In this document: positions 1-64,000 of the stretch, one piece after another | How the letters are laid out: every line of letters starts with the position of its first letter | Position numbering within the stretch: the stretch's first letter is position 1 | The notes under the pieces: model-generated | Seen by the model: the letters and a program-made list of their open reading frames with translations, nothing else | What the model was told of the DNA's origin: nothing | The model's database searches: none | Translations under genes and position numbers: made by a program | NCBI RefSeq assembly: GCF_002906575.1 | Contig: NZ_CP026309.1 | Location: forward strand, 372,001 to 436,000 | Source: Salinigranum rubrum | GTDB lineage: Archaea; Halobacteriota; Halobacteria; Halobacteriales; Haloferacaceae | Direction of reading: 5' to 3' | Length of the DNA: 64,000 nucleotides

Positions 1-490
1 CGAGCGTCGCGAGTCCGGCTTCGGCCTCCAGCGTCGTCCCGAGTTCGGCTCGGTTCCGTCCCCAGGGCGGCTGGTCCGCGCGGACCTGCACCCGGAGGTC
101 GTCCCCCTCCTCGACGTGCTGGTCGGTGGCACCGTAGGGCAGGTAACCCTCGCCCGCGCCGAGGGCACAGACTGCGCCGCCGCCGAGCGTCTCGACGACG
201 CGAGCGTCGAAGACGGCACCCGTCGGAGTGGGTGAGAGCCACGCCAGCGTGTCGGTCGCGACCCGCAGTTCCCCGGTGACGCGCTCCAGTTCGTCCGGAG
301 CACCTACGACGCCCACCCCCTGCCGGTCGTCGGTCGTCTCGACCGTGACGTCGTGGTCGGTGTCGTCGAACTTCGCGTCGAACCGGCGACGGATGGGTGG
401 CGACGCCTGAACGACCTCGTGCCCTCCCGCGAGGAGGACGTGCGTGAGCGCAGTCGCGTAGATTCCCCTCACTCGAACGCGGGTCGTCAT
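1..490 (-). CDS. FAU-1/DUF402-type RNA-binding protein (partial, C-terminus outside window)
   Basis: The reading frame opens at ATG 490 and runs off the left edge. The N-terminus begins MTTRVRVRGIYATALTHVLL and continues with segments such as VETTDDRQGVGVVG and GGGAVCALGAGEGYLPYGAT, which I recognise as the haloarchaeal AU-rich RNA-binding protein family (FAU-1, DUF402, related to the S1-like part of RNase E/G). Members bind RNA, and a role in rRNA or mRNA processing is proposed. The start overlaps the stop of the upstream small gene in an ATGA arrangement, so the two are probably translationally coupled. Only about 163 residues are visible. The family assignment comes from recalled sequence similarity, not from a catalytic motif. 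Confidence 0.75.
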   Translation of the reverse strand, partial: MTTRVRVRGIYATALTHVLLAGGHEVVQASPPIRRRFDAKFDDTDHDVTVETTDDRQGVGVVGAPDELERVTGELRVATDTLAWLSPTPTGAVFDARVVETLGGGAVCALGAGEGYLPYGATDQHVEEGDDLRVQVRADQPPWGRNRAELGTTLEAEAGLATL

Positions 491-860
491 AACCGCCCGC
501 GGTCCCTGGTGAACCGGACGCGGTCGTTGACGGTCCCCCGAGCGAGAGTTCGACTTTCTCGTCGGTGAGCGGCCGTCCCCCCTCGACGGGGACGCCCCAC
601 GAGTCGAATCGGAGGTAGCCACGGATGTCCCCGCCGTGGGTGTGGAGGTCGATGTACTCCAGGGCGTGTTCTTGGATCTCGTCGGCGCTGTGTGCCATGT
701 CCATGTCGGAGTAGACGGTGTCGGCGCCCTCGAAGAACGCTTCGAGCGTCTCCGCGTCGCGTTCGACGGCCTCCGTGACGGCCTTCGAGACGGCGCGGAT
801 GTCCGAACGCGAGAGCCCGGCGTCGCGGAGCGCTCTCTGTGTCCGCTGGTCGAAGTGCAT
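487..860 (-). pseudogene. DUF7532-type small haloarchaeal protein, one-base frameshift
   Basis: From ATG 860 the frame reads MHFDQRTQRALRDAGLSRSD, then a segment containing YSDMDMAHSADEIQEHALEY and GYLRFDSWGVPVEGG. This is the small soluble protein that normally precedes the FAU-1 gene in haloarchaea. No function is known. Near 535-539 the plus strand has CCCCC. Adding one base there gives an ending with NDRVRFTRDRGRL and a TGA at 489-487, overlapping the ATG of the next gene exactly as expected for a coupled pair (124 residues). Without it, the frame runs on out of register through the FAU-1 gene. I therefore read it as a -1 frameshift, probably a sequencing error rather than a true pseudogene. 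The DUF number is from memory. Confidence 0.7.
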
Positions 861-983
861 ACCGGAACGTGTGTCCCAGGGGTCTTCAACGCTTCAGCCT
901 TCGTCCGTTTCGTCGCCCTGGAACGGGACCTGCTTGCAAGCAGCGGTGGTAAGACATTAAGCCACACGGTGACAGGTACGACC

Positions 984-1994
984 ATGACTGACAGCGTTGA
1001 CCCCGTCGAGTCCGCGTCGGACGACGGTGTCGACCTCTACGACGTATCGACGTGGGAGGAACGGACGTCCCTCGACGGACTCGCGGTCGCCATCTACCGC
1101 CTCATCGTCGGGACCGCACGGGTCGCCGTCATCCTCCTCGCCTTTCTCATCCTGCTCGCCATCGGTGGGTTGGCCGCGCTCACGGACCTTCAGGTCGGCG
1201 TCCTCACCCTCCTCTCGGCGATTCCCGCCCTGGGGCTCGCGGCGTACGTCTACTACAGCGACGTCACGACGAACGAACCGCTCTCGTTACTGGTCGCCAC
1301 GTTCCTCCTCGGCGTGCTCACGGCCAACTTCGCGGCCGTCCTCAACTCGCTGGCCCGGCCGGCGTTCCAGACGCTCGGCTTCATCGGGTCGGTCGCGTTC
1401 TTCTTCGTCGTCGTCGGGCCGGTCGAGGAGACGGTCAAACTGCTGGCGGTTCGTCTCCACGCCTACCGTCGAAGCGAGTTCGACGCCGTCGTCGACGGTG
1501 CCGTCTACGGCGCGATGGCCGGCCTCGGCTTCGCCACCATCGAGAACTCGCTGTACATCACCCAGAACCTCGGCACGGGGACCGAGATGGACCTCGGCCT
1601 CGGCCTCATCGGCATGGGCGGCGGCATCACGGCGGTTCGGGCGCTCGCCGGTCCGGGCCACGTCATCTACTCGGCCATCGCGGGCTACTACCTCGGCCTG
1701 GCGAAGTTCAACCGCGAGAACGCCGGCCCCATCGTCATCAAGGGGCTCATCATCGCGGCGCTCATCCACGCAACCTACAACTCCACGGTCGGCATCGGCT
1801 CCGGTATCATCTCGACGCTGACCGGTCTCCCGCCGCTCGCGGCGTTCTTCGCCTACGTCATCCTCTTCGACGGGGTGTTCGGCCTCTACCTCATCAGGAA
1901 GATCAAGCGGTACCGCGACGCCTACCGTCACGCCCACGCCGAGGACACGGCCCACGAGAGCGCGTTCCGCTCGGAGCCGACCGAGTTCGAGTAG
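984..1994 (+). CDS. PrsW-family intramembrane metalloprotease
   Basis: Protein of 336 residues from ATG 984 (MTDSVDPVESASDD). It is mostly hydrophobic with about eight membrane segments after a soluble acidic N-terminus. Family hallmarks are visible: the EE pair in VEETVKLLA (E148/E149), the motif GFATIENSLYI, a histidine in GPGHVIYSAIAGYYLG (H226) and another in ALIHATYN (H262). PrsW proteases (CAAX-protease related) cleave anti-sigma or other membrane proteins in bacteria; the substrate in archaea is unknown. The start was chosen because upstream in-frame codons translate into low-complexity sequence that does not fit the family. It stands alone and converges on the riboflavin synthase gene. 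Confidence 0.85.
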   Translation: MTDSVDPVESASDDGVDLYDVSTWEERTSLDGLAVAIYRLIVGTARVAVILLAFLILLAIGGLAALTDLQVGVLTLLSAIPALGLAAYVYYSDVTTNEPLSLLVATFLLGVLTANFAAVLNSLARPAFQTLGFIGSVAFFFVVVGPVEETVKLLAVRLHAYRRSEFDAVVDGAVYGAMAGLGFATIENSLYITQNLGTGTEMDLGLGLIGMGGGITAVRALAGPGHVIYSAIAGYYLGLAKFNRENAGPIVIKGLIIAALIHATYNSTVGIGSGIISTLTGLPPLAAFFAYVILFDGVFGLYLIRKIKRYRDAYRHAHAEDTAHESAFRSEPTEFE

Positions 1995-2010
1995 CGTCGC
2001 GAACTCGGAC

Positions 2011-2619
2011 TCAGATCCGTTCGTCGACGCCCGCGAGATAGCCCTCCAGCATCGACTCGACGTACTTGGCGACGACGTCCACCTCGACGTGGACGGGGTC
2101 GCCCGGGTCCTTCTCGGAGAGGGAGGTCAGTTCGTACGTCGTCGGGATGATGGCGACGTCGAACGTCTCCTCCTCCCGGGAGGCGACGGTCAGCGAGATG
2201 CCGTCGAGCGCGACCGAGCCCTTCGAGACGACGTACTGCCGCACGTCAGACGGCAACGAGAACGTGTAACGCCAGTCCTCGCCGACGCGTTCGACCCTCT
2301 CGACGACCGCCGTCGTGTCGACGTGACCCTGCACGAGGTGACCGTCGAACCGCCCGTCGGCGGCGAGCGCACGTTCGAGGTTGACGACGTCTCCCTCGCC
2401 GACCTCCCCGAGATACGTCTTCTCGACCGTCTCGCTGGCGAGGAACACCTCGAACCACCCCTCCGCGAACCGCTCGACGGTGAGACAGACGCCGCTGACG
2501 CTGATCGACTGGCCGTGGTGGAGCGCCTCGAAGTCGTGGCCGATACGCAGCCTGCGGCCGTCGTCGGTCGCCGTCACCGACCGTATCTCGCCCGTGGACT
2601 CGACGATTCCGGTGAACAT
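2011..2619 (-). CDS. ribE: Riboflavin synthase, alpha-chain type
   Basis: A 202-residue protein starting MFTGIVESTGEI, the signature N-terminus of bacterial-type riboflavin synthase (two lumazine-binding repeats). It converts two 6,7-dimethyl-8-ribityllumazine molecules to riboflavin plus a pyrimidinedione in the cytosol. The second repeat begins near VDTTAVVERVERVGEDW and contains SKGSVALDGISLTVA, the counterpart of SVSGVCLTVERF in repeat one. Haloarchaea use this bacterial-type enzyme rather than the RibC-type archaeal synthase. ATG 2619 was chosen because the family always begins at MFTGI; longer upstream reading is not supported. It is monocistronic here, with roughly 490 bp of non-coding DNA upstream. 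Confidence 0.93.
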   Translation of the reverse strand: MFTGIVESTGEIRSVTATDDGRRLRIGHDFEALHHGQSISVSGVCLTVERFAEGWFEVFLASETVEKTYLGEVGEGDVVNLERALAADGRFDGHLVQGHVDTTAVVERVERVGEDWRYTFSLPSDVRQYVVSKGSVALDGISLTVASREEETFDVAIIPTTYELTSLSEKDPGDPVHVEVDVVAKYVESMLEGYLAGVDERI

Positions 2620-2773
2620 ACCCGGGGTTGGGGGTGGTTCCGTATACGGGTTTCTCTCCGTTCTCTCTGCTCGTTCGGGCTCGGCGGGTGTACGGCTCGG
2701 TGGCTGGAAACGAACAGCGGTCGGCGGTACAAGGGTGCACACGAACTCGAACACATGGTCGCGCGGTGCACGG

Positions 2774-2887
2774 GCGCGGTGAAGCCACAGGCCTCCCCAG
2801 CCGATTGCGGTGCTCGCACCTCCGGTGCTGCGCTCCTCACCCCTCGCGCGTTCGCTCGCGTTGCTCGCTCTCACGCGCCACCGCACC
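2774..2887 (-). repeat. Dispersed intergenic repeat, copy A
   Basis: Read on the minus strand, three blocks match copy B at 55784-55900: GGTGCGGTGGCGCG-like, CGCGCGAGGGGTGAGG, and AATCGGCTGGGGAGG followed by a GTGGC...CGCC tail. The spacers between the blocks differ in sequence. Spacer two in this copy contains a small hairpin (GCACC / GGTGC). Conserved blocks with changing spacers suggest a small element or RNA rather than chance GC-rich similarity. Confidence 0.55.
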
Positions 2888-3085
2888 ACCCTGTCTTGGT
2901 GTGGTTGGGGTGGCTGGCGGTTGCGGCCACACCGCGCCCGTGTACCGTGCGGTCTTCCTGGGGTCCTCAGTCACCGCTGTGACCCTCCCGATGTCTCCAC
3001 TCACTGCGACGAGAGCCACTCGCGCGTTCACCGCCCCACACACCCATCGTACCCCCCGTCCTCCGACTGCGAGTGGGCCGTACGC

Positions 3086-3092
3086 TTTTATC
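3086..3092 (+). promoter_or_regulatory. TATA-like box of the DUF502 gene
   Basis: TTTTATC is centred about 26 nt before ATG 3114, the usual distance for a leaderless haloarchaeal transcript, and lies in GC-rich surroundings. Confidence 0.55.
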
Positions 3093-3113
3093 GTCCCACA
3101 TGCGACGCTTTGT

Positions 3114-3776
3114 ATGTCTCTGGCCACGCGGCTGCGGAACAGTTTCATCACCGGTCTCTTCCTGGTCGCGCCGCTCGCGGTGACGCTGTTCGTCCTCCAG
3201 TTCGCGTTCGAGTGGGTCACGTCGACCATCCGTCCGGTCGTCCGGCAGGTCCAGCCGTTCCTCGCGACCACGCTCGACTACTCGGGCGACCTCGTGTTCG
3301 TCTCGCAGGTGCTCTCGGCGCTGCTCATCGCCACCGCCATCACGTTCGCGGGCTATCTCGCCTCGAAGAGCCTCGGACAGCGGCTCTTCGGCGGGTTCGA
3401 GCGCGGCGTCCGACTCATCCCGCTCGTCCGGACCATCTACTTCGGTGTCCGGCAGGTGTCGGAGTCGCTCACCGAGTCCACAGAGAGCTACGACCGGGTC
3501 GTCCTCGTCGAGTACCCCCGCGAGCGCCACTGGATGCTCGGCTTCGTTACGAGCGAGAGCCCCCGACGGGTCGAGCAGGCGACCGGTGAGGACCTCCTGA
3601 CCGTCTTCATTCCCCACAGCCCCAACCCGACGGTCGGCAAACTCATGATGGTCCCCGAGGAGGAACTGTGGGAGCTCGACATGTCGGTCAGAAGCGGGTT
3701 CCGTATCATCGTCACGACCGGGCTGAGCGCCGAGGACATGGAGGACGACCTCCCGGCGGGCGTCATCGCCGATTGA
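3114..3776 (+). CDS. DUF502 family membrane protein
   Basis: Protein of 220 residues beginning MSLATRLRNSFITGLFLVAP. It has two N-terminal membrane segments (roughly residues 10-35 and 60-85) followed by a soluble domain with the family motif TVFIPHSPNPTVGKLMMVPEEEL, which identifies DUF502. The function is unknown; bacterial homologues are inner-membrane proteins. ATG 3114 is supported by the TATA-like box at 3086-3092 and by family length. The gene stands alone and converges with the anion transporter to its right. Confidence 0.85.
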   Translation: MSLATRLRNSFITGLFLVAPLAVTLFVLQFAFEWVTSTIRPVVRQVQPFLATTLDYSGDLVFVSQVLSALLIATAITFAGYLASKSLGQRLFGGFERGVRLIPLVRTIYFGVRQVSESLTESTESYDRVVLVEYPRERHWMLGFVTSESPRRVEQATGEDLLTVFIPHSPNPTVGKLMMVPEEELWELDMSVRSGFRIIVTTGLSAEDMEDDLPAGVIAD

Positions 3777-3816
3777 CCCTGACTCTCACCCTGGACCTTG
3801 CCGACGTCTCGACGAC

Positions 3817-5646
3817 TCACACTCCCCACAGCACGACGATGCCGAGCGTGGTCACGACGGTCAAAAGCGCCTGCAGCGGCGCGCCCACGCGGACGTAGTC
3901 GGTGAACCGATACCCGCCGGGACCGTACACCATGAGGTTCGTCTGGTATCCGACGGGCGTCATGAACGCCGTCGAGGCCGCGAACGTCACGGCGAGGACG
4001 AACGCGAACGGGTCCGCGCCGATGCGTCCCGCCGTGTCGACCGCGATCGGGAGGAGGAGGACGACGCTCGCGACGGGCGTCACGACGTTCGCGAGCAACC
4101 CCGTCAGGAGGTAAAAGGCCGCGAGCATCCCCACGGCGGGGACGAGCGCTGACAGGGCGACGACGCCCGAGGCCAGCACGTCGACGCCGCCGGTATCCTG
4201 CATCGCCAGCCCCAGCGGGATGACGCCCGCGAGGAGGAAGATGACGTTCCAGTTGACGGCGTCGTAGGCGTCCGACGGCGTGAGGATGCCCGTGACGACC
4301 ATCGCGACGACGCCGCCCAGCGCCGCGATGACGATGGGGACGACGCCGAGCGCCGCCAACCCGATGACGCTCCCCACGATTGCGAGCGCCGGGAGCGTCG
4401 TCGGCTGGAGTTCCCGCCCCCGAATGCGGTCGATGAGGTCCGGAATCTCGCCGGTGACGACGAACTCGTGGGTTTCGAGGAGGTACTCGACCGTCTCCTC
4501 GGTCGTCTGCAACAACAGCGAGTCGCCGGCCTCGATGACGTGCGGGCCGAAGCGCTCCCGAACCAGGTCGCCGTTCCGCCGACGGACCCCGATGACGGTC
4601 GCGTCGTACCGCTCTCGCACTCTGGCCCCGGCGATGGTATCCCCGACGACCGACGACTCGGAGGGGACGACCAGTTCGACGAGCGTCCCCTCCGCGGGGT
4701 TGTCGAGTTCGTCGTCGCCCACCGTCGCCCGCGGGAGGTACCGGAGGTCGGCGACGTCGCAGAAGCGCTTGATCTCGTCGGGTGCGCCCCGAACGGTGAG
4801 GATGTCGCGCGCGTTCAGTTCCCGGTCGGAGTCGGTCGCGATGAAGTGTTCGTGGCCGCGGACGACGTCGAGGATGTCGATGTCGAGGTCGCGGGCGGCG
4901 TCGCTCGCGACGTCCGCGGCCGGGACGCCGACGAGCGGCGACCGCGCGGGAACGAGCACCCGTGCGAGGTACGCGTCGATCTCGTACTGGGTGGTTCTGT
5001 CGCCCGGCGTCACCCGCGCCGGCGTGAGCGCCTTGCCGACCGTCAGGAGGTACACGCTTCCGACGACGAGGACGACGAGGCCGAGAGAGGTGAACTCGAA
5101 CATGCTGAACGGGTGGTCGATGAGCGACGCCGAGAGGTCGCTGGCGACGAGGTTCGTCGCCGTCCCGATGAGGGTGAGCGTCCCGCCGAGCATCGACGCG
5201 TACGAGAGGGGCAAGAGGAGCTTCGACGGCGAGACGCCCGCCTCCTCGGCGAGGTCGGTCACCATCGGGATGAACACCGCGACGACCGGGGTGTTGTTGA
5301 TGACGCCGGCGATGGGTCCCGTCAGGGCGACGACCGCCGCCAGCAACCGGTTCTCGTTCCCTCGGGTGACGTGGGCCACCTCCGCGCCGAGGCGCCGGAC
5401 GACGCCCGTCTCTTCGATACCCTTCGAGAGGACGTACATCGCCAGGATGGTCACCGTCGCCGGGTTCGAGAACCCCGAGAGCCCTTCCTCGGCCGAGATT
5501 CCCGTCCACGGCCCGAGGACGACGAGGGCGACGACGAGTCCGATGGCGACGATGTCGGGTGAGACGACCTCGGTGACGAACAGCGCGACCGTGACGAGGA
5601 TGAGCCCGAACACCAGCGCCGTTTCGGTCGGCAGTCCGAGGATCAT
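3817..5646 (-). CDS. SLC13/CitT-type anion transporter with two TrkA-C domains
   Basis: Protein of 609 residues starting MILGLPTETALVFGLILVTV. Two hydrophobic halves of a divalent-anion:Na+ symporter fold flank a soluble centre (about residues 210-390) with two TrkA-C/RCK-C regulatory domains; segments such as VELVVPSESSVVGDTIAGA and RERFGPHVIEAGDSLLLQT are typical. SLC13-type motifs NNTPVVAVFIPMV and ATNLVASD in the N-half and MTPVGYQTNLMVYGPGGY in the C-half are the paired asparagine-proline helix tips that bind substrate and sodium. The substrate may be sulfate, phosphate or a dicarboxylate and cannot be decided from sequence. No neighbouring gene gives a clue. Confidence 0.88.
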   Translation of the reverse strand: MILGLPTETALVFGLILVTVALFVTEVVSPDIVAIGLVVALVVLGPWTGISAEEGLSGFSNPATVTILAMYVLSKGIEETGVVRRLGAEVAHVTRGNENRLLAAVVALTGPIAGVINNTPVVAVFIPMVTDLAEEAGVSPSKLLLPLSYASMLGGTLTLIGTATNLVASDLSASLIDHPFSMFEFTSLGLVVLVVGSVYLLTVGKALTPARVTPGDRTTQYEIDAYLARVLVPARSPLVGVPAADVASDAARDLDIDILDVVRGHEHFIATDSDRELNARDILTVRGAPDEIKRFCDVADLRYLPRATVGDDELDNPAEGTLVELVVPSESSVVGDTIAGARVRERYDATVIGVRRRNGDLVRERFGPHVIEAGDSLLLQTTEETVEYLLETHEFVVTGEIPDLIDRIRGRELQPTTLPALAIVGSVIGLAALGVVPIVIAALGGVVAMVVTGILTPSDAYDAVNWNVIFLLAGVIPLGLAMQDTGGVDVLASGVVALSALVPAVGMLAAFYLLTGLLANVVTPVASVVLLLPIAVDTAGRIGADPFAFVLAVTFAASTAFMTPVGYQTNLMVYGPGGYRFTDYVRVGAPLQALLTVVTTLGIVVLWGV

Positions 5647-5735
5647 ATCGGTCCAACCGAGCGGTTTCGGCTTAGGTGTTCGCCTCGGCGACGAGAAGGG
5701 GCGCGTTTTTACCGCCCGCTCGCCAACCGCTCCCC

Positions 5736-5987
5736 ATGGCGCTGGGTATCTCCGAATCGATCCAGCTGGCGGCGAGCCTCGTCTTCGCCATCCCGCTCGG
5801 CATCTTCGGCGTCGACACGCTCCTCCGCGGGGACACCTTCCTCGGCGGCGTCGCTCTCGTCGTCGCCGTGTTGATGGTCCTCCTCCCCCGGATGCTCACG
5901 ACACCGACCGACATCCCCGCGGCGGCTGCCGAGAAGGCCGTCGGCAAGGCGGTCAAGATGCCCGACGACGAGGAGAACCAGGACTGA
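5736..5987 (+). CDS. Small two-helix membrane protein (DUF7533-like)
   Basis: An 83-residue protein from ATG 5736 (MALGISESIQLAASLVFAIP) with two membrane helices, an intervening loop containing LLRGDTFLGG, and an acidic tail ending PDDEENQD. I recognise it as a haloarchaeal conserved small membrane protein; the DUF7533 label is from memory. Function is unknown. The start is set by the family-like N-terminus: the longer in-frame extension upstream is arginine- and proline-rich and resembles no protein. It is divergent from the anion transporter, so the roughly 90-bp gap holds promoters for both. Confidence 0.7.
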   Translation: MALGISESIQLAASLVFAIPLGIFGVDTLLRGDTFLGGVALVVAVLMVLLPRMLTTPTDIPAAAAEKAVGKAVKMPDDEENQD

Positions 5988-5988
5988 C

Positions 5989-7154
5989 TTAGTCGAGCGC
6001 CCGCGACGGCGACAGCGACTTCGGAAGCGGGACGACCCGTTCGACGCTGCCACCGTCGTCGCCGTCGAGACAGAGCGTCTCGACGTGGCGCACGACGTCC
6101 GTCCGTCGCCCCTCGCTCACGGTCTCGTCTCCCGCTCGACTGACGCTCGCCGCGACGACCACCACCTGTCCGGACTCGACTTCCTCGCCGCCCCGCGGTC
6201 GTTCGCGCGACGCAAGTCCGACGCCGTCAACCGTCACCGACGGCTCTTCGAACCCGTACGCCGTCACCTCGGCGCGGACCTCGCCGGCGACTTCCCCCGC
6301 CGTCACTGAGTCGCCGTCGAGCGCGGCGGAGAGTCGGTCGCGGCCGGCGCGGTGGGCGGCGTCGAGGGCCAGTTGCGCCCGTCGCTCCCACCCGCCGTCG
6401 CCGTCGACGACGAACGTCCACGCCGCTCGAATCCGTGTCCCGCTCGGTCCCACCGGCTGACAGTCCACGACGACCGGTCGGCCGGCCGAGAGCGCGTCCG
6501 TGCCGACTCCTCTCACCCGAACGTCGGGGGTCTCGACGCCACTCCCTGCGAGCGCGGCGGCCACCGAGCGGGCGAGTCGGTCGGCCGTCAGCGGCCCTTC
6601 GGCGTCGTGGAGCCTCCCCTCCCTGACGTCGCCCCCGGCGAGGCGCTCGGCTGCCGTGTCGAATCCGCTCCCCGTCGCCGTCCCGAGCGCTCGGACGGCG
6701 TCGCGCTCGGCGGGCGTCTTCACCGCCCGTGCCTCTTCGAGCGCTGCTGTCGACGCGAGGTCGTACCCGCGCGTTCGAGAAAGAGCGCAGCGTCGTGGCG
6801 AACCGCACGCGGCGTGAGCACTCGTCCTCCGTCGCCGACCAGTTCGTCGACGACGGACGCGACCGACCCCGCGGGGTCGTCGACGGGGCGGAGTTCGGCG
6901 TGTTCGCGCTCCGCCCTCGTGACCCCGGCGTCGTAACAGTCGTCGCCGCGTTCGACCAGTCTCACGGCGCCATCGGCCGTCACGACGACGGCGTCGCTCC
7001 CGAGGTACGCGCTGTCGGCGTCGCTCCCGGCGTGGACGAACGCCACCCTGGCCCCGTCGGTCCGGAGTCGGTCGCGGACGACGCTCAGCCCTCGCTCGAC
7101 ACGGCTCGCGCGGACGCGCCGGGGGTCGAACTCGGTTTCGTGGCCGGCGGGCAC
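5989..7154 (-). pseudogene. M24-peptidase-like protein (Xaa-Pro dipeptidase fold), one-base frameshift
   Basis: Two frames join into one protein of about 388 residues. The N-half (from ATG 7154) reads MPAGHETEFDPRRVRASRVE and includes AFVHAGSDADSAYLGSDAVV, like a creatinase N-domain. The C-half (to 5989) carries AVKTPAERDAVRALGTATGS and resembles the pita-bread domain. The switch is at CCC 6766-6768: one extra base restores YDLASTAALEEARAVKTPAE in frame. I do not see the five metal ligands (D, D, H, E, E) of active M24 enzymes, so it may be a non-catalytic relative. It directly follows the helicase gene (6 nt gap), so they are probably co-transcribed. The frameshift is more likely a sequencing error than decay. 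Confidence 0.6.
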
Positions 7155-7160
7155 AGCGCG

Positions 7161-9001
7161 CTACGGTTCCGGCGCCGTCGGCTCCTGGGCCGCGTCGAGC
7201 AACTCCTCCAGTTCCTCCTCGCGGAGTTCGTTGTGGAGGAGGACGCTCACCGGGAGGGTGGGCGCGCCGTCGACGAGGTTCTCGAGGATGACGAGTCGTT
7301 CGCGGGCGCGGGACATCCCGACGTAGAAGACGCGGCGTTCGTTGTCGGTCAGGATGGGGACGGGGCTCGTCGTCGAGGTGAACCCCTCGATACCGTGGGA
7401 TTCGAGTTCCTCGTCGCTCACGGAGGCGGCCATCTGCTCGACGACCTTCTCCGTGAGGTCCGTCGAGACGAAGACGTGGTCGGCCTCGCGACCCTTCGCG
7501 GAGTGGATGGTTCCCAGGCGGACGTGGTCGGGGTCCATCCCCTGGTAGGGGCCCTTGAAGTACGCCGCGACGGACTTTCGCTGGAAGCTGGTCACCTTGC
7601 GGACCATGTCCGACGCCGACGCCCCGTCGGGGACGAACGGGGCGAGGTTCCGTATCTCGTCGCCGGGGATGGTGAAGGCCGCGAGGTCGTCAGTGTCCGC
7701 GCTCTCTTCGTACTCGTCGATGAGGTCGTAGAAGTCGTCGCGCTCGTTCGAGCCGAACGCCGACTCCTGGAGCATGTCGGCCAGTCGGCGGGCCTCTAAC
7801 CCTGAGATGGGTTCGTCGTCGACCAGTTTCTCGACGGCGTGGACGTAGTCGGTGAGCCGGTCGGTCCACATCCGCTGGTCGGTGAGGGTGGAGAAGGGCA
7901 TCCCGAGCGGGAGGAACTCGTCGATGAACTGGAACATCTGGTAGCGCGCCCGGAACAGGATCATCACGGTCCCCTCGTCCTGTTCGACGGTGTAGCGGAC
8001 GTTCCGGGCGAGGTCGAGCATCGAGGGGTTGTGGACGCCCTCGACTCTCCCGCCTTCCTTGCGGGGTTTGAGGTCCTTCTCCTGGCGCTTCTCGATGTGG
8101 CGAATCTCGCGGTTGACGACGTTGAGAATCTTCGAGGGTAAGCGGTAGGAGTTCGGGAGGATGACGTCCTCGTCGCGGGGGGTGTCGAGGAGGAGGTCCG
8201 GGTCCGCGCCCTGCCAGGCGTAGACGACCTGGTCGTCGTCGCCGGCGATGAGGACCTTCTTCATGTGGGGCTTCCACTCCTCGTAGACGTCGTACTGGAG
8301 GGTCGTGATGTCCTGGAACTCGTCGATGACGAGGTAGTCGACGTGCGGGACGAGCGAGCGCTGCTTCACCCGTTCGAGCATGTCCGCGAAGCCGACGAGG
8401 CCGTTGTCACCCTTGTACTTCCGCCACGCGCGGATGGTCTCCGGAATGTCGACGCGGTCGTCCGAGGAGGGCCACGTCGGCGTGTACTTGTTGCCCTCCT
8501 GGGCGTTCGGGTCGATGTCGGGGGGAGCCGAACCTCCTCGACGTTCCACTGGAAGGGGACGTCGTACCAGTCGGCGACGTCCCGTCTCGTCCGCTGGAGC
8601 CACTGCGAGGTGGCGATAATCTTGTTCCCGAGCGTGGTCGAACGGGCGGTCCGGCGGCCGCCGCTCTTGTACTCGTCCTCGTACTCGATGCCGTACTCCT
8701 CACAGAACTCCTGTTTGTCCTTCTCGCCGACGACGTCGCCGCGCGAGAGGTTCAACAGTTCGTACGCCTTCGCGTGCATCGTCGAGACGTTCCCCTTCAA
8801 CACCCGCGGGTTCGTGCCGAGTCGTTCCGCGAGTCGTTCGCGAATCTCGGCCGCGGCCGCGCGCGTGTAGGAGACGACGAGAACGTCGGAGACGTCGATA
8901 TCGTCCTCCTCGAGCAGGGTCTCGACGCGGTCGAGGAGGGCCGTCGTTTTCCCGCTCCCCGGGCCACCGAACAACCGGGTGACGGTCGGTGCTTCGCTCA
9001 T
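7161..9001 (-). pseudogene. UvrD/Rep-type superfamily I DNA helicase, one-base frameshift
   Basis: The N-half from ATG 9001 (MSEAPTVTRLFGGPGSGKTT) has the Walker A motif GGPGSGKTT and motif Ia VVSYTRAAAAEIRERL. The C-half has Walker B VIDEFQDIT, AGDDDQVVYAWQGAD (motif III), the later motif LGTIHSAKGREADHVFV and VFYVGMSRARERLVIL (motif VI). The frame is lost at a run of six G (8520-8525, plus strand). One more base joins VEEVRLPP to DIDPNAQEGNKYTP, giving about 613 residues. It is a 3'-5' DNA helicase of the UvrD group, probably in repair. With all helicase motifs present, a sequencing error is likelier than a dead gene. Confidence 0.85.
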
Positions 9002-9143
9002 TGTACCCGTTCACGCCCCGCTGGTTCATAAACGACGTGCCTCGTCGCGTCGCCGTTCGGGACAGACGACGCGTACCTCCCGGTGCCGGTTCGATACCGA
9101 CGCCGAAAGAAGAACGCGGGGCCGTACGACGTGTCGCGACGGC

Positions 9144-9338
9144 TCAGGTGCTCGGGTTCCATCCGCAGACCGAACACCGGTTCGCGGAGGTGTCGTGGAG
9201 TCCGCCGCACTCCGGGCACTGAAGCTTGTTATACGACTGGTCCCAGCGTACCGGTGTCGTCTCGTGTCCGCGGTCCGAGAGGAACTGATCGAACACTTCG
9301 TCTTCGAAGTCGCTGGGTTCGGCTGCCATACGAGCCAT
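9144..9338 (-). CDS. HVO_0416-type small zinc-finger protein
   Basis: A 64-residue protein with one zinc ribbon: CPECGG near residue 41 and CSVCGW near residue 55, after an acidic stretch and the conserved RGHETTPVRWDQSYNKLQC. This matches the haloarchaeal HVO_0416 family of very small zinc-finger proteins, whose role is unknown (regulation or protein-protein contacts are guessed). MARMAAEPSDF could start at 9338 or at the second methionine, 9 nt later. It lies alone between the helicase gene and the M32 carboxypeptidase, all on the same strand but with gaps over 130 bp. Confidence 0.75.
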   Translation of the reverse strand: MARMAAEPSDFEDEVFDQFLSDRGHETTPVRWDQSYNKLQCPECGGLHDTSANRCSVCGWNPST

Positions 9339-9473
9339 GGTACGGCGTGACGTTACTTATGTCTACTGTTGCCATGGTACCCTTTCGCACTACGGTGCGG
9401 TTCGCGTCACGTTCGCGCGGTGTTGTGCGTCCGGGACGGAACGCACGGGTGATGGGGACGGGTCCGGGGGGAT

Positions 9474-11000
9474 TCAGACGCGTTCGAGGTCGTACAGCGC
9501 GCCGTACTTCTCGGTGACGTAGTCGGTGAAGGCGTCGGCCGAGAAGTCCTCGCCGGTGGCTTCTCTCACCAGTGCGTTCGTCTCGTAGCGCTGGCCGTGG
9601 CGGTGGACGTTCTCGCGGAGCCACTCGCGCAGGGTGTCGAACTCGCCCTCGCGGGTCAGCGCGTCGACGTCGCCCAGGTCGGCCTCGGCCGCCTGGAACA
9701 GTTGTGCGGCCATCGCGCTCCCGAGCGAGTACGTCGGGAAGTAGCCGAACGACCCGTGCGACCAGTGGATGTCCTGCAGACACCCCTCCGCGTCCGTCTC
9801 GGGACGGAACCCAAGATACTCCTCCATCTTGTCGTTCCACACCTCGGGGACGTCCTCGACGCTCAGTTCGCCCGCGATGAGCGCGCGCTCGATTTCGAAC
9901 CGGAGGACGATGTGGAGGTGGTAGGTGAGTTCGTCCGCTTCCACCCTGATGGGGTTGTCCTCGTACACCTGGTTCACCGACTCGTACGCCTCCCGCGGCG
10001 TCATCTCCTCGATAGTGGGGAAGTACTCGGCCATCGTCGGGAGGAACCGCTCCCAGAACGCCTGCGAGCGCCCGACGTGGTTCTCCCACAGCCGCGACTG
10101 CGACTCGTGGACCGACAGCCCCCGGTGTTCGCCCAGCGGCGTCGCGTACGCGTCGTCGGGCAGACCGAGGTTGTACGTCGCGTGCCCGAACTCGTGGATG
10201 GTCGCGGTGAGCGCGTCGATGGGGTCTTCGGCCTTGAACCGGGTCGTCACCCGGGCGTCGAACTGCGTCCCGGTCGAGAAGGGGTGCGAGGAGGTGTCGA
10301 GTCGACCGCGCTCCCACGGGTAGCCGAGCATCGTCAGCGCCTCCCGGGCGACCTCTTCTTGCACCTCGGTGTCGAACTGCCCCGAGAACGCGTCGGTCGT
10401 GATGGGCGTCTCCGAGTCTCGAATCTCGTCGATCATCGGGACGAGCGTCTCGCGGATTTCGGTCAGAATCTCCTCGGCGCGTTCGAGCGAGAGACACGGC
10501 TCGTAGTCGGCGAACAGCACCTCGTAGGGGTCGGCGTCGGGGTCGACGTGTTCGGCGTACTGCCGCTTGAGGTCGACGAGTTCCTCGACGTGCGGGGCGA
10601 ACTGCGACCAGTCGTTCTCCGCCTTCGCCTGCTCCCAGATGGGCAGCGCCTCCGACGTCTTCTGTGAGATGCGTTCGACGAGGTCGGTCGGGACGCGCAC
10701 GGCGCGTTCGTAGTCTCGACGCACCTCGCGGACGACCGCCTCCCGCTCCGGCGAGAGCGTCTCTCCTTCCAGTTCGTCGAGGAGGTCACCGACCTCCTCC
10801 TCGGTGAGCAGTTCGTGCTGGAGCGCCGACAGCGTCGACAGTTGCTGTGAGCGCGCCGGCGTTCCCCCCTCGGGCATCATCACCTGTTGGTCCCACGAGA
10901 GGAGCATCGACGCCGCCTCGACGTTGTTGATCCGCTTTACCTTCGAGAGGAGTTGGTCGTACGCCTCGGGCGTCTCTGCGGTGGAGGGTTCGGTCGCCAT
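9474..11000 (-). CDS. M32-family metallocarboxypeptidase (Taq carboxypeptidase type)
   Basis: Protein of 508 residues. The zinc-binding HEFGH motif occurs in TATIHEFGHATYNLGLPDD, with the following conserved segment GLSVHESQSRLWENHVGRS supplying the third ligand (glutamate). The family motif IRVEADELTYHLHIVLRFE and the C-terminal GSFGYFPTYSLGSAMAAQ are intact. M32 enzymes remove C-terminal residues from peptides in the cytosol and work in peptide recycling. Length fits the family (about 500). ATG 11000 gives MATEPSTAETPEAYDQLLSK, a typical start. It is probably monocistronic. Confidence 0.93.
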   Translation of the reverse strand: MATEPSTAETPEAYDQLLSKVKRINNVEAASMLLSWDQQVMMPEGGTPARSQQLSTLSALQHELLTEEEVGDLLDELEGETLSPEREAVVREVRRDYERAVRVPTDLVERISQKTSEALPIWEQAKAENDWSQFAPHVEELVDLKRQYAEHVDPDADPYEVLFADYEPCLSLERAEEILTEIRETLVPMIDEIRDSETPITTDAFSGQFDTEVQEEVAREALTMLGYPWERGRLDTSSHPFSTGTQFDARVTTRFKAEDPIDALTATIHEFGHATYNLGLPDDAYATPLGEHRGLSVHESQSRLWENHVGRSQAFWERFLPTMAEYFPTIEEMTPREAYESVNQVYEDNPIRVEADELTYHLHIVLRFEIERALIAGELSVEDVPEVWNDKMEEYLGFRPETDAEGCLQDIHWSHGSFGYFPTYSLGSAMAAQLFQAAEADLGDVDALTREGEFDTLREWLRENVHRHGQRYETNALVREATGEDFSADAFTDYVTEKYGALYDLERV

Positions 11001-11069
11001 ACCTCCCCATGGGAGGCCGCGGCTATCAACTCCGTGCTTCCCGTCGTGGCTCCGGCATCGAACCGGTGC

Positions 11070-12155
11070 TCACCCGAACCGCTCTGCGACCCCGCGGTAG
11101 ATTCGGTAGCACCGTTCTACCACGGCAAGGCTCACCGACTCGCCTTTCGTGTGCGCCTCTCCCGGTTCGGCCGCCCCGCAGACGACACAGGTCGTCCCGG
11201 TGTCGGCGAGCCACCCCGCGTCGGTCGCGTGCGGCTTCACGACGTGCTCTGGAGCCCCGTTCTGCGCCTCGGCGGCGGCGTCGAGAACCAGGTCAGCGAA
11301 CGCCGCGTCGTCACAGGCCATCGGCGGCAGGTCCTGGTCGACGCGCCACTCGACGCCTGCTATCTCCTCGACCCGCTCCAGCGGCGCTCGCACCCCCGGG
11401 ACGGTCCGCTCGTCGACCGTCACCTCACACCGGTCGGGGATGACGTTCCACGCCGTCCCGCCTTCGATTTCGGTGACGGCGACGCTCCCTTCCATCCAGT
11501 GGCCGAGCACCTCCGTCTCGGGGAACGCGAACCCGCGAACGACGTCCACGGCGTCGCAGGCGCGGTAGACGGCGTTCGTCCCCGACTCGACCTCGCTCGC
11601 GTGGGCGGCCTCGCCGCGAGCGACGAGCGTGCTCCCCCGCCGTCCCTTGTGCGCGACGGCGACGTCGGTCACCCCGGGCGCGGAGTAGCCGGTCGACCCC
11701 TCGCCGACGACGGCGTAGTCGACGTCGAACCCCGAATCGAGCGCGGCCCGCGCGCCGATGCCGCCCTGCTCCTCGCCGACGAACGAGACGAACAGGAGTT
11801 CGCTCCCTCCCGGCGTCGCGTCCCGAAACGCGCACATCGACGCCGCGACGGCACCCTTCATGTCTGCCGTCCCGCGGCCGTACAGCCGACCGTCGCATTC
11901 TTCGACGACGTACTCGTCGCCGTCGATTTGACGCTCCGCGGGCGGGACCACGTCGTGGTGACCGACGAGCGCGAGTGACGTTTCGCCCGACCCCCGGCGG
12001 GCGATGACGTTCCCCGACTCGTCGCGCGTCACGTCCGCATCGGTGTTCGCGCGGAGCCAGTCCTCGATGGCGTCGCCCACCTCGGTCTCGTCCTCGTGGC
12101 TCGGTACCGAGACCAGCGACCGGGCCAGTTCTCCGACGTCCGCTGTCGTGTGCAT
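11070..12155 (-). CDS. M20-family metallopeptidase / deacylase
   Basis: Protein of 361 residues. M20 metal-binding motifs are visible: LALVGHHDVVPP (His ligand plus Asp), LYGRGTADMKGAVAAS (bridging Asp), VSFVGEEQGGIGAR (catalytic and ligand Glu pair), a HASEVESGTNAVYRAC dimer-domain motif and the last ligand in CGAAEPGEAHTKGESVSL. The family includes ArgE, DapE and LysK-type deacylases and aminoacylases. The pattern is closest to DapE/ArgE-like enzymes, but the substrate cannot be fixed. No lysine or arginine genes are adjacent. ATG 12155 matches family length. Confidence 0.85.
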   Translation of the reverse strand: MHTTADVGELARSLVSVPSHEDETEVGDAIEDWLRANTDADVTRDESGNVIARRGSGETSLALVGHHDVVPPAERQIDGDEYVVEECDGRLYGRGTADMKGAVAASMCAFRDATPGGSELLFVSFVGEEQGGIGARAALDSGFDVDYAVVGEGSTGYSAPGVTDVAVAHKGRRGSTLVARGEAAHASEVESGTNAVYRACDAVDVVRGFAFPETEVLGHWMEGSVAVTEIEGGTAWNVIPDRCEVTVDERTVPGVRAPLERVEEIAGVEWRVDQDLPPMACDDAAFADLVLDAAAEAQNGAPEHVVKPHATDAGWLADTGTTCVVCGAAEPGEAHTKGESVSLAVVERCYRIYRGVAERFG

Positions 12156-12233
12156 ACCCGTTCGTCGGTCTGGTCGCTCTTGAATACGGTCCCGTCCTCC
12201 GCTCGGCTCCGCGCTCCGTCGCCGGCCCCTCGG

Positions 12234-12680
12234 TCAGCCGTCCCGCTCGAACAGGTCGCCGAGAGCGTCGTACTCGTAGGTGGTCAGTTCCAGCGCGTGC
12301 CCGTACGGGTCGGTGACGTAGATGGACGCGGAGCGGTCGTGGTCGACGACGTCGCCCGCGGTGACCCGCTCGCCCGTCGCGTCGAACAGCGGTTCCTCGT
12401 CGAGTCGGTCGAGAAACGCGCGGAACCCCGCCGCGTCGACGCTGAAGGCGACGCGGTACTCGTCGAGTCCGGTCGTCGGTTCGCCAGCGAACAGCGCGAG
12501 CTTCGTCGCCCCCTCGTCGCTCGAAATCATCAGCGGCCCACCCGGGTCGTCGCCCCACGACTCGTACTCGTCGAGGACGCTCAGCCCGAACACGCGCTCG
12601 TACCACTCGGCCGCCTCGCGTCGGTCGGGGACGGTCAGTTCGACGTGGTCGATTCCGGAGACTCGAACGTCGTCGGTCAT
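12234..12680 (-). CDS. VOC (glyoxalase/extradiol dioxygenase fold) family protein
   Basis: Protein of 148 residues from ATG 12680 (MTDDVRVSGIDHVELTVPDR). The paired beta-alpha-beta-beta-beta modules of the vicinal oxygen chelate fold are apparent: IDHVELTVPD with the first metal-ligand His near residue 11, YERVFGLSVLDEYESWGDD, and the C-terminal YVTDPYGHALELTTYEYD with a second His and Glu ligand. Substrates in this superfamily vary widely (lactoylglutathione, catechols, antibiotics), so none is assigned. The upstream in-frame extension is arginine-rich and unlike the family, so the shorter start is preferred. Confidence 0.8.
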   Translation of the reverse strand: MTDDVRVSGIDHVELTVPDRREAAEWYERVFGLSVLDEYESWGDDPGGPLMISSDEGATKLALFAGEPTTGLDEYRVAFSVDAAGFRAFLDRLDEEPLFDATGERVTAGDVVDHDRSASIYVTDPYGHALELTTYEYDALGDLFERDG

Positions 12681-12837
12681 TGACTGACAGGCGCGGGCAC
12701 GGCCGAAAAAGGTTCGTCCGAGACGCGCCCTCGGACGCCCCGTCCGTGCGCTCGCAGCCTGGACGGGAGCGACCGTCGCTCGCGGGCTTGCACTGTCCGG
12801 CCTCGTCTTCTTGGCTCGCCGGGGCGAGCGTGAGTCC

Positions 12838-13329
12838 ATGGCGCTCTCCACGCGGTTCGACCGGCCGCTCGTCGTCGCCGGCGGGGTCATGGGGTTCGGA
12901 CTGGGCGGACTGCTCGACGTGCTCCTGTTCCACTTCGTCCTCCAGGAACACCACCTGATCTCCGGGCTGGTCGACCCGACCACGAGGGCCGGGCTTCGGC
13001 TCAACCTCGTCGCCGACGGCCTGTTCTGCCTGGCGATGCTCGTCGTCATGGGCGCCGGGTTCGTTCTCCTCTGGCGTACCGCCCCCCGCTCCGACGTCCC
13101 GTGGTCGGCCAGTCGATTCGTCGCGGCGACGGTGCTCGGGACGGGCGCGTTCAACCTCTACGACGGCGTCGTCGACCACTACGTGCTCGGACTCCACCAC
13201 ACGACGTTCCCCGCGCTCGACGCCTACGACCTGGTGTGGGTCGCCGGGAGCCTCGTCCTCCTGCTCGCCGGTGCCGCCGCCCTGCGGGCGGAACGGAGCG
13301 AGCGTACCGGGTCGACAAGAGGGCTGTAG
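12838..13329 (+). CDS. DUF2243 family membrane protein
   Basis: Protein of 163 residues starting MALSTRFDRPLVVAGGVMGF with four membrane helices. Family motifs are GGLLDVLLFHFVLQEHHLIS (a helix with a histidine pair), GLRLNLVADGLF and GAFNLYDGVVDHYVLGLHH. The many conserved histidines and aspartates in or near helices suggest metal or heme binding, which is inference only. The role of DUF2243 is unknown. ATG 12838 was chosen since it directly precedes the family-like N-terminus. It lies between two minus-strand genes and is transcribed alone. Confidence 0.8.
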   Translation: MALSTRFDRPLVVAGGVMGFGLGGLLDVLLFHFVLQEHHLISGLVDPTTRAGLRLNLVADGLFCLAMLVVMGAGFVLLWRTAPRSDVPWSASRFVAATVLGTGAFNLYDGVVDHYVLGLHHTTFPALDAYDLVWVAGSLVLLLAGAAALRAERSERTGSTRGL

Positions 13330-13394
13330 TCGTCGGCGTCGTCGACACATCAGTCCGGTCGGCGTCGGAGCGGCGGCAGCCACGGCCGTGTGAT

Positions 13395-13419
13395 GTCGGT
13401 GTCGGTGTCGGTGTCGGTG
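13395..13419. repeat. Short hexamer tandem repeat
   Basis: The hexamer GTCGGT is repeated about four times in the gap between DUF2243 and the manganese catalase. It is a simple-sequence repeat without any other sign of function. Confidence 0.6.
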
Positions 13420-13438
13420 ACTCGCTCCGCGGCCGCGT

Positions 13439-14248
13439 TCAGTTGACCTCGTTGTACATCCGTTCGAGCATCTCCTTCACGTCGGGTTCGCCGCCGCCGG
13501 GCTGGTACCCGTAGGAGAACTCGCCGTTGCCGTCGGGAGACGTCCCGCTGGTCCAGGGCTGGTCGGGGTCCTCGTGTCGGTCGCGGAACGTCGACATGAA
13601 CTCGTAGTTGACGTCCTGGTTCTCCTTTTCCTGCGGGAAACTCGCCGGGACGGGGACGTGGTCGTCGAGGCTTTCGAGCGCGGCGTGCCACTGGTTCTGG
13701 TGCATCGTGTCGCGGGCGATGAGGTACTCGAGCATCTCCTTCATCCCCCGGTCGTCGGTCATCTCGTACAGACGGGTGGCGAGGAGGCGACCGGTCGACT
13801 CGGCCATGACGTTCGCGTACAGGTCCGCGGCGAGGTTGCCGCTGGCGACGACGTAGTTGCCGGTGAAGGGGACGCCGTTGCTGTCGACCGGCATCGCGTG
13901 GAGCCCCGCCGAGAGCGCCTGTCGCGGCTGCCCGCCGTCCATCATCGCGGCGATGACGGAGTCGCTTCGCGCCTCCTCACGGAGGTGCTCGGGCGCGCCT
14001 TCGAGGTTCTTCGTGACGGCCGTCGCGAGCATCTCGATGTGACCGAGCTCCTCCACCGCCGTCTCCATCAGCAGCGTCCGGTACTCCTTTTTGTCCGTCG
14101 GCACGGCGAACGCCTGGAACATGTACTGCAGGGCGACGCGCATCTCGCCCTCGGCCCCGCCGATGGCCTGCTGGAGCATCTTCGCGAAGTACGGGTCCGG
14201 CTCTTCGACTTCGACCTCGAACTGGAGTTCGTCGTCGTGGTAGAACAC
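13439..14248 (-). CDS. Manganese (dimanganese) catalase
   Basis: Protein of 269 residues from GTG 14248, giving FYHDDELQFEVEVEEPDPYF after the initiator, the standard N-terminus of the family. Carboxylate and histidine ligands occur in IGGAEGEMRVALQYMFQAF, METAVEELGHIEML and LIARDTMHQNQWHAALE, on the four-helix ferritin-like bundle. The C-terminal tail with FSYGYQPGGGEPDVKEMLE is typical. It dismutates hydrogen peroxide in the cytosol without heme. A TTG start 27 nt further upstream is possible, but the GTG start fits the family exactly. It is a single gene, divergent from the PIN/KH ATPase. Confidence 0.9.
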   Translation of the reverse strand: MFYHDDELQFEVEVEEPDPYFAKMLQQAIGGAEGEMRVALQYMFQAFAVPTDKKEYRTLLMETAVEELGHIEMLATAVTKNLEGAPEHLREEARSDSVIAAMMDGGQPRQALSAGLHAMPVDSNGVPFTGNYVVASGNLAADLYANVMAESTGRLLATRLYEMTDDRGMKEMLEYLIARDTMHQNQWHAALESLDDHVPVPASFPQEKENQDVNYEFMSTFRDRHEDPDQPWTSGTSPDGNGEFSYGYQPGGGEPDVKEMLERMYNEVN

Positions 14249-14418
14249 GACTAGTAGCCGGTCTGTTACTATCAAACCACTGTTCCCTGCACCTGCTGTC
14301 CGTCGTCAGCTCTCCGCGCCGTCGGTCGCTGAGAGGGTGACGACGGGACCTGTCGCACGCGGCTCACGTGGGGGACGACTCACACCCGGCGAACGGCCTG
14401 CGAGTGCGGGTAAACACC

Positions 14419-14425
14419 CTTATCT
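14419..14425 (+). promoter_or_regulatory. TATA-like box of the PIN/KH ATPase gene
   Basis: CTTATCT is centred 27 nt before ATG 14449, consistent with a leaderless transcript and supporting that start. Confidence 0.5.
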
Positions 14426-14448
14426 GGCTTCCGACTGAACGACGGGAT

Positions 14449-16296
14449 ATGAAGATACTGCCGGACACGAGCGCGGTCATCGACGGCCGCGTGTCCGAGC
14501 GCGTCGACGACGGGTCGTACGACGGAGCCACCGTCTACGTCCCCGAGGCGGTCGTCGGCGAGCTCGAGTCGCAGGCCAACGACGGCCACGACACCGGATG
14601 GGACGGACTGTCGGAACTGCAGCGACTCGCCGACCTCGCGGACGCCGGCGACATCGCCCTCGAGTACGTCGGCCGACGGCCGACCGCACAGGAACAGCGC
14701 GCCTCGTACGAGGGCGACATCGACGCCCTCATCCGTGACCTCGCGGCCGAACACGGCGCGACGCTTCTCACCAGCGACGCCGTCCAGGCGGAGGTCGCCC
14801 GGGCGAAACAGGTCGACGTCGAGTTCGTCGAGGCGCGAGTGCGTGGCTCCGGCGACCTGATCATCGAGGAGTTCTTCGACGACGAGACGATGTCGGTCCA
14901 CCTCAAGACCGACACCCGCCCGAAAGCGAAGCGCGGCGCGCTCGGCGATATGCACTACGAGACCATCCGCGACGAGGTGTCGGACGAAGCGACGATGAAG
15001 GCGTGGGCCGACGACATCGTCAACTCCGCGCGCTCCTCGCCGGACGGCTTCATCGAACTCGACGAACCGGGGATGAAGATCGTCCAGTTCCGCGACTATC
15101 GGATCGCCGTTGCGCACCCTCCGTTCGCGGACGGCGTCGAGATCACCGCCGTCAGACCGATCGCCAAGACCGACCTCGACGACTACGAGTTCGCCGACGA
15201 ACTCCGGTCGCGACTCAAGGAGCGCCAGCGCGGCGTTCTCATCTCGGGGTCGCCGGGGGCGGGTAAATCGACGTTCGCCCAGGCCGTCGCGGAGTTCCTC
15301 AACGAGTCGGACTACGCGGTGAAGACGATGGAGAAACCTCGGGACCTTCAGGTCGGTCCCGAGATCACCCAGTACACCGCTTTGGATGGAGAGATGGAGA
15401 AGACGGCCGACTCCTTGCTCTTGGTCCGCCCGGACTACACCATCTACGACGAGGTGCGGAAGACGAACGACTTCTCGGTGTTCGCCGACATGCGCCTCGC
15501 GGGCGTGGGAATGGTCGGCGTCGTCCACGCCACCCGCGGTATCGACGCCCTCCAACGGCTAGTGGGCCGCGTCGAACTCGGGATGATCCCGCAGGTCGTC
15601 GACACCGTCGTCTACATCGAAGCCGGGAAGGTCCACACGGTGTACGACGTCACCACCGAGGTGAAGGTGCCGGAGGGACTCACCGCCGAGGACCTCGCCC
15701 GCCCGGTCATCCAGGTGACCGACTTCGAGACGGGCCGTCCCGAGTACGAAATCTACACGTTCAACCGGCAGGTCGTCACCGTCCCGCTCTCGGATGGGAA
15801 CGCGGACGAGTCCGGCGTCGACCGCCTCGCCCGCCAGGAGATCGAACGCGAGATACGCTCTATCGCCCGCGGCCACGTCGACGTTCAGTTGGAGGGGGGG
15901 AACAGGGCCGTCGTCTACGTCGACGACGACGACATCTCCTACGTCATCGGGAAGGGCGGCGGACGCATCTCCGACGTCGAGGACCGGCTAGGCATCGACA
16001 TCGACGTCCGCACCCACGACGAGAAGCCCGCCGGGTCCTCGTCGAACTCCTCTCCGTCCTCCGGCGGCCCGGTCGAGGGAACGGTCGTCACGCCAGAGGT
16101 CACCTCGCGGCACGTCGTCATTCGGATGGACGAACACGTCGGCGAGACGGTCGAGGTGCGCGCCGACGGCGACTACCTGTTCACCGCCACGGTCGGGCGG
16201 GGCGGCGACATCCAGGTCTCGCGCGGGAGCGCCATCGCCGACGAGTTGGAGCAGGCCATCGACCGCAAGCAGCGCATCACGGTCGTCTCGGCCTGA
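14449..16296 (+). CDS. PINc/VapC-type ATPase with KH domain
   Basis: Protein of 615 residues. An N-terminal PIN nuclease domain (KILPDTSAVIDGRVSERV, acidic residues D6 and D11; later LLTSDAVQAEVA) is followed by a secretion-type ATPase domain with Walker A ISGSPGAGKSTFAQ (about residue 265) and MRLAGVGMVGVVHATRG, then a KH domain with the GxxG loop in DISYVIGKGGGRISDVEDR. The architecture is an archaeal conserved RNA-associated ATPase of unknown role, perhaps RNA degradation or ribosome quality control. ATG 14449 is supported by a TATA-like box. A serine-rich linker (near residue 525) precedes the C-terminal beta domain. Confidence 0.88.
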   Translation: MKILPDTSAVIDGRVSERVDDGSYDGATVYVPEAVVGELESQANDGHDTGWDGLSELQRLADLADAGDIALEYVGRRPTAQEQRASYEGDIDALIRDLAAEHGATLLTSDAVQAEVARAKQVDVEFVEARVRGSGDLIIEEFFDDETMSVHLKTDTRPKAKRGALGDMHYETIRDEVSDEATMKAWADDIVNSARSSPDGFIELDEPGMKIVQFRDYRIAVAHPPFADGVEITAVRPIAKTDLDDYEFADELRSRLKERQRGVLISGSPGAGKSTFAQAVAEFLNESDYAVKTMEKPRDLQVGPEITQYTALDGEMEKTADSLLLVRPDYTIYDEVRKTNDFSVFADMRLAGVGMVGVVHATRGIDALQRLVGRVELGMIPQVVDTVVYIEAGKVHTVYDVTTEVKVPEGLTAEDLARPVIQVTDFETGRPEYEIYTFNRQVVTVPLSDGNADESGVDRLARQEIEREIRSIARGHVDVQLEGGNRAVVYVDDDDISYVIGKGGGRISDVEDRLGIDIDVRTHDEKPAGSSSNSSPSSGGPVEGTVVTPEVTSRHVVIRMDEHVGETVEVRADGDYLFTATVGRGGDIQVSRGSAIADELEQAIDRKQRITVVSA

Positions 16297-16305
16297 CGCG
16301 CTCGG

Positions 16306-18018
16306 TCACTCACGCGGTCGGCTCTCGCCGCTCTCCGGCGTCCGAACGAAGAACACCGTCTCCCGTCCGGGGGCGCGGAGGTCGACACGCCGCGTCTCGT
16401 AACCGTCGAGCAGCGGCCTGATCTCCCCGCTGTCCTCGACCGTCGAGACGACCAGCGCCGGCTTCCCTTCTCGAAGACGGGCGTCGAGCGCCTCCGAATC
16501 GGCCGCACACGTCGCGTTCAGGTCCGCGCGGACGACGTACCAGTGCAGCGGGAGCGCCTTCTGCAGGTCGGTACACGGCGGCGGGATGGGGCTGTCGGCC
16601 CCGGTGGCGACGAACGTCTCGCCGTAGAAGACGACGTCCGTCCCTGAATCCGGGCCGCTCGCCGCCCGCTCGAACACGGGACGGAACTCCCCGGTCGGCT
16701 GGGCGTACTGGACGAGCGGGTTCTCGGCGGATTGGGAGTCCAGATAGGTCGCCGTCGCGGCGGTGACACCGACCTGTCCGACCACGAGCAACAGCGCGAC
16801 GGCGACGACTCCCGCCCGAACCCGGTCGCCCGACTCGAACGCCCTGTGACCGCGGCGGGCGACGAACGCGAGGCCGACGGCCGCGGGGACGGCCAGCGGA
16901 ACGAGCGCGTTCACCGTGATCCACGCGCCGTAGATGTCGGTCCCGAGGGGGTAGCCGACGACGCTGACGAACCCCCAGTAGGCGGCGAACAGCACGAGCG
17001 GGCGAGGGTCGGGTGTCGCGTACCGTTCGAGGAGGAAGCCGCCGACGGCGAACACCGACAGGGGACCGGCCGCGAGCGCGAGCGTCCGGAGAAACCGTCC
17101 CAGAAAACAGCCGTAGGCGGTCACGACGCTGTCCTTGTGACACCCTGGCTCCGTGGTGCCGCCGAACCAGTACGACAGTCCGTTCCCGACGTCCGTCACC
17201 GTCGCGTCGACGACGGTCGGAAACAGCGTCGGCCGTCGGAACGCGTCCCACAGTCCGACGCCGTCGGGGACGCGCGGGGCGAAGAGGAAGAACGTGACGA
17301 GCAGCGCGACGGCGACGACGCCGACGGCGTGCCCCGCGAGCGCCAGGTGGCGCCGATTCGGGTTCCGGACCGCGGCGACCACTCGCCGTCCGCGCCGTCG
17401 GAGCACGTCGACGCCGGTTCCCTCGCCCTGGGGCCGGAACAGTTCGTGGTCGACGAGCAGTGCCGTCGCGCCGACCCAGACGAGCAGGTAGACGAGCGCG
17501 TTCTCCTTCGCGGCGAAGCCGAGCGCGACGAGGACGCCCGCCGCGTACACGTACCGGACCCGGCGGGTGTCGACCGCCCGGACGAGCGCTCCGAACGCGA
17601 CGAACGCGCACGCGGCGACGAGGAGCGTGCTCCGGAGGAAGCGCGAGTAGTAGAGCAAGACGGGGTTCAGAGCGAGAAGCGCCGCGAGCGCGACGACCTC
17701 TCCGTCTCGAAGTCGCTCGCGGAACAGGAGCGCGGCGAGCGGGAGCAGACCGCCGACGACGGCGACGGGGAGGCGGGCGACGGCGTCCGTCGGGCCGAGG
17801 AGGCCGAACAGGGCGGCGTCGAGGTGCTGGACGAGCGGGCCGTGGACGATGTACCGGTAGGAGATCGCGCCGGTCTCGTGGTAGCGGAGCGCCCAGTACG
17901 CGACGCGCCCCTCGTCGAAGTGGGCGACGCGCGCGCCGAGCGCGGGGACCCTGAGCGCGAGCGCGACGCACGCGATGACGACCACGACCTGACGCGCGTC
18001 CCACGTGTCCTCGGTCAT
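16306..18018 (-). CDS. Flippase activity-associated membrane protein Agl23 (TIGR03663 type)
   Basis: Protein of about 570 residues with some 11 membrane helices. The early loop segment HFDEGRVAYWALRYHETGAI carries the acidic motif of GT-C-type glycosyltransferases and YRYIVHGPLVQHLDAALFGL follows, both matching the TIGR03663/Agl23 family. In haloarchaea these proteins are linked to N-glycosylation lipid-carrier handling. ATG 18018 was preferred over an in-frame GTG 9 nt upstream. No glycosylation cluster surrounds it, so the link is from the family alone. It converges, with a 9-nt gap, on the PIN/KH gene. Confidence 0.75.
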   Translation of the reverse strand: MTEDTWDARQVVVVIACVALALRVPALGARVAHFDEGRVAYWALRYHETGAISYRYIVHGPLVQHLDAALFGLLGPTDAVARLPVAVVGGLLPLAALLFRERLRDGEVVALAALLALNPVLLYYSRFLRSTLLVAACAFVAFGALVRAVDTRRVRYVYAAGVLVALGFAAKENALVYLLVWVGATALLVDHELFRPQGEGTGVDVLRRRGRRVVAAVRNPNRRHLALAGHAVGVVAVALLVTFFLFAPRVPDGVGLWDAFRRPTLFPTVVDATVTDVGNGLSYWFGGTTEPGCHKDSVVTAYGCFLGRFLRTLALAAGPLSVFAVGGFLLERYATPDPRPLVLFAAYWGFVSVVGYPLGTDIYGAWITVNALVPLAVPAAVGLAFVARRGHRAFESGDRVRAGVVAVALLLVVGQVGVTAATATYLDSQSAENPLVQYAQPTGEFRPVFERAASGPDSGTDVVFYGETFVATGADSPIPPPCTDLQKALPLHWYVVRADLNATCAADSEALDARLREGKPALVVSTVEDSGEIRPLLDGYETRRVDLRAPGRETVFFVRTPESGESRPRE

Positions 18019-18196
18019 ACCGACCACTCGTCCACCGGGTAGATGTAGCTCCTTGAGGGTACGACGGCGATTTTACTCATCGAGGTGTCGGAGATGTCGG
18101 TCGCCTACGGCTATCGAGCACGGTCGGACTGACGGTGGGCGAGTGTCTCCGGGGGACCGAACGGGAGGGAGACGGGGATCAGGCGGTCAGGTCGCG

Positions 18197-18484
18197 TTAC
18201 TCGGCGGCGCAGGCTTCGGCGTCGGCTTCCTCGCCGCTTTTGAACTCGTCGGCGGTCTCGTTGAGTTGGTAGAGGTTCTGCCGGGCGTCGGCGAAGTAGA
18301 CGTCCTCGTCGACGATGCCGATGCCCTCCAGGCGTTCGAGGGCGTATCGAACCGTCCGGGCCGACAGCATCGATTCCTCGACGATTCCCTTCTGGGTGAG
18401 TGGGCCGTTGTATTCGAGAACTTTGAACACGAGTTTCGCGCTCGGTGGGAGGTCGTCGAGACTCTCCTCGTCGGATCCAGCCAT
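18197..18484 (-). CDS. Winged-helix transcriptional regulator (MarR-like)
   Basis: A 95-residue protein beginning MAGSDEESLDDLPPSAKLVF. A winged helix-turn-helix covers residues 15-75: KVLEYNGPLTQKGIVEESML, then SARTVRYALERLEGIGIVDE as recognition helix and wing. It is a compact single-domain DNA-binding protein common in haloarchaea; the target is unknown. ATG 18484 was chosen over an in-frame start far upstream because the extra residues are unlike the family. It is divergent from the EMC6-like gene with a 102-bp gap, so it could control that promoter (inference). Confidence 0.75.
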   Translation of the reverse strand: MAGSDEESLDDLPPSAKLVFKVLEYNGPLTQKGIVEESMLSARTVRYALERLEGIGIVDEDVYFADARQNLYQLNETADEFKSGEEADAEACAAE

Positions 18485-18586
18485 TGAATCGTTCGAGACG
18501 CGCCACGGGCATAAAGGTTGATAGAACGCCCTGACGGCAGCGAGCGGAACGAACGGCTTTTGACGCGCGCTCTCGCACGGGCACAT

Positions 18587-18901
18587 ATGGCTACGGAAAC
18601 GCAGACCGGCCTCTCCAAACATCTCCGGGGAGTGACCGTCACCACGCTCGCCTGTCTGGCAGGCGTCGCGGCGGCGGTCGTGTCGGGCGTCGTCGTCGGG
18701 ACGGACCCAGCGTCGGCCACGAACCGGCTGACGCTCGGCGTCCTCGCCGGCTTCATCGCCCTGCAGCTTCCCGTCCTGCGCGTCGTCGGGGTGGACGTCT
18801 CCGACTTCGGGGCGAAGGACTACCTCTACGTCGGCTTCATGACGTTCAGCCTGTGGTTCATCACCTTCGCGATCATGCTCACCGCGGGCGTGACCCTCTG
18901 A
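18587..18901 (+). CDS. EMC6-like small membrane protein
   Basis: A 104-residue protein from ATG 18587 (MATETQTGLSKHLRGVTVTT) with three predicted membrane helices. The family resemblance to archaeal EMC6-like proteins (insertase-complex subunit relatives) is recalled from haloarchaeal homologues containing GVTVTTLACLAG and DYLYVGFMTFSLWF. Its stop codon overlaps the start of the ABCE1 gene (TGATG), so the two are translationally coupled. That coupling with the ribosome recycling factor fits a role in membrane protein biogenesis, which remains inference. Confidence 0.65.
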   Translation: MATETQTGLSKHLRGVTVTTLACLAGVAAAVVSGVVVGTDPASATNRLTLGVLAGFIALQLPVLRVVGVDVSDFGAKDYLYVGFMTFSLWFITFAIMLTAGVTL

Positions 18902-20730
18902 TGGCCGACGACAGCATCGCGGTGGTCGACCTCGACCGCTGCCAGCCCGACCGGTGTAACTACGAGTGCGCGAAGTACTGCCCGCCCAACCGCACGGGGA
19001 AGGACTGCATCGTCACCCGCGGCGACCACTACGAAGAGGACGAACCGTACGAGGGCGACCCCGACCAGATCAGGATTTCCGAGGAGATCTGTCTCGGGGA
19101 GACCTGCGGCATCTGCGTGGAGAAGTGTCCGTTCGACGCCATCGAGATCATCAACCTCCCGACCGAACTGGACGAAGACCCCGTCCACCGCTACGGCGAG
19201 AACGCCTTCGCGCTCTACGGGTTACCGGTCCCCGACGCGGGCACCGTCACGGGCATCCTGGGACCGAACGGCATCGGGAAGTCGACGGCGGTCCACATCC
19301 TCGCGGACGAACTCGTCCCCAATCTGGGTAACTACGGCGACGAACCCGGGTGGGAGCCGGTCCTCGACCGCTACCGCGGCTCGGGATTGCAGAACTACAT
19401 CGAGGCGCTCTTGGACGACGAGGTGACCGTCGCCCGCAAGCCGCAGTACGTCGACCAGATTCCCAAGCAGTTCGACGGCAAGACGAACGAACTCCTCGCC
19501 GCCACGGACGAGCGGGGCGTCCTCGACGAACTCGTCGACCGCCTCGGCATTCGGCCCGTCATCGACCAGCCCATCGACACCCTCTCGGGAGGGGAACTTC
19601 AGCGGGTCGCGCTCGCGGCAACTCTGGCGAGAGACCGCGACTTCTACTTCCTCGACGAGATTACCCCCTACCTCGACATCGGTCAGCGCGTCACCGCCGC
19701 CCGCCTCATCCAGGAACTGGCCGAGACCGAGGACCGGGCCATCCTCGTCGTCGAACACGACCTCGCCATCCTGGATCTCCTGGCGGATTCGCTCCACATC
19801 GGCTACGGCCGACCGGGCGCGTTCGGTGTCATCACCGACCCCAAGAGCGTCCGGAACGGCATCAACGAGTACCTCAAGGGCTACCTGACCAACGAGAACA
19901 TGCGCATTCGGCCCGACGCCATCACGTTCGAGGAACACGCCCCGCGAGAGACGACGAAGAGCGCGCCCCTCGTGGAGTACCCCTCGCTCGAAAAGTCGTA
20001 CGGCGAGGGAGAGTTCTCGCTCGGCGTCGAGGGCGGGACCATCTACCACTCCGAGGTGCTGGGCATCGTCGGCCCGAACGGCATCGGGAAGTCCACCCTG
20101 GCGAAGCTGTTCGCCGGCGAACTCGAACCCGACACGGGCGAACTCGACTTCCGACTCGACATCGCCTACAAGCCCCAGTACATCGAGATCGACCAGCCGA
20201 TGCGCGTCGACGCCTTCTTGTCCTCCATCACGAGCGACTTCGGCTCCTCGCTGTGGAAGACCGAAATCGCCGGACCGCTCCAGCTAGAGCGGATCATGGA
20301 GCAGAACCTCTCGGACCTCTCCGGCGGGGAGCGCCAGCGCGTCGCCATCGCCGCCACCCTCTCTGAGGACGCGGACCTCTACGTGCTGGACGAGCCCTCG
20401 GCGCACCTCGACGTCGAACAACGGGTGAGAGCGACCACCGCGATTCGACGCTACGCGGAGAACCACGACGCGACCGTGATGGTCATCGACCACGACATCT
20501 ACATGATCGACCTGCTGGCGGACCGGCTGATGGTGTTCGACGGCGAACCCGCCGTCGAGGGTCACGCCGAGACGCCCCAGGAGATGCGCGAGGGCATGAA
20601 CGACTTCCTCTCGGACCTCGACATCACCTTCCGCCGCGACGAGCGGACGGGCCGTCCCCGCATCAACAAGCCCGACTCCCAGCTCGACCGGAAACAGAAG
20701 AAGGCGGGCGAGTACTACTACGCGCCCTGA
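18901..20730 (+). CDS. Ribosome recycling ATPase ABCE1/Rli1
   Basis: Protein of 609 residues. The N-terminal iron-sulfur region has two clusters (CQPDRCNYECAKYCPP and ICLGETCGICVEKCPFD). Two ABC domains follow: Walker A GPNGIGKST appears twice, with signatures LSGGELQRVALAATL and LSGGERQRVAIAATL and Walker B FYFLDEITPYL and LYVLDEPSAHLD. It splits terminated or stalled 70S ribosomes after release, with aRF1 or Pelota. All catalytic motifs are intact and the length is standard for archaea. The start ATG 18901 overlaps the EMC6-like stop. Confidence 0.96.
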   Translation: MADDSIAVVDLDRCQPDRCNYECAKYCPPNRTGKDCIVTRGDHYEEDEPYEGDPDQIRISEEICLGETCGICVEKCPFDAIEIINLPTELDEDPVHRYGENAFALYGLPVPDAGTVTGILGPNGIGKSTAVHILADELVPNLGNYGDEPGWEPVLDRYRGSGLQNYIEALLDDEVTVARKPQYVDQIPKQFDGKTNELLAATDERGVLDELVDRLGIRPVIDQPIDTLSGGELQRVALAATLARDRDFYFLDEITPYLDIGQRVTAARLIQELAETEDRAILVVEHDLAILDLLADSLHIGYGRPGAFGVITDPKSVRNGINEYLKGYLTNENMRIRPDAITFEEHAPRETTKSAPLVEYPSLEKSYGEGEFSLGVEGGTIYHSEVLGIVGPNGIGKSTLAKLFAGELEPDTGELDFRLDIAYKPQYIEIDQPMRVDAFLSSITSDFGSSLWKTEIAGPLQLERIMEQNLSDLSGGERQRVAIAATLSEDADLYVLDEPSAHLDVEQRVRATTAIRRYAENHDATVMVIDHDIYMIDLLADRLMVFDGEPAVEGHAETPQEMREGMNDFLSDLDITFRRDERTGRPRINKPDSQLDRKQKKAGEYYYAP

Positions 20731-21102
20731 CCCTCCAACCCTCGGCGTCGCGCCGACGGCGTCACCTGTTCTCCACTCGCGCGATACGACCGACGAGAGA
20801 CGCGTTCGACACGGCGCTCGCTCCCGACCGCGGCGCGACGGAGGCCGACGTCGAGTACGGCTATCGAGCGTCACGTGCTCCCGAAGCGCGCCTCGCCGGC
20901 ACGTACGGCCGCGTGAACGGACGCGTGGCTCGAAGGAGCCTCCCGTTCGTGTGCCCTGCCAGAAAACTCAGGATGGTGGAGGCCGATTCGTTCGTCGACG
21001 GGTCGACGAGCCGTCCGAGTCCGGTCTCTACAGCCAGCCTGCCCCCTCATCTCACGGGTCGTCCGTGTCGCTCGGGCGGTCCGTCGGTCCCGTCGTTTTC
21101 GC
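20731..21102. other. Non-coding gap
   Basis: About 370 bp between the ABCE1 stop and the convergent RtcA stop. I see no credible gene, repeat or RNA. A 14-nt stretch TACGGCTATCGAGC near 20856-20869 also occurs near 18106-18119; two matches of that length are too little to call an element. Confidence 0.5.
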
Positions 21103-22104
21103 TCACTCTCGTTCGACCGTGACGCCCGCGCCGTCCGCCCGCGTCCGCAGGTCGTGGCCGAAGGCGTCGACCAGCGACAGGTTCGTCCGGAGGTGTGACG
21201 TCCAGTGCGGCGCGGTGACGACCCCACCCGCGAGCGCCAGCGGGAGGACGAGTTGGTCGGCGAGGTACCCGTCGACGGCTCCTGGCCCCTGGCGCCACGA
21301 CTCGAACGCGTCGACGGCTTCGTCGGCGACGTGCTCCGCGGGCACTCCCTTCTCGCCGAGCGCGTCGAACCCCGCCCGCGTCTCGCCGGCGACCGAGAGC
21401 AGGAGCGCGAAGCCGGGGCAGTCGGTCTCGGCGTACGTCGCGTGCGTCTCGACCAGGGGGACGGACAGCCGTTCTCGAACTCGGTCGAGCGCGCGCTCGC
21501 AGACCTCGGCGTCGGCGAGGTTGCGCGCGGCGACGGCGTGGGCGCTCGCGACGAGGTCCCCACGGGTGTCACACGAGAGCGGTCGGAGCGACGAGGGGGC
21601 CACGTGGAGGGTCGCCCGTCCACCTCCGGTGGGGTAGAAGCCGCGTCGTTCCAGACGCACCGCCGCCGCGAGGCCGACGCGAGCGAGCAACGGGAGCTTG
21701 ACGCCTCGAAAGAAGTCGAACGTCGGCGCCCACTTCACGTCGGTGCCCCCGCTCGCGGTGAGGGTGATCGGTTCGTCGATTTCCGCGGCGAACGGGAGGA
21801 CGGTGTCGAAGACGAGCGCGACGCTGCCGGCGGTGCCGACGTCGACGGCCACGTCACCTCGCGGTGCGTGCGCCGGGGCGAACGTCAGGCGCTCTGATCC
21901 CGCGTCGGCCCCTTCGACCGTCGCCCCGGTGAGCGCCGCCGCGGCGTCGACGCAGGCGAGGTGCTGTGGTCGGAGACCGGGGTTCGGCCGGTCCGCGCGG
22001 ACGCCGGTCATCTCGAACGGCTGTCCGCCGAGACAGGACAGCGTCAGCGCCGTCCGGACGAGTTGGCCGCCGCCGTCGGAGCCGTCGAGTTCGAGCGGCG
22101 TCAC
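21103..22104 (-). CDS. rtcA: RNA 3'-terminal phosphate cyclase
   Basis: Protein of 333 residues beginning MTPLELDGSDGGGQLVRTAL, the conserved RtcA N-terminus. RADRPNPGLRPQHLACVDAA and the catalytic-histidine region APHWTSHLRTNLSLVDAFG, close to the C-terminus, are intact. The enzyme converts RNA 3'-phosphates to 2',3'-cyclic phosphates with ATP. It sits 10 nt downstream of the universal stress protein gene on the same strand, so co-transcription is likely. Length is standard for archaeal RtcA. Confidence 0.92.
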   Translation of the reverse strand: MTPLELDGSDGGGQLVRTALTLSCLGGQPFEMTGVRADRPNPGLRPQHLACVDAAAALTGATVEGADAGSERLTFAPAHAPRGDVAVDVGTAGSVALVFDTVLPFAAEIDEPITLTASGGTDVKWAPTFDFFRGVKLPLLARVGLAAAVRLERRGFYPTGGGRATLHVAPSSLRPLSCDTRGDLVASAHAVAARNLADAEVCERALDRVRERLSVPLVETHATYAETDCPGFALLLSVAGETRAGFDALGEKGVPAEHVADEAVDAFESWRQGPGAVDGYLADQLVLPLALAGGVVTAPHWTSHLRTNLSLVDAFGHDLRTRADGAGVTVERE

Positions 22105-22114
22105 GGTCCCCCGC

Positions 22115-22561
22115 TCACCGGACGACGGTCACGGGGACGCGCGAGCGTTCGACGAGGCCCTTGGCGACGCTGCCGACGAGCCCCTCGTACTTGCCCGTGA
22201 GGCCGCGATGCCCGACGAAGAGCCCCTCGACGTCCGCGCGCTCGGTCACGTTCGGGATGACCTGTAGCGGCGGCCCGTACAGCAGTTCGGTCTCGACCTC
22301 GACGCCCGCTTCGGTCGCGTACTCTCGCGCAGATTCGAGAGCGCGCTCGGCGTCGACCTCGGCGTCCTCGACCGCCTCCGCCACGAGTCGCCCGGCGGCG
22401 TCGTCGAAGCCGTCCGGTTCGTCGCCGCCGACGTCGACGACGGCCGGTTCCACCGCGGTGACCACGAGGAGGCTCTCTCCGAGGCGTCCGGCGAGGTCGG
22501 TCGCGTGCGCGAGGGCGTTGTCGCTCGCCTCCGATCCGTCGACTGCAACGAGAAACGTCAT
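22115..22561 (-). CDS. Universal stress protein (UspA family)
   Basis: A 148-residue single-domain Usp: TFLVAVDGSEASDNALAHA at the start and the ATP-binding signature in FVGHRGLTGKYEGLVGSVAK, followed by SRVPVTVVR. This belongs to the ATP-binding subgroup. The gene is followed by rtcA after 10 nt. A perfect 20-bp palindrome lies 9 nt upstream of ATG 22561, a likely operator or a hairpin in the leader. Confidence 0.9.
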   Translation of the reverse strand: MTFLVAVDGSEASDNALAHATDLAGRLGESLLVVTAVEPAVVDVGGDEPDGFDDAAGRLVAEAVEDAEVDAERALESAREYATEAGVEVETELLYGPPLQVIPNVTERADVEGLFVGHRGLTGKYEGLVGSVAKGLVERSRVPVTVVR

Positions 22562-22569
22562 GAGAGGAG

Positions 22570-22589
22570 GTAGTCCACCGGTGGACTAC
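22570..22589. promoter_or_regulatory. Perfect 20-bp palindrome upstream of the universal stress gene
   Basis: The arms are GTAGTCCACC and GGTGGACTAC with no spacer. It lies 9-28 nt before ATG 22561, where a bound repressor would block the promoter or transcription start. It could alternatively fold in the RNA between the phosphatase and usp genes. Confidence 0.55.
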
Positions 22590-22643
22590 TACCTGTCGGC
22601 GGTTCTCACCGTCTGAAATCGAGCGGGGCGCTCCCTCGTTCAC

Positions 22644-23072
22644 TCACCCGCTCACCCGCTCACTCGCGACGTACTGCCGCACCCGGTCGGCCAGCGCGGG
22701 GTGGGGTCCCGACACCCCGCGTGTCGTACTGACCCGTTCGAGCGCCGTCGCGCTCTCGACTCCGTCGACCAGCGCGAGCGCCGCCGCGGCGACGGCGACG
22801 CTCCGGGAGGCCCCCGCCGAACAGTGGACGAGCACCCGCTCGCCCTCTGCGAGGAGCGACCGGAGGTCGTCGACCGCCGTCGCGAAGTCCGCGGCGTCGT
22901 GTCGGGGGCCGTCGATCAGCGGGCGGTCGAGCACGGCGTAGCCCGTGGCGGGCCGCGCCGGCGAGTCGTGCGTCAACGAGAGGACGGCGGTGACGCCTTC
23001 GGCCCGAAGCGCGGCGTGGTCACTCGCGTCGTCCGCGTCGCCGACGAGCAGCGAATCAGTGACGTGGTCCAC
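22644..23072 (-). CDS. Dual-specificity protein phosphatase
   Basis: A 142-residue protein with the cysteine-phosphatase P-loop VHCSAGASRSVAVAAAAL (CX5R: C, S, A, G, A, S, R) near residue 84 and an upstream conserved Asp-containing loop VLDRPLIDGPRHDAADF supplying the general acid. It dephosphorylates Tyr or Ser/Thr in proteins. The start MDHVTDSLLVGDADDASDH is typical of DSPs. It is on the same strand as usp and rtcA with an 82-bp gap that includes the palindrome. Confidence 0.85.
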   Translation of the reverse strand: MDHVTDSLLVGDADDASDHAALRAEGVTAVLSLTHDSPARPATGYAVLDRPLIDGPRHDAADFATAVDDLRSLLAEGERVLVHCSAGASRSVAVAAAALALVDGVESATALERVSTTRGVSGPHPALADRVRQYVASERVSG

Positions 23073-23124
23073 CGTGGTCCGTTCCCTTCGTTCCCCTTCC
23101 AGCCGCTGCAGCGACCGCTCGGCG

Positions 23125-23646
23125 TCAGCGGACGAGTCGAGAGCAGGTACCGCAGAGGTTCTCCTCCTTGACGTCGACCTCGCGAACCGTCGGCGAGAAG
23201 GACATGACGCACTTGGAGTTGTCGCAGTGTTCGAGGCCGAGCGTGTGGCCGATCTCGTGGACGACCTCCTTGCGGACGCGGTCGGCGAACACTTCGCTGG
23301 AGGGCTTCGTGGAGATGCCGCCGTCGGAGGTGGTCTGGAGGCGGGCGGTCGAGATGACGGAGCCGTTGCCGTTGAGATACGCGAGTCCGAAGACGTAGTT
23401 TCGGCGTCGGTAGTAGAGGTCCTGAGTCGTGATACCGATGTTCTTCTCGGCGGAGCCGACCCGGGAGGCGAGTTCGATGAACTCCTCGGCCCGGTACTGG
23501 TTTCGACTGCGATCGTACGCGCCGTCGGGGAGCGACTGCTCCTCGTGGACGGTCACGTCGCAGTCGTAGACGGACCGGAGTCCGGCGGAGGCCTCCCGTT
23601 TGACCTGCGCGGGGACGCCCCCGATCGGCACGATGTCGACGAGCAT
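23125..23646 (-). CDS. amzA: Archaemetzincin
   Basis: Protein of 173 residues from ATG 23646 (MLVDIVPIGGVPAQVKREA). The zinc-binding motif HEIGHTLGLEHC (HEXXHXXGXXH) is followed by a second zinc site, CVMSFS ... CGTC near the C-terminus, both hallmarks of archaemetzincins. The physiological substrate is unknown. The start was chosen by family length; the longer in-frame extension is arginine-rich and non-homologous. It is divergent from the UPF0146 gene, with a 39-bp gap holding both promoters. Confidence 0.92.
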   Translation of the reverse strand: MLVDIVPIGGVPAQVKREASAGLRSVYDCDVTVHEEQSLPDGAYDRSRNQYRAEEFIELASRVGSAEKNIGITTQDLYYRRRNYVFGLAYLNGNGSVISTARLQTTSDGGISTKPSSEVFADRVRKEVVHEIGHTLGLEHCDNSKCVMSFSPTVREVDVKEENLCGTCSRLVR

Positions 23647-23685
23647 GGACGCACTTAAGCAGGGGTCGGTCATAAACATCCCGCC

Positions 23686-24123
23686 GTGACTCGTCGGACG
23701 ACCGCCGCTCTCGCCGATTATCTCTCCCGATACGGCCGGGTCGTCGAGGTCGGCATCGGTCGGCGAACCGACGTCGCCGCGACGCTCGTCGACCGAGGGA
23801 CCGAGGTGACCGCGACGGACGTTCATCCCCGACCGGTCCCCGACGGTGTCCGGTTCGTCCGCGACGACATCGTCGTCCGCGCCGAGCGCGACGCGCCACC
23901 GGGACCGCCGTACGCGGTCGACGCCGTCTACGCGCTCAACCTCCCGCCCGAACTCCACCGTCCGACGCGGGACGTCGCCCACGCCGCGGGTGCGGACTTC
24001 CTCTTCACCACGCTCGGCGGCGACCCCCCTACCGTTCCGGTCGAACGGGTGACGCTCGATACGGAGGCCGGAGTGGAGACGCTGTACGTCTCACGACACG
24101 ACGGGTCGAAGACGGTGCGTTAA
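23686..24123 (+). CDS. UPF0146 family protein
   Basis: Protein of 145 residues from GTG 23686, continuing TRRTTAALADYLSRYGRVVE. VVEVGIGRRTDVAATLVDRG and TATDVHPRPVPDGVRFVRDD resemble a degenerate Rossmann-like methyltransferase fold, and this pattern marks the archaeal UPF0146 family. No function is known. GTG is used since no ATG lies at the expected position and the divergent archaemetzincin start is only 39 nt away. Confidence 0.8.
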   Translation: MTRRTTAALADYLSRYGRVVEVGIGRRTDVAATLVDRGTEVTATDVHPRPVPDGVRFVRDDIVVRAERDAPPGPPYAVDAVYALNLPPELHRPTRDVAHAAGADFLFTTLGGDPPTVPVERVTLDTEAGVETLYVSRHDGSKTVR

Positions 24124-24150
24124 TCCGCCCTCCCGTCGAACCGTCGTTCG

Positions 24151-24492
24151 ATGGACGCGCTCGTCCACTTCGCCGTCGGTCTCGCCGGTGGTTTGCTCCT
24201 CTTGCTCCTGGTCGACTGGCCCCAGCGCCGCGAGTTCCTCGTGACGTTCGGCAGCGGCGTCTGGGCGATGGTCCCCGACGGCCACTGGATGTTCCGCGAA
24301 CTCGGCGTCGACGCCGTGGCGAACGTCTGGCGGGCCGCGCACGCGACGCCCCTGGCGAACCTCTTCTGGTTCCACCGCGTCCTCGACCTCGCCGAGACCG
24401 GCCGCCCGAAGGTCGAGATGGGCGTCGCGCTCTTCGGACTGTTCGTCGTCGTCGGCGTCTACTACGCAGTCAACGACTGGGACGCGGACTGA
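24151..24492 (+). CDS. Small membrane protein, unrecognised
   Basis: A 113-residue protein (MDALVHFAVGLAGGLLLLLL) with two or three membrane helices (residues 5-22, 28-45 and 90-108) and a middle loop containing VWRAAHATPLANLFWFHRVL. I do not recognise a family beyond haloarchaeal hypothetical proteins. It follows the UPF0146 gene by 27 nt on the same strand and may form a two-gene unit. The codon bias and hydrophobic periodicity support a real gene. Confidence 0.65.
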   Translation: MDALVHFAVGLAGGLLLLLLVDWPQRREFLVTFGSGVWAMVPDGHWMFRELGVDAVANVWRAAHATPLANLFWFHRVLDLAETGRPKVEMGVALFGLFVVVGVYYAVNDWDAD

Positions 24493-24548
24493 CACCGACT
24501 CTTGGGACGCTCATCGACGACTCGACGCTCACTCGTGTTCGCTCGCGC

Positions 24549-25115
24549 TCATTCGACGAACCGTTCCCGTAGCTCCGGCGTCGGCATCGTGCACTGGTCC
24601 TTCCGGCCGAACCACTCGTAGCGGTGCTCGGCGACGAACGCGTACAACCGGTCTCTGACCCGTCGGGGGAGGAGCCAGCCGACGCTCGCCGCCCGGTAGG
24701 GACCGCCGAGCAGTTCGCAGACCCGGACGGCCGCGGCCGACCGCGTGTACGCCCGGTTGCCTTCGAGCAGGACGACCGTTTCCAACTCCCCGGTCGGGAG
24801 GTCGAGTCGGTCGAGCACGGCCTGCCCGACCGCCGACTGCAACGACGCGAACCTGATCTTCCCTTCGGGGTCGCGCTCGATGACGAACTGGACGGCGCCG
24901 TTACAGAGGTTGCAGACGCCGTCGAAGAGGAGGACCGGTCCCTCGTCGACGACCGCTGCGAGGTCGACGTCGGAGTCGCCCCCCCGGCTGACGTCGGCGC
25001 TTCCCCCGGTACTGGCGTCGCCGACGCTTGCCGTGTTTTCGCCACCGGTGTCGTCGCCGGCATCACTGTCGCTGCCCACCGCCGGGTCGTCGGCGTTCCC
25101 CGTTCGCTCGGTCAT
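24549..25115 (-). CDS. DCC-family thiol-disulfide oxidoreductase-like protein
   Basis: Protein of 188 residues from ATG 25115 (MTERTGNADDPAVGSDSDAG). An acidic low-complexity N-terminus of about 60 residues precedes the DCC domain: VLLFDGVCNLCNGAVQFVIE holds the DGxCxxC motif, and LLPRRVRDRLYAFVAEHRYE ends the domain. It may act in thiol exchange, but the family has no settled function. Start and YqjF stop overlap by the ATGA pattern, so the two are co-translated. A start 42 nt upstream inside the YqjF gene is possible but less likely. Confidence 0.82.
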   Translation of the reverse strand: MTERTGNADDPAVGSDSDAGDDTGGENTASVGDASTGGSADVSRGGDSDVDLAAVVDEGPVLLFDGVCNLCNGAVQFVIERDPEGKIRFASLQSAVGQAVLDRLDLPTGELETVVLLEGNRAYTRSAAAVRVCELLGGPYRAASVGWLLPRRVRDRLYAFVAEHRYEWFGRKDQCTMPTPELRERFVE

Positions 25116-25840
25116 GCCTCCGCCTCCACGCTCGTCCGGTCGTTCCTCCCGTTCCACCGGAGGCTTCGAGAGGCGGTGACGTCGATGCCGGGACTGTAGT
25201 AGTACACCGGCTCCGACGACGGCTCATCGAAGCCGTTGGCCGCGAACAGCGTGTTCGTCTCCTGCGTGGCGCGTGCCGGATGCAGCGTCCACGGTTCGTG
25301 GTCGACGTTGGCGTACCGAACCGCGCCGTCCGACCCCTCGGTGTAGAACCGGTACCGCTCGGTGAGGAAGGCCGCCAACGGGTCCTCGCCCGATTCGAAC
25401 GCCGGTCCGCTCGGTCGGTACGTCGCCGTGTAGTGGGCCGGGCGGTCGCCGGGGTGGAGACGGCGGCTCACGAAGCGGACGCCGCCGTCGCCGTCGCCCG
25501 TCAGCGAGATTCGGGCGTAGTAGTACGGGAGGCGGTGGAAGACGCGCGCGCCGAGGACCGAGAGGACGCCCTGGGCGTCGAGGCTGAAGAAGTAGACGCC
25601 GGGGTCGCCGTCGCAGGTGACGTACGTCCGGAGGTTGAGTTCGGGGAGGTCGAGACCCACGGTCGGGGGAAGGCCGCGCGGACGCACGTCGACGTTGGTG
25701 AAGGGGACGACCGAGAGCCACGCGTCGCCGTCGAACGTGTCGACGGTCAGGGCGTCGGGGAGGTGTGCGTCGACGGTTGCGGGCGGGACGGGGTAGTTGG
25801 CGAAGAGGAGGTGTCGCCAGCCCATCGCGAGTGGAACCAT
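25112..25840 (-). CDS. YqjF family protein (DUF2071)
   Basis: Protein of 242 residues (MVPLAMGWRHLLFANYPVPP). DUF2071 motifs are seen in LTVDTFDGDAWLSVVPFTNV, PELNLRTYVTCDGDPGVYFF and LPYYYARISLTGDGDGG, with the C-terminal EPVYYYSPGIDVTA. This beta-rich acetoacetate-decarboxylase-like family has no proven activity. It is the promoter-proximal gene of a pair with the DCC protein. It is the last chromosomal gene before the left boundary of the integrated element, 125 bp from the attachment repeat. Confidence 0.85.
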   Translation of the reverse strand: MVPLAMGWRHLLFANYPVPPATVDAHLPDALTVDTFDGDAWLSVVPFTNVDVRPRGLPPTVGLDLPELNLRTYVTCDGDPGVYFFSLDAQGVLSVLGARVFHRLPYYYARISLTGDGDGGVRFVSRRLHPGDRPAHYTATYRPSGPAFESGEDPLAAFLTERYRFYTEGSDGAVRYANVDHEPWTLHPARATQETNTLFAANGFDEPSSEPVYYYSPGIDVTASRSLRWNGRNDRTSVEAEA

Positions 25841-25964
25841 GGTCGGAGGTAGGGAGGCCAGCAGGGTTACCCTTGCGACGCGGACGACCCTTCGGCGGGT
25901 TGGCTCTCGTGGAGCGTCTTCGAACGCGGTTCGATCCGCTCGCCGGTTGCGTCGACAGAATCGA

Positions 25965-25987
25965 ATGGACTCGCCGGGATTTGAACC
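25965..25987. repeat. Left attachment repeat (attL core, tRNA 3' fragment)
   Basis: This 23-bp copy of the tRNA-Ala 3' end begins ATGGACTCGCCGGG and ends TTTGAACC. Identity with 43435-43457 stops sharply on both sides (next bases A versus C inward, A versus G outward). It has no tRNA 5' half, so it is an integration scar. Confidence 0.85.
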
Positions 25988-26126
25988 AGAGCCAGACGTG
26001 CTCGCTCGTTCCTCGCTGCGCGCGACTGGCAGGGCTCAAATCTCGGCTCGGACAGACACTCCGTCACGCGGCTCACGTAGAGGCGAGCACACGAGATGCT
26101 CGCCCGTAGTTCGCCGCGAAAAGTAG

Positions 26127-26160
26127 TGGACTCGCCGGGAAGGAAAGAGGCCGGGCTCAA
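26127..26160. repeat. Additional tRNA-derived fragment inside the left end
   Basis: TGGACTCGCCGGGA (26127-26140) repeats the first part of the attachment core. Directly after it, AAGGAAAGAGGCCGGGCTCA (26140-26159) resembles the anticodon-to-T-arm part of the same tRNA in the opposite orientation, with a small gap. It may mark an older integration boundary or a rearranged core. Confidence 0.45.
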
Positions 26161-26208
26161 GCATGCCTCTCACTCCGGAACCCGATGAACATCGAACTGA
26201 AGAGCAGC

Positions 26209-27237
26209 TCATGACCAATCGGGCAACTGATTCTTTCGAACCGCCATCTTTTCGCGCTCTGTGCGGACGTCGTAGTGACGGTAGAGGACTTTCAACGAGA
26301 CGTTACATCGATCCGAGACAATATCGGGTTGCGTCGAATGTCGCAGATGCTCACTGATGGATGCTCGCCTGAACGCGTGAGGCCCCCGTTTCTCAGGACA
26401 TTTCTCGGGATCGGTTGTGCCTTGGCAATCTTCTGGGACTCGTCCCACAGGACATGGTCCGTACTCACATGGACGAGTCATCCGATATGTATTATCGGTG
26501 AGTGTAGTGGGGTGAGGTCGACCGTTCCGCGTGGTGATGAGCGGATCTCGACCGAATCTGTCAGTCACGTCGGGGCGATTCGGACTGTTGACGTAGTCTT
26601 GGATGATCTGAAAATATTGGGGTTTTAGGTTAACCCAGCGTTCGCCATGCTTCCCATTTTTCAGATACGTGTCTGATTCGGGTCGGTGTTTGAGGACTAA
26701 GGCATGGTCGTCCGGTCGGAGGTCGTCGACGTCAAGCGAGTGAAGCGACCCCCGGCGCATTCCTGTTCTCCACAATATGACCGCCATTGCATGATGACGT
26801 GAGGCGTATCGGTATCGATTGTGGTACTCGAGTATCTTCCGAACCCGGGAAGAATCGATAACAACATTACTTACCTCCGCACCATCGGGGAGTTCAGGCG
26901 CTTGGAGCTTCTCGGCGAGACCTCGTGAAACCGCTTCGAGAGTCACCCAGTATCGGAGAGCCTGCCGCGGCGTTGAGAGCTGTTTTTGGAGGGTGATGGG
27001 CTTCACTTCGCCATGTCGCCACTCAACAAAGTCAGAGAGATGCCGACCATTCAGAGAATTCAGATCGGTGATCTCTGCCTGCTCAAACCAATCGGTGAAG
27101 TGACCAAGTCGCGTCACTGCATTGTCGTAGGTCGAATCTCTCCATCCGGGCTTCATGTGTCTGAGGAACCTGGAAATTGCCTCATCAAGTTCCAAGGGGA
27201 CTAGGTCGTCGCTCTTATCTCGTTGATTGTGGGGCAT
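26209..27237 (-). CDS. Tyrosine recombinase (element integrase)
   Basis: Protein of 342 residues from ATG 27237 (MPHNQRDKSDDLVPLELDEA). An N-terminal SAM-like core-binding domain (about residues 20-105) precedes the catalytic domain: the first Arg in LWRTGMRRGSLHSLDVDDLR, HxxR in GPHAFRRASISEHLRH, and the Tyr nucleophile in SLKVLYRHYDVRTERE. A cysteine-bearing insertion (CEYGPCPVGRVPEDCQG) before HxxR recurs in haloarchaeal integrases. It catalyses integration and excision at the tRNA-Ala site. It reads toward the left repeat, about 50 bp from the extra core fragment. The upstream GTG start is not favoured because the family begins near MPHN. Confidence 0.9.
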   Translation of the reverse strand: MPHNQRDKSDDLVPLELDEAISRFLRHMKPGWRDSTYDNAVTRLGHFTDWFEQAEITDLNSLNGRHLSDFVEWRHGEVKPITLQKQLSTPRQALRYWVTLEAVSRGLAEKLQAPELPDGAEVSNVVIDSSRVRKILEYHNRYRYASRHHAMAVILWRTGMRRGSLHSLDVDDLRPDDHALVLKHRPESDTYLKNGKHGERWVNLKPQYFQIIQDYVNSPNRPDVTDRFGRDPLITTRNGRPHPTTLTDNTYRMTRPCEYGPCPVGRVPEDCQGTTDPEKCPEKRGPHAFRRASISEHLRHSTQPDIVSDRCNVSLKVLYRHYDVRTEREKMAVRKNQLPDWS

Positions 27238-27336
27238 GTATCGTACTTGGTGGATTTGGATAACGTGAGCCCCAAACGAAAGCATAAACAGGTGAATCCT
27301 GTAGTAACTAACGCGGGGTACTCACTCCGCCATTCA

Positions 27337-27379
27337 AGTGCTACCGGCGGACCCGTCCTACTTGGTTGCCGGTAGCACT
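27337..27379. terminator. Long hairpin between integrase and small gene
   Basis: AGTGCTACCGG (27337-27347) pairs perfectly with CCGGTAGCACT (27369-27379) and the stem extends inward by one more C-G pair. The loop is about 19 nt. It begins 9 nt after the stop of the small minus-strand gene and about 100 nt before the integrase start, so it may terminate the first transcript or regulate the second. No T-run follows. Confidence 0.5.
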
Positions 27380-27387
27380 CCGACGTC

Positions 27388-27534
27388 TTATCCAGAGACA
27401 TCGTTATCTGCTTCTTCGTCTTGTTCACAGAGCCGTTGCAACAACTCGTTGAATGTTTCGCCACCTCGTTTCCTGGCCTTGACCTTCTCATAGACGTCCT
27501 TGCGAACGGACAGACTGGTCCAGTCGTTGGCCAT
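27388..27534 (-). CDS. Small DNA-binding-like protein (antitoxin-type, RHH-like)
   Basis: A 48-residue protein: MANDWTSLSVRKDVYEKVKA, then RKRGGETFNELLQRLCEQ and an acidic tail EEADNDVSG. The pattern (a beta strand TSLSVRK, then helix, a turn GGETFNE, and a second helix) is like haloarchaeal VapB-type or ribbon-helix-helix antitoxins. No toxin gene sits directly beside it. It is divergent from the 27636 gene, and an inverted repeat lies between them. It was missed by simple length filters but has good codon usage and a defined ATG and TAA. Confidence 0.6.
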   Translation of the reverse strand: MANDWTSLSVRKDVYEKVKARKRGGETFNELLQRLCEQDEEADNDVSG

Positions 27535-27572
27535 ACGACACCCATCACACTCACCGGTAAAGTAATTTGCTG

Positions 27573-27589
27573 TAATAGATATTCTATTA
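27573..27589. promoter_or_regulatory. Inverted repeat in a divergent promoter region
   Basis: TAATAGA and TCTATTA are separated by 3 nt (TAT). The site lies 39 nt from the small antitoxin-like start and 47 nt from the plus-strand gene start, a suitable place for a shared operator. The AT-rich sequence could also serve as a promoter element. Confidence 0.5.
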
Positions 27590-27635
27590 TGCTTGCGTCG
27601 ACAATTCTATACCAGCATAACCGGAATGGAATTAT

Positions 27636-28238
27636 ATGCCCGACTCCGGTGACCCGCGAATTGATAGAGAGCGCGGGATTCTAACGAAAACCGATCGCCA
27701 ATTTCTTCTAGGACAAGTGTCGTACGAGGGCCAGCAACTACGGAACAGACGAGGCTACATCCGAGAACGGATTGCAAACGGGATAATGGATTTCACGATA
27801 ATAAATAACCAGCTGACCCCCCGAGATCGAAACCAGATATTTTCAGATTTACAGTATGAGCCTGGGGAAACAATCGGTGGTGACATTCAAGCGAGTCCTA
27901 GCTTTTTATTACCTGGTATGGTCGACGCCCTTTCGTTCCTCTACAAAGGTTCCATTGATCAGAACATCCCGTTTGAAATACTCGTAGAACGTGGTGTGAG
28001 AAAAGCGATTAATCAGGAGAAGGGTGCTCAGTTTGGGGTATTAAATGTGGATCTTGATATCGAGTATGTTAATCAACATAATGTCGAAGGTTTATTAGAA
28101 AGACTGGATGCTGGAGAAGAGATTACAAATCGAGAAGCCGAGACGGTTGTACGGTACCTGTTCAGGAACCCTGGCCTAATCGATGAAAAATACGACAAGA
28201 GTAAGATTGTGAAAATAATTACAGACATGGTTGATTGA
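27636..28238 (+). CDS. Haloarchaeal hypothetical protein
   Basis: Protein of 200 residues (MPDSGDPRIDRERGILTKTD). The N-terminus RGILTKTDRQFLLGQVSYEG and later YIRERIANGIMDFTIINNQL recall a widespread haloarchaeal family found on mobile elements, with no known role. The middle (PSFLLPGMVDALSFLYKGSI) is hydrophobic, perhaps a buried core rather than a membrane helix. The C-terminal third is helical and charged. Codons ending in A or T are common here, unlike the chromosomal flanks. It is divergent from the small RHH-like gene. Confidence 0.6.
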   Translation: MPDSGDPRIDRERGILTKTDRQFLLGQVSYEGQQLRNRRGYIRERIANGIMDFTIINNQLTPRDRNQIFSDLQYEPGETIGGDIQASPSFLLPGMVDALSFLYKGSIDQNIPFEILVERGVRKAINQEKGAQFGVLNVDLDIEYVNQHNVEGLLERLDAGEEITNREAETVVRYLFRNPGLIDEKYDKSKIVKIITDMVD

Positions 28239-28521
28239 GTCGGGCATTCTCGTTGGCCAGCGACGACAGAATCTACTTCTCGAATTTTCTTCCCAACCGT
28301 CTCTTAGCTAAGACACAACCATAGGCTAGATTTCAGCCCACTTATTCCTGCTAGCAGCTAGCAGGGATAGCGGTTCCCTCGGGTGACCTGCGTCAGTGTG
28401 CCTTCTCGAATGATCCGACCCTCACACGTAGAGTCTACGTAGTAAATTGTTGGATAGACGTTGGTCTGATGTTGACCAGGGCTTGAAGCACACGGAGACG
28501 TAACAGTCAACGTGGTCATCC
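28239..28521. other. Non-coding gap with a strong hairpin
   Basis: About 280 bp without a credible gene (the minus-strand frame here reads across the coding strand of the next gene and is not supported). CCTGCTAG (28347-28354) pairs with CTAGCAGG (28358-28365) around a 3-nt loop, with further weak pairing outward. It could terminate the upstream gene. Confidence 0.5.
28344..28368. terminator. Tight hairpin, possible terminator
   Basis: An 8-bp perfect stem with loop CAG, extended by three outer pairs including one G-T. It starts about 105 nt after the 28238 stop. No T-run follows, so termination is only a guess. Confidence 0.4.
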
Positions 28522-29058
28522 ATGATTCGTGCGTTAATAGATCGCGTATGTCGGCTTCGCCACTCTGTCCAGTACGAGGTTCAACGGATGACCTACAAAG
28601 GTGGGTGGGAGAATTATCGTGGGGCAAGTTTTGATACGCCACCAGCAAAACCTCATGAGGATTCTGAGCTACAGATAACCGGTTCAGAAGAAGGGAGATT
28701 CCGATGCATTCGCCGAGTGGATGGTCGTATTGAGTCAACCACATGGAAGTACGAAACCGCTGGTGCTGATGATCTATATTCTCGTGAACGACGCAAGGCA
28801 TCCCAGCGAGAACGACTCAAAGATATGAACATTGACGAGCTTCGTGCTGAACTGGACAACAGAGAATTAGATTGTCTATCATTTGACGAAGTGATGCGTG
28901 AATTCGTTGGTCAACGGGATACGGTCAGCACATGCGAGGATTCGGAAGCAGAGATGCCGATGTTCGCTGAAGGGTTAATTAAGGAGATTGCCGACCGGGA
29001 TGGTCCAGGTAGAGCTTTGACCGAGTTCCGTGAATTGAAAGAAGCTACGCGAGATTAG
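28522..29058 (+). CDS. Hypothetical protein of the element
   Basis: Protein of 178 residues from ATG 28522, or 156 from ATG 28588 (MTYKGGWENYRGASFDTPPA). I do not recognise it. The C-terminal half is helical and charged, with RERLKDMNIDELRAELDN resembling a short coiled segment. GRFRCIRRVDGRIESTTWKY reads like a small beta domain. No signal peptide or membrane helix is present. It is followed after about 100 bp by a small charged protein on the same strand. Confidence 0.5.
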   Translation: MIRALIDRVCRLRHSVQYEVQRMTYKGGWENYRGASFDTPPAKPHEDSELQITGSEEGRFRCIRRVDGRIESTTWKYETAGADDLYSRERRKASQRERLKDMNIDELRAELDNRELDCLSFDEVMREFVGQRDTVSTCEDSEAEMPMFAEGLIKEIADRDGPGRALTEFRELKEATRD

Positions 29059-29161
29059 ACTTACTGCGAAGGGTTGAGTGGTCGTCACGACCCACAAGAC
29101 CCACATTCTGGTCATTTACCCGCGGAAAACTGTCATAAGGAGTCCGTCGCTACTACTTGTC

Positions 29162-29389
29162 ATGGACTTTCAGTCCAAAACCGGAAGTCAGGACGCAAGT
29201 ACTGATTCCGACAAGAGTTCGGCAATCAAACTGGATCGCGAAACACTCCGCAGAGTCGACCATGCTCTAAATGGCACTATCGACGTGGATCTCTCTAAGC
29301 TTGATCCAGATGACAAGCTCACCCTACTTATAGAGCGTTACAACAGAAAAATGCGCGAATTGAACAACCTCAAAGCTCAAGATCAGTAA
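29162..29389 (+). CDS. Small charged hypothetical protein
   Basis: A 75-residue protein from ATG 29162 (MDFQSKTGSQDASTDSDKSS). After a Ser/Asp-rich tail-like N-terminus, a helical part follows: SAIKLDRETLRRVDHALNGT and DDKLTLLIERYNRKMRELNN. This could be a dimerising helix or part of a DNA-binding protein, but no family is recognised. TCATAAGG at about 29133-29140 lies 25 nt upstream and fits a leaderless promoter, supporting this start over an upstream in-frame one. Confidence 0.5.
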   Translation: MDFQSKTGSQDASTDSDKSSAIKLDRETLRRVDHALNGTIDVDLSKLDPDDKLTLLIERYNRKMRELNNLKAQDQ

Positions 29390-29452
29390 CTTCGGAAGGA
29401 CTCAAATCGCTCGCTCGATATCCAGTTGACGTACTCGACTTATCGGTCGGTA

Positions 29453-30052
29453 CTATTGAACGAAATCTATCGGATCTACTCCGCATTCATGCGTGAGTGA
29501 TGTAACTAATGTACTTGGTCTGTTGTCCTTAACGACATTATACGTACTCTCTTCTTCCACCACACCTTGCCAAAGTTTGTCCTCTCCTGTTGAATCTGGA
29601 TAGTATAGAGGTCGGTCAAATGTCTTCCTCACACGGAAGTCATGTAGACCGATGGACTGCGGTGGTGTTGCGTACTCCCATCTGAGATGCCAGTGTTCAG
29701 TGCCCTCGTACTTTCTAATATCGTTCCAGTGGGTCGTTGCGTCCCCAATTGGTTCACCGTTTATGAAGAATTCGTATGAGACTGCGTCGCGGAATTGTTG
29801 CAGTACATCTGGTCCTTCGTCAGCCACGGTCCGCCACCCAAAGCGGTGGATTATCCATGAGGACTCGCTAATTGGTGGGTTGCCCAGAGAGTAATCGGCG
29901 TAGGGAGTTACGACCTCTGTGTTCACCTCTCTGTTTGGAAGTTGTCCTGTGTGCCGGCGCACAGAATCGTGTCTTCTCACAGTACTTGCCGTCGAAAAGG
30001 CGGATCCAATCGCTCCGGATCCGACTACGCGGAGAAAATGGCGTCGGTTCAT
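29453..30052 (-). CDS. Tat-exported hypothetical protein
   Basis: Protein of 199 residues with a twin-arginine signal (MNRRHFLRVVGSGAIGSAFS), so it is exported folded. The mature part is rich in aromatic residues (YADYSLGNPPISESSWIIHR and TTHWNDIRKYEGTEHWHLRW), like a small beta-sandwich. No family is recognised. The start is 1 nt from the stop of the preceding gene on the same strand, so the two form an operon. No lipobox cysteine is visible. Confidence 0.6.
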   Translation of the reverse strand: MNRRHFLRVVGSGAIGSAFSTASTVRRHDSVRRHTGQLPNREVNTEVVTPYADYSLGNPPISESSWIIHRFGWRTVADEGPDVLQQFRDAVSYEFFINGEPIGDATTHWNDIRKYEGTEHWHLRWEYATPPQSIGLHDFRVRKTFDRPLYYPDSTGEDKLWQGVVEEESTYNVVKDNRPSTLVTSLTHECGVDPIDFVQ

Positions 30053-30541
30053 TTAAGAATCAGCCTGCGCTCTCACACATTCCAGTATTTTCCAACAGTC
30101 CTCTCTGAACGACGCTGTTGGGTTCTCAGGGTCGTAGGCTTCGTCTCTAAGAGGGTCACTACCCCGTTCGTACGCCTCTGTGCAGGCATCTCTGATCGTT
30201 GATTCACATCGGTCGTATGCCGCCGCAACATCAGTGAACGCCCGATCTAGTCGCTGTTCAGATTCGGTTCGAAATGGCTTTCCCTCAAGACGTTTCGACT
30301 CCACCTCGCCGTACGCTACGTACTGACGGACTACCGCGAAGCGATATTCAAGTGGCTTGAGGGGAGGTAACTCTGGCAGCCGTTTAGCAGCCGCAAACGC
30401 AACGCTTCGATCCGCTCGATCGAGTGCGTTCGGTGGGACACTGTAAAGCGTAGGTTTGCTTGATCCGAACGGATTTACTTCTCCGCCCCACTTTTCATTG
30501 ATTCTCTCAAATTCATCGGGAGTATCATTCTTACCACACAT
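30053..30541 (-). CDS. Hypothetical protein upstream of the Tat-exported protein
   Basis: Protein of 162 residues from ATG 30541 (MCGKNDTPDEFERINEKWGG). It is soluble and helical, with ALDRADRSVAFAAAKRLPEL and a C-terminal run of charged residues. No family is recognised. A longer in-frame version (from 30574) adds MFSKKVHSNPI, which is not typical. The TATA-like stretch near 30570 supports the shorter start. It is directly followed by the Tat-exported protein; a joint role, for example cytosolic partner of a secreted factor, is only a guess. Confidence 0.5.
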   Translation of the reverse strand: MCGKNDTPDEFERINEKWGGEVNPFGSSKPTLYSVPPNALDRADRSVAFAAAKRLPELPPLKPLEYRFAVVRQYVAYGEVESKRLEGKPFRTESEQRLDRAFTDVAAAYDRCESTIRDACTEAYERGSDPLRDEAYDPENPTASFREDCWKILECVRAQADS

Positions 30542-30729
30542 GATTGGATTCGAATGTACTTTTTTCGAGAACACATTATACCCGTCGTGGGCTAGACCGC
30601 CCCTAGAATTTTCCTAGCTCTCAGCGAGTCTCCCCAAAATGTTCCTATTCTCAGAGAGCTTCTAGTAAAGTTGGCCTATGTTGTCCAGTGTGATCCTATG
30701 TCTCGTATAGGTCAACCAATCCTCACCCG

Positions 30730-30739
30730 TTTAATATAT
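30730..30739 (+). promoter_or_regulatory. TATA-like box before the 30761 gene
   Basis: TTTAATATAT is centred 27 nt before ATG 30761, ideal for a leaderless transcript. Confidence 0.6.
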
Positions 30740-30760
30740 CCTCTGTAGTGATTCTCCTAC

Positions 30761-31011
30761 ATGTCATCGGAGCTGTTGGACTACACGGACGACATTCGTC
30801 AGGAACTCACGTCTGGTCGTCGAACGATTTCAAACAGGGATGGACTCGAGCGGTGGAGGGCAAGGAGTACGATGGAGACGAGACGCTTGATGTGCTAACA
30901 TGGAATAACCTCGGATGGAGGTTCGGGAAAATTTTCGGAGAAGTGCCCGATGAAATACGCGATTCCATGAGCGACTGGTGCGAGCGACAACACTCGTTCA
31001 CAGACCAGTAA
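30761..31011 (+). pseudogene. Small haloarchaeal hypothetical protein, one-base frameshift
   Basis: From the promoter-supported ATG 30761 the frame gives MSSELLDYTDDIRQELTSGR and then degenerates. From about 30835 another frame gives WTRAVEGKEYDGDETLDVLT and WNNLGWRFGKIFGEVPDEIR to the stop at 31011. One extra A in the AAA at 30832-30834 fuses them into a coherent 83-residue protein. The soluble product has no recognised function. The pattern is the same as at six other genes in the window. Confidence 0.55.
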
Positions 31012-31119
31012 TCGACTTGTGTCACAACCCGATTACGAATGGTCCGCTTTCCCCGGCCAAAGCCGATATCTGGTCTCGTTGACCGAAAGAACTAGACGTA
31101 TTCTCTGTGATATCCGATT

Positions 31120-31713
31120 ATGGTTCGTGTCGACGACGCGGGAGACGTCACGAAGTGCTGGCTGTCCCCTGGTGAGCTTTCGACTCTCGAGCGGTCAGCT
31201 GGGAAAGACGGTTGGGAACGAGAGATCGCAGTCCAACTGATGGGGCGATGTGGCCTTCGAGCGTCCGAAGTGAGCTACCCCGGTGACGACCACCTTCGCT
31301 ACTCAGAAGAGGGCAGTGTGTGGCTGTTCGAGGTCCGCGGAAAGAACACGAAGGGTGGCGATCGTAAAACACGAGATGCTTGGATGCCCGATCACGTCGC
31401 CGACGACGTCCACAAGTACAGCCGTGAGCGGCGACTGGATCCATCGGAGTCGTGGGTCGACGTGAGTACGCCGTCGGTTCGTCGATGGGTGAAAGAAGCG
31501 GGAGAGGTGATTGCTGAGGATCTGGACGAACCACGGTGGCTGTCTGTGTCCTCGCACGACCTCAGGCGCTCGTGGGCGACGTACCACCTCGTCGAGCGGC
31601 AGGTCGACGTTCGGACGATGATGGCCATTGGTGGGTGGAGTGATTATTCAGCAATTGAACCATATCTTGCGGAACCAACCGAGGCGCGGATTGGAGAGGC
31701 AATGGGAACGTAG
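31120..31713 (+). CDS. Second tyrosine recombinase (short, orphan type)
   Basis: Protein of 197 residues containing only the catalytic domain: the first Arg in LMGRCGLRASEVSYPG, Lys in RGKNTKGGDRKTRD, HxxR in SSHDLRRSWATYHLVE, then IGGWSDYSAIEPYLAEPTEA with the nucleophile Tyr. No SAM-like N-domain is present, as in many haloarchaeal orphan recombinases of XerC/D type. It lies in the middle of the element rather than at an end. It may resolve element multimers or belong to an older nested element. No repeat was found beside it. Confidence 0.75.
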   Translation: MVRVDDAGDVTKCWLSPGELSTLERSAGKDGWEREIAVQLMGRCGLRASEVSYPGDDHLRYSEEGSVWLFEVRGKNTKGGDRKTRDAWMPDHVADDVHKYSRERRLDPSESWVDVSTPSVRRWVKEAGEVIAEDLDEPRWLSVSSHDLRRSWATYHLVERQVDVRTMMAIGGWSDYSAIEPYLAEPTEARIGEAMGT

Positions 31714-31854
31714 AGTTCCACGAGACACGCGACGGGTGTACAGACCTACAGCCGTCCGACTATCGGTTTAGAAGAAGTCGTGAGTAGGCTGGAAGAGTAC
31801 GAGCGAGCGGGAGGCAGAGCTGAAGAAGCCTGTGAAGTTCGTGTTGCTGCTCAA

Positions 31855-32307
31855 CTAGGACTGTACGTTTAAGTTGCTCGAGTACCAGCCTGGACCGCTT
31901 TGCTCCATACTCCCGTGGAAGATTCGATTGAGTTTGATTGGTTCATCGCCAGTCGGGATTACAGGGCCACTCCAGTTTTCGACATCGTCCACAACAAACT
32001 GGACACGTGGATTCCGCAAACTGAGGTAATTGACCCTGTCACGGAGTAGTCGGTGAATGTAGTCACATGCTACGTCTGCGTCATCGACCCCTAATAGATA
32101 GTCATCAAGTCCTCGAACAGTCATATCAAGCGGGATTTCCTCTCGACGCTTAAGTCGCCTAAGAAACTCGACGATACTCATCTCTTCGTCGAACATCCCA
32201 TAGTCGTCTAAGGCGTCTTCATCAATCACGTGGTAACCGATGTCGAGGTCGGAGGCCATTTGGATGTATGCTATTGTGTCATCATCTGTCTTAAATTTCC
32301 AGTTCAA
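31855..32307 (-). CDS. Hypothetical protein with unclear start
   Basis: The frame from TTG 32307 gives NWKFKTDDDTIAYIQMASDL after the initiator, 150 residues, very acidic and helical with LRDRVNYLSLRNPRVQFVVD near the middle. The ORF has no ATG at its natural upstream end: the in-frame upstream codons to a TGA contain none. An internal ATG at 32259 (MASDLDIGYHVIDEDALDD) lies 36 nt from an AAATTTAAG stretch. So the real start may be either of these, or the gene may have lost its 5' end. No function is recognised. It borders the collapsed methyltransferase fragment. Confidence 0.45.
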   Translation of the reverse strand: MNWKFKTDDDTIAYIQMASDLDIGYHVIDEDALDDYGMFDEEMSIVEFLRRLKRREEIPLDMTVRGLDDYLLGVDDADVACDYIHRLLRDRVNYLSLRNPRVQFVVDDVENWSGPVIPTGDEPIKLNRIFHGSMEQSGPGWYSSNLNVQS

Positions 32308-32342
32308 ACCAACAACAGGACGTCAATGATGTTAACACTATC

Positions 32343-32423
32343 TTACAAGAAATCGTTGACTTCTAACTGAGTGTCCGTACGCTCTGCAACGTAGTCCGCG
32401 AGGCTCGTGTACTCGGCATCATT
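32343..32423 (-). pseudogene. C-terminal remnant of a second DUF1156 methyltransferase
   Basis: Read on the minus strand, 26 codons plus stop encode NDAEYTSLADYVAERTDTQL then EVNDFL. The intact gene at 33235-35904 ends NDDEYANIADYVAERTDTQL then EFDDFF. Similarity begins abruptly at the first N. Upstream codons have no relation to the intact protein. This is the tail of a lost paralogue in the same orientation as the intact gene, and its partner is the solo domain at 32570. Confidence 0.8.
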
Positions 32424-32537
32424 CTTGACTGGTGGGGAAATTACTAAATTCGTTCATGTTGGTGATACTGAGTTACAGTAACAGGCGAGTGGAGTGTGGA
32501 GAAGACAAATGACATGGACATATTATTTCAAGGTGGA

Positions 32538-32544
32538 TTTAATA
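32538..32544 (+). promoter_or_regulatory. TATA-like box of the solo-domain gene
   Basis: TTTAATA is centred 29 nt before ATG 32570, the standard leaderless position. It suggests that the shortened gene is transcribed. Confidence 0.55.
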
Positions 32545-32569
32545 CGGACTATTGTCACTACATTAGTGA

Positions 32570-33016
32570 ATGAATCCCGCTGACGCAACTGTATTTTGGA
32601 TTGAAACAGGCGCGATGCAAGGAGAGAAACGGTATATTTTGGAAGTTGCGGAACACTTAGCCGAATTCTTTGACGAGAGAGGCCGAAAAGACGGCACTAT
32701 TGCTATCGGTCATCAAGGGACTGTTTGGCCGAGTCAAGAATTTAAACCTCACGATTCGGACCACTATTCGCCTCAGTGGCGAATCTTTCTCCCTCGCGCA
32801 TTTAGTCAGTTCTCACCGACTTATTACCCGAACAAGGTAGCACGGTTTGAGAAAGACACTACAGACGGTCAATGGTACACTGGACCATATTATGATTTAG
32901 TACTCAGAAATCCGTCACATACTGATGTTGATCGCTGGAGAAAAAATACTGAATCACAAGGGTTCAGAGATTTCACTGGGCAAGGAGACACTGGGCGAGA
33001 ATTTGGATATTATTGA
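32570..33016 (+). CDS. Solo C-terminal domain related to the PLD nuclease's DNA-binding-like domain
   Basis: Protein of 148 residues. It matches only the C-terminal domain of the intact PLD protein (36019-37074) from the ETGAMQG motif onward: ETGAMQGEKRYILEVAEHLA versus ETGAMQGQMRYILEIKEELA, SPQWRIFLP versus SPQWRVFLP, SHTDVDRW versus NHTDVESW, and final EFGYY versus EYGYW. No PLD catalytic part precedes it. In BfiI/NgoFVII-type enzymes the corresponding C-domain binds DNA; that equivalence here is inference. A promoter and a clean ATG suggest expression. It may be a left-over of a duplicate or a functional decoy. Confidence 0.7.
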   Translation: MNPADATVFWIETGAMQGEKRYILEVAEHLAEFFDERGRKDGTIAIGHQGTVWPSQEFKPHDSDHYSPQWRIFLPRAFSQFSPTYYPNKVARFEKDTTDGQWYTGPYYDLVLRNPSHTDVDRWRKNTESQGFRDFTGQGDTGREFGYY

Positions 33017-33234
33017 TTGATAAGACTGATCAGTTTTAATATACAAAAAGATGAGGGATCATCATGGGCAGTTTAGGTCCCTCATCACAGTAGCATGTCT
33101 CCTTCGTGTTGAATTCATCGATTGCGTAGTAACCGATGACAAAATCTAGGCTTATTGAGAGTATGTTTTGATAGCGTGTTATGAGCTAAACTACCATTGG
33201 AAACTAGATTAGTGAACGTAGAAATTATCAATCC
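33017..33234. other. Non-coding gap
   Basis: About 220 bp of AT-rich sequence between the solo-domain gene and the convergent methyltransferase stop. No gene or strong hairpin is seen. Confidence 0.4.
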
Positions 33235-35904
33235 TCAGAAGAAGTCGTCGAACTCCAACTGAGTGTCCGTACGTTCAGCCACGTAGTCCGCGATGTTCGC
33301 GTACTCGTCGTCGTTTTCTATATCGGCTAGTCGCCGAAGTGCTGCAATAGCACCCTCGTCGGTCCACTTACCAAATTGCTGTGAGAGCTTGTCCGCCTCA
33401 AACAAGTAACGGAGGTAGTGGGCTTTGTCGATTGCAAGGGGATTCCTCTTGTTCTCGATGCGCTCAGCGCGCCTGAGCGGCCCGAGTACATTAAGTGAAT
33501 CACCTTCTTGTTCTAGGAGTCCTTCACGGACAAGTTCAGCCACGTCGATTCCACGGGTTCGAAGATCTTTGTTGAGCGCATTGTACGAGATGCTGCCACC
33601 TCGCCCGAGAACGTAGGTGAGGTAGATTGCACTCAGAGTGTCCATTTCATCACCGAGGATTTGGACACGTTCCTCCATGAGCTGCTCATCGACGATGCCA
33701 CGGATGGTTTCGAGAGCCTTCTCCACCGACATCGTACCACCCTTGTGGGTGACGCTCGGGTAGTGCTGTGAGAACACCTCCAAGCACTTGCCCATTGTGA
33801 CCGCAAAGATGTCCCCTTGTGTGAGCCGAGAACCGCTCTGTTCGAGGCGCTCGATCTCTTGACTCGCTCGGAAGTAGATGTCATCCTCGATCGAACGCCA
33901 GCTCACTTCCTCGGGTTGCTCTTCCCGGTCTCGACACACCACGATCATGTCGTACTCAATGTTTGCCTTGTCGTGGATGTGGGTGCTCCCGCGCATTTCA
34001 CCACGAATCGGATAGAGTGCCGTGACGTAGAACCCAGCATCGAGAACAGACTGGAGCACGGTACTCCAACCCTCAGTCTCTTTATGATGGAAGGTGAACG
34101 CCATAATTCCACCCTCCTTGAGCTTCTGATTGGCCTGGTCAAAGACGTTAGTGAGCCCAGTGACAAAGTGGTCTTTGTCTCGGTACGTGTCAACGCTATC
34201 TTCGCCTGCCGGGTCACTCACGATTTCACTCGCTTTCGGCGTGAGGTCTGCGGTAAAGTGCTCGTACTCATCCTCGAGCACCTGCTTGAGCCAGACATAG
34301 TAGAAGTCCGCCGTCTCCGAGTACATCACATTGTCAAAGTAGGGCGGATCAGTAATGACAGCGTCAACGCTGTTGTCGTCTATCGGGAGGTATTCTGAGG
34401 TACCACAACGGAGATGTACATTATAGGTGGCATCAGTACTATCCCCAACAGGCTCGCCTATTTTGTCTGGATTGTCTGTCACGAACCCCTCAATTTTCCC
34501 CACACCATCCCGTTGCTTTGTTTCCCCATCCTCAACGTACTTTTCATACGGGTTCAGACAGAATTCTTTGCCTGCTCGCATCTTTTCAAATTCGGTACTA
34601 AACGTAGCGGCCCCCGCATCGGTGCCCCACACGTTGTTCTCGACAGGGGTGTGCCGTGCAGTGATGGTGTGGCGTTTGTACATCCCCTGAATCTTGTTCG
34701 CAGAGGTGTGGTACTCACAGAACATATTATTGAATGTTGTCGTGTCTGAGAACGCCAATAGGAGGAATTCCTTCACATTCTGATCTTCAATCTGTGAAAT
34801 ACCATCAAGGAGCTTCCCGAGACAGAGCAACTGTCGATCATTGAACATCTGATCGTATCGCTCATAGCCATGGTTCCGTGCCCGATCGGAGCTACCTCGG
34901 TAACGCTCTGTTGTTGGGATGGGCAACGAGTCCATTTTTTCTCCAAGCTCTTCTTCTGCTGCCTCGAACAATTCTCGATCGAATTCAGTTACGGACTTGT
35001 ATCCTTTCTTTTCTGTTTCAGGGCAATAGTATTCGACCGCAAAGAGAGATTTTTCAGCTCGTCCAAACCGCTTGACACTCTCGATAATGGACATTTCAGG
35101 GTGTTCGTCGCAATGAGGGCATGTGTATTTACCACGGGAAACATGCCCCGCATCGCTAGGTGTGTACTCGTGAGTACAATCTGGGCAGCTTGTCTCTGTC
35201 CTATAGTCGTCCGTCGTGTGGACGTTCCAACAGTCGGGACACACAACGTGGTAAAAACTATCTTTGGAGGATCGAGCGTTTGCTAACCTGTAGTCTTTGA
35301 ATAAGGGAACATTTTCTCCACAGTTTCTACAGGGCAGTTCATCGACCCAGAAGTAGTACATTGCATCTGCGTGTTCATCGCAGTGCGGACATTCCGTTCT
35401 ATAGTAATCTTGAATCTCTTGTCCAACGTCTTCTTCGAGTTTATTATAGGCCGAATCAAGTTCGTCGAGGTTAACTGGTTCAACCTCCTTCTTAACAACG
35501 AACCATGCGACTGGGTTCAACTCACTCCCAATCGCATTGCAGCCCATCCTGAGAGACTCTACAATAGTCGTCCCACCACCCATGAACGGGTCAAGGACAG
35601 TTTTTCCGTCAAAGTCGAGATCTTCAAGATAGTACTCCCAGAGAGAGTCCGGACTGTCCCAGTCTACCTCTGGGAGCCCGTTGTTTTCAGCAAACGTGGC
35701 CTGGCGTAGCCCTGCTACATTCATATCCTCGTCAGCCAGCGCGTAGATTAGCATAGTCCTGAAGACTGAGCCGAGGCGCCTGGCCCACCATTTGTGCATT
35801 GTGTACACTGGCCGGTAGTAGCGTTTGGCGTGTGCTTCGCGTTCAGCGATTGTGTTGACTTCTTCTATGGGGAAAGAAACCTCAATTGGGCGCCTATCGT
35901 TCAT
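33235..35904 (-). CDS. DUF1156-type DNA adenine methyltransferase (PglX-like)
   Basis: Protein of 889 residues. The N-terminal motif FPIEEVNTIAEREAHAKRYY and RPVYTMHKWWARRLGSVFRT define the DUF1156 (COG1743) family. LDPFMGGGTTIVES (about 104-117) is the AdoMet-binding motif and ITDPPYFDNVMY (DPPY at 519-522) the catalytic motif. Between them lie three or more Cys-rich zinc-ribbon segments (CPHCDEH ... CRNC near 172-194; CPDC ... CPDC near 222-243; CPHCDEH near 262). N6-adenine methylation is the expected reaction. It is divergent from the PLD nuclease gene with 114 bp between, and is the self-marking component of the module. Confidence 0.88.
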   Translation of the reverse strand: MNDRRPIEVSFPIEEVNTIAEREAHAKRYYRPVYTMHKWWARRLGSVFRTMLIYALADEDMNVAGLRQATFAENNGLPEVDWDSPDSLWEYYLEDLDFDGKTVLDPFMGGGTTIVESLRMGCNAIGSELNPVAWFVVKKEVEPVNLDELDSAYNKLEEDVGQEIQDYYRTECPHCDEHADAMYYFWVDELPCRNCGENVPLFKDYRLANARSSKDSFYHVVCPDCWNVHTTDDYRTETSCPDCTHEYTPSDAGHVSRGKYTCPHCDEHPEMSIIESVKRFGRAEKSLFAVEYYCPETEKKGYKSVTEFDRELFEAAEEELGEKMDSLPIPTTERYRGSSDRARNHGYERYDQMFNDRQLLCLGKLLDGISQIEDQNVKEFLLLAFSDTTTFNNMFCEYHTSANKIQGMYKRHTITARHTPVENNVWGTDAGAATFSTEFEKMRAGKEFCLNPYEKYVEDGETKQRDGVGKIEGFVTDNPDKIGEPVGDSTDATYNVHLRCGTSEYLPIDDNSVDAVITDPPYFDNVMYSETADFYYVWLKQVLEDEYEHFTADLTPKASEIVSDPAGEDSVDTYRDKDHFVTGLTNVFDQANQKLKEGGIMAFTFHHKETEGWSTVLQSVLDAGFYVTALYPIRGEMRGSTHIHDKANIEYDMIVVCRDREEQPEEVSWRSIEDDIYFRASQEIERLEQSGSRLTQGDIFAVTMGKCLEVFSQHYPSVTHKGGTMSVEKALETIRGIVDEQLMEERVQILGDEMDTLSAIYLTYVLGRGGSISYNALNKDLRTRGIDVAELVREGLLEQEGDSLNVLGPLRRAERIENKRNPLAIDKAHYLRYLFEADKLSQQFGKWTDEGAIAALRRLADIENDDEYANIADYVAERTDTQLEFDDFF

Positions 35905-36018
35905 GGTAAATAGATGAACGGGACTTGTTCCCGGTCATAAATAAGTGGTCGCACTACGTCTTCGGCTGCACCCCAAATCGTAGAAAAGAATTACCTGACA
36001 GTTAGTCTATCATCCAGC

Positions 36019-37074
36019 ATGCTGCTCCCAAGTGGCCCAGGTATTTCGCCGAATTATGGGCAAGAAATATTTGAGACCATCTCAGAATTTGACCAACCGA
36101 TTAACGCTGGGGTTGCGTTCCCATTCGTCACGACCGACGGGTTGGACAATTATTGCTACAACAATTCAGGGGATGATTGGCGGGAGATCTGTGACTCCCA
36201 GTGGATAATCGGACTCAATCAGGGAATCACAACACCGAATGCATTAGAGGAACTCTTATCGAAAAGTCGGACTGATGTGAGGTTGTTTCTTCCCCGGGGG
36301 GAAGTCACTGAACAAGCCTTACGAAGAGGGCCTTATTTGCATGCAAAAGTGGGTGGCTTCTACTCTGAATCTACCAAGGATCAGATTTGTCTATTCGTTA
36401 CCTCCGCAAACGCAACAGGGGCTGCGATGAGTTCCCACCCGAAAAACTTCGAGATGGGTTCAAAATTATCATATCCTGACCGGATCGGTGCGGATGATAT
36501 CAGGATATTCCGTCAGTGGTGGGAAGAAGTCTCATCTAACACAGTCACATTGACTGAGGATCTAATTCGCGACTATGAGAGTGTTCGGAGTAATGTTCCA
36601 ACCTCACCACCAGAAGCTGAACAAAGCGATGTGCAACGAATAACCACCTCTTCTGATGCCAAATACATGTGGACAGAGACGGGGGCTATGCAGGGCCAGA
36701 TGAGGTACATTTTGGAGATTAAAGAGGAACTCGCAGACTTCTTCGAAGAAAAGACCCCCTCCGATTCGTACATCACGATTGAGTTCCGTGGTAACAGAGA
36801 GTCACGAAAACTCACATATCACGAGGGACATTATTCTCCACAATGGCGTGTGTTCTTGCCAACCAATTTCCCAGCACACAACGAAGACTTCTACCGTTAC
36901 AAGGTAGCACTGTTTGAGGAGCGGTTTACCGACAACGGTTCACGATACTACAGACTCCAGATCCGCAATAGGAATCACACAGATGTTGAGAGTTGGCGTC
37001 AGCAAGCGATTCAGAATGGGGTGAACGACGAGACGGGTGGTGGTGGAGATAGTAGAGAATACGGTTATTGGTGA
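36019..37074 (+). CDS. PLD-superfamily nuclease with C-terminal DNA-binding-like domain
   Basis: Protein of 351 residues. A PLD catalytic motif lies at H108-K110 (PYLHAKVGGFYSE) with S129-N131 (VTSANATG) and following NFEMG, a single HKD half-site as in dimeric BfiI- and NgoFVII-type restriction enzymes. A linker (about 190-211) leads to a C-terminal domain (212-351) that also exists alone at 32570-33016. I infer DNA cleavage as the role; the target is unknown. It ends inside the PglZ gene's 3' end (10-nt convergent overlap) and is divergent from the methyltransferase. Confidence 0.75.
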   Translation: MLLPSGPGISPNYGQEIFETISEFDQPINAGVAFPFVTTDGLDNYCYNNSGDDWREICDSQWIIGLNQGITTPNALEELLSKSRTDVRLFLPRGEVTEQALRRGPYLHAKVGGFYSESTKDQICLFVTSANATGAAMSSHPKNFEMGSKLSYPDRIGADDIRIFRQWWEEVSSNTVTLTEDLIRDYESVRSNVPTSPPEAEQSDVQRITTSSDAKYMWTETGAMQGQMRYILEIKEELADFFEEKTPSDSYITIEFRGNRESRKLTYHEGHYSPQWRVFLPTNFPAHNEDFYRYKVALFEERFTDNGSRYYRLQIRNRNHTDVESWRQQAIQNGVNDETGGGGDSREYGYW

Positions 37075-37964
37075 GTGACCTCGATCCGTGGAGTAAGACA
37101 TTCGTGTATGCTGAGGCCACCGTGCTGGTACGTCGAATACTTCCCTCTTCGTGGCCACGTGTACCGTCCGAGGGGCATGTAGAAGCCGTCGGCTTCGGCA
37201 ACGTAACCTTTCTCAACGAGGTCGTCAGCATCGACCTCGCCAACACTCTGGAACCGTCCGCCAGTGAATGTCTCCTGTAACCGCTTTTTCCAGCGATCAC
37301 TCACACCGAACGTGTGGCCAGAGTCTAGCCGTACGTACCCGTGGTCGGAGCCAAAGACAATGCGATCTGCATCAAGTTGGTCAACGATGGAGAGGAGCGC
37401 TCGCTCTGTCTTCTCGAACACCTCATCAAGAGAAGAGAGCTCCGTCTTCCCCTCCTGAATCGATTCGAGTAGTGCATCCGGATATCTACACCAAATGAGT
37501 TGTTCGTCGCCGTCAAGCGACGGATCCTGGCTCTTGACACTCGCTGTCTTGTGCTCGCTCTTGAGATCGGAGTATCCCACACGGTCACGATACGGAGTTG
37601 TCTCTGAGGGCACCGTGGAGAAGGAGTAGCCGACATTCGGTGTGAAACCCTTCGCCCCCAACGTCCGAACGAACAGCGACGCCTCACGGACGCTCATAGC
37701 ATCCATCACCACGAACGCGCCATCGTCCGGGATGTCTATCGAGGCTTGATGGACACAACGGTCGGCTAGGATGTCGTAGAACTCCGAGTACACATCTAAC
37801 AGGGTTCTCTCGTACCCGACCGCGGTAGGCTCACGGGCGTAGTGCTCACCTATGTCTTCCGCAGCTGGGGCCCAGATGTCCCAGAGGGAATCCCAGACGA
37901 CAGGGATGGGATCATCTTCTTCAATGAGTCGCTCGATTGCGTTATTCGTCAGTTTCACTCTCAA
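37065..37964 (-). CDS. Small PglZ-domain protein (alkaline phosphatase fold)
   Basis: Protein of 299 residues, much shorter than classical PglZ (600-900). VVMDAMSVREASLFVRTLGA carries the metal-binding Asp of the alkaline phosphatase superfamily; RIVFGSDHGYVRLDSG holds the later Asp-His ligands; GRYTWPRRGKYSTYQHGGLS and the final IHECLTPRIEV form the conserved PglZ end. PglZ is the only protein shared by all BREX systems, with nuclease or phosphodiesterase-like roles. Its start overlaps the DUF499 stop by 23 nt, so it is translationally coupled. Its 3' end overlaps the PLD gene in convergent orientation. Confidence 0.8.
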   Translation of the reverse strand: MRVKLTNNAIERLIEEDDPIPVVWDSLWDIWAPAAEDIGEHYAREPTAVGYERTLLDVYSEFYDILADRCVHQASIDIPDDGAFVVMDAMSVREASLFVRTLGAKGFTPNVGYSFSTVPSETTPYRDRVGYSDLKSEHKTASVKSQDPSLDGDEQLIWCRYPDALLESIQEGKTELSSLDEVFEKTERALLSIVDQLDADRIVFGSDHGYVRLDSGHTFGVSDRWKKRLQETFTGGRFQSVGEVDADDLVEKGYVAEADGFYMPLGRYTWPRRGKYSTYQHGGLSIHECLTPRIEVTHQ

Positions 37965-40466
37965 TCACCAGGTCAGCACCGATGTGGTTTGCACTCGGGA
38001 GCTTCTGAAGGAATTCTATGAGCTCCTCCTTAGAGAGGTCAGCCAAATCGTACGAGAGGTCGATGTGAGTCACTGTATCCTCGCTCTCACTAATTCTCGA
38101 CTCAGCCATACTGCGAAGTACGCGACCGGAGTTTCCCTCTAGGTAGACGTTCTTCGTGGTGGAGGTTGTCCCGATCGTGGTTCCTCCACCGCCACCACCA
38201 GTCGCTCCGGTGGATGTCGTTCCGGAACCACCTCCTCCACCGGATCCGGTGCCTGCAGTAGTGGTGCCACCTGTCTGTCCTGTTCCCCCTTCCGTCCCCC
38301 TTGTAGATGTTGTCGTCTTTTCTTCCTCGAATATCGCGTCATCTAGCGAGTCAGGGTGACGGATGACGAGCGAATCCTCAAGGTCAGGCATACGATCACC
38401 CTTGTGGGGGACGTAGAACTTAGCGTGGTCTCCTTCAAGTACGATCTTCTCGTCGTCGTAGAGCTTTCTGACCGCTGAATAGAACAGGTTGTCGTCAATG
38501 AGCACAGGCATCCTGCGGAATGCCTTGAAGTCGTTTTTCATCGACTTCAGGGTGATGCCGTTCGCTGTTCCTTCGACCTCATCAAGGATCGTCTCACTGA
38601 CGTAGGTCTTGTCACGCCCGACACTGTTTTCAACATCGCTGACACGGGCTGCGACGTTCTTTCGTCGCATTCGCAGGTCACCACTCGGGTCCACGCTCCA
38701 CTTCACCCACTTCCCGTATCTGTCGGAGAGTTCGTTGGTGAGTTCCCGGCGCTCGTCACGAATCAGACGCGACAACTCTCCTTTGTCGTCATCGACCTTA
38801 CCTTGGAGATTCTGTGCACCCAAGACCCGTGCTGCCTTCTTGATGATGTCCTCATCCTCGAGAAGCTGCTTTTTTGGGGTGACGAACAACACCGTGTTTT
38901 GGTACGTTCGTCCCTCGAAGAACTCACTCAGCTCTGCCTCAAGCGTCCCGTTCGAGAGGTAACTGAGAGTAACAACAACAGAGAGAGAATCGTTGTCAGG
39001 AATATCGTCGTTTGGGTGCACGAGCACATCCCCATCCCAGACATCGTTTCGAACGATATCGACGAGTGTCTCCTCAATGGATGCCGAGTCATCCTCCAAA
39101 ACCCGGTTCTGTTCCCGGGTGACAAGCGCAGTCAGCTTGGGGTCTTCTGTGATGTAGTAACTCGCACCACCGGAGTCCCGATCAAGATAGTGAGCCGTCC
39201 CATAAAGGCTGCTCAACGACATGTTGAGTTTGTCTACGGATGATTTCTCGGGTTTGAACGTCCCGAGGAGGCATTGCGTCACGGTTGCCATCTGTGACCG
39301 CTCATCCAATGTGTAGAGCAGAATTGTTCGGAGCAGGTCATCCCCAAAGTCGATGTCCTTCACGTGGTCTCGGTCAGAGACATAGCGGTTGAACAGCGTC
39401 TGGTTCATACCACGGAAGGCAGCTGGCCTGATGTCGCACGTAACAATGAGATCCGTTTCGTCGTACTTCCGACTGACTGTGTCTGCGAGAACGTTCATCG
39501 CGCCACGAACACTCTGTTGTTCCCGACCCGCCTCATACAGGCGGTCGAGGAGTTCGAGAAGTTCGGGGTGGAACGGATACGTCTCCACCATCCGATTCTC
39601 GTATCGCTGGAGCTCACCCAATTCCTCGGGGTTAATTGGGTTGTTGTAGTGGTCGGTATAGTTCTCGACGACATCGCGTACACCAGATTCATCAATTTCC
39701 TCACGGGGGTTTCGAAGAGTCGGTGAAGGATAATGCGTTCACGGTCTCCCGTGTCGTTCATGTCTACTGCGTAGGGGTTTGTCCGGTTGAGGATGCGTTT
39801 GAACCCGGGACTCTTATCGAGCAGAGTGACGAATACGAACAGGTTCCTCTCAGGGTCGTTTGCGACCTCAAGTAGATTCTGAAGGAAGAACTCGTTCCGT
39901 TCGAGGAGTTCACCGTCTTCGTCTCTGTCGAAGGATTCCCACCAGGTCTCGATTTCATCGAAGAAAATGGCGACTGTGTCATCTCCAACTAATGCTTCGA
40001 TGTGCTCCGTTGTGGGGTACCGCTTGATCCCTTCGAGGATTTCGGAGCCGTTGAGATTGTCAAAAATCGGCTCCCAAATTTGGTCAGCGTCCGTTTCGCT
40101 GGTTGATAGAATCGATGCCCGTGTGGTGTCCGGAAGTGGAAGGTCAATATTCCATTCGGCAAGCCAGTCTTTGCTAATGTTCGGACTGTTGAACAAGTGA
40201 TAGAGAGTAATCAGACCATGCGACTTCCCTGCACCGTATGGCCCTGAAAGTGTAATTCCCCCCTGGCTGTCGCTACCTCGAAGCTTGTCGTCAACGCGCT
40301 CAAAGGCAGTCTGTAGGGCGTTCGATGGGTAGGTCATCGAGAGGAGTCTTGTAGGATCATTCTCCAAGCGATCGGCGGAGTCACCGACTTTGTGGGCTTG
40401 AAGTACCCCTTGGAATTGGCCCTCAATTACCTCCTCGCGGGGCTGGAGGAGATCTGCGATTTGCAT
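37942..40466 (-). pseudogene. DUF499-type ATPase (BrxC/PglY-like), one-base frameshift
   Basis: The N-part (from ATG 40466) starts MQIADLLQPREEVIEGQFQG with Walker A ITLSGPYGAGKSHG (near residue 71-84) and Walker B VAIFFDEIETWWES (165 on). The C-part has HPELLELLDRLYEAGREQQS, a Gly/Thr-rich linker near 38150-38330, and a final SYDLADLSKEELIEFLQKL. The frames meet at GGGGG 39705-39709 (plus strand): one added base gives FETPREEIDESGVRDVVENY in frame and a protein of about 841 residues. The DUF499 (COG1483) family includes PglY/BrxC. A GTG 45 nt upstream is an alternative start. The break is likely a sequencing error, but if real the module is dead. Confidence 0.78.
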
Positions 40467-40511
40467 ATACTCGTCCGTGTCACCACCAGCACTTGATGCT
40501 TTGCACAGCAC

Positions 40512-40900
40512 CGTGTAGATAAGCGAGTTTGAGGATCGAGAACTGTCGGGTTGAACTATAGCCGAAAGCCCAGGTCATATCACTACCACCCGAAGTAGAG
40601 ATATTTGTTCCGTTCTGTCAATGTAACAAGGCGCGCCGGGTCAGGCGCGCCGACAGACCACCGTGTCCGCGGTTCATCCCCTCGCGCGAAGCAAGAGGGG
40701 TAGTTTTCTGCAAGTGGCTTCTTAGCCACACCCCTAACGGAGAAGTGGGTACCCCGTGTCGAAGTTACAGAGAGACACGTTCGCAGCAGCTATTCAGTGA
40801 TCATGAACCACCGGTGAGTACCCACTATCTGAGCCAAAAACAAGCAAAAAGAACCGCTAACTGGTGTGTTGGATAGTGATGCCTCTCACCAGTCACTTCG
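40512..40900. other. Structured non-coding region
   Basis: Nearly 390 bp upstream of the DUF499 operon and downstream of the zinc-finger protein gene. It holds two GGCGCGCC octamers (40630-40637, 40644-40651) and four hairpin-forming inverted repeats: CCCCTC/GAGGGG at 40678-40700, GTGGCT/AGCCAC at 40714-40729, AGTGGGTAC/GTACCCACT at 40744-40826 enclosing CGTGTC/GACACG at 40755-40779. No protein is coded. Candidate for an RNA, a replication origin or a control region. Confidence 0.55.
40630..40826. ncRNA. Candidate structured RNA or origin-like site
   Basis: Four perfect stems occur in a row, of 6, 6, 9 and 6 bp, the 9-bp stem closing a domain that contains the last 6-bp stem. The first two octamers are themselves palindromes. 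Such density is unusual for a gap in this window. Strand and transcription are unknown. I cannot name an RNA family, so the call rests on the pairing alone. Confidence 0.35.
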
Positions 40901-43135
40901 CTATCCGGGCTTTCCGAGCGCGTCAGCGAAGTTCTTCGGTGCGTACATCGTGCCGTCGACGAGCTTCACGACAGGCGCGAATTCGAACCCGAAGCGACGG
41001 ATCCTCTCTCCCGTTACTTCGGCCCAGCGGGCAGCGCCTTCTAGAAGCAGTCTACGCGCCTCACGGAAGTCTGCCGGCCTGAATCCGAACTCTAACACAT
41101 CCGGATCTGCCCCCTCTGTTTCCCGAATACTGCCTCCGTACCGATCGAGAAATCGTGTCCACGGATCGTCCCGTTCACCGTAGGTCTCTGCACGGAATAG
41201 CGCATCCAGTGCTCCCTCGAGACCTTCGTGGATACTGTCCTTGATTGAGTCGATGTATCCAACCATCTCCTGAGCGATGTACTTCGAGGCGATCTGGAGC
41301 TCGCCGTAGGTGTGCTCGACGAGCGGTCCGAGCCGTTTCAGTGCTCGATAGACCGTATCGATACTGACACTGATGGCCCGCGCGAGGTCTTTCGGTGACA
41401 TCGTTCCTCCATCCGTCAGGAGGGTATCGACGATCTCCGCATCTGTCTCGTTCATCTGGCTCGCGATACCGAACACCTGGGCATCCTGCTTCTCCTTAAT
41501 CATCGGCAATCGGTTTCGGAGGAGCTTTCGCCACCGGCTGGACCCTTCAACTTCGAAGTAGTCGTCAGCCACGTAGAACTGCGAATCTGGTCGCGTGGGA
41601 ATATCTGACCACTCAAGAACGTTCAGCAGCGTCTCGTCCAGTTCGCGCTCGAGTTGGTCGAGATCGTCCCAGTACAACGTCTCGTTGTGGACTGAGTTCT
41701 GAAACGAGACACAAATTTTGGGATTCTCAAGCGGTGTCCCCTCCACCGCGTCGGGGCTCTGCACATGGTAATGCTTGATTTCCTTGGCGAGCCGATGACC
41801 GCCGATGAGTTCACTGGCTCGCATCGATCCGATCGTTGCCGTGTGGTAGTATCCTGGGCACTCGCGATCGTCTCGGACTGTCTTGGCGTACCCTTCGCGG
41901 TCACCAGATAAAAGCAAAGAGATACGATGAATAATGCCATCATACGCGATGACCTTGCCCGTCTTTCCGTCCACGACGCGAACAAGCAACTCAGCATCGA
42001 CGATGTTGGAAGTCGGATGAGTTGCCTCGGGGTCGAAGTCTTTTGGATGAATCGTGGTGGGACTATTGAAGCGGAACCCTTGCTTATCCGCCAGCGAAGC
42101 TAACGCACGCTGCAGGACGTGAGGGTACTGTTCGAAGTCCCAGTTCGCCCCCTCCATCTCGATGTCATATCCCTCGATATCACACGGGTTGGACATCGAC
42201 CGAGCACCCTCGATTGTCTCGATGTCGGGCCATCGTGGGGAGATACGGAAGTACGCCCGCTTCCGCGCCTCTTTTTTGGCGTCCGACCACGAGGAGTACG
42301 CGTTCGGATAGACGTACACGAGATACTCGCGGACCTCGTCGAGACGGAAGCTCGGATCGTCGCGAGAGGCGATACCGCAGCCTTTGAATCCGAATTCAAC
42401 AGCCCACTCGTCGCCATCAATCTCCACATCAGTGCGGAGACGACCGTGCGTCTCGAAGTCGTGCTCCTTCTGCAGGGAGTTCAGACCGAAGTAGGAGCGA
42501 AGCGGATTGTCGAGGTACGAACAGTCCCATTTGAGATATGCATGGAATTCGTGAGGCTGTGGTTCGATAAATAGCCTCGATACCCCTTCCTCCCCGTCAT
42601 CTTTAGCTTCACCTTCGACCTCCTGGCCGGGTGGAGATTCGTCGTCGATTGTCTCGTTCGTCTGCCCTCGATGCTGTGTTCGCTTCTGAGCGGCCCGGTA
42701 CGCCTCACAGCCGTTCAGATGAGCTTCGAGGTCCGCCCTTCGGGTAATGGGATGCTTGCAGTAGCGGCAGTGTGCGACACGCTCGGAAGGACAGATGCCT
42801 TCATGCGCTCTCGCGTCGAACTCGTCATCGAAGCGAAGCCGACAGAATCGGCACTCTGCAACGTGAGTCGACGTGCGAGAGAGGGTCGATCTGACAGAGC
42901 GGCATTCACTCGTCTGCTGGCTTGATTGTGTCTCTGCAGTCGTGCGCTCTCCCGTTTCCCGGTTGGTCGGTGCGTTAGCGGACGCACTTCTCGTGTTAAC
43001 TTGATCTGATCCCGCTTCCTTTCTGAGGGCATCTGCTTCGGGTTGCTCGACCGCGGACTCGATATTACTTTGATTGTCGGTTGTGACGGCTTCAGCTGCA
43101 TCAAGTTGGTCGAAGAGATCGTCTGGCCCCGTCAT
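40901..43135 (-). CDS. DUF7845-type protein with two zinc fingers and an HTH
   Basis: Protein of 744 residues (MTGPDDLFDQLDAAEAVTTD). After a disordered acidic N-terminus come two C2H2-like fingers (CRFC ... HEGIC near 95-115 and CRYC ... HLNGC near 123-143). A large central domain follows, with KWDCSYLDNPLRSYFGLNSL and SPRWPDIETIEGARSMSNPC, and near 570-600 a helix-turn-helix (MSPKDLARAISVSIDTVYRA). It is a haloarchaeal mobile-element family; I recall the DUF7845 label. A replication or control role is inferred from its place and DNA-binding features. An upstream GTG (43144) is also possible. Confidence 0.7.
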   Translation of the reverse strand: MTGPDDLFDQLDAAEAVTTDNQSNIESAVEQPEADALRKEAGSDQVNTRSASANAPTNRETGERTTAETQSSQQTSECRSVRSTLSRTSTHVAECRFCRLRFDDEFDARAHEGICPSERVAHCRYCKHPITRRADLEAHLNGCEAYRAAQKRTQHRGQTNETIDDESPPGQEVEGEAKDDGEEGVSRLFIEPQPHEFHAYLKWDCSYLDNPLRSYFGLNSLQKEHDFETHGRLRTDVEIDGDEWAVEFGFKGCGIASRDDPSFRLDEVREYLVYVYPNAYSSWSDAKKEARKRAYFRISPRWPDIETIEGARSMSNPCDIEGYDIEMEGANWDFEQYPHVLQRALASLADKQGFRFNSPTTIHPKDFDPEATHPTSNIVDAELLVRVVDGKTGKVIAYDGIIHRISLLLSGDREGYAKTVRDDRECPGYYHTATIGSMRASELIGGHRLAKEIKHYHVQSPDAVEGTPLENPKICVSFQNSVHNETLYWDDLDQLERELDETLLNVLEWSDIPTRPDSQFYVADDYFEVEGSSRWRKLLRNRLPMIKEKQDAQVFGIASQMNETDAEIVDTLLTDGGTMSPKDLARAISVSIDTVYRALKRLGPLVEHTYGELQIASKYIAQEMVGYIDSIKDSIHEGLEGALDALFRAETYGERDDPWTRFLDRYGGSIRETEGADPDVLEFGFRPADFREARRLLLEGAARWAEVTGERIRRFGFEFAPVVKLVDGTMYAPKNFADALGKPG

Positions 43136-43435
43136 GCCGACCACCTCCGATTGAGGTTGCCGACAGGGTGAAGCGTCTCAGGAGTGAGCCTATATAAATG
43201 GAAGCACGGATATTCAGTTACCGCCGCCGAACATCTGGCACATGGTGTTCTGAAACCAGCAGGCGAACCGCTGCACTCATTCTCACAAACCGCGGGACGC
43301 AGGAGGTGTAAACAGGGGACCGGTTCAACTCGCGCTGTCGGCTGGTTTCTGAGACCGAGCGAGAACCTGGAATTTAGCGAGAGAGAGTCGCTAAAACTCG
43401 ATATGAGTAAAATTCGATAAAACGAAGGATTCTGA
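43136..43435. other. Non-coding right end of the element
   Basis: About 300 bp between the zinc-finger gene and the tRNA. The promoter of that gene lies here (CTATATAAAT at 43190-43199, whose reverse strand reads TTTATATAG). An 8-bp inverted repeat (TTTAGCGA/TCGCTAAA, 43373-43395) lies about 40 bp from the tRNA 3' end. T-rich stretches downstream of the tRNA on its strand can end its transcript. Confidence 0.5.
43373..43395. repeat. Inverted repeat near the right attachment site
   Basis: TTTAGCGA and TCGCTAAA are separated by GAGAGAG. Forty nucleotides from the attachment core, it could be an arm-type integrase site or part of tRNA 3' processing or termination. Confidence 0.45.
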
Positions 43436-43457
43436 TGGACTCGCCGGGATTTGAACC
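43435..43457. repeat. Right attachment repeat (attR core, inside tRNA-Ala)
   Basis: The 23-bp core identical to 25965-25987. It covers the 3' side of the tRNA from the T-loop through the discriminator base plus one flanking base, so integration leaves the tRNA intact at this end. Confidence 0.85.
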
Positions 43458-43507
43458 CGGGGCCTCTTCCTTGCGAAGGAAGCGATCTGCCACTGATCTA
43501 CGAGCCC
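43436..43507 (-). tRNA. tRNA-Ala (anticodon CGC)
   Basis: A 72-nt cloverleaf on the minus strand. Acceptor GGGCTCG pairs with CGAGTCC with G3-U70, the alanine identity pair. The D-arm GATC/GATC, anticodon stem CTTCC/GGAAG with loop TTCGCAA (anticodon CGC) and T-arm CCGGG/CCCGG with loop TTCAAAT are all perfect. CCA is not encoded. No intron is present. It lies upstream of rps10 in the str region and is the integration target. Confidence 0.95.
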
Positions 43508-43555
43508 GCACTCGTCGAAAGTCCGGCACGGCACTTGAGCGTTCTGTTTCATCGG

Positions 43556-43919
43556 CGAATCGCGAGCGCGTCGAGGGGGAACCGGTCGCACAGCCGGTCG
43601 AGTCGGTGGCGTTCGACCGCGTCACGTTCGCCTACGAGGGGAGCCACGAACCGGTCCTCAGAGACGTCTCGCTGGCCGTCGAACGCGGGGAGTTCGTCGC
43701 ACTCGTCGGCGGGTCCGGCGCGGGCAAGTCGACGCTGCTCTCGTTGCTCGCGGGGCTGTACGACCCGACGAGCGGCCACGTCCGCGTCGACGGCCGACCG
43801 CTGTCCCTATCCTCGACGACGGCGAGGTGGTCGAGAGCGGCCCGCACGACGCGCTCATCGCCCGTCACGGGCAGTACAGTCGGCTGTACGAGGCACAGAC
43901 GACGAGCGTCAGGACCTGA
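43556..43919 (+). pseudogene. Remnant of an ABC exporter ATPase
   Basis: A frame reads [20 protein letters not shown], then Walker [21 protein letters not shown] and [10 protein letters not shown]. After about 43805, a different frame gives [20 protein letters not shown] and [16 protein letters not shown] to TGA 43919. The Q-loop, LSGGQ signature and Walker B part (over 100 codons) is missing, and the membrane domain is absent upstream. So this is an internally deleted, 5'-truncated exporter of MsbA type. It sits just right of the tRNA that the element targets. It is not made from single-base errors but from a real deletion. Confidence 0.8.
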
Positions 43920-44002
43920 TGCAATCGGAATACAGAGCTATCGCTCGGAGTCGAAACGAAGAGAAAAACCGAGACGAACTGAGGGTGCCTTAGCGCAGCG
44001 CT

Positions 44003-44311
44003 TCAGTCCTCGAGGACGATCTCGATCGAGACGTCGTTAGGGACCTGGATACGCATTAGCTGCCGCAGCGCGCGTTCGTCGGCGTCGATGTCGATGAGAC
44101 GCTTGTGGACACGCATCTCCCAGTGCTCCCACGTAGCGGTCCCTTCCCCGTCCGGGGATTTTCGGGTCGGCACTTCGAGCGTCTTCGTCGGCAGCGGGAT
44201 GGGCCCGCTGAGATTGACTCCCGTCTTGTTGGCGATTTCGCGGACGTCGCCACAGATGGAGTCGAGGTCTTCGGGACTCGTGCCGGCGAGTCGAACGCGT
44301 GCCTGCTGCAT
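44003..44311 (-). CDS. rps10: 30S ribosomal protein S10 (uS10)
   Basis: A 102-residue protein ([20 protein letters not shown]) with [20 protein letters not shown] and [20 protein letters not shown], the standard S10 segments, ending [10 protein letters not shown]. It is part of the 30S head, binding 16S rRNA and S3/S14. The gene follows EF-1A by 3 nt on the same strand, the conserved tuf-rps10 pair at the end of the archaeal str cluster. Length is normal. Confidence 0.95.
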
Positions 44312-44314
44312 CGG

Positions 44315-45580
44315 TTATCGCTCGGTGACCTCGAGCACCTTGCCGGCGGCGATGGTCTGACCCATGTCGCGGATGGCGAAGCTGCCGAGTTCGGGGATCT
44401 CACCGGACGGCTCGATGCTGAGGGGCTTCTGGGGACGCACCGTCACGACGGCGGCGTCACCCGACTTGATGAAGTCGGGGTTCTCCTCTGCGACCTCGCC
44501 CGTCTTGGGGTTGATCTTCTGGTCGATGGCCTCGATGGTACACGCGACCTGCGCCGTGTGGGCGTGGAAGACCGGCGTGTAGCCCGCGGTGATGACCGAG
44601 GGGTGCTGCATGACGACGATCTGGGCCTTGAACGTCTCGGCGACCGTCGGCGGGTCGTCGGCGGGGCCACAGACGTCGCCGCGGCGGATGTCGTCCTTGC
44701 CGACGCCGCGGACGTTGAATCCGACGTTGTCACCGGGGCCGGCCTGGTCGACCTCTTCGTGGTGCATCTCGACCGTCTTCACCTCGCCGCCGACGTCCGA
44801 CGGCTGGAAGGAGACGTTGTCACCGGGGTTCAGGGTACCCGTCTCGATTCGGCCGACGGGAACCGTCCCGATGCCGGAGATGGTGTAGACGTCCTGGATG
44901 GGGAGTCGAAGCGGCGCGTTCGTCGGCGGCTCCGGCTCCGGCAGGTCGTTGAGGGCCTCGAGGAGAATCGGGCCGTCGTACCACGACATCGCACCCGTGC
45001 GCTCGGCGATGTTGTCGCCCTCGAACGCGGAGATTGGGACGAACGTCGCGTCGTCGGACTTGAAGCGGACCTGCTTGAGGAGCTTCTGGACCTCCTCCTT
45101 GACCTCCTCGTAGGTGTCCTCGGAGTAGTCGACGACGTCCATCTTGTTGACCGCGATGATGAGCTCGTTGATACCGAGCGTACGGGCCAAGAAGACGTGC
45201 TCGCGGGTCTGGGGGGCGACGCCGTCGTCGGCGGCGACGACGAGCACCGCGTTGTCGGCCTGCGAGGCGCCCGTGATCATGTTCTTCACGAAGTCACGGT
45301 GGCCCGGACAGTCGACGATGGTGAAGTAGTACTGATCCGTGTCGAACTCCTGGTGGGCGATGTCGATGGTGACCCCGCGCTCGCGCTCCTCGGCGAGGTT
45401 GTCCATCACGTAGGCGAACTCGAAGCCGCCCTTGCCCTTCTCCTCGGCCTCCTCTCGGTACTGCTCGATGACGTGCTCCGGTACGGAGCCTGTCTCGAAC
45501 AGGAGGCGGCCGACCAGCGTACTCTTTCCGTGGTCAACGTGGCCGATAATGGCCAGGTTCTGGTGCGGTTTGTCACTCAT
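44315..45580 (-). CDS. tuf: Translation elongation factor EF-1 alpha (aEF1A)
   Basis: Protein of 421 residues ([20 protein letters not shown]). G1 [15 protein letters not shown]3 [12 protein letters not shown] and G4 NKMD are present, along with domain II and III segments such as [23 protein letters not shown]-bound EF-1A brings aminoacyl-tRNA to the ribosome. It is the upstream partner of rps10. A TATA-like box (TTTTAC, minus strand, 45631-45636) gives a roughly 27-nt leader. Confidence 0.96.
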
Positions 45581-45630
45581 GGTGAAGTCACGCGCTAAGG
45601 CGCTCTGTGGGAAGCTTTTGCCTGTGACCC

Positions 45631-45636
45631 GTAAAA
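45631..45636 (-). promoter_or_regulatory. TATA-like box of tuf-rps10
   Basis: TTTTAC on the minus strand would start transcription near 45607, giving a leader of about 27 nt before ATG 45580. Confidence 0.45.
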
Positions 45637-45771
45637 CGATTTCGATACGTCACACGGCCGATTCCGGCGCTGTCAGGCGGTTTGTTCCCCGTCCGCATGC
45701 GTCACGGTCGGCGGCCCTGCCCGCTTGCCTTCCCGGGGTCGACGCCCGGCCGTCGTCGACTCCGACGCCGG

Positions 45772-46592
45772 TCACCCGCCCGATTTCGGGACGTAGTGTC
45801 CGCCGTTGATGGCGTTGACCACGCACCCGATGAGGAGCACGACGCCCGCGAAGTAGAGCCAGGTGAGAAAGAGGATGACGGCACCGACGGCGCTCCCGGT
45901 CGACTGCCCCGTCAGGAGGACGTACACCTGGAAGAGTTGCTGCAACAGCATCCACCCGAACGCCGCGACGACGACACCCGGGAGAATCTCCCGGACCGAG
46001 ACGTCGGTGTCGGGGAACACGTAGTACAGCGGCAGGAACACGACGACGAGGCCACAGAGGAGCAACACCGCCGTCCCACCGGGGACACGATGGAAATCGA
46101 CGAGCGAGACGGCCGCGGTGACGAGGACGACCACGACGAGCGCGACGGGGATGGTGACGAGCGCGACGAGGCCGTCGACGATGCCGTCAACGAACGACGA
46201 CTCCGTCGCCGTGTCGTATATCTCCGCGAACGCCGTGTCCAACCCGCGGAGCAGGCGGAGCGACCCCCACACGAGCGTCACACCCCCACGACCGACGCGC
46301 CGACCGTTCCGGAGACGGCGGCGTTGAGGACGTTCTGTCGGAGGAACGCCTCGATGGTCGGTGACAGCGTCGACCGGGTGAGACTGACGACGGTCCGCGC
46401 GAGCGCCTCCCCCCCGACGACGGCGAGCGCGAGGAACGCGAGGGCGACGAGGGGGACGATCGAGACGAACCCGTAGTACGCGAGGCTCCCCGCCATGAAC
46501 GACACGTTCTCCTCCCGGACGGCGTCGAAGACCGTCCGAGTGAAGGAGACGACACCCGCTTCTCGGGGATTCGAACCCATCGACGGAACCAT
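45772..46592 (-). pseudogene. YihY/UPF0761 family membrane protein, one-base frameshift
   Basis: From ATG 46592 the frame reads MVPSMGSNPREAGVVSFTRT and ENVSFMAGSLAYYGFVSIVP with membrane helices, then stops at TGA 46278. A shifted frame continues TLVWGSLRLLRGLDTAFAEI, DFHRVPGGTAVLLLCGLVVV and YVLLTGQSTGSAVGAVILFL to 45772. One added G at CCCCC 46283-46287 (plus strand) joins them in a six-helix YihY protein of about 273 residues. The old name RNase BN is wrong for this family; the role is unknown. The break is likely a sequencing error. Confidence 0.78.
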
Positions 46593-46735
46593 CCCTTCGA
46601 CGCGGTTAACGTTTTTTCGCGGTTCGAGACAGTGTCATCGTCCACATCAGGTTCTCGAACAGTATCTCCTGAACTGACACGTCGTGGAACCGGAACCGTC
46701 GCCGGATGGGTCGCTCCGGTCCGGTCGGTCGTGAC

Positions 46736-47698
46736 CTACCGGTTCAGTCGCGCGACGTCGGCGAGGACGGCCGTCGCTGTCTCGGGGCCGCCCGCACCGC
46801 GGCCGCTGACGTTCAACTGCCCCGCGTGTTCGGTCTCGAACTGGACGATGTTCTGCGTGCCCGTCACCGCGAGCGCTCCGTGCTGGGGGACGAGCCGCGG
46901 CCCGACGCGCACGCGCTTCGGCGTGGCTTCGCCGATGAGTCGGATCGTCCGGCCGTCCTCGGTCGCGAGGTCAAGCGCGCTCCCGGGGATGTCTTTTATC
47001 CCTGTGACCTCGGCGTCGTCGAGGCTGAAGACGTCGCCGCCGCGCGCCTCGCTCAGAACGTTCGCGAGGATGACGCATTTCAGCGCCGCGTCGGTTCCAT
47101 CGACGTCGAAGGAGGGGTCCGCCTCCGCGACTCCCAGGTCCTGGGCCTCCGCGAGGACGTGCTCGTACCCCAATCCTTCGGCGGCCATCCGCGACAGGAC
47201 GAAGTTCGCCGTCCCGTTGAGGACGCCGCGGGCGGTGGAGATGTGGCCCGGGCCGTAGTCGGCGACGGTCGAGAGGACGGGCATGGCCCCGCCGACGGTC
47301 GCTTCGAACAGCACGTCGCCGGCGCTATCTTCTTCCGCCCTTCGGAGGTCCGCGTACCGTTCCGCCACCGGGCCCTTGTTCGCGAGCACGACGTGGCGGT
47401 CGCGTTCGAGCGCGGCCAGACAGTGTGAGAAGCCCGGTTCGGCGTCGCCGAGCGTCGTCGGCGTCGCTTCGACGAGCACGTCGTAGTCGGCTGCGAGCAC
47501 GTCGTCGGGGTCGTCGTCGCCGACAGCACCATCGCGACTTTTTCGCTCCAGCGCGCGCTCGCCGTCGATCCCTCCGGCGTCGACGACGCCAGAGGAGGAG
47601 TCGGCGAACCCGACCACGCGGTGGCCGTACTCGGCGGCGAGTTCGACGACGCTTCCCCCGACGGCGCCCGCCCCGAGGACCGCGAGTCGCAGACTCAT
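46736..47698 (-). CDS. hom: Homoserine dehydrogenase
   Basis: Protein of 320 residues. The NAD(P)-binding glycine motif is in LRLAVLGAGAVGGSVVELAA; VVLANKGPVA and the substrate-binding region GGAMPVLSTVADY and GVLNGTANFVLSRMAAEGLG are conserved, with EADPSFDVDGTDAALKCVIL in the catalytic domain. It reduces aspartate semialdehyde to homoserine for methionine and threonine synthesis. There is no aspartokinase fusion. The start overlaps the stop of the ACT protein gene by 4 nt (ATGA), and the two are coupled. The ACT partner may act as its amino-acid sensor. Confidence 0.93.
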   Translation of the reverse strand: MSLRLAVLGAGAVGGSVVELAAEYGHRVVGFADSSSGVVDAGGIDGERALERKSRDGAVGDDDPDDVLAADYDVLVEATPTTLGDAEPGFSHCLAALERDRHVVLANKGPVAERYADLRRAEEDSAGDVLFEATVGGAMPVLSTVADYGPGHISTARGVLNGTANFVLSRMAAEGLGYEHVLAEAQDLGVAEADPSFDVDGTDAALKCVILANVLSEARGGDVFSLDDAEVTGIKDIPGSALDLATEDGRTIRLIGEATPKRVRVGPRLVPQHGALAVTGTQNIVQFETEHAGQLNVSGRGAGGPETATAVLADVARLNR

Positions 47699-48282
47699 TT
47701 CGCCCCCTCCGTGAGCGGTTCGATGACGTGGAGTTCCTTTTCGGCTGCGATAGTCCGGAGTGATTCGAGTGCCGCCTCGGTCTGTCCCGGGCGCGTCGCC
47801 AGTCGAAGCCGTGCGCTCGACGGTTCGTCGGTCCCTTCGGGCGCCGAGAGCGAGAGGTCAGACAGCGATGCCGCGGCGGACTCCTCGATGCGGTGGAGCG
47901 TGTCCGAGAGGTCCGTGTCGACGAGATGGCCCACGAGGAGGATGCTCAGTTCCTCCCCGTAGCGCTCGGCACCCGCCTGGATGACGTTGATCCCCTCGCC
48001 TCTGAGTGCGTCGACGATGCCCTCGAACCGGTCGGGCGGACACTCGAGGTCGACCTCGACGGGAATCCTCCCTCGTGGGGTGATGTTCCCCCGTTCGTGG
48101 AAGATCGAGAGGAGGTTCCCGCCGTTGTCCGCGATGGGCTTGAGCGCCGCGAGCAACTGCCCCGGTTCGTCGGCGAGTTCCAGGCGGACGGTGTACGCCT
48201 GCGGGCGCTCGCCGCCGTCGGTCTCCGTCTGACCGTCCTGGGGCACGGCAGTCTCTCCTGCTTCGCTCGCAGTGTCGGTCAC
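47695..48282 (-). CDS. ACT-domain amino acid-binding protein
   Basis: Protein of 195 residues from GTG 48282. After an acidic 25-residue N-terminus, an ACT domain reads VRLELADEPGQLLAALKPIA DN, and the second half ARLRLATRPGQTEAALESLR looks like a second ACT repeat. ACT domains bind amino acids and regulate biosynthetic enzymes. The start of hom overlaps its stop, so this is very likely the regulatory partner of homoserine dehydrogenase, as is common in archaea. The N-terminal start is uncertain by some 10-20 residues. Confidence 0.82.
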   Translation of the reverse strand: MTDTASEAGETAVPQDGQTETDGGERPQAYTVRLELADEPGQLLAALKPIADNGGNLLSIFHERGNITPRGRIPVEVDLECPPDRFEGIVDALRGEGINVIQAGAERYGEELSILLVGHLVDTDLSDTLHRIEESAAASLSDLSLSAPEGTDEPSSARLRLATRPGQTEAALESLRTIAAEKELHVIEPLTEGAK

Positions 48283-48299
48283 CGTCGCCCACCCCCTTC

Positions 48300-48425
48300 G
48301 ACAGGGGACGGCACCCCCCTGTTGTCCTCGGCAGGGAGCCCGCCAGTCGTCGCTCCGTGCCGATGCGTTTCGGGGAGTACGTGCCCGTTCGCATTGTGAG
48401 AAGGTGTTCTGTGTCGCGGTATAAG
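48300..48425 (-). promoter_or_regulatory. Promoter and hairpin leader of the ACT-hom operon
   Basis: A TATA-like TTATAC (minus strand, 48420-48425) predicts a transcript start near 48394, about 110 nt before GTG 48282. The leader contains a 7-bp hairpin (ACAGGGG/CCCCTGT, 48301-48322). Hairpin plus long leader in an amino acid operon could mean attenuation; no known riboswitch is recognised. An ATG at 48394, exactly at the predicted start, opens an unrelated short frame. Confidence 0.35.
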
Positions 48426-48523
48426 CCTCCGTCGGTTGTGGACCGCCGCCTTCACGCGGCAGGTGCGTCCTTGGTGCGCTCTCGACGTGCCGTCGCGTCG
48501 CCTACATGTCTCCGTCGCGTCGC

Positions 48524-49669
48524 CTACGCTGTCGGGCCGGCCGCCCGTCGGTGCGACAGCGTCACTACTGTCCCCTCCGCTTCCTCGTCGAACCGCAGGC
48601 GGCCGCCGTTCGCCTCGGCGGCCGACCGCGCGAGCCACAGTCCCAGCCCGCTCGCGTGGGTCAACGGCGTGATGTCGGTCTCGCCCCCGACGACCGCCGC
48701 CTCGTGGTCGGGGACGCCCTCGCCGGCGTCGCGGACGTGCGTGTGTACCCACTCGTCGTCGGCCGTCACCGTCACCTCGACGGGCGGCTTTCCGTGCTCG
48801 AACGCGTTCTCGACGAGTTCTCCCAGCGCCGTCCGGTAGCAGTCGTCCGCCCACACCCACACCCCGTCCGGGACCGAGACGCCGACGGTCGCTCCGGCGT
48901 CTCCAGTGACCTCCGCGACCGCTCCGTCGACCATCGTCCTCACGTCGTGGGGATGCTCGACGCGTCGCTCGCGCTCGAACAGGTCGATGATCGTCTTCGC
49001 CTTGTCGGCGAGCCCTCCCACGGTTCGTGCCCGTTCGGCGACGACGCGTGCGGACTTTTCCAGACTGGGGTCGTCCACCTCCTGTTCGAGCCGCTCCCCG
49101 TGCCCGACCAGAATCGTCGACTCGTTGCGGAGGTTGTGTCGGAGCGCGCGGTTCAACACGGCCAGCTTTCGCTGTTCGTCGGCGAGTTGTTCCGCCCGCA
49201 CGCGTCGAGCGTCGTGGACGCCGATGATGACGTGCGCGGCGGTGCTGATGGCGAGGATGTTGCCGGCGGTCAGCGCGCTCTCGACCCCGCCGGCGCCGAA
49301 CACGACCGGGCCCTGGACCATCCCGTGGAGCCACAGGACGACCCCGAGGACGACCACGCCGAGGAGGTTCCACACCGCGATGCGGACGGCGTTCGCCGTC
49401 GAGAACTCGCTCCGATAGAGGAGGTACCCCGAGACGGCCAGGCCGAGACAGACGAGCGAGCCGAAGACGGAGAGCGCGACGCTGAACGGGGGCTGGCCGC
49501 CGACGAACAGCGGTGCGATGTTCGGGCTCAACAGGACGACGCCCGTGACGGAGACGGCGACGCTCGCTCCCATCCGTGCCGCTCGCGACCGGCGCCTCGT
49601 CACGGCCGTCGTCTCGTCGTCGAACGTCGACGACAGCCGTCTGTCGATCCGTGTGAGAACCTGATTCAT
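48524..49669 (-). CDS. Membrane sensor histidine kinase
   Basis: Protein of 381 residues. Four to five membrane helices occur in the first 165 residues (MGASVAVSVTGVVLLSPNIA, FSVALSVFGSLVCLGLAVSG, IAVWNLLGVVVLGVVLWLHG). The H-box is LNRALRHNLRNESTILVGHG, the N-box LGELVENAFEHG, G1 DAGEGVPD and G2 SGLGLWLARSAAEANGG. It autophosphorylates on His and would pass phosphate to a response regulator, none of which is adjacent. The signal is unknown. A TATA-like box and an inverted repeat lie immediately upstream. Confidence 0.9.
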   Translation of the reverse strand: MNQVLTRIDRRLSSTFDDETTAVTRRRSRAARMGASVAVSVTGVVLLSPNIAPLFVGGQPPFSVALSVFGSLVCLGLAVSGYLLYRSEFSTANAVRIAVWNLLGVVVLGVVLWLHGMVQGPVVFGAGGVESALTAGNILAISTAAHVIIGVHDARRVRAEQLADEQRKLAVLNRALRHNLRNESTILVGHGERLEQEVDDPSLEKSARVVAERARTVGGLADKAKTIIDLFERERRVEHPHDVRTMVDGAVAEVTGDAGATVGVSVPDGVWVWADDCYRTALGELVENAFEHGKPPVEVTVTADDEWVHTHVRDAGEGVPDHEAAVVGGETDITPLTHASGLGLWLARSAAEANGGRLRFDEEAEGTVVTLSHRRAAGPTA

Positions 49670-49694
49670 TCGATATCAGTACAGTCGATTTCGG

Positions 49695-49702
49695 AATAAT
49701 AA
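49695..49702 (-). promoter_or_regulatory. TATA-like box of the histidine kinase gene
   Basis: TTATTATT on the minus strand lies about 30 nt before ATG 49669, a normal leaderless spacing in an otherwise GC-rich gap. Confidence 0.55.
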
Positions 49703-49710
49703 CGTTCCGT

Positions 49711-49736
49711 CGAGAGTATCACGCGTAATACTCTCG
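49711..49736. promoter_or_regulatory. Inverted repeat upstream of the kinase promoter
   Basis: CGAGAGTAT and ATACTCTCG are separated by 8 nt. It directly abuts the TATA/BRE region of the kinase gene, so it is a likely operator. It also lies about 100 nt after the EF-2 stop and might act as a terminator. Confidence 0.5.
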
Positions 49737-49834
49737 GAGTCCGAACGGTCGACACACGCGCCGGCCGCCGCGAGAGGAGAGTCGCAACCGAGACGTCGAA
49801 ATCGAGAACCGCGTGGCCGGGGAGCGGACCTCGG

Positions 49835-52021
49835 TTAGATGTAGTCGACCGACGGCGGCAGTTCGAGCTTCATGCCCTTCCGCTCGCGGATCTCCGTGAT
49901 CTTCTCCGTCTGGAGGTTGTCGGCCAGCACGCGGAAGCCGGCGTTCTCCGTGTTCCAGGAGGCGCGGCCTTCGGTCGCCGAGCGGATGTCGCTGGAGAAG
50001 CCGATCATCTCCTCGACGGGCGCGATGCCCTCGATGACCATGAGGTCGCCCTCCTGGTACATGTCGTCGACGCGGCCGCGTCGACCCTGAATCTCACCCG
50101 AGGCCGAGCCCATGTACTCCGAGGGGACGTCGATGCGGACGTCCTGGATGGGTTCGAGCAGCTTCACCTGACCGTCGATGAGCGACCGGTGGACGGCCTC
50201 GCGGACGGCGGGGATGACCTGCGCGGGACCGCGGTGGATGGTGTCCTCGTGGAGCCGCGCGTCGTGGAGGCGAAGGAGCGCACCCTGGACCGGTTCGCCG
50301 GCGAGCGGGCCGTCCTCGAGCGCCTCTTCCATCCCCTCGATGACGAGTTCCATCGTCTCGTTGAGGTGCTGGATACCCTTCGTGTCGTCGATGAGGATGT
50401 TCGTCCCGAACATGTGCTCGACGTCCTGGGACGTGTCCTTGTCCATGCCGAGCTCCTGCAGCGCCTCGCGGCGCTCCAGTTCGGGCATGTCCATCGCGAC
50501 GTCGCCGAGCTTGATGGCGTCGACGATGTCTTCGGAGAGCGGCTCGACGGTGATGTAGAACTTGTTGTGGCGGTTCGGCGAGACGCCCTCGACCTCGCGG
50601 GACTCCTGGGTGGGGGCCTCGCGGTAGACGACGATGGGCTCACCGGTGTTGACCGGGATGCCCTGGTTCTTCTGGATGCGCTGGGTGATGACTTCGAGGT
50701 GGAGTTCGCCCTGCCCGGAGATGAGGTGCTCGCCGGTGTCCTCGTTGATCTCGACCCTGATAGTCGGGTCCTCCTTCGCGACCTGCTGGAGCGTCTGAAT
50801 CAGCTTGGGAAGGTCGTCCATCCGGGTCGCCTCGACGCTCTTCGTGATGACCGGCTCGGAGATGTGTTCGATGGACTCGAACGGCGTCATCTCCACCGAC
50901 GAGACGGTAGAACCGGCGATGGCGTCGCGCAGGCCAGTCACGGCCGCGATGTTCCCGGCGGGGACGCCGCGGTCGAGTTCCTCGCGCTCGCCGCCCATGA
51001 ACACGCCGACCGACTGGACGCGGTTCTTGCCCGCCGTTCCCGACACGTAGAGCTCCTGGCCCTTGCGGATGGTGCCGGAGAACACGCGTCCCGTGGCGAT
51101 TTCGCCCGCGTGGGGGTCCATCGAGATGTCCGTCGCCATGAAGACGACGTCGCCGTCGTCGTCGACCTCCCGCATCTGCCGGGCGAGTTCGGACTCGTCG
51201 TCGCCGCGCCAGATGGTCGGGATACGACGAGGCTGTGCTTCGAGCGGGTTCGGGAAGTGCTCGGCGACCATGTCGAGCACCACGTCCGAGAGCGGCGACT
51301 GCTCGTGCAGTTCCTTCCGCTGGTCGTTGCGCTCCATCTCGATGACTTCCGAGAAGCCGACGCCGGTCTCGGCCATCGAGGGGGCGGAGACGCCCCACTT
51401 GTAGAGAGCCGAACCGAACGCGACGGTGCCGTCCTCGACGGAGACGGTCCAGTCGCGGTCCTCGTAATCCTGGGTCATCCCGCGGATGAGCTCGTTGACG
51501 TCCGCGATGACGTCGAGGAGCCGCTCTTGCATCTCCTTGGGACCCTCCTGGAGCTCGTTGATGAGGCGGTCGACCTTGTTGATGAACAGCGCCGGCTTGA
51601 CGCCCTCGCGCAGCGCCTGTCGGACGACCGTCTCGGTCTGCGGCATCGCGCCCTCGACGGCGTCGACGACGACGAGCGCGCCGTCGACGGCGCGCATCGC
51701 CCGTGTCACGTCACCGCCGAAGTCGACGTGGCCCGGCGTGTCGATGAGGTTGATGAGGTGGTTCTTGTCGTTCCACTCGTGGGTCATCGAGACGTTCGCC
51801 GCGTCGATGGTGATGCCGCGTTCCTGTTCGTCCTCCTTCGTGTCCATCGCGAGCTGCTGCCCGGCGGTCTCGTCGGAGATCATGCCGGCGCCCGCGAGGA
51901 GGTTGTCGGAGAGCGTCGTTTTCCCGTGGTCGACGTGCGCAGCGATGGCGATGTTCCGGATCTGCTCCGGCTTGTCCATCAGTTTCTCGCACTCTTGTAC
52001 GATTTTCTTTCGTCGGCCCAT
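49835..52021 (-). CDS. fusA: Translation elongation factor EF-2
   Basis: Protein of 728 residues ([20 protein letters not shown]). G1 is [21 protein letters not shown]3 [13 protein letters not shown]4 NKVD; domain IV carries the diphthamide loop motif with [20 protein letters not shown]. It catalyses GTP-dependent translocation. It belongs to the str cluster but is separated from rps7 by two other genes. The start is conserved. Confidence 0.96.
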
Positions 52022-52232
52022 TACCGAGTCTTACCGAAAGGAGGGACAAAAGGGTAGTGTTTTGCCGGGGCCGAAATCGAGGGTCTGGAGCCACGTTGCG
52101 GGCGTGTGACGGTGTTTAGCATGCCCCTCGGTGGGTCCGCCCGACGCGCTGTCGCCGTCGCCGGACGCCCACCACATCGCCCGACGACGGGGCAGAAGAA
52201 TCATACACCCTCGCGCCCTGATACCAGCACGC

Positions 52233-52985
52233 ATGGACATTCGAGTGCTCGGGTCCGGGCCACCGGACCCCTTTCTGAGTGCGGCCGATCTGTTCGAGAC
52301 CGAGTTCTCGCTCGACCTCCCCGTCAGAGTCCACGTCCGAGAGGACCCCGACGAGCGGACCTGGGCGGGCCACTACCCCGACCACCACGTCCTCAACATC
52401 TCCCGACAGGCGGCGACCAGCGCGATGGCGCGCGAACTGGCCTTACACGAACTCGCTCACATGGCGCGCTACGAGGAGTCTCACCCCTCCCACGTCCAAA
52501 AGACCGAGGAGGCGCTCTTTCTCGCGCTCGCGGGTCGGTCGGTCGAGCGACGGAAGCTCGCACACTGCTACCAGATCGCGAACCACATGAAGGACATCTA
52601 CGCCGACGACCTCACGCTCTCGGTCGCGCCCGCGGAGAAGCTCGTCTGCTTCTTCGAGTCCCAGCTCGCGGCGGCGGTGTCGGACCGCCCGCCGGCCCCG
52701 CGCCCCGACTCCAGACGCATCTCCCCCGCTGCCGACCCCGAGATCACCGCCGTCAACGCCGCGTTCGCGCTCGCACTGTGTGAGCGCCACGACCTCCTCA
52801 CATCCGACCACCGCCTCTACGACCTCGCCCACGCCGCCGCCGACGACGCGCCGCAGGTCGGATTGGAGCGGTTCAAATCGCACTTCGCCTCGCTCGTGGA
52901 CGACCCGACCGAGAGCGACTACCGGAAGGCGCTGGTCGACGTCACGCGCGAGTACTGTATTCGGGAGCAGCAGGCGGCCGACTGA
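52233..52985 (+). CDS. DUF5781 family protein with HExxH motif
   Basis: Protein of 250 residues from ATG 52233 (MDIRVLGSGPPDPFLSAADL). It contains the metalloprotease-like motif HELAH in LALHELAHMARYEESHPSHV near residue 72, so it may bind zinc. The haloarchaeal DUF5781 family has no proven function. CATACA at about 52203 lies 30 nt upstream. It is the only plus-strand gene in the str region, transcribed divergently from EF-2 with 211 bp between. No signal peptide was seen. Confidence 0.75.
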   Translation: MDIRVLGSGPPDPFLSAADLFETEFSLDLPVRVHVREDPDERTWAGHYPDHHVLNISRQAATSAMARELALHELAHMARYEESHPSHVQKTEEALFLALAGRSVERRKLAHCYQIANHMKDIYADDLTLSVAPAEKLVCFFESQLAAAVSDRPPAPRPDSRRISPAADPEITAVNAAFALALCERHDLLTSDHRLYDLAHAAADDAPQVGLERFKSHFASLVDDPTESDYRKALVDVTREYCIREQQAAD

Positions 52986-53005
52986 GCCGGGCGCTAAAGT
53001 GCGCC

Positions 53006-53467
53006 TCACGACCCGCGTCGCTGTCTCCCGATGTGGCCTCCAACGCCGCCGAGTGCGCCGAAGATTGTGCCGACGACGAACCCGGTTCCACCGCTGAGGA
53101 CCCCCACCGTGCGCATGGCCCCGAAAAAGTCCACGTCCTGTCCATGTGTCGGCGTCATTCCCAGTACCAGTACTAGCGCGATGAAGCCGACCACTACGCT
53201 CACGAGCACTACACCGAGGGCCGCTGCGAAGCCTCCGAGGATCGCACCTCGCCGTTGACCGGTCTCCTGGAGATACCCGGTGGTCGCGCCGCCGACCACG
53301 GCACACAGTGTCAGCGGGACCGCGAACACCCACGTCGGGAGCCAATTTCCCACGACAGATGCCGTCACGAACCCGAGGGCCGGGAGCACGAGGAGGGTCA
53401 GGAAGCCCAGCACGACCGTGACGACTGTCCCGGCGACGACCCCGGCGGCCTCCCTCCGTAGAGACAT
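53006..53467 (-). CDS. Membrane protein (DUF5518-like)
   Basis: Protein of 153 residues from ATG 53467 (MSLRREAAGVVAGTVVTVVL). Four membrane helices are evident, with glycine-rich loops GGATTGYLQETGQRRGAILG and GVLSGGTGFVVGTIFGALGG. The pattern resembles haloarchaeal DUF5518 proteins; the role is unknown. A TATA-like TTTTA 28 nt before this ATG supports the start over the longer ORF. It converges with the DUF5781 gene, with 20 nt between. Confidence 0.6.
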   Translation of the reverse strand: MSLRREAAGVVAGTVVTVVLGFLTLLVLPALGFVTASVVGNWLPTWVFAVPLTLCAVVGGATTGYLQETGQRRGAILGGFAAALGVVLVSVVVGFIALVLVLGMTPTHGQDVDFFGAMRTVGVLSGGTGFVVGTIFGALGGVGGHIGRQRRGS

Positions 53468-53576
53468 GGTGCGAAGACTCCCCACACGCGTAAAAGTACA
53501 CGGTCCGGTGTCCTGAGACTCGTCCGTCGGCACCGCTCACGACGCCGGAGAGAAAAACGAAAAGACGAGACAGACG

Positions 53577-54191
53577 TTAGCGGGCGGCGGCGGCGACGCG
53601 CTCGCGCTCTTCCTTCTGGCTGATGGCGTACGACTGCATGTCGTAGTCGGCTGCGCCGATCAACACGGAGGCGAGCGCTTCGGCGGCGCTCTGTTTCGAC
53701 TTGTACGAGCCGCGCTGGGTGCCTTCGGCGATGAACTTCAGCGCCTGGTCCACCCGTCGTTGCGGGGCGACGTCGACGGCCTGCGGGACCGAGATCCCAC
53801 CGTACTTCAGGCGGACGGTCTCCTCGCGGGGAGCGGCGTTCTGGATGGCGGTCACGAGCACCTGCACCGGGTTCTCCTCGGTGCGCTCGTGGACGATCTC
53901 GAACGCCTCGCGGACGATGTTCATCGTCTTCTGCTTGTGCCCCGTGTTGTCTTCGGACTGCATCAGGCGGTTGATGAGCCGCTCGACGATGCTGATCTCC
54001 GACTTCTTGAACTGCTTGGAGGCGTGGCGCCCCATCGTGTGGGCGATGGGGGTCACCGCGATGTAGCGCTTGGTCGAGGGGTCGGTGTACTCGATCTCGG
54101 AGACGTCCCAGACGCCGAACAGCAGCGCGTTCGAGCGCGCCTCCTCGCTGTCGGCGGGGGACTCCGGCTCGGGGGACTCGGACTCGCTCAT
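53577..54191 (-). CDS. rps7: 30S ribosomal protein S7 (uS7)
   Basis: Protein of 204 residues. The acidic N-terminus ([20 protein letters not shown]) is a haloarchaeal extension; the rest holds the S7 motifs, including [40 protein letters not shown] and [20 protein letters not shown]. It anchors the 30S head to 16S rRNA. Its start overlaps the S12 stop by 4 nt (ATGA). Confidence 0.95.
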
Positions 54192-54616
54192 CTGACTGGC
54201 TTCTCCGCGTTCCCGCGCACGAGTTCGATCATCGACACGCCGTTGACCTTCTCGACCTTGTAGTTCACGCCCGAGAGGTCACCCATCGCACGGCCCTTCG
54301 CGCCACCGATACCCGCGATGGTGACCTCGTCGTGCTCGTCGATGAACGAGATGGCACCGTCACCAGGGCAGAACGCGGTGACCTGCTTGCCGTTCTTGAT
54401 GAGCTGCACTCGAACACACTTTCGGATGGCCGAGTTCGGCTGCTTCGCTTCGATTCCGACCTTCTCAAGGACGATGCCTCGCGCCTGCGGGGCACCCTCG
54501 AGCGGGTCCGATTTCTTCCGGAGACCGCGTTCGCGTCGCGCGTACTTCGAGTCGGACCACCGACGCTGCTGGCGGTCCTGCTTGAGTTTGCGCGCGGCGT
54601 ACTTGCCGTTCGCCAT
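54188..54616 (-). CDS. rps12: 30S ribosomal protein S12 (uS12)
   Basis: Protein of 142 residues from ATG 54616 ([20 protein letters not shown]). [40 protein letters not shown] and [20 protein letters not shown] are diagnostic of S12 near the decoding site. The start has a TATA-like box 29 nt upstream and agrees with family length; the in-frame upstream extension is not conserved. It is first in the rps12-rps7 pair. Confidence 0.95.
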
Positions 54617-54640
54617 GGTAGCCCTCACTTCCCGATGGAG

Positions 54641-54649
54641 CTACTTAAG
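54641..54649 (-). promoter_or_regulatory. TATA-like box of rps12-rps7
   Basis: CTTAAGTAG on the minus strand, 29 nt before ATG 54616, in the usual leaderless position. Confidence 0.55.
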
Positions 54650-54800
54650 CCTCCTCTTTCGAACGCGGCGAGACGCCCGCAGCGCGGCCCATGACCCCCT
54701 GAGGAGGAATCTGAGGCCGTTTCGCACGATCCGAACGACGCCCTCTCCGCGGCCCGCAGGCGACGAGCCGCCGCGAGAAATCGTCTCCCCGCCTCGGCGT

Positions 54801-55697
54801 TCAGTTCGGCTCGCCCGCGGCGTCCGCCCGCTCGCGCACGTCGATCGCGAGTTCCCCCGAGAGTTCGTGTCCCGACGCCGGCCCCAGGGTGAGTCCCTCC
54901 TCGTCGAACCGCCGCTTCACCCGTCGCCGGAAGTCAGACTTGACCTCGACGAGGTTCACGTCCATCGGGTCCGACACCCAGTACTCCGCCTGCAGCGTGG
55001 GCGCGGTCCCGCCGAAGGCGACGATGCGCGACGTCGGTGCGGGGTCGTCGAGCACCCGGTCGTCCTCGCGAGCGACGTCGGCGAGCGTCTTCAGCGCCAG
55101 TTCGGCGTCGTCGGCGTACGCGATGTCGAGCTGTTCCGTTATCCGGTAGCGCTCTCTTCCGTAGGGCCGGGTGAGCGCGTTCGTCGTCAGTTCCGTGTTC
55201 GGCACCGTGATCGTCTCGTTGTTCGGGGTCCGGATGCGGGTGACGCGGAAGTCGACGGCCTCGATGGTGCCCTCGCCGCCGGACCAGGAGACCCAGTCGC
55301 CGACGTTGAAGTCGCGGTCCGCGACGAGAAAGAGCCCGGAGACGAGCGACCCGATGACGTCCTGGCTCGCCGCGCCGACGACGAGCGAGACGGCGGCGAT
55401 GACGATGGAGGCGTCGGTCAGCACGCCGCCGAACCCGGCGGCGATGATGCCGGCGACGACCGCTACGCCCACCACGAGCAGGTGCGCGTACGTCTCGGTC
55501 GCCGTCTCGATGGTCGGGTTGTTCTGATTCCGCGCGCGGACGATTCGGCTCACTGTCGGCACAACGAGCACCCGGCCGACGGCGTAGACGACGGCGGCCG
55601 CGGCGACGAACCCGAGCGTGCGGACGGCGATATCCTCCACACCGGTGAACTCGGTCGGTATCCCCGGCGGCAGTTGGGCGAGAACGGAGCGCGTCAT
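54801..55697 (-). CDS. MscS-type small-conductance mechanosensitive channel
   Basis: Protein of 298 residues with three N-terminal membrane helices (TLGFVAAAAVVYAVGRVLVV, VVAVGAG-like segments) and the pore helix IIAAVSLVVGAASQDVIGSL. The beta domain has DRDFNVGDWVSW (MscS motif) and RIRTPNNETITVPN, followed by the C-terminal vestibule. It opens on osmotic down-shock. It lies between the nusA-like gene and rps12, not part of the conserved operon. Confidence 0.9.
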   Translation of the reverse strand: MTRSVLAQLPPGIPTEFTGVEDIAVRTLGFVAAAAVVYAVGRVLVVPTVSRIVRARNQNNPTIETATETYAHLLVVGVAVVAGIIAAGFGGVLTDASIVIAAVSLVVGAASQDVIGSLVSGLFLVADRDFNVGDWVSWSGGEGTIEAVDFRVTRIRTPNNETITVPNTELTTNALTRPYGRERYRITEQLDIAYADDAELALKTLADVAREDDRVLDDPAPTSRIVAFGGTAPTLQAEYWVSDPMDVNLVEVKSDFRRRVKRRFDEEGLTLGPASGHELSGELAIDVRERADAAGEPN

Positions 55698-56049
55698 GAC
55701 TCCGGTGCCGTGGCGCGGGCGTAAAAACCTGTCAGACCCGTGTCGGCGGCGAACCGTCGTTCTCCGGAGTGCGGTTGCACGGCGTGCGGTGGCGCGGCCG
55801 AGGCGGCGCTGTGTCGTCTCGTCGCGCGAGGGGTGAGGGAACGAGTGAACGGAGTGAACGAGTGCCCGAATCGGCTGGGGAGGTCCGTGGCATCAGCGCC
55901 CTGGCGTTCGTCGTCCCAGCCGTCGCGGCCGGTGCTGTCTCCCCGGTGTGGACGTGGAAAGTCACTCACCGGGCACGGACCACCGTCCGTCGCCCCTGCG
56001 ACGACGCTACACCTACACTTCGAAACTAAAACCGAGCGGAAACCGCATC
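55698..56049. other. Non-coding gap with one copy of a dispersed repeat
   Basis: About 350 bp between the MscS start and the nusA-like stop. No gene was found. Copy B of the repeat spans 55784-55900. The left part has an AT-rich patch (about 55723) suited to the MscS promoter. Confidence 0.55.
55784..55900 (+). repeat. Dispersed intergenic repeat, copy B
   Basis: Block 1 (GTGCGGTGGCGCG, 55784-55796), block 2 (CGCGCGAGGGGTGAGG, 55823-55838) and block 3 (AATCGGCTGGGGAGG then GTGGC...CGCC, 55869-55900) match copy A at 2774-2887. Spacing is similar but spacer sequences differ; here the second spacer carries repeated GAGTGAAC units. Confidence 0.55.
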
Positions 56050-56487
56050 CTACGTCAACTGGACGTCGTCGAGGTCCCAGTGCCGTCTCGCCAGTTCGCG
56101 CGCCGTCTTGATGTTCTTTCCCTCGGTCCCGATGGCGACGCCCCTGTCTTCGGAATCGACCTCGACGTACGCCACCCGGTCGTTCTGCTCGGAGACGGTG
56201 ACGTGCGTCACCACGGCGGGCGCGAGCGCGTTCGCAACGAACGCCTCCGCCGTGTCGGCGTCCTCGACGAGCGTGACCTCGCGCCCGAGTTTCTCCTCGA
56301 CCTGCTTGACCCGTCTCCCCCCCGGACCGATGGCCTGTCCCATCTCGCCGGCCGCGACGAGGAACGTCACGCGACCGTTTTTACCCCCTTCCTTCTCGTG
56401 GACGAGGCAGTCGCGTGCGGTCGCGCCCGTCACGTCCTCGAAGAGGGCGATGAACTGCCGGGCCGTGTCCGAGAGGGTGACGCGCAT
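56050..56487 (-). CDS. nusA: NusA-like transcription factor (two KH domains)
   Basis: Protein of 145 residues (MRVTLSDTARQFIALFEDVT). It has two KH-type motifs, GQAIGPGGRRVKQVEEKLGR and RGVAIGTEGKNIKTARELAR, without the N-terminal and S1 domains of bacterial NusA. It is the usual partner gene after rpoA2 in archaea and may bind nascent RNA in elongation or termination. It follows rpoA2 by 18 nt. Confidence 0.93.
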   Translation of the reverse strand: MRVTLSDTARQFIALFEDVTGATARDCLVHEKEGGKNGRVTFLVAAGEMGQAIGPGGRRVKQVEEKLGREVTLVEDADTAEAFVANALAPAVVTHVTVSEQNDRVAYVEVDSEDRGVAIGTEGKNIKTARELARRHWDLDDVQLT

Positions 56488-56505
56488 CGCTGTCTCGACT
56501 CCCGA

Positions 56506-57819
56506 TCAGTCGTCCGACGGCTCGGGTTCGAGCGTGGCGTCCACCTCGGGCGTCTCGACGTCGGCGTCGATAGAGCCCATCCGGAGGTTGACGTCGCCCG
56601 TCCCGATGGCGACGGGCTTGCCGACGATGACGTTCTCGATGACGCCGTCGAGGTCGTCCATCTCGCCGTGGATGGCGGCGTCGAGCAGGTGGTTCACCGT
56701 GACCTCGAACGCCGCGCGCGCGAGCACGGAGTCTTTCGACCCCGAGATGCCGTGCCGACCGATGGACTCGATGGTTCCCCGGTTGGTCATGATGTCCGCG
56801 ACGAGCATCAGGTGCCGGACGTTCACGTCGTCGAGGCCCTGCTCTTCGAGCGTCTCCATCGTCTCGTTGATGATGGCCTCGCGGGCGGCCTCCACACCGA
56901 GCTGACGGTAGACCTCGTGGATGTTGTTCGAAGTCGTCCGCGTCCCGTCGACGCCCTCGATGGTGAGCACGTCGCCGAACGCCGACCCCTCGGTGTAGAG
57001 GACGAACTCCTCCTCGCCGTCGTCGAGCTTCTCGCGGCGGATGACGACGCGGGAGACCTCCTCGATGCCCTTGAAGACGATGTCGCGCAGCTCCTCGACC
57101 AGCTGGAGCAGCTGTCGGTACGAGGGCTGCTTCGGGCCGAACTCGATGACGGTCCCCATCCGGGTGGTTTCGACGCCGAGCGCGTCCTCGATCTCCTCGG
57201 CGATCTCCTCGGCGACGTTCCCGACGTTCTCGGCGGTGGGCCACCGCTCGCGGAGGGTATCCTCGTTGAGGTCGATGTTGACGAGCATGTCCGCGACGTT
57301 GGTCGAGACGTCGCCCAGCGCGAGGATCTTCGTCGCCTCGATCTGCCAGACGACCTCGTGGGCCACGTCGCGCTCATCGTACTCGGGGTCGTCGACCTCC
57401 GCGATCCGCTCTTCGATGTGGTCGGGGTCGAGGTAGACGGTCATCATCGGGGTGTCCGGCGTCTTCCGCGCGTCCACCAGTTCGATGAGTCGGGGCAGTC
57501 CCTGTGTCACGTCGATCTCGGCGACGCCGGCGTAGTGGAACGTGTTCATCGTCATCTGCGTTCCCGGTTCGCCGATGGACTGCGCCGACACGGTTCCGAC
57601 CGGGTCGAGCGGGTCCACGCGGGTGTCGAGGTACTGCGTCTCCGCCGCGCGGGCGATCTCGTCCGCCTGCTCGACGGTGACGCCCTCGCGCCGCTCGATG
57701 ACCTCGTACACCTGCGTCTTCAGTCGTCGAGGCAGTTCGGTGTCCTCGACGACGACTTCGATGTCCTCTGTGACGTACTCGTACTCGCCGGTGGGGTCGA
57801 CGGTCTCGTGCTCAGTCAT
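56506..57819 (-). CDS. rpoA2: RNA polymerase subunit A'' (rpoA2)
   Basis: Protein of 437 residues, C-terminal half of the largest subunit. [20 protein letters not shown] and [20 protein letters not shown] hold the conserved trigger-loop/bridge region, and the end [20 protein letters not shown] is typical. It overlaps the 3' end of rpoA1 by 8 nt. Together with A', it forms the equivalent of bacterial beta'. Confidence 0.96.
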
Positions 57820-60751
57820 CCGACTCCACCCCCAGGCCCTGCGCCTTGTCGAGCCCCGGTCCCGCGTACTCCGAGAGGTTCGTCGGCGGCTCCGATTCGC
57901 CGAGGAAGCGGTCCTTCTCCTCCTCGGAGGAGAACTCGGCCTCGATGACGCGGTCGGCGATGTTCTCGATGTCGATGCTGTGTTCCTCCTTCGAGGAGAC
58001 CTTCACGGGCGAGGTGCCGTCCTCGCCGAACTCGAACTGGACCACCGTACCGGACGTGTCGCGGACGGAGCCGTCGTACTGCGCTTCCAGTTCGGAGAGC
58101 GCGTTGATGAGCCGGCGCTGGAGGTACCCCGATTTCGAGGTTCGGACCGCGGTGTCGACCAGCCCCTCGCGGCCGCCCATCGCGTGGAAGAAGAACTCCC
58201 GCGGAGTGAGCCCCGCGCGGTAGGAGTTCTCGACGAACCCGTGCGCGTCCGCCGAGAGGTCGTCCTTCTGGTAGTGGCTCAGGGTGCGGTCCTCGTAGCC
58301 ACGGTTGATGCGCTCGCCCCGCACTGCCTGTTGCCCGACGCAACCGGCCATCTGCGTGAGGTTCAGCATCGACCCACGCGCGCCCGACCGGGCCATTATC
58401 ACGGCAGGATTGTCGTCCTCGAAGTGGTCCTCGGCGATCTCGCCGGCGGAGTCGCGCGCCTTGCCGAGCCGCTGCATGATCTTCATCTCCAGCGTCTCGT
58501 CGACCGTCCGCCCGGGCAGGGATTCGAGTTCGCCCTGCTCGTACACCTCGATGAGTTCCTGAATCTGTTCGTACGCCGACGCGATGGCCTCGTCGACCTG
58601 CTGGTTCGCCGCCTCCGGGATGGACTCGTCGTCGATGCCGATGGAGAACCCGAAGTGCATGATGGCGCGCATCGCCAGCGCCGCCACCTCGTTGATGAAC
58701 ACGCGTGCGCGCGTCTTCGAGTACACCTTGGTGATGGTGTCGACGACTTCCCCGCCGAACGCGCCGACGGCGTCCTCGTCGACCGTCCCCTCCACGAGTT
58801 GGCCGTCCCGAATAACGACCGTGTCGCCGGCCGAAGAGTCGAACTCGAGGTTCAGGTCGTCGGGCAGCAGTTCGGAGAAGAGCTGTCGGCCGGTCCAGTA
58901 CGGCCCGTTCTCGTTCTCTCCCTCGGGTTCGGGGAGTTCGTCGATGCTCGTCGCCCGCAGGAGGTCGAGCGCCTGCGTCTCCGAGAACTGGGGGTTCTCG
59001 TGGGTGAGGAGGTAGGTGCCCGAGATGTGGTCCTGGATGGCGCCGATGATGTTCTCGCCGAACCTGGGCGAGAGAATCTGCTCCTGGACGCGCATCAGGA
59101 CGCGGGCTTCCGCACGCGCCTCCTCGTTCTGCAGCGCGTGCATGTTCATCTCGTCGCCGTCGAAGTCGGCGTTGTACGGCGGACAGACCGTCGTGTTGAG
59201 TCTGAACGTCTTGTACGGCATCACGACCACCTCGTGGGCCATGATGGACATCCGGTGCAGCGACGGCTGCCGGTTGAAGATGACGATGTCGCCGTCGATC
59301 AGGTGTCGGTTGACCTCCCAGCTGAGTTCGACCTTCTCCGCGAGTTCCTCGCAGTTCTTCTCGGTCACCTTCAGCCGGCGACCGTCCGGCCTTCGAACGT
59401 AGTTCGCGCCGGGGTGACCCTCTGGGCCGTTGCGGACGAACTGCCGGGCCTGTTCGATGTTCCGCTCCGTGACGTTCATCGTCTGGGTCATCTCACGCGC
59501 GACCCGTTCGGGGACGCCGACCTCGTTCAGCGAGAGGGTCGGGTCCGGCGAGATGACGGTACGAGCCGAGAAGTTGACACGCTTTCCGGACAGCGAGCCG
59601 CGGAAGCGACCTTCCTTCCCTTTGAGGCGCTGCGAGAGCGTCTTCAGGGGGCGACCGGAGCGGTGCCTCGCGGGGGGTGTCCCCGAAATCTCGTTGTCGA
59701 TGAACGTGGTGACGTGGTACTGCAGCAGTTCCCAGAGGTCCTCGATGATGAGTTGTGGCGCGCCGGCCTCGCGGTTCTCCATGAACCGCTGGTTGATGCG
59801 GATGATGTCGACCAGCTTGTGGGTGAGGTCGTCCTCCGAGCGCTGGCCGTTGTCGAGCGTGATGGAGGGACGGGCCGTCACGGGCGGCACCGGCAGGACG
59901 GTGAGAATCATCCACTCGGGGCGTGCCCGCTCGGCGTCGATGCCGAGGACCGCGATGTCCTCGTCCGGGATGTCCTCGAACCAGTCGCGGATGTCCGAGG
60001 GCATCAGCTTGTTCATGTCCTCCTCGGTGAGGTCCACGGAGAGGGCCTTCTCGAGCTTCTTGCGGTCGTCCGATTTGGGGCGGAAGGTCCCCGAGAGGAT
60101 TTCGTTCACTCGGTCGAGCGGGATGCCCGTGTCATTGGCGAGTTCCTGGGGTGCGACGCCGGGGTCGTCCTCGTCGTCGGGGTCGGGCTGCATCGCCTGG
60201 GCGATGCGCTCGGAGTAGTCCGACGCGAGCACGTCCTGAACCTCGTAGTACGTCGTCGGTTTCTCGTGTTTGATGTCGTGCTGTGGGGCGCTGCAGTCGG
60301 GGTGCGGACAGTGCTTCGCCTTCCGCGCCTGTCTCACGGCCGCCTTCAGCGCGTCGTTGGGGTCCTCGCCGAGTTCCCTCGCCCGCTCCAGTTGCTGGCG
60401 GTACTCCTCGCGTTCCTCCTCGACGAGCGCGAGCCGCCCGCACTCGCGGCACGTCGACCGGAGCAGTCGTCGGATGAGCTTCGTGAAGCCCACGTGGATG
60501 ACGGGCGCGGCGAGCTCGATGTGGCCGAAGTGGCCGTTGCACGACCCCGAGTGCTGGCCGCAGGTCCGACACTGCAGGCCGGGGTCGATGACGCCCAGCC
60601 GGGGGTCCATGAGCCCCATGTCGATGGGGTAGCCGTCGTCGTCGTAGGTGTCCGCCGTGATGACCTTCGTGGCGGACATGTCGCGGTACGTCTCGGGGTC
60701 CATCAGCCCGAAGTGGATCCCGCCGAGTTCTTTGGGTGTCTGCATTGACAT
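57812..60751 (-). CDS. rpoA1: RNA polymerase subunit A' (rpoA1)
   Basis: Protein of 979 residues. The N-terminal zinc site has [20 protein letters not shown]; the catalytic aspartates are in [20 protein letters not shown] (Mg-binding). The clamp, pore and funnel segments follow, all colinear with archaeal A'. Length is typical. The gap to rpoB1 is 27 nt, and it overlaps rpoA2. Confidence 0.97.
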
Positions 60752-60778
60752 GTGTGGTGTGTTGGGGGAGGGTGAGAG

Positions 60779-62628
60779 TTAGACTGCGTCTTCGAGGTCG
60801 AGCCGCGGTCGGATGCCGAGCGCGACCATCTCGTCGAGGAGGAGCTTGAACGCGTAGCTCACCTCGATCTCGTGGATGTTGTCCTCGTCGCCGGTGATGG
60901 GGTCGTAGATACGGCGCTGGTCGACGTCCTCGACGGCGACCATCCCGGTGTCGGCGGAGACGTAGACGTCCTCGCGGTCCGAGGAGTCCAGCAGCCGCTC
61001 CTTGAGCGCCATCGCCGCGCCGTGACCGATGAGCACCTCGCGCTCCATCTCGCCGACGCGGAGGCCACCCTCGCGGGCACGCCCCTCGGTCGGCTGTCGC
61101 GTCAGGACCTGCACCGGGCCGCGCGAGCGGGCGTGCAGTTTGTTCGACACCATGTGGTACAGCTTGTGGTAGAAGATGGTGCCGACGAAGATTTCGGCCT
61201 CGATCTTCTCGCCGGTGACGCCGGAGTACATGACCTCCTTGCCCGACGACTTGAAGCCGTGCTCTTCGAGCGCGCCGCGGAGTTCGTCCTCGTTCTCGCC
61301 CTGGAACGCCGTGCCGTCGACGCGGCGTCCTTCGAGCGCGCCGACCTTCCCGCCGAGCATCTCCAGGACGTGGCCGACCGTCATCCGGGACGGAAGCGCG
61401 TGGGGGTTCAAGACGAGGTCGGGGACGACGCCGTCCTCGGTGAACGGCATGTCCTCTTGGGGTGCCAGGTGGCCGACGACGCCCTTCTGACCGTGTCGGG
61501 ACGCGAACTTGTCGCCGAGTTCGGGGATGCGCTGGTCGCGGACCGAGACCTTTGCCAACTTGGAGCCGTCCTCGCCCTCCATCAGCGTCACGGTGTCGAC
61601 GACGCCCGACTCGCCCGAGCGCATCGTCACCGACGTCTCACGCCGCTTCTGCGGGGAGAGCCCGCCCATGTCGTCCGGCTCTTCGAGGAACCGGGGTGGC
61701 GAGGTCTTCCCGAGGAGGACGCTGTTCTCGTCCACGACCGTTTCGGGGTTGACGAGGCCGTCCTCGTCGAGGTGGGTGTACGCGTCCTCGCCGCGCGCCC
61801 CGCGAACGTCCTGGGAGGGGATCTCGAAGCGGTCCTCCTGGCCGCCGGGGTACCGGCGCTCTTCGCCCTCGTAGGTGCGGAAGAAGTGCGAGCGGGCGAG
61901 GCCGCGCTCGACCGACCCTTTGTTCATCACCAAGGCGTCCTCGATGTTGAACCCCTCGTACGACATGACGGCGACGCAGAAATTCTGCGCCGCGGGCGCT
62001 CGTCGAAGCCGATCTGCTCCGTCGTCTGGGTCTTGACCATCGCCAGCTGCGGGTAGTGGAGGAGGTGCTGGCGCGTGTCGGGTCGGATGCGGTAGTTCGC
62101 CGCGGGGAGGCCGAGCGACTGCTTCATCATCCCCGCGCCCATCGTAATCCGGGGAGACGCGTTGTGCTCGGGGTACGGGATCATCCCGGCACCGATGCCG
62201 AAGATGAGCTGCGGGTCGATTTCGAGGTGGGTCGTGTTCTGCTTCTCGGGGTCGTCGGGGTGGTACTCGATGTCGTCCTCGTCGACGGCAACGAGGATGT
62301 CCTCCTCCTCCTCGGCGTCGATGAACTCGATGAGACCACGGCTGACGAGGTCGTCGAACGAGATGTCGCCGTCGTCGACCGCCTCGATGTGCTCGTCGTC
62401 GAGCAGCGGTTCGCCCTGTTCGACGACGATGAGCGGGCGCCGTGCGCGGCCCGCGTCGGCGTTGATGATGACCTCGCGCGTCCGGTCTTTGACCGAGACG
62501 TTGACCATCTGGGAGACGTCTCCCCGTCGTCGTGCTTCGCGGATCTGTTCTGCGAGCTCGTGGGGGTCCTCGTGGGTCCCGACCAGGCTCCCGTTGACGT
62601 ATACTTTCGCTTCTCGTGCTTGCGCCAT
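60779..62628 (-). pseudogene. rpoB1: RNA polymerase subunit B' (rpoB1), one-base frameshift
   Basis: The N-part from ATG 62628 ([20 protein letters not shown]) goes to FDERP; the C-part begins [20 protein letters not shown] and includes [20 protein letters not shown] and [16 protein letters not shown]. The frames meet at GGG 61994-61996 (plus strand): one added base restores [19 protein letters not shown] as in all archaea, giving about 616 residues. The gene is essential, so this frameshift cannot be real in a living cell unless another copy exists. It is the strongest sign of sequencing error in the window. Confidence 0.93.
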
Positions 62629-62635
62629 CGTGTAG

Positions 62636-64000
62636 TTAGTCGTCCGCAGGTGTGGTCTCGACGCCCTCGAGTCCGGGCATGCCCTGTACGCCCATGTGCG
62701 CCAGCTCTCGCTTGAGCGCCCGCTCGTCCTCGACGTTCTGTGACAGCTCCATCGCCTGGGCGAAGTTCTTCACCAGGCCGCAGTTCGGCCCCTCCGGCGT
62801 CTCGGAGGGACAGATGCGACCCCACTGGGTCGCGTGGAGGTCGCGCGCCTCGAAGTGTGGTTGCGAGCGCGACAGCGGCGAGCGCAGCCGTCGAAGGTGC
62901 GACAGCACCCCCATGTAGTCCGTCCTGTCGACGAGCTGAGAGACGCCCGAGCGCCCACCGACCCAGTTCCCGGTGGCGATGGGGTGCTCTAGGCGTTCGG
63001 TCAGCACGTCCGAGCGCACGACGGTGTTCACCGTCAGGTTCCGGTTCCGCATGTTCGCCCGTTCGAGCTGGTACTTCACGTCGCGTGCGAGCTTGTTCAG
63101 CGCCGTTCTGAAGAGGTCGCGCATCAGGTCGCCCGACACCTTGAGCCGCTTGTTCGCGTAGTGGTCCTTGTCGTCCGATTCGCGCCGCCCGAGCGCAAGT
63201 TCGAAACACGCCTCGGCCATCCGGCAGAGGTAGTACGACTTGTTGATGCGCACCTCCTCCTCCTCGACGCCTTCCTCGTGCAGGTGGGGGAGGAGGTAGC
63301 GGTCGATGACGTAGTTGGCGCGCTTGAGCTGGTAGTTCTTGCCCTGGCCGCCGGCGACGCGCTTGCCGAGCGCCTCGATGGCCTGTTCTTCGGTCTGAAC
63401 GGGCGCCTCCTCCAGGTTCTCCAGCATGAACTTCACGATCTCGGGGTCGTCCGAGACGCGGTGGACGATCTCCTCGTCCGATTCGAGACCGAGCGCGCGG
63501 ACGAGCGTGACGAAGTTCACCGACCCGGAGACGGAGGGGAACGACACCTCCAAGAGGCCCTCACGGTTCCGCTCACAGAGAACGAGCGCGCGGTACCCGC
63601 GGCGCTGAGAGAACGTCTTCGCGACCTGGATCTCGTCGCCGTACTTCGTGTCGTACTCGGCGAGGATCTTGTTCGGCGCGAGGTCCTCCGAGGTCATGAG
63701 CACGCGCTCGGAGCCGTTGACGATGAAGTAGCCGCCGGGGTCGACGGGGTCCTCGCCGATCTCGACGAGGTCCGCGTCGGAGAGTTCGGAGATGTTGCAC
63801 TTCCGGGAGCCGACCATGATGGGCATCCGACCCACCTTGGTCTCGGTGGAGTCGAGGACGACCTCCTCTTCCTCCTCGCCGCCGCGGACGATGGACATCT
63901 CCATGAACACCGGCGCGGCGTAGGTGATGTTGCGGAGGCGGGCCTCCTGGGGGAACAGGAGTTCCTCGCTCCCGTCGGCCTCCCTCACTCGGGGGTCTCG
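62636..64000 (-). CDS. rpoB2: RNA polymerase subunit B'' (rpoB2), partial
   Basis: The frame is open to the right edge (the N-terminus lies outside). Visible: RVREADGSEELLFPQEARLR near the edge, YAAPVFMEMSIVRGG, VGRMPIMVGSRKC, GYFIVNGSERVLMTSED, and near the C-terminus RICPSETPEGPNCGLVKNFA and the fork-loop segment. This is the N-terminal half of the archaeal beta homologue. About 454 residues are visible; the full protein is usually near 520. The gap to rpoB1 is 7 nt. Confidence 0.95.
   Translation of the reverse strand, partial: RDPRVREADGSEELLFPQEARLRNITYAAPVFMEMSIVRGGEEEEEVVLDSTETKVGRMPIMVGSRKCNISELSDADLVEIGEDPVDPGGYFIVNGSERVLMTSEDLAPNKILAEYDTKYGDEIQVAKTFSQRRGYRALVLCERNREGLLEVSFPSVSGSVNFVTLVRALGLESDEEIVHRVSDDPEIVKFMLENLEEAPVQTEEQAIEALGKRVAGGQGKNYQLKRANYVIDRYLLPHLHEEGVEEEEVRINKSYYLCRMAEACFELALGRRESDDKDHYANKRLKVSGDLMRDLFRTALNKLARDVKYQLERANMRNRNLTVNTVVRSDVLTERLEHPIATGNWVGGRSGVSQLVDRTDYMGVLSHLRRLRSPLSRSQPHFEARDLHATQWGRICPSETPEGPNCGLVKNFAQAMELSQNVEDERALKRELAHMGVQGMPGLEGVETTPADD

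What the first reader, a model, noticed from the sequence alone, without database searches (positions are those of the whole stretch)
32343..33016. Collapsed duplicate of the methyltransferase/PLD pair
Seen: at 32343-32423 (minus) lies a 26-codon tail equal in type to the end of the intact methyltransferase, and at 32570-33016 (plus) the C-terminal domain of the PLD protein. In the intact locus these two ends are the outer ends of a divergent pair. A deletion from inside the methyltransferase to inside the nuclease gene, removing both starts, gives exactly this remnant. It implies two related copies with diverged sequence (for example VNDFL versus FDDFF), so the element once held, or received, a second version of the system.
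Basis: partly seen in the sequence, partly recalled or inferred. Interest (0 to 1): 0.8.

Follow-up and report, generated by a model that had tools for sequence, protein, structure and literature searches.

The report
Intact B3 gene between duplicated methyltransferase ends
In a haloarchaeal phage-defence island, a small intact gene for a DNA-binding (B3-fold) protein without a nuclease part sits between two partial copies of the same gene junction, so this is a scar of a duplicated or recombined defence operon rather than a simple collapse of a methyltransferase-nuclease pair.

Summary
32343-32423 (-) is a 26-codon methyltransferase (MT) 3' end, 80% identical in DNA to the intact one; 32570-33016 (+) encodes the C-terminal domain type of the PLD protein. 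The mechanism proposed for it does not hold.

First, the plus-strand ORF is not a truncated nuclease. Halorubrum sp. Boch-26 carries a standalone orthologue inside the same operon, same start codon, same 148-aa length, 68% identical (only 47% to the PLD domain), with the divergence concentrated at silent sites. Its predicted fold matches B3 DNA-binding domains.

Second, a 146-bp spacer without detectable similarity to MT or PLD separates the two "fragments", so no single MT-to-PLD deletion made them.

The repeat runs about 205 bp, from the MT tail across the intergenic region into the start of the next operon gene (o31855), at 32218-32423 and 33114-33315. Intact MT is thus followed by a decayed start of o31855, and the MT scrap by intact o31855.

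The collapsed unit is MT-o31855, with a standalone B3 gene between the copies. The operon resembles Type-3 DUF499 BREX-related systems.

The parts
32570..33016 (+).
   Evidence: Orthologue of equal length and start in Halorubrum sp. Boch-26, 68% identity; pN 0.185, pS 0.857; AF2 mean pLDDT 84; the eleven best Foldseek hits are all B3 domains, best E 1.7e-3
32343..32423 (-). Last 26 codons and stop of a second, deleted methyltransferase (MT2)
   Evidence: 65/81 bases identical to the end of intact MT; sits 86 bp before the ATG of o31855, like the MT-o31855 spacing of relatives
32218..32423 (-). Direct-repeat copy R2: MT2 tail, intergenic region, first codons of intact o31855
   Evidence: Collinear alignment with 33114-33315
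33114..33315 (-). Direct-repeat copy R1: end of intact MT, intergenic region, decayed start of a second o31855 (ATG replaced by ATA, body missing)
   Evidence: Part beyond the MT stop scores above all 2000 shuffles; intergenic part 56% identical, 4 of 1000 shuffles as good
33114..33151 (-). Remnant of the 5' end of a second o31855
   Evidence: 21/25 identity of 33114-33138 with 32218-32242, in register with the MT-tail repeat
32424..32569 (+). Spacer without detectable similarity to MT or PLD; holds a TATA-like TTTAATA (32538-32544) about 29 nt before the B3 gene's ATG
   Evidence: Alignment against shuffles; sequence read; promoter role inferred
31855..32256 (-). o31855, last gene of the conserved operon, intact (ATG at 32256)
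   Evidence: Found directly downstream of MT in the 13 of 14 MT relatives that carry the operon; full length compared with the ~131-aa relatives
33235..35904 (-). Intact DUF1156 N6-adenine methyltransferase (MT1) with DPPY motif
   Evidence: Pfam DUF1156 and N6_N4_Mtase; PADLOC HmaB
36019..37074 (+). PLD nuclease (N-terminal, HAK motif) with C-terminal B3-like domain
   Evidence: Foldseek: SauUSI for the PLD part, VAL1, UbaLAI and EcoRII-N B3 domains for the C-terminal part; weak DrmC and ZacB matches
37065..37964 (-). Standalone PglZ-like protein
   Evidence: PADLOC PglZ 6e-5; sub-threshold Pfam PglZ; same position in relatives
37942..40466 (-). DUF499-type AAA+ ATPase, broken by a frameshift near 39700-39708
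   Evidence: Two frames here, one uninterrupted frame in Boch-26 and the twelve relatives compared with it

Best explanation
The locus is a haloarchaeal DUF499/PglZ/DUF1156 BREX-related operon in which two diverged versions of the MT-o31855 end were once present in tandem and were then pared down to one working set: MT1 from one copy, o31855 from the other. The leftovers are the 26-codon MT2 tail and the decayed o31855 start. Between them lies an intact standalone B3 DNA-binding gene, divergent from MT2 as the PLD-B3 nuclease gene is divergent from MT1. Shown: the duplicated block, its extent, the intact B3 ORF and its standalone orthologue. Inferred: a tandem or recombinational origin with later loss of the MT2 body and the second o31855 body. 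Inferred function: the B3 protein binds a specific DNA site without cutting, most likely as a recognition or regulatory partner of the system, or as a competitor that tempers the PLD-B3 nuclease (functional part about 0.3).
For: Operon ATPase-PglZ-MT-o31855 in 13 of 14 MT relatives. Direct repeat of about 205 bp covering MT end, intergenic region and o31855 start on both sides of the B3 gene. Boch-26 B3 orthologue of the same length and start, in the operon between PglZ and MT. Purifying selection, pN 0.185 against pS 0.857. Low GC3 of the B3 gene in both genomes (38 and 40%, against 50-74% for the other operon genes). B3 fold. Isolated B3 domains of NgoAVII and BfiI bind their site as monomers (PMC4267653).
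Against: No genome with two full MT-o31855 copies of this type was found. The tail is short (81 bp), so its branch cannot be placed firmly. The part of the repeat beyond MT is significant but diverged (56% in the intergenic region). Only one other standalone B3 gene is known, in the opposite orientation relative to MT. Trees show no gene of the operon as clearly foreign.
Confidence: 0.65

Rival explanations
1. One reading: a second divergent MT-PLD pair collapsed by one deletion from inside MT to inside PLD, leaving a dead C-terminal fragment.
For: Geometry (divergent, outer ends kept) and homology of both pieces.
Against: Standalone orthologue with the same ATG and length; closer to it (68%) than to PLD (47%); 146-bp spacer without similarity to MT or PLD; ORF intact and constrained since the split from Boch-26.
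Confidence: 0.1
2. Insertion model: the B3 gene arrived on a molecule that shared the MT-o31855 end and integrated by recombination there, so the two repeat copies are the crossover duplicates and a full second MT never stood here.
For: The repeat flanks the B3 gene on both sides; the B3 gene is AT-rich in both genomes.
Against: The repeat copies are only 80% (coding) and 56% (intergenic) identical, with mismatches in the tail leaning to third codon positions (4, 3, 9), which suggests the tail diverged as a working gene (weak, 16 mismatches).
Confidence: 0.22
3. The B3 gene is itself decaying and has no function in this genome (compatible with either origin).
For: The neighbouring ATPase has a frameshift and the locus carries other scraps.
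Against: Intact full-length ORF with the shared invariant residues and a TATA-like box upstream.
Confidence: 0.2

Closest known systems
DUF499-centred BREX-related (BR) systems, Type-3 (Rakesh and Krishnan 2026, PMC12839542); such DUF499 systems were earlier called Hma
   Same: DUF499 ATPase, DUF1156 N6-MTase and a standalone PglZ in one locus
   Different: No helicase gene was recognised in the conserved block here; the fourth gene is a short protein of about 131 aa without a Pfam match; the window adds PLD-B3 and B3-only genes
R.NgoAVII / R.CglI / BfiI PLD-B3 endonucleases (PMC4267653)
   Same: Predicted PLD nuclease domain followed by a B3 DNA-binding domain; one HxK motif per chain
   Different: No sequence match in the PDB; partner genes are DUF499/PglZ/MT instead of a DEAD-Z1 ATPase
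Isolated B3 domains of plant transcription factors (VAL1, RAV1) and of restriction enzymes (UbaLAI, EcoRII-N)
   Same: Predicted fold
   Different: Here a complete 148-aa gene beside a defence operon; only about 10-16% sequence identity

Membership tests
Type-3 BREX-related (DUF499) system | DUF499-type AAA+ ATPase | tested here: met
   Pfam DUF499 above cut-off in the window (31.7 bits) and in the Boch-26 single ORF; frameshifted in the window
Type-3 BREX-related (DUF499) system | DUF1156 N6-adenine methyltransferase | tested here: met
   DUF1156 26.2 bits and N6_N4_Mtase 58.4 bits, both above cut-off
Type-3 BREX-related (DUF499) system | Standalone PglZ | tested here: inconclusive
   298-299 aa; PADLOC PglZ 6e-5 but below the Pfam cut-off
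Type-3 BREX-related (DUF499) system | BrxHII-like helicase | tested here: inconclusive
   Not among the four genes conserved across relatives; flanking genes of each relative were not all scanned
Type-3 BREX-related (DUF499) system | iSTAND component | not tested
   o31855 has no Pfam match; its fold was not predicted
NgoAVII/CglI-type PLD-B3 endonuclease (36019-37074) | PLD nuclease domain plus B3 domain | tested here: met
   Structure prediction and Foldseek; the model has only moderate confidence (mean pLDDT 73) and no Pfam PLD match was found
NgoAVII/CglI-type PLD-B3 endonuclease (32570-33016) | PLD nuclease domain | tested here: not met
   ORF starts at the B3 domain and is preceded by a stop codon
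B3-like DNA-binding domain (32570-33016) | B3 pseudobarrel fold | tested here: met
   AF2 pLDDT 84; top eleven Foldseek hits are B3 domains with probability 0.93 or more, though best E is only 1.7e-3
B3-like DNA-binding domain (32570-33016) | Sequence-specific DNA binding | not testable with these tools
   Needs binding assays

The most novel reading that the evidence does not exclude
BREX-related operons use small standalone B3 proteins as exchangeable recognition or guard subunits, related to the recognition domain of their accessory PLD nuclease, and recombination at the MT-o31855 end moves these modules between operons.
Probability: 0.2. Interest if true: 0.65.

Novelty: new variant of a known kind. 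Interest (0 to 1): 0.4.

Why it matters
It shows a defence operon caught after an exchange or duplication of its methyltransferase end, and it offers a natural nuclease-free version of the recognition domain of a PLD-B3 nuclease. If such B3 proteins bind the system's site, they would be a ready tool for asking which component of these little-studied systems reads the target sequence.

Tried and rejected
Single MT-to-PLD deletion: rejected because of the spacer and the standalone orthologue. A retained MT2 start codon (CATGAACGA at 32450-32458 matches the MT1 start): not significant against shuffles. Similarity of the spacer to the region upstream of the Boch-26 B3 gene: not significant. PglZ remnants in the 3' flank of the B3 gene: none. 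Foreign origin of MT1 by tree conflict: trees do not show it. Second copies elsewhere in the genome: none beyond the two described for the B3 domain and PglZ. Relatives of the B3 protein in viral contigs, phages and plasmids: none. Sequence relatives in the PDB: none convincing. The 14-bp near-repeat ACTA[C/G]ATTAGTGAA at 32557 and 33203: 3 of 100 shuffles also gave two matches, left unexplained.

Full report
Observation. The window lies in a haloarchaeal genome (its closest relatives by sequence include Halorubrum). The tail at 32343-32423 is 65/81 identical to the end of the intact methyltransferase (E = 3e-14 in the whole genome), and the ORF at 32570-33016 matches the C-terminal domain of the PLD protein at 46-47% identity.

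Setting. The island is bounded by a 23-bp exact repeat, ATGGACTCGCCGGGATTTGAACC, at 25965-25987 and 43435-43457; the second copy is the 3' end of tRNA-Ala, so it is an integrative element of about 17.5 kb with a tyrosine recombinase at 26209-27285. In 13 of 14 MT relatives examined the genes run ATPase (DUF499 type), PglZ, MT (DUF1156), o31855, all on one strand and close together (gene clustering). One relative (L059) has the MT alone. Thus o31855 is the natural downstream neighbour of MT.

What the plus-strand ORF is. Halorubrum sp. Boch-26 (NZ_JARANT010000002.1) has, between PglZ and MT and on their strand, a 148-aa gene that is 68% identical to the window ORF from the first to the last residue, beginning with the same ATG. 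The PLD domain of the window is 47% identical. Between the two standalone genes pN is 0.185 and pS 0.857 (saturated), with DNA matches of 115, 123 and 66 out of 149 at the three codon positions. That shows protein constraint over most of their separate history, not that the window gene is active today. The AF2 model has mean pLDDT 84 and its eleven best PDB matches are all B3 DNA-binding domains; the best E-value is 1.7e-3, so the fold call rests on the consistency of the list. The full PLD protein matches SauUSI in its nuclease part and VAL1, UbaLAI and EcoRII-N in its C-terminal part. In the published NgoAVII and BfiI enzymes isolated B3 domains bind their site as monomers (PMC4267653), so a B3-only protein that binds DNA is plausible.

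What surrounds it. A repeat search showed a second direct repeat in register with the MT tails: 32218-32242 against 33114-33138, spacing 896, next to 892 for the tails. Aligning the whole stretch gives one collinear block of about 205 bp, 32218-32423 against 33114-33315. It runs from the MT tail across the intergenic region into the first codons of o31855. The part beyond the MT stop scores 22 against a maximum of 19 in 2000 shuffles; tail, intergenic region and o31855 start are 80, 56 and 74% identical. The copy after intact MT has lost its start codon and the body of the gene. So the B3 gene lies between two copies of the MT-o31855 junction, each broken on the side that faces the B3 gene.

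A deletion from inside MT to inside PLD would leave the two homologous pieces joined directly. Instead 146 bp lie between them (32424-32569), and their best alignments with MT and PLD are no better than those of shuffled sequence. They contain a TATA-like box near the usual distance from the ATG. The start codon shared with Boch-26 would have to have arisen by chance at the same position.

How it arose. The pieces fit a tandem of two diverged MT-o31855 ends, one with PLD-B3 and one with B3 alone, of which the MT2 body and the second o31855 body were lost. An insertion of the B3 gene by recombination in the MT-o31855 region also gives flanking repeats and is kept as the main rival. The tail mismatches lean to third codon positions (4, 3, 9), which mildly favours divergence as a working gene. 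Distances and trees of MT, PglZ, ATPase and o31855 do not single out any window gene as foreign.

Comparison with known systems. The operon shares the DUF499 ATPase, DUF1156 MTase and standalone PglZ with the Type-3 BR systems described in PMC12839542, but no helicase was recognised in the conserved block and PglZ scores below the Pfam cut-off, so membership is not claimed. The standalone B3 gene is rare: searches of the order (293 genomes), the class (391), the window's family (170) and two further families (146 and 125), which overlap in part, gave only the window and Boch-26; other matches are full PLD-B3 proteins.

How it may work (inferred). The MT protects host DNA at a site, the ATPase and PglZ restrict unmodified invaders, and the PLD-B3 protein is an added nuclease guided by its B3 domain. 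The standalone B3 protein could occupy its own or the shared site and so guide, regulate or restrain the system. None of these steps was tested here.

Activity. The ATPase frame is broken in a run of five C near 39705, while all relatives compared have one frame. This may be a sequencing error or may mean that the system is off in this strain.

Noticed in passing
39700-39708: Frameshift in the DUF499-type ATPase at a run of five C; all relatives compared have a single open frame. Assembly error or true inactivation.
   Followed up: partly
25965-25987 and 43435-43457: 23-bp exact direct repeat marking the ends of the integrative element; one copy is the 3' end of tRNA-Ala.
   Followed up: yes
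26127-26140: A further partial copy of the attachment sequence (TGGACTCGCCGGGA) beside the integrase, perhaps an older site (read).
   Followed up: no
31120-31713: Second, short tyrosine recombinase ORF inside the element, next to o31855.
   Followed up: no
33050-33085: Strong hairpin GATGAGGGATCATC...GGTCCCTCATC between the convergent ends of the B3 gene and MT.
   Followed up: no
32555-32569: Palindrome TCACTACATTAGTGA between the TATA-like box and the ATG of the B3 gene; a near copy of part of it lies at 33203-33216.
   Followed up: partly
L049:7398-8735 (-): Boch-26 carries a separate PLD-domain protein (PLDc_2, 37 bits) about 1.3 kb downstream of its operon, so nuclease and B3 domains may sit on separate chains there.
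   Followed up: partly
L067:9596-10663 and L068:8989-10068: Distant PLD-B3-like proteins next to long genes with an NPPY methyltransferase motif, resembling single-chain restriction-modification enzymes.
   Followed up: no
L060-L063 against L051, L056: MT distances do not follow those of PglZ and ATPase: L051/L056 have a far backbone but a near MT, L060-L063 the reverse. Topology tests did not prove MT exchange.
   Followed up: partly
G000:C3:22344-24929: Second DUF1156-type MT (42% identical) on another contig of the same genome.
   Followed up: no

Follow-up and report, generated by a model that had tools for sequence, protein, structure and literature searches.

Does a reading frame that corresponds to only the C-terminal domain of a neighbouring PLD nuclease represent a working gene, and what might a nuclease-free recognition domain do beside a defence operon? 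This question is raised by an open reading frame at 32570-33016 (forward strand) of the window, by which we mean the whole 64,000-nucleotide stretch of the Salinigranum rubrum genome analysed here (contig NZ_CP026309.1, positions 372,001 to 436,000). The preliminary description of this DNA had suggested that the frame may be expressed and act as a decoy, inhibitor or target selector rather than being debris.

The stand-alone gene and its relatives

The frame starts with an ATG, contains no internal stops in the open reading frame list or the translation and encodes a solo B3-like DNA-recognition domain of 148 aa (hereafter the solo), a designation based on the reading frame, homology and predicted fold. 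In a single pairwise comparison the protein matched residues 212-351 of the PLD protein encoded at 36019-37074 (46% identity, 145 aa, E 6e-37), with the first solo residue aligned to the PLD protein lying three codons after the solo ATG. TAG and TGA stand in frame immediately 5' of that ATG, and inspection of the translated frames by eye revealed no PLD-like sequence 5' of the gene. The open ATG gene at the domain boundary of the PLD protein is therefore real, as first described, and the reported TATA-like box is also present (TTTAATA, 32538-32544, forward strand), with its centre 29 nt upstream of the ATG. Shuffling the 146-nt leader of the solo 5000 times gave such an element at that distance in 4.1% of cases; in the window it occurred at 19 of 8972 positions sampled, and at 12 of 507 sampled where the upstream sequence is similarly AT-rich, although the pattern behind these rates was set post hoc, with the sequence already known. 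The chance rates lend modest backing to a promoter for the solo, and its only stand-alone counterpart, described below, also has a TATA-like element at equal distance from its ATG. The gene's own promoter, claimed at the outset, is thus plausible as a predicted promoter-like element.

Relatives of the solo protein were detected in 5 of 391 genomes of a class sample, 4 of 170 of a family sample and 6 of 392 of an order sample, while a phylum sample gave 2 of 392, both found before; the genome of the window is itself counted in these numbers, and the four sets overlap. Stand-alone copies across all genome searches numbered two, that of the window and one in Halorubrum sp. Boch-26 (G187; locus L040, NZ_JARANT010000002.1), the remaining relatives (G249, G238, G107, G347 and G004) being C-terminal portions of PLD proteins. 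The Boch-26 solo, from a different genus, is likewise 148 aa long and is 68% identical to the window solo in an alignment that starts from the same ATG and has no indels, and it is encoded on the operon strand, with PglZ on one side and DUF1156 on the other. No PLD relative of the window type was found in the Boch-26 genome (assembly 95% complete, 180 contigs), so the solo is retained there without the nuclease. Conversely, none of the genomes of the five PLD-fusion relatives outside the window carries a solo, and the same solo gene was found beside no other DUF1156/PLD pair, the sole other solo being without a PLD partner. No solo relatives were present in the sets of viral contigs, phages and plasmids, and a mobile origin of the solo was rejected on this ground.

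In a tree of eight domains the two solos pair with support of 89/98, the value of 89 being below the tool's starred level, and the window PLD protein is placed close by. To judge from their identical start and length, both solos go back to an ancestor that was probably stand-alone already, with two sequences being too few to indicate a long history. Differences between the two genes fall at 34, 26 and 83 sites of codon positions 1, 2 and 3, respectively (dN 0.21, with synonymous sites saturated), and this third-position excess points to purifying selection. When neutral mutation was simulated to the observed divergence, a stop was gained in 298 of 300 runs. The branch of the window solo is longer than that of Boch-26 (0.36 vs 0.11), but a relative-rate test between the two was not significant (15 vs 9, p 0.31). 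Of 27 columns without variation among the other five close members, the window solo deviates at 3, compared with 2 of 26 for the Boch-26 solo and 3 of 27 for the window PLD protein. An intact stand-alone gene conserved in two genera without indels, with differences mostly at third positions, agrees with the original view that it is not mere debris.

Predicted folds of the solo and its PLD neighbour

Modelling of the solo with AlphaFold2 from eight sequences gave a pLDDT of 86.6 and a pTM of 0.85. Foldseek alone returned no match to this model at E values up to 0.001, with plant B3 domains on top (best 2.1e-3), but re-alignment of the Foldseek candidates placed the BfiI recognition domain 3zi5 first (Z 11.5, rmsd 2.9 over 126 residues), with BfiI 2c1l at Z 10.7, LlaJI at 8.7 and UbaLAI at 8.1, while plant B3 domains reached a Z of at most 7.5. 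Searches of Pfam, PADLOC and NCBIfam with the solo gave no match, and a profile search of PDB sequences yielded chance-level hits only (E 0.43 and worse). On the model, the solo is a B3-like DNA-recognition-type domain, and the DNA-binding-type domain proposed from the sequence takes a more specific predicted form, with the BfiI recognition domain as its best match. BfiI is a type IIS PLD enzyme whose C-terminal recognition domain (3zi5, 2c1l) shares the predicted B3-like fold of the solo, whereas the solo lacks a nuclease domain and the structural match is at 11% sequence identity. Compared with BfiI/NgoAVII-type enzymes, a predicted B3-like domain is present and accounts for all 148 aa, while the N-terminal PLD domain is absent. 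According to the part of PMC4267653 consulted, the B3 domains of BfiI and R.NgoAVII bind their site as monomers when isolated, so the solo could bind DNA unaided.

The PLD neighbour (36019-37074, forward strand) encodes a predicted PLD nuclease of 351 aa with a C-terminal B3-like domain, assigned from a structure model and conserved residues. Its model is poorer than that of the solo (pLDDT 72.5, pTM 0.52) and matches the SauUSI PLD domain at Z 16.8, the NgoAVII R-protein 4rct at Z 10.8 and BfiI 2c1l at Z 14.3 over 263 residues, the last with an rmsd of 14.6 that leaves the placement of the domains uncertain. HKD-type residues accompany the B3-like domain, with H108, K110 and N131 invariant in 6 of 6 sequences, and the modelled protein as a whole looks BfiI-like, with the same order of PLD and B3 domains. 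DISARM DrmC was rejected as its identity, the match (E 9e-4) being far under the cut-off. R.CglI and R.NgoAVII share this PLD plus B3 make-up, and their R-proteins act with a separate ATPase according to the part of PMC4267653 consulted; their partners are a DEAD/Z1 helicase and a C5 methyltransferase, whereas DUF499, PglZ and DUF1156 proteins are found here. Among the five PLD relatives outside the window (L030, L031, L032, L090 and L091), a large methyltransferase-like gene adjoins four (two assigned by Pfam as Eco57I and two by eye from translations), the fifth lying at a contig end, and this association speaks for the PLD-B3 protein acting in restriction. In those four loci (L030, L031, L090 and L091) the adjoining gene encodes 1008-1249 aa, and the two genes scanned contain Eco57I, HSDR_N and TaqI_C domains, a pairing of a BfiI-like nuclease with a type IIG-like enzyme.

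Operon context and rearranged flanks

The operon of the window comprises four reverse-strand genes. A DUF499 ATPase gene (37942-40511), identified by homology and Pfam, is interrupted by a frameshift near 39705-39708, as residues 1-253 and 255-834 of the H. rubicundus homologue, itself a single frame of 834 aa, match it in two frames. Pfam DUF499 scores 31.7 bits on the 3' frame of the window gene (cut-off 23), while the NCBIfam DUF499 model reaches 53 bits on the H. rubicundus homologue, short of its cut-off of 1200. The split may be a real frameshift or a sequencing or assembly error; if real, the defence operon of the window may be inactive. The PglZ-like protein (37065-37964, 299 aa) is assigned from weak profile matches, namely PADLOC PglZ (6.4e-5), NCBIfam BREX PglZ (8.4e-5, under the cut-off) and Pfam PglZ (14.1 bits, under the cut-off of 25), and a plasmid homologue is annotated as alkaline phosphatase. 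Pfam and homology identify a DUF1156-type adenine DNA methyltransferase of 889 aa (33235-35904; N6_N4_Mtase 1.3e-15, DUF1156 26.2 bits vs a cut-off of 24). The small fourth gene, ORF150 (31855-32259), is probably 134 aa long from an internal ATG, to judge from its sequence; it has no match in Pfam or NCBIfam, and relatives occur in all 17 mapped systems.

The 17 mapped operon relatives are L028 (Boch-26), L029, L078-L089, L092, L093 and L094; L090 and L091, which contain PLD relatives only, lie outside this set. No solo or PLD gene separates PglZ from DUF1156 in 16 of the 17, where the matched ends are 5 to 41 nt apart, and the solo is present in one (Boch-26), which makes it an optional part. 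The window differs in layout, with the PLD gene between PglZ and DUF1156 on the opposite strand and the solo past the other DUF1156 end, outside the operon and also on the opposite strand. The DUF1156 proteins of the window and Boch-26 are 83% identical, compared with 68% for PglZ and 65-74% for DUF499, a pattern that would fit a methyltransferase that moved independently of PglZ and DUF499. The four-gene operon recurs in haloarchaea, including the Halorubrum lacusprofundi plasmid pHLAC01 (L099), and in Natrialbaceae archaeon CCL63 (L093, about 10079-10081) the DUF1156 match is split between residues 55 and 56, probably by a frameshift.

The operon has a DUF499 ATPase and a DUF1156 adenine methyltransferase in common with the type-3 DUF499-centred BREX-related (BR) systems, PADLOC 'Hma', as presented in the sections of PMC12839542 covered here, and it has a candidate for their separate PglZ protein in the weakly matching PglZ-like gene. 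No Swi2/Snf2 helicase was found at the system locus in the five genomes tested, all of which have PF00176 matches elsewhere, and the operon is therefore not filed as a type-3 BREX-related member. The additional PLD-B3 or solo B3 gene is a further difference, being unmentioned in the covered sections of PMC12839542, and a word search for 'B3 domain' and 'B3-like' in its main text gave 0 matches. PMC12839542 reports an iSTAND protein in 82% of type-3 BREX-related cases, and its abstract describes questions about the mechanism as open. The S. rubrum genome also contains, on contig C3 (L033), a further DUF499/DUF1156 system that is only distantly similar (28-38% identity), with an SNF2-type helicase domain close to it (C3:32144-32896).

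The flanks of the solo contain degraded copies of operon genes on the reverse strand. To its left, a second DUF1156 3' end (32342-32429, about 28 codons plus the stop, 80% over 82 nt to 33234-33315) stands beside the intact ORF150, while to its right, a second ORF150 5' end (33114-33204, aligned locally to 32218-32309) stands beside and downstream of the intact DUF1156 gene, with an alignment score reached by 0 of 2000 shuffles. Both remnants are parts of a 207-nt repeat of 68% identity, which identifies the locus as a rearranged mosaic and, judging from these similarities, one produced by duplication or by recombination with a diverged relative. Compared with intact DUF1156 tails, the remnant is 77% identical to the window's own and 69% to that of Boch-26, with values of 54-71% for the 15 of the 17 mapped systems compared. 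An integration through crossing-over within this repeat of 207 nt may also have occurred. A frame of the phage-integrase family (31120-31713, forward strand, 197 aa, Pfam 4.2e-10), possibly a truncated recombinase, is located near the rearranged segment. The layout, initially regarded as unfamiliar, is thus partly a rearrangement scar.

Candidate roles of the solo

We tentatively favour, at somewhat less than even confidence, a reading in which the solo is a real B3-like gene from a BfiI-type enzyme and serves as a sequence reader, that is, an accessory target-recognition factor of the DUF499-PglZ-DUF1156 system. The model rests on a predicted fold and on an intact gene that has been under purifying selection and that two genera keep in stand-alone form next to the same system. 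The tree and the domain make-up of the relatives suggest that the solo was once the C-terminal recognition domain of a PLD enzyme of BfiI type, whose nuclease was lost or split off. By analogy with BfiI and NgoAVII, it would bind a short asymmetric site as a monomer, and it could then mark unmethylated sites for the neighbouring BREX-related DUF499-PglZ-DUF1156 complex; the solo, the PLD protein and the methyltransferase would share one site. Against the model, the frameshifted DUF499 may mean that the supposed partner system of the window is dead and that the solo has been left there without a partner complex, and the window solo lies off the operon, on the other strand and amid rearrangement scars.

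A parallel is offered by the solo specificity subunits known from restriction systems, HsdS among them, in which sequence recognition resides in a separate protein; the likeness to the solo is one of working only, with no homology in any result here, where the match is to the B3 fold. Each part of the locus is of a known kind, and what is new is a stand-alone B3 gene in a DUF499-PglZ-DUF1156 context; no description of a stand-alone B3 gene of restriction-enzyme origin was found in the open-access literature searched. How BREX-like complexes find their target DNA is still debated, and if the reader model is true, a nuclease-free reader encoded in the operon would offer a handle on this question. 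It would also mean that restriction specificity domains work as separate parts, which bears on the exchange of target recognition among defence modules. A broader proposal, which we consider on the unlikely side, is that the freed B3 domain serves a helicase-less BREX-related system as an exchangeable targeting subunit, with strains having the reader alone (Boch-26), the reader plus PLD-B3 (the window) or neither (16 of the 17 mapped systems).

The solo could alternatively be the roleless surviving tail of one of two tandem methyltransferase/PLD pairs that was mostly deleted, and the flanking DUF1156 3' and ORF150 5' debris does occur in the order expected of a decayed ORF150-DUF1156-PLD unit, in a system whose DUF499 gene is broken. 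We regard this as unlikely, as Boch-26 has a stand-alone gene aligned from the same ATG, the differences between the solos are biased to third positions without a single indel, and by eye the 146-nt stretch from the DUF1156 remnant to the solo ATG looks like neither DUF1156 nor PLD sequence, so that it does not have the appearance of a simple deletion joint. A simple origin by tandem duplication followed by deletion accounts for the order of the genes and their strands but leaves that 146-nt stretch and the Boch-26 gene unexplained, and it is retained as a rival.

A solo that proved to be a regulator or a guard instead of a reader would nonetheless remain a free-standing B3 protein derived from a restriction enzyme. 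As a regulator, it would control transcription of the defence operon in the manner of a restriction controller protein, which would suit a protein that is small and of DNA-binding type, whose gene has a TATA-like element to itself in either genome and whose fold is also matched by plant B3 transcription-factor domains (Z up to 7.5). This is rather improbable, because the closest folds are recognition domains of restriction enzymes (Z 11.5 to 8.1) and because the Boch-26 solo lies inside the operon.

Least probable, and in our view quite doubtful, is that the solo binds the site of the PLD nuclease and so shields host sites or competes with the enzyme. Both proteins are encoded in the window, the solo lacks the PLD domain that forms a dimer in relatives (according to the part of PMC4267653 consulted), and the predicted DNA-contact arms, placed post hoc from the B3 topology, are alike in the two proteins at 13 of 17 positions compared with 53 of 126 elsewhere (Fisher p 0.0075). 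Boch-26, however, keeps its solo without a PLD relative, with the reservation that its assembly is a 95% complete draft, and the five genomes with PLD fusions elsewhere have no solo. The decoy or inhibitor role first proposed is therefore not supported as a general one, while that of a target selector survives, less likely for the PLD protein than for the BREX-related complex.
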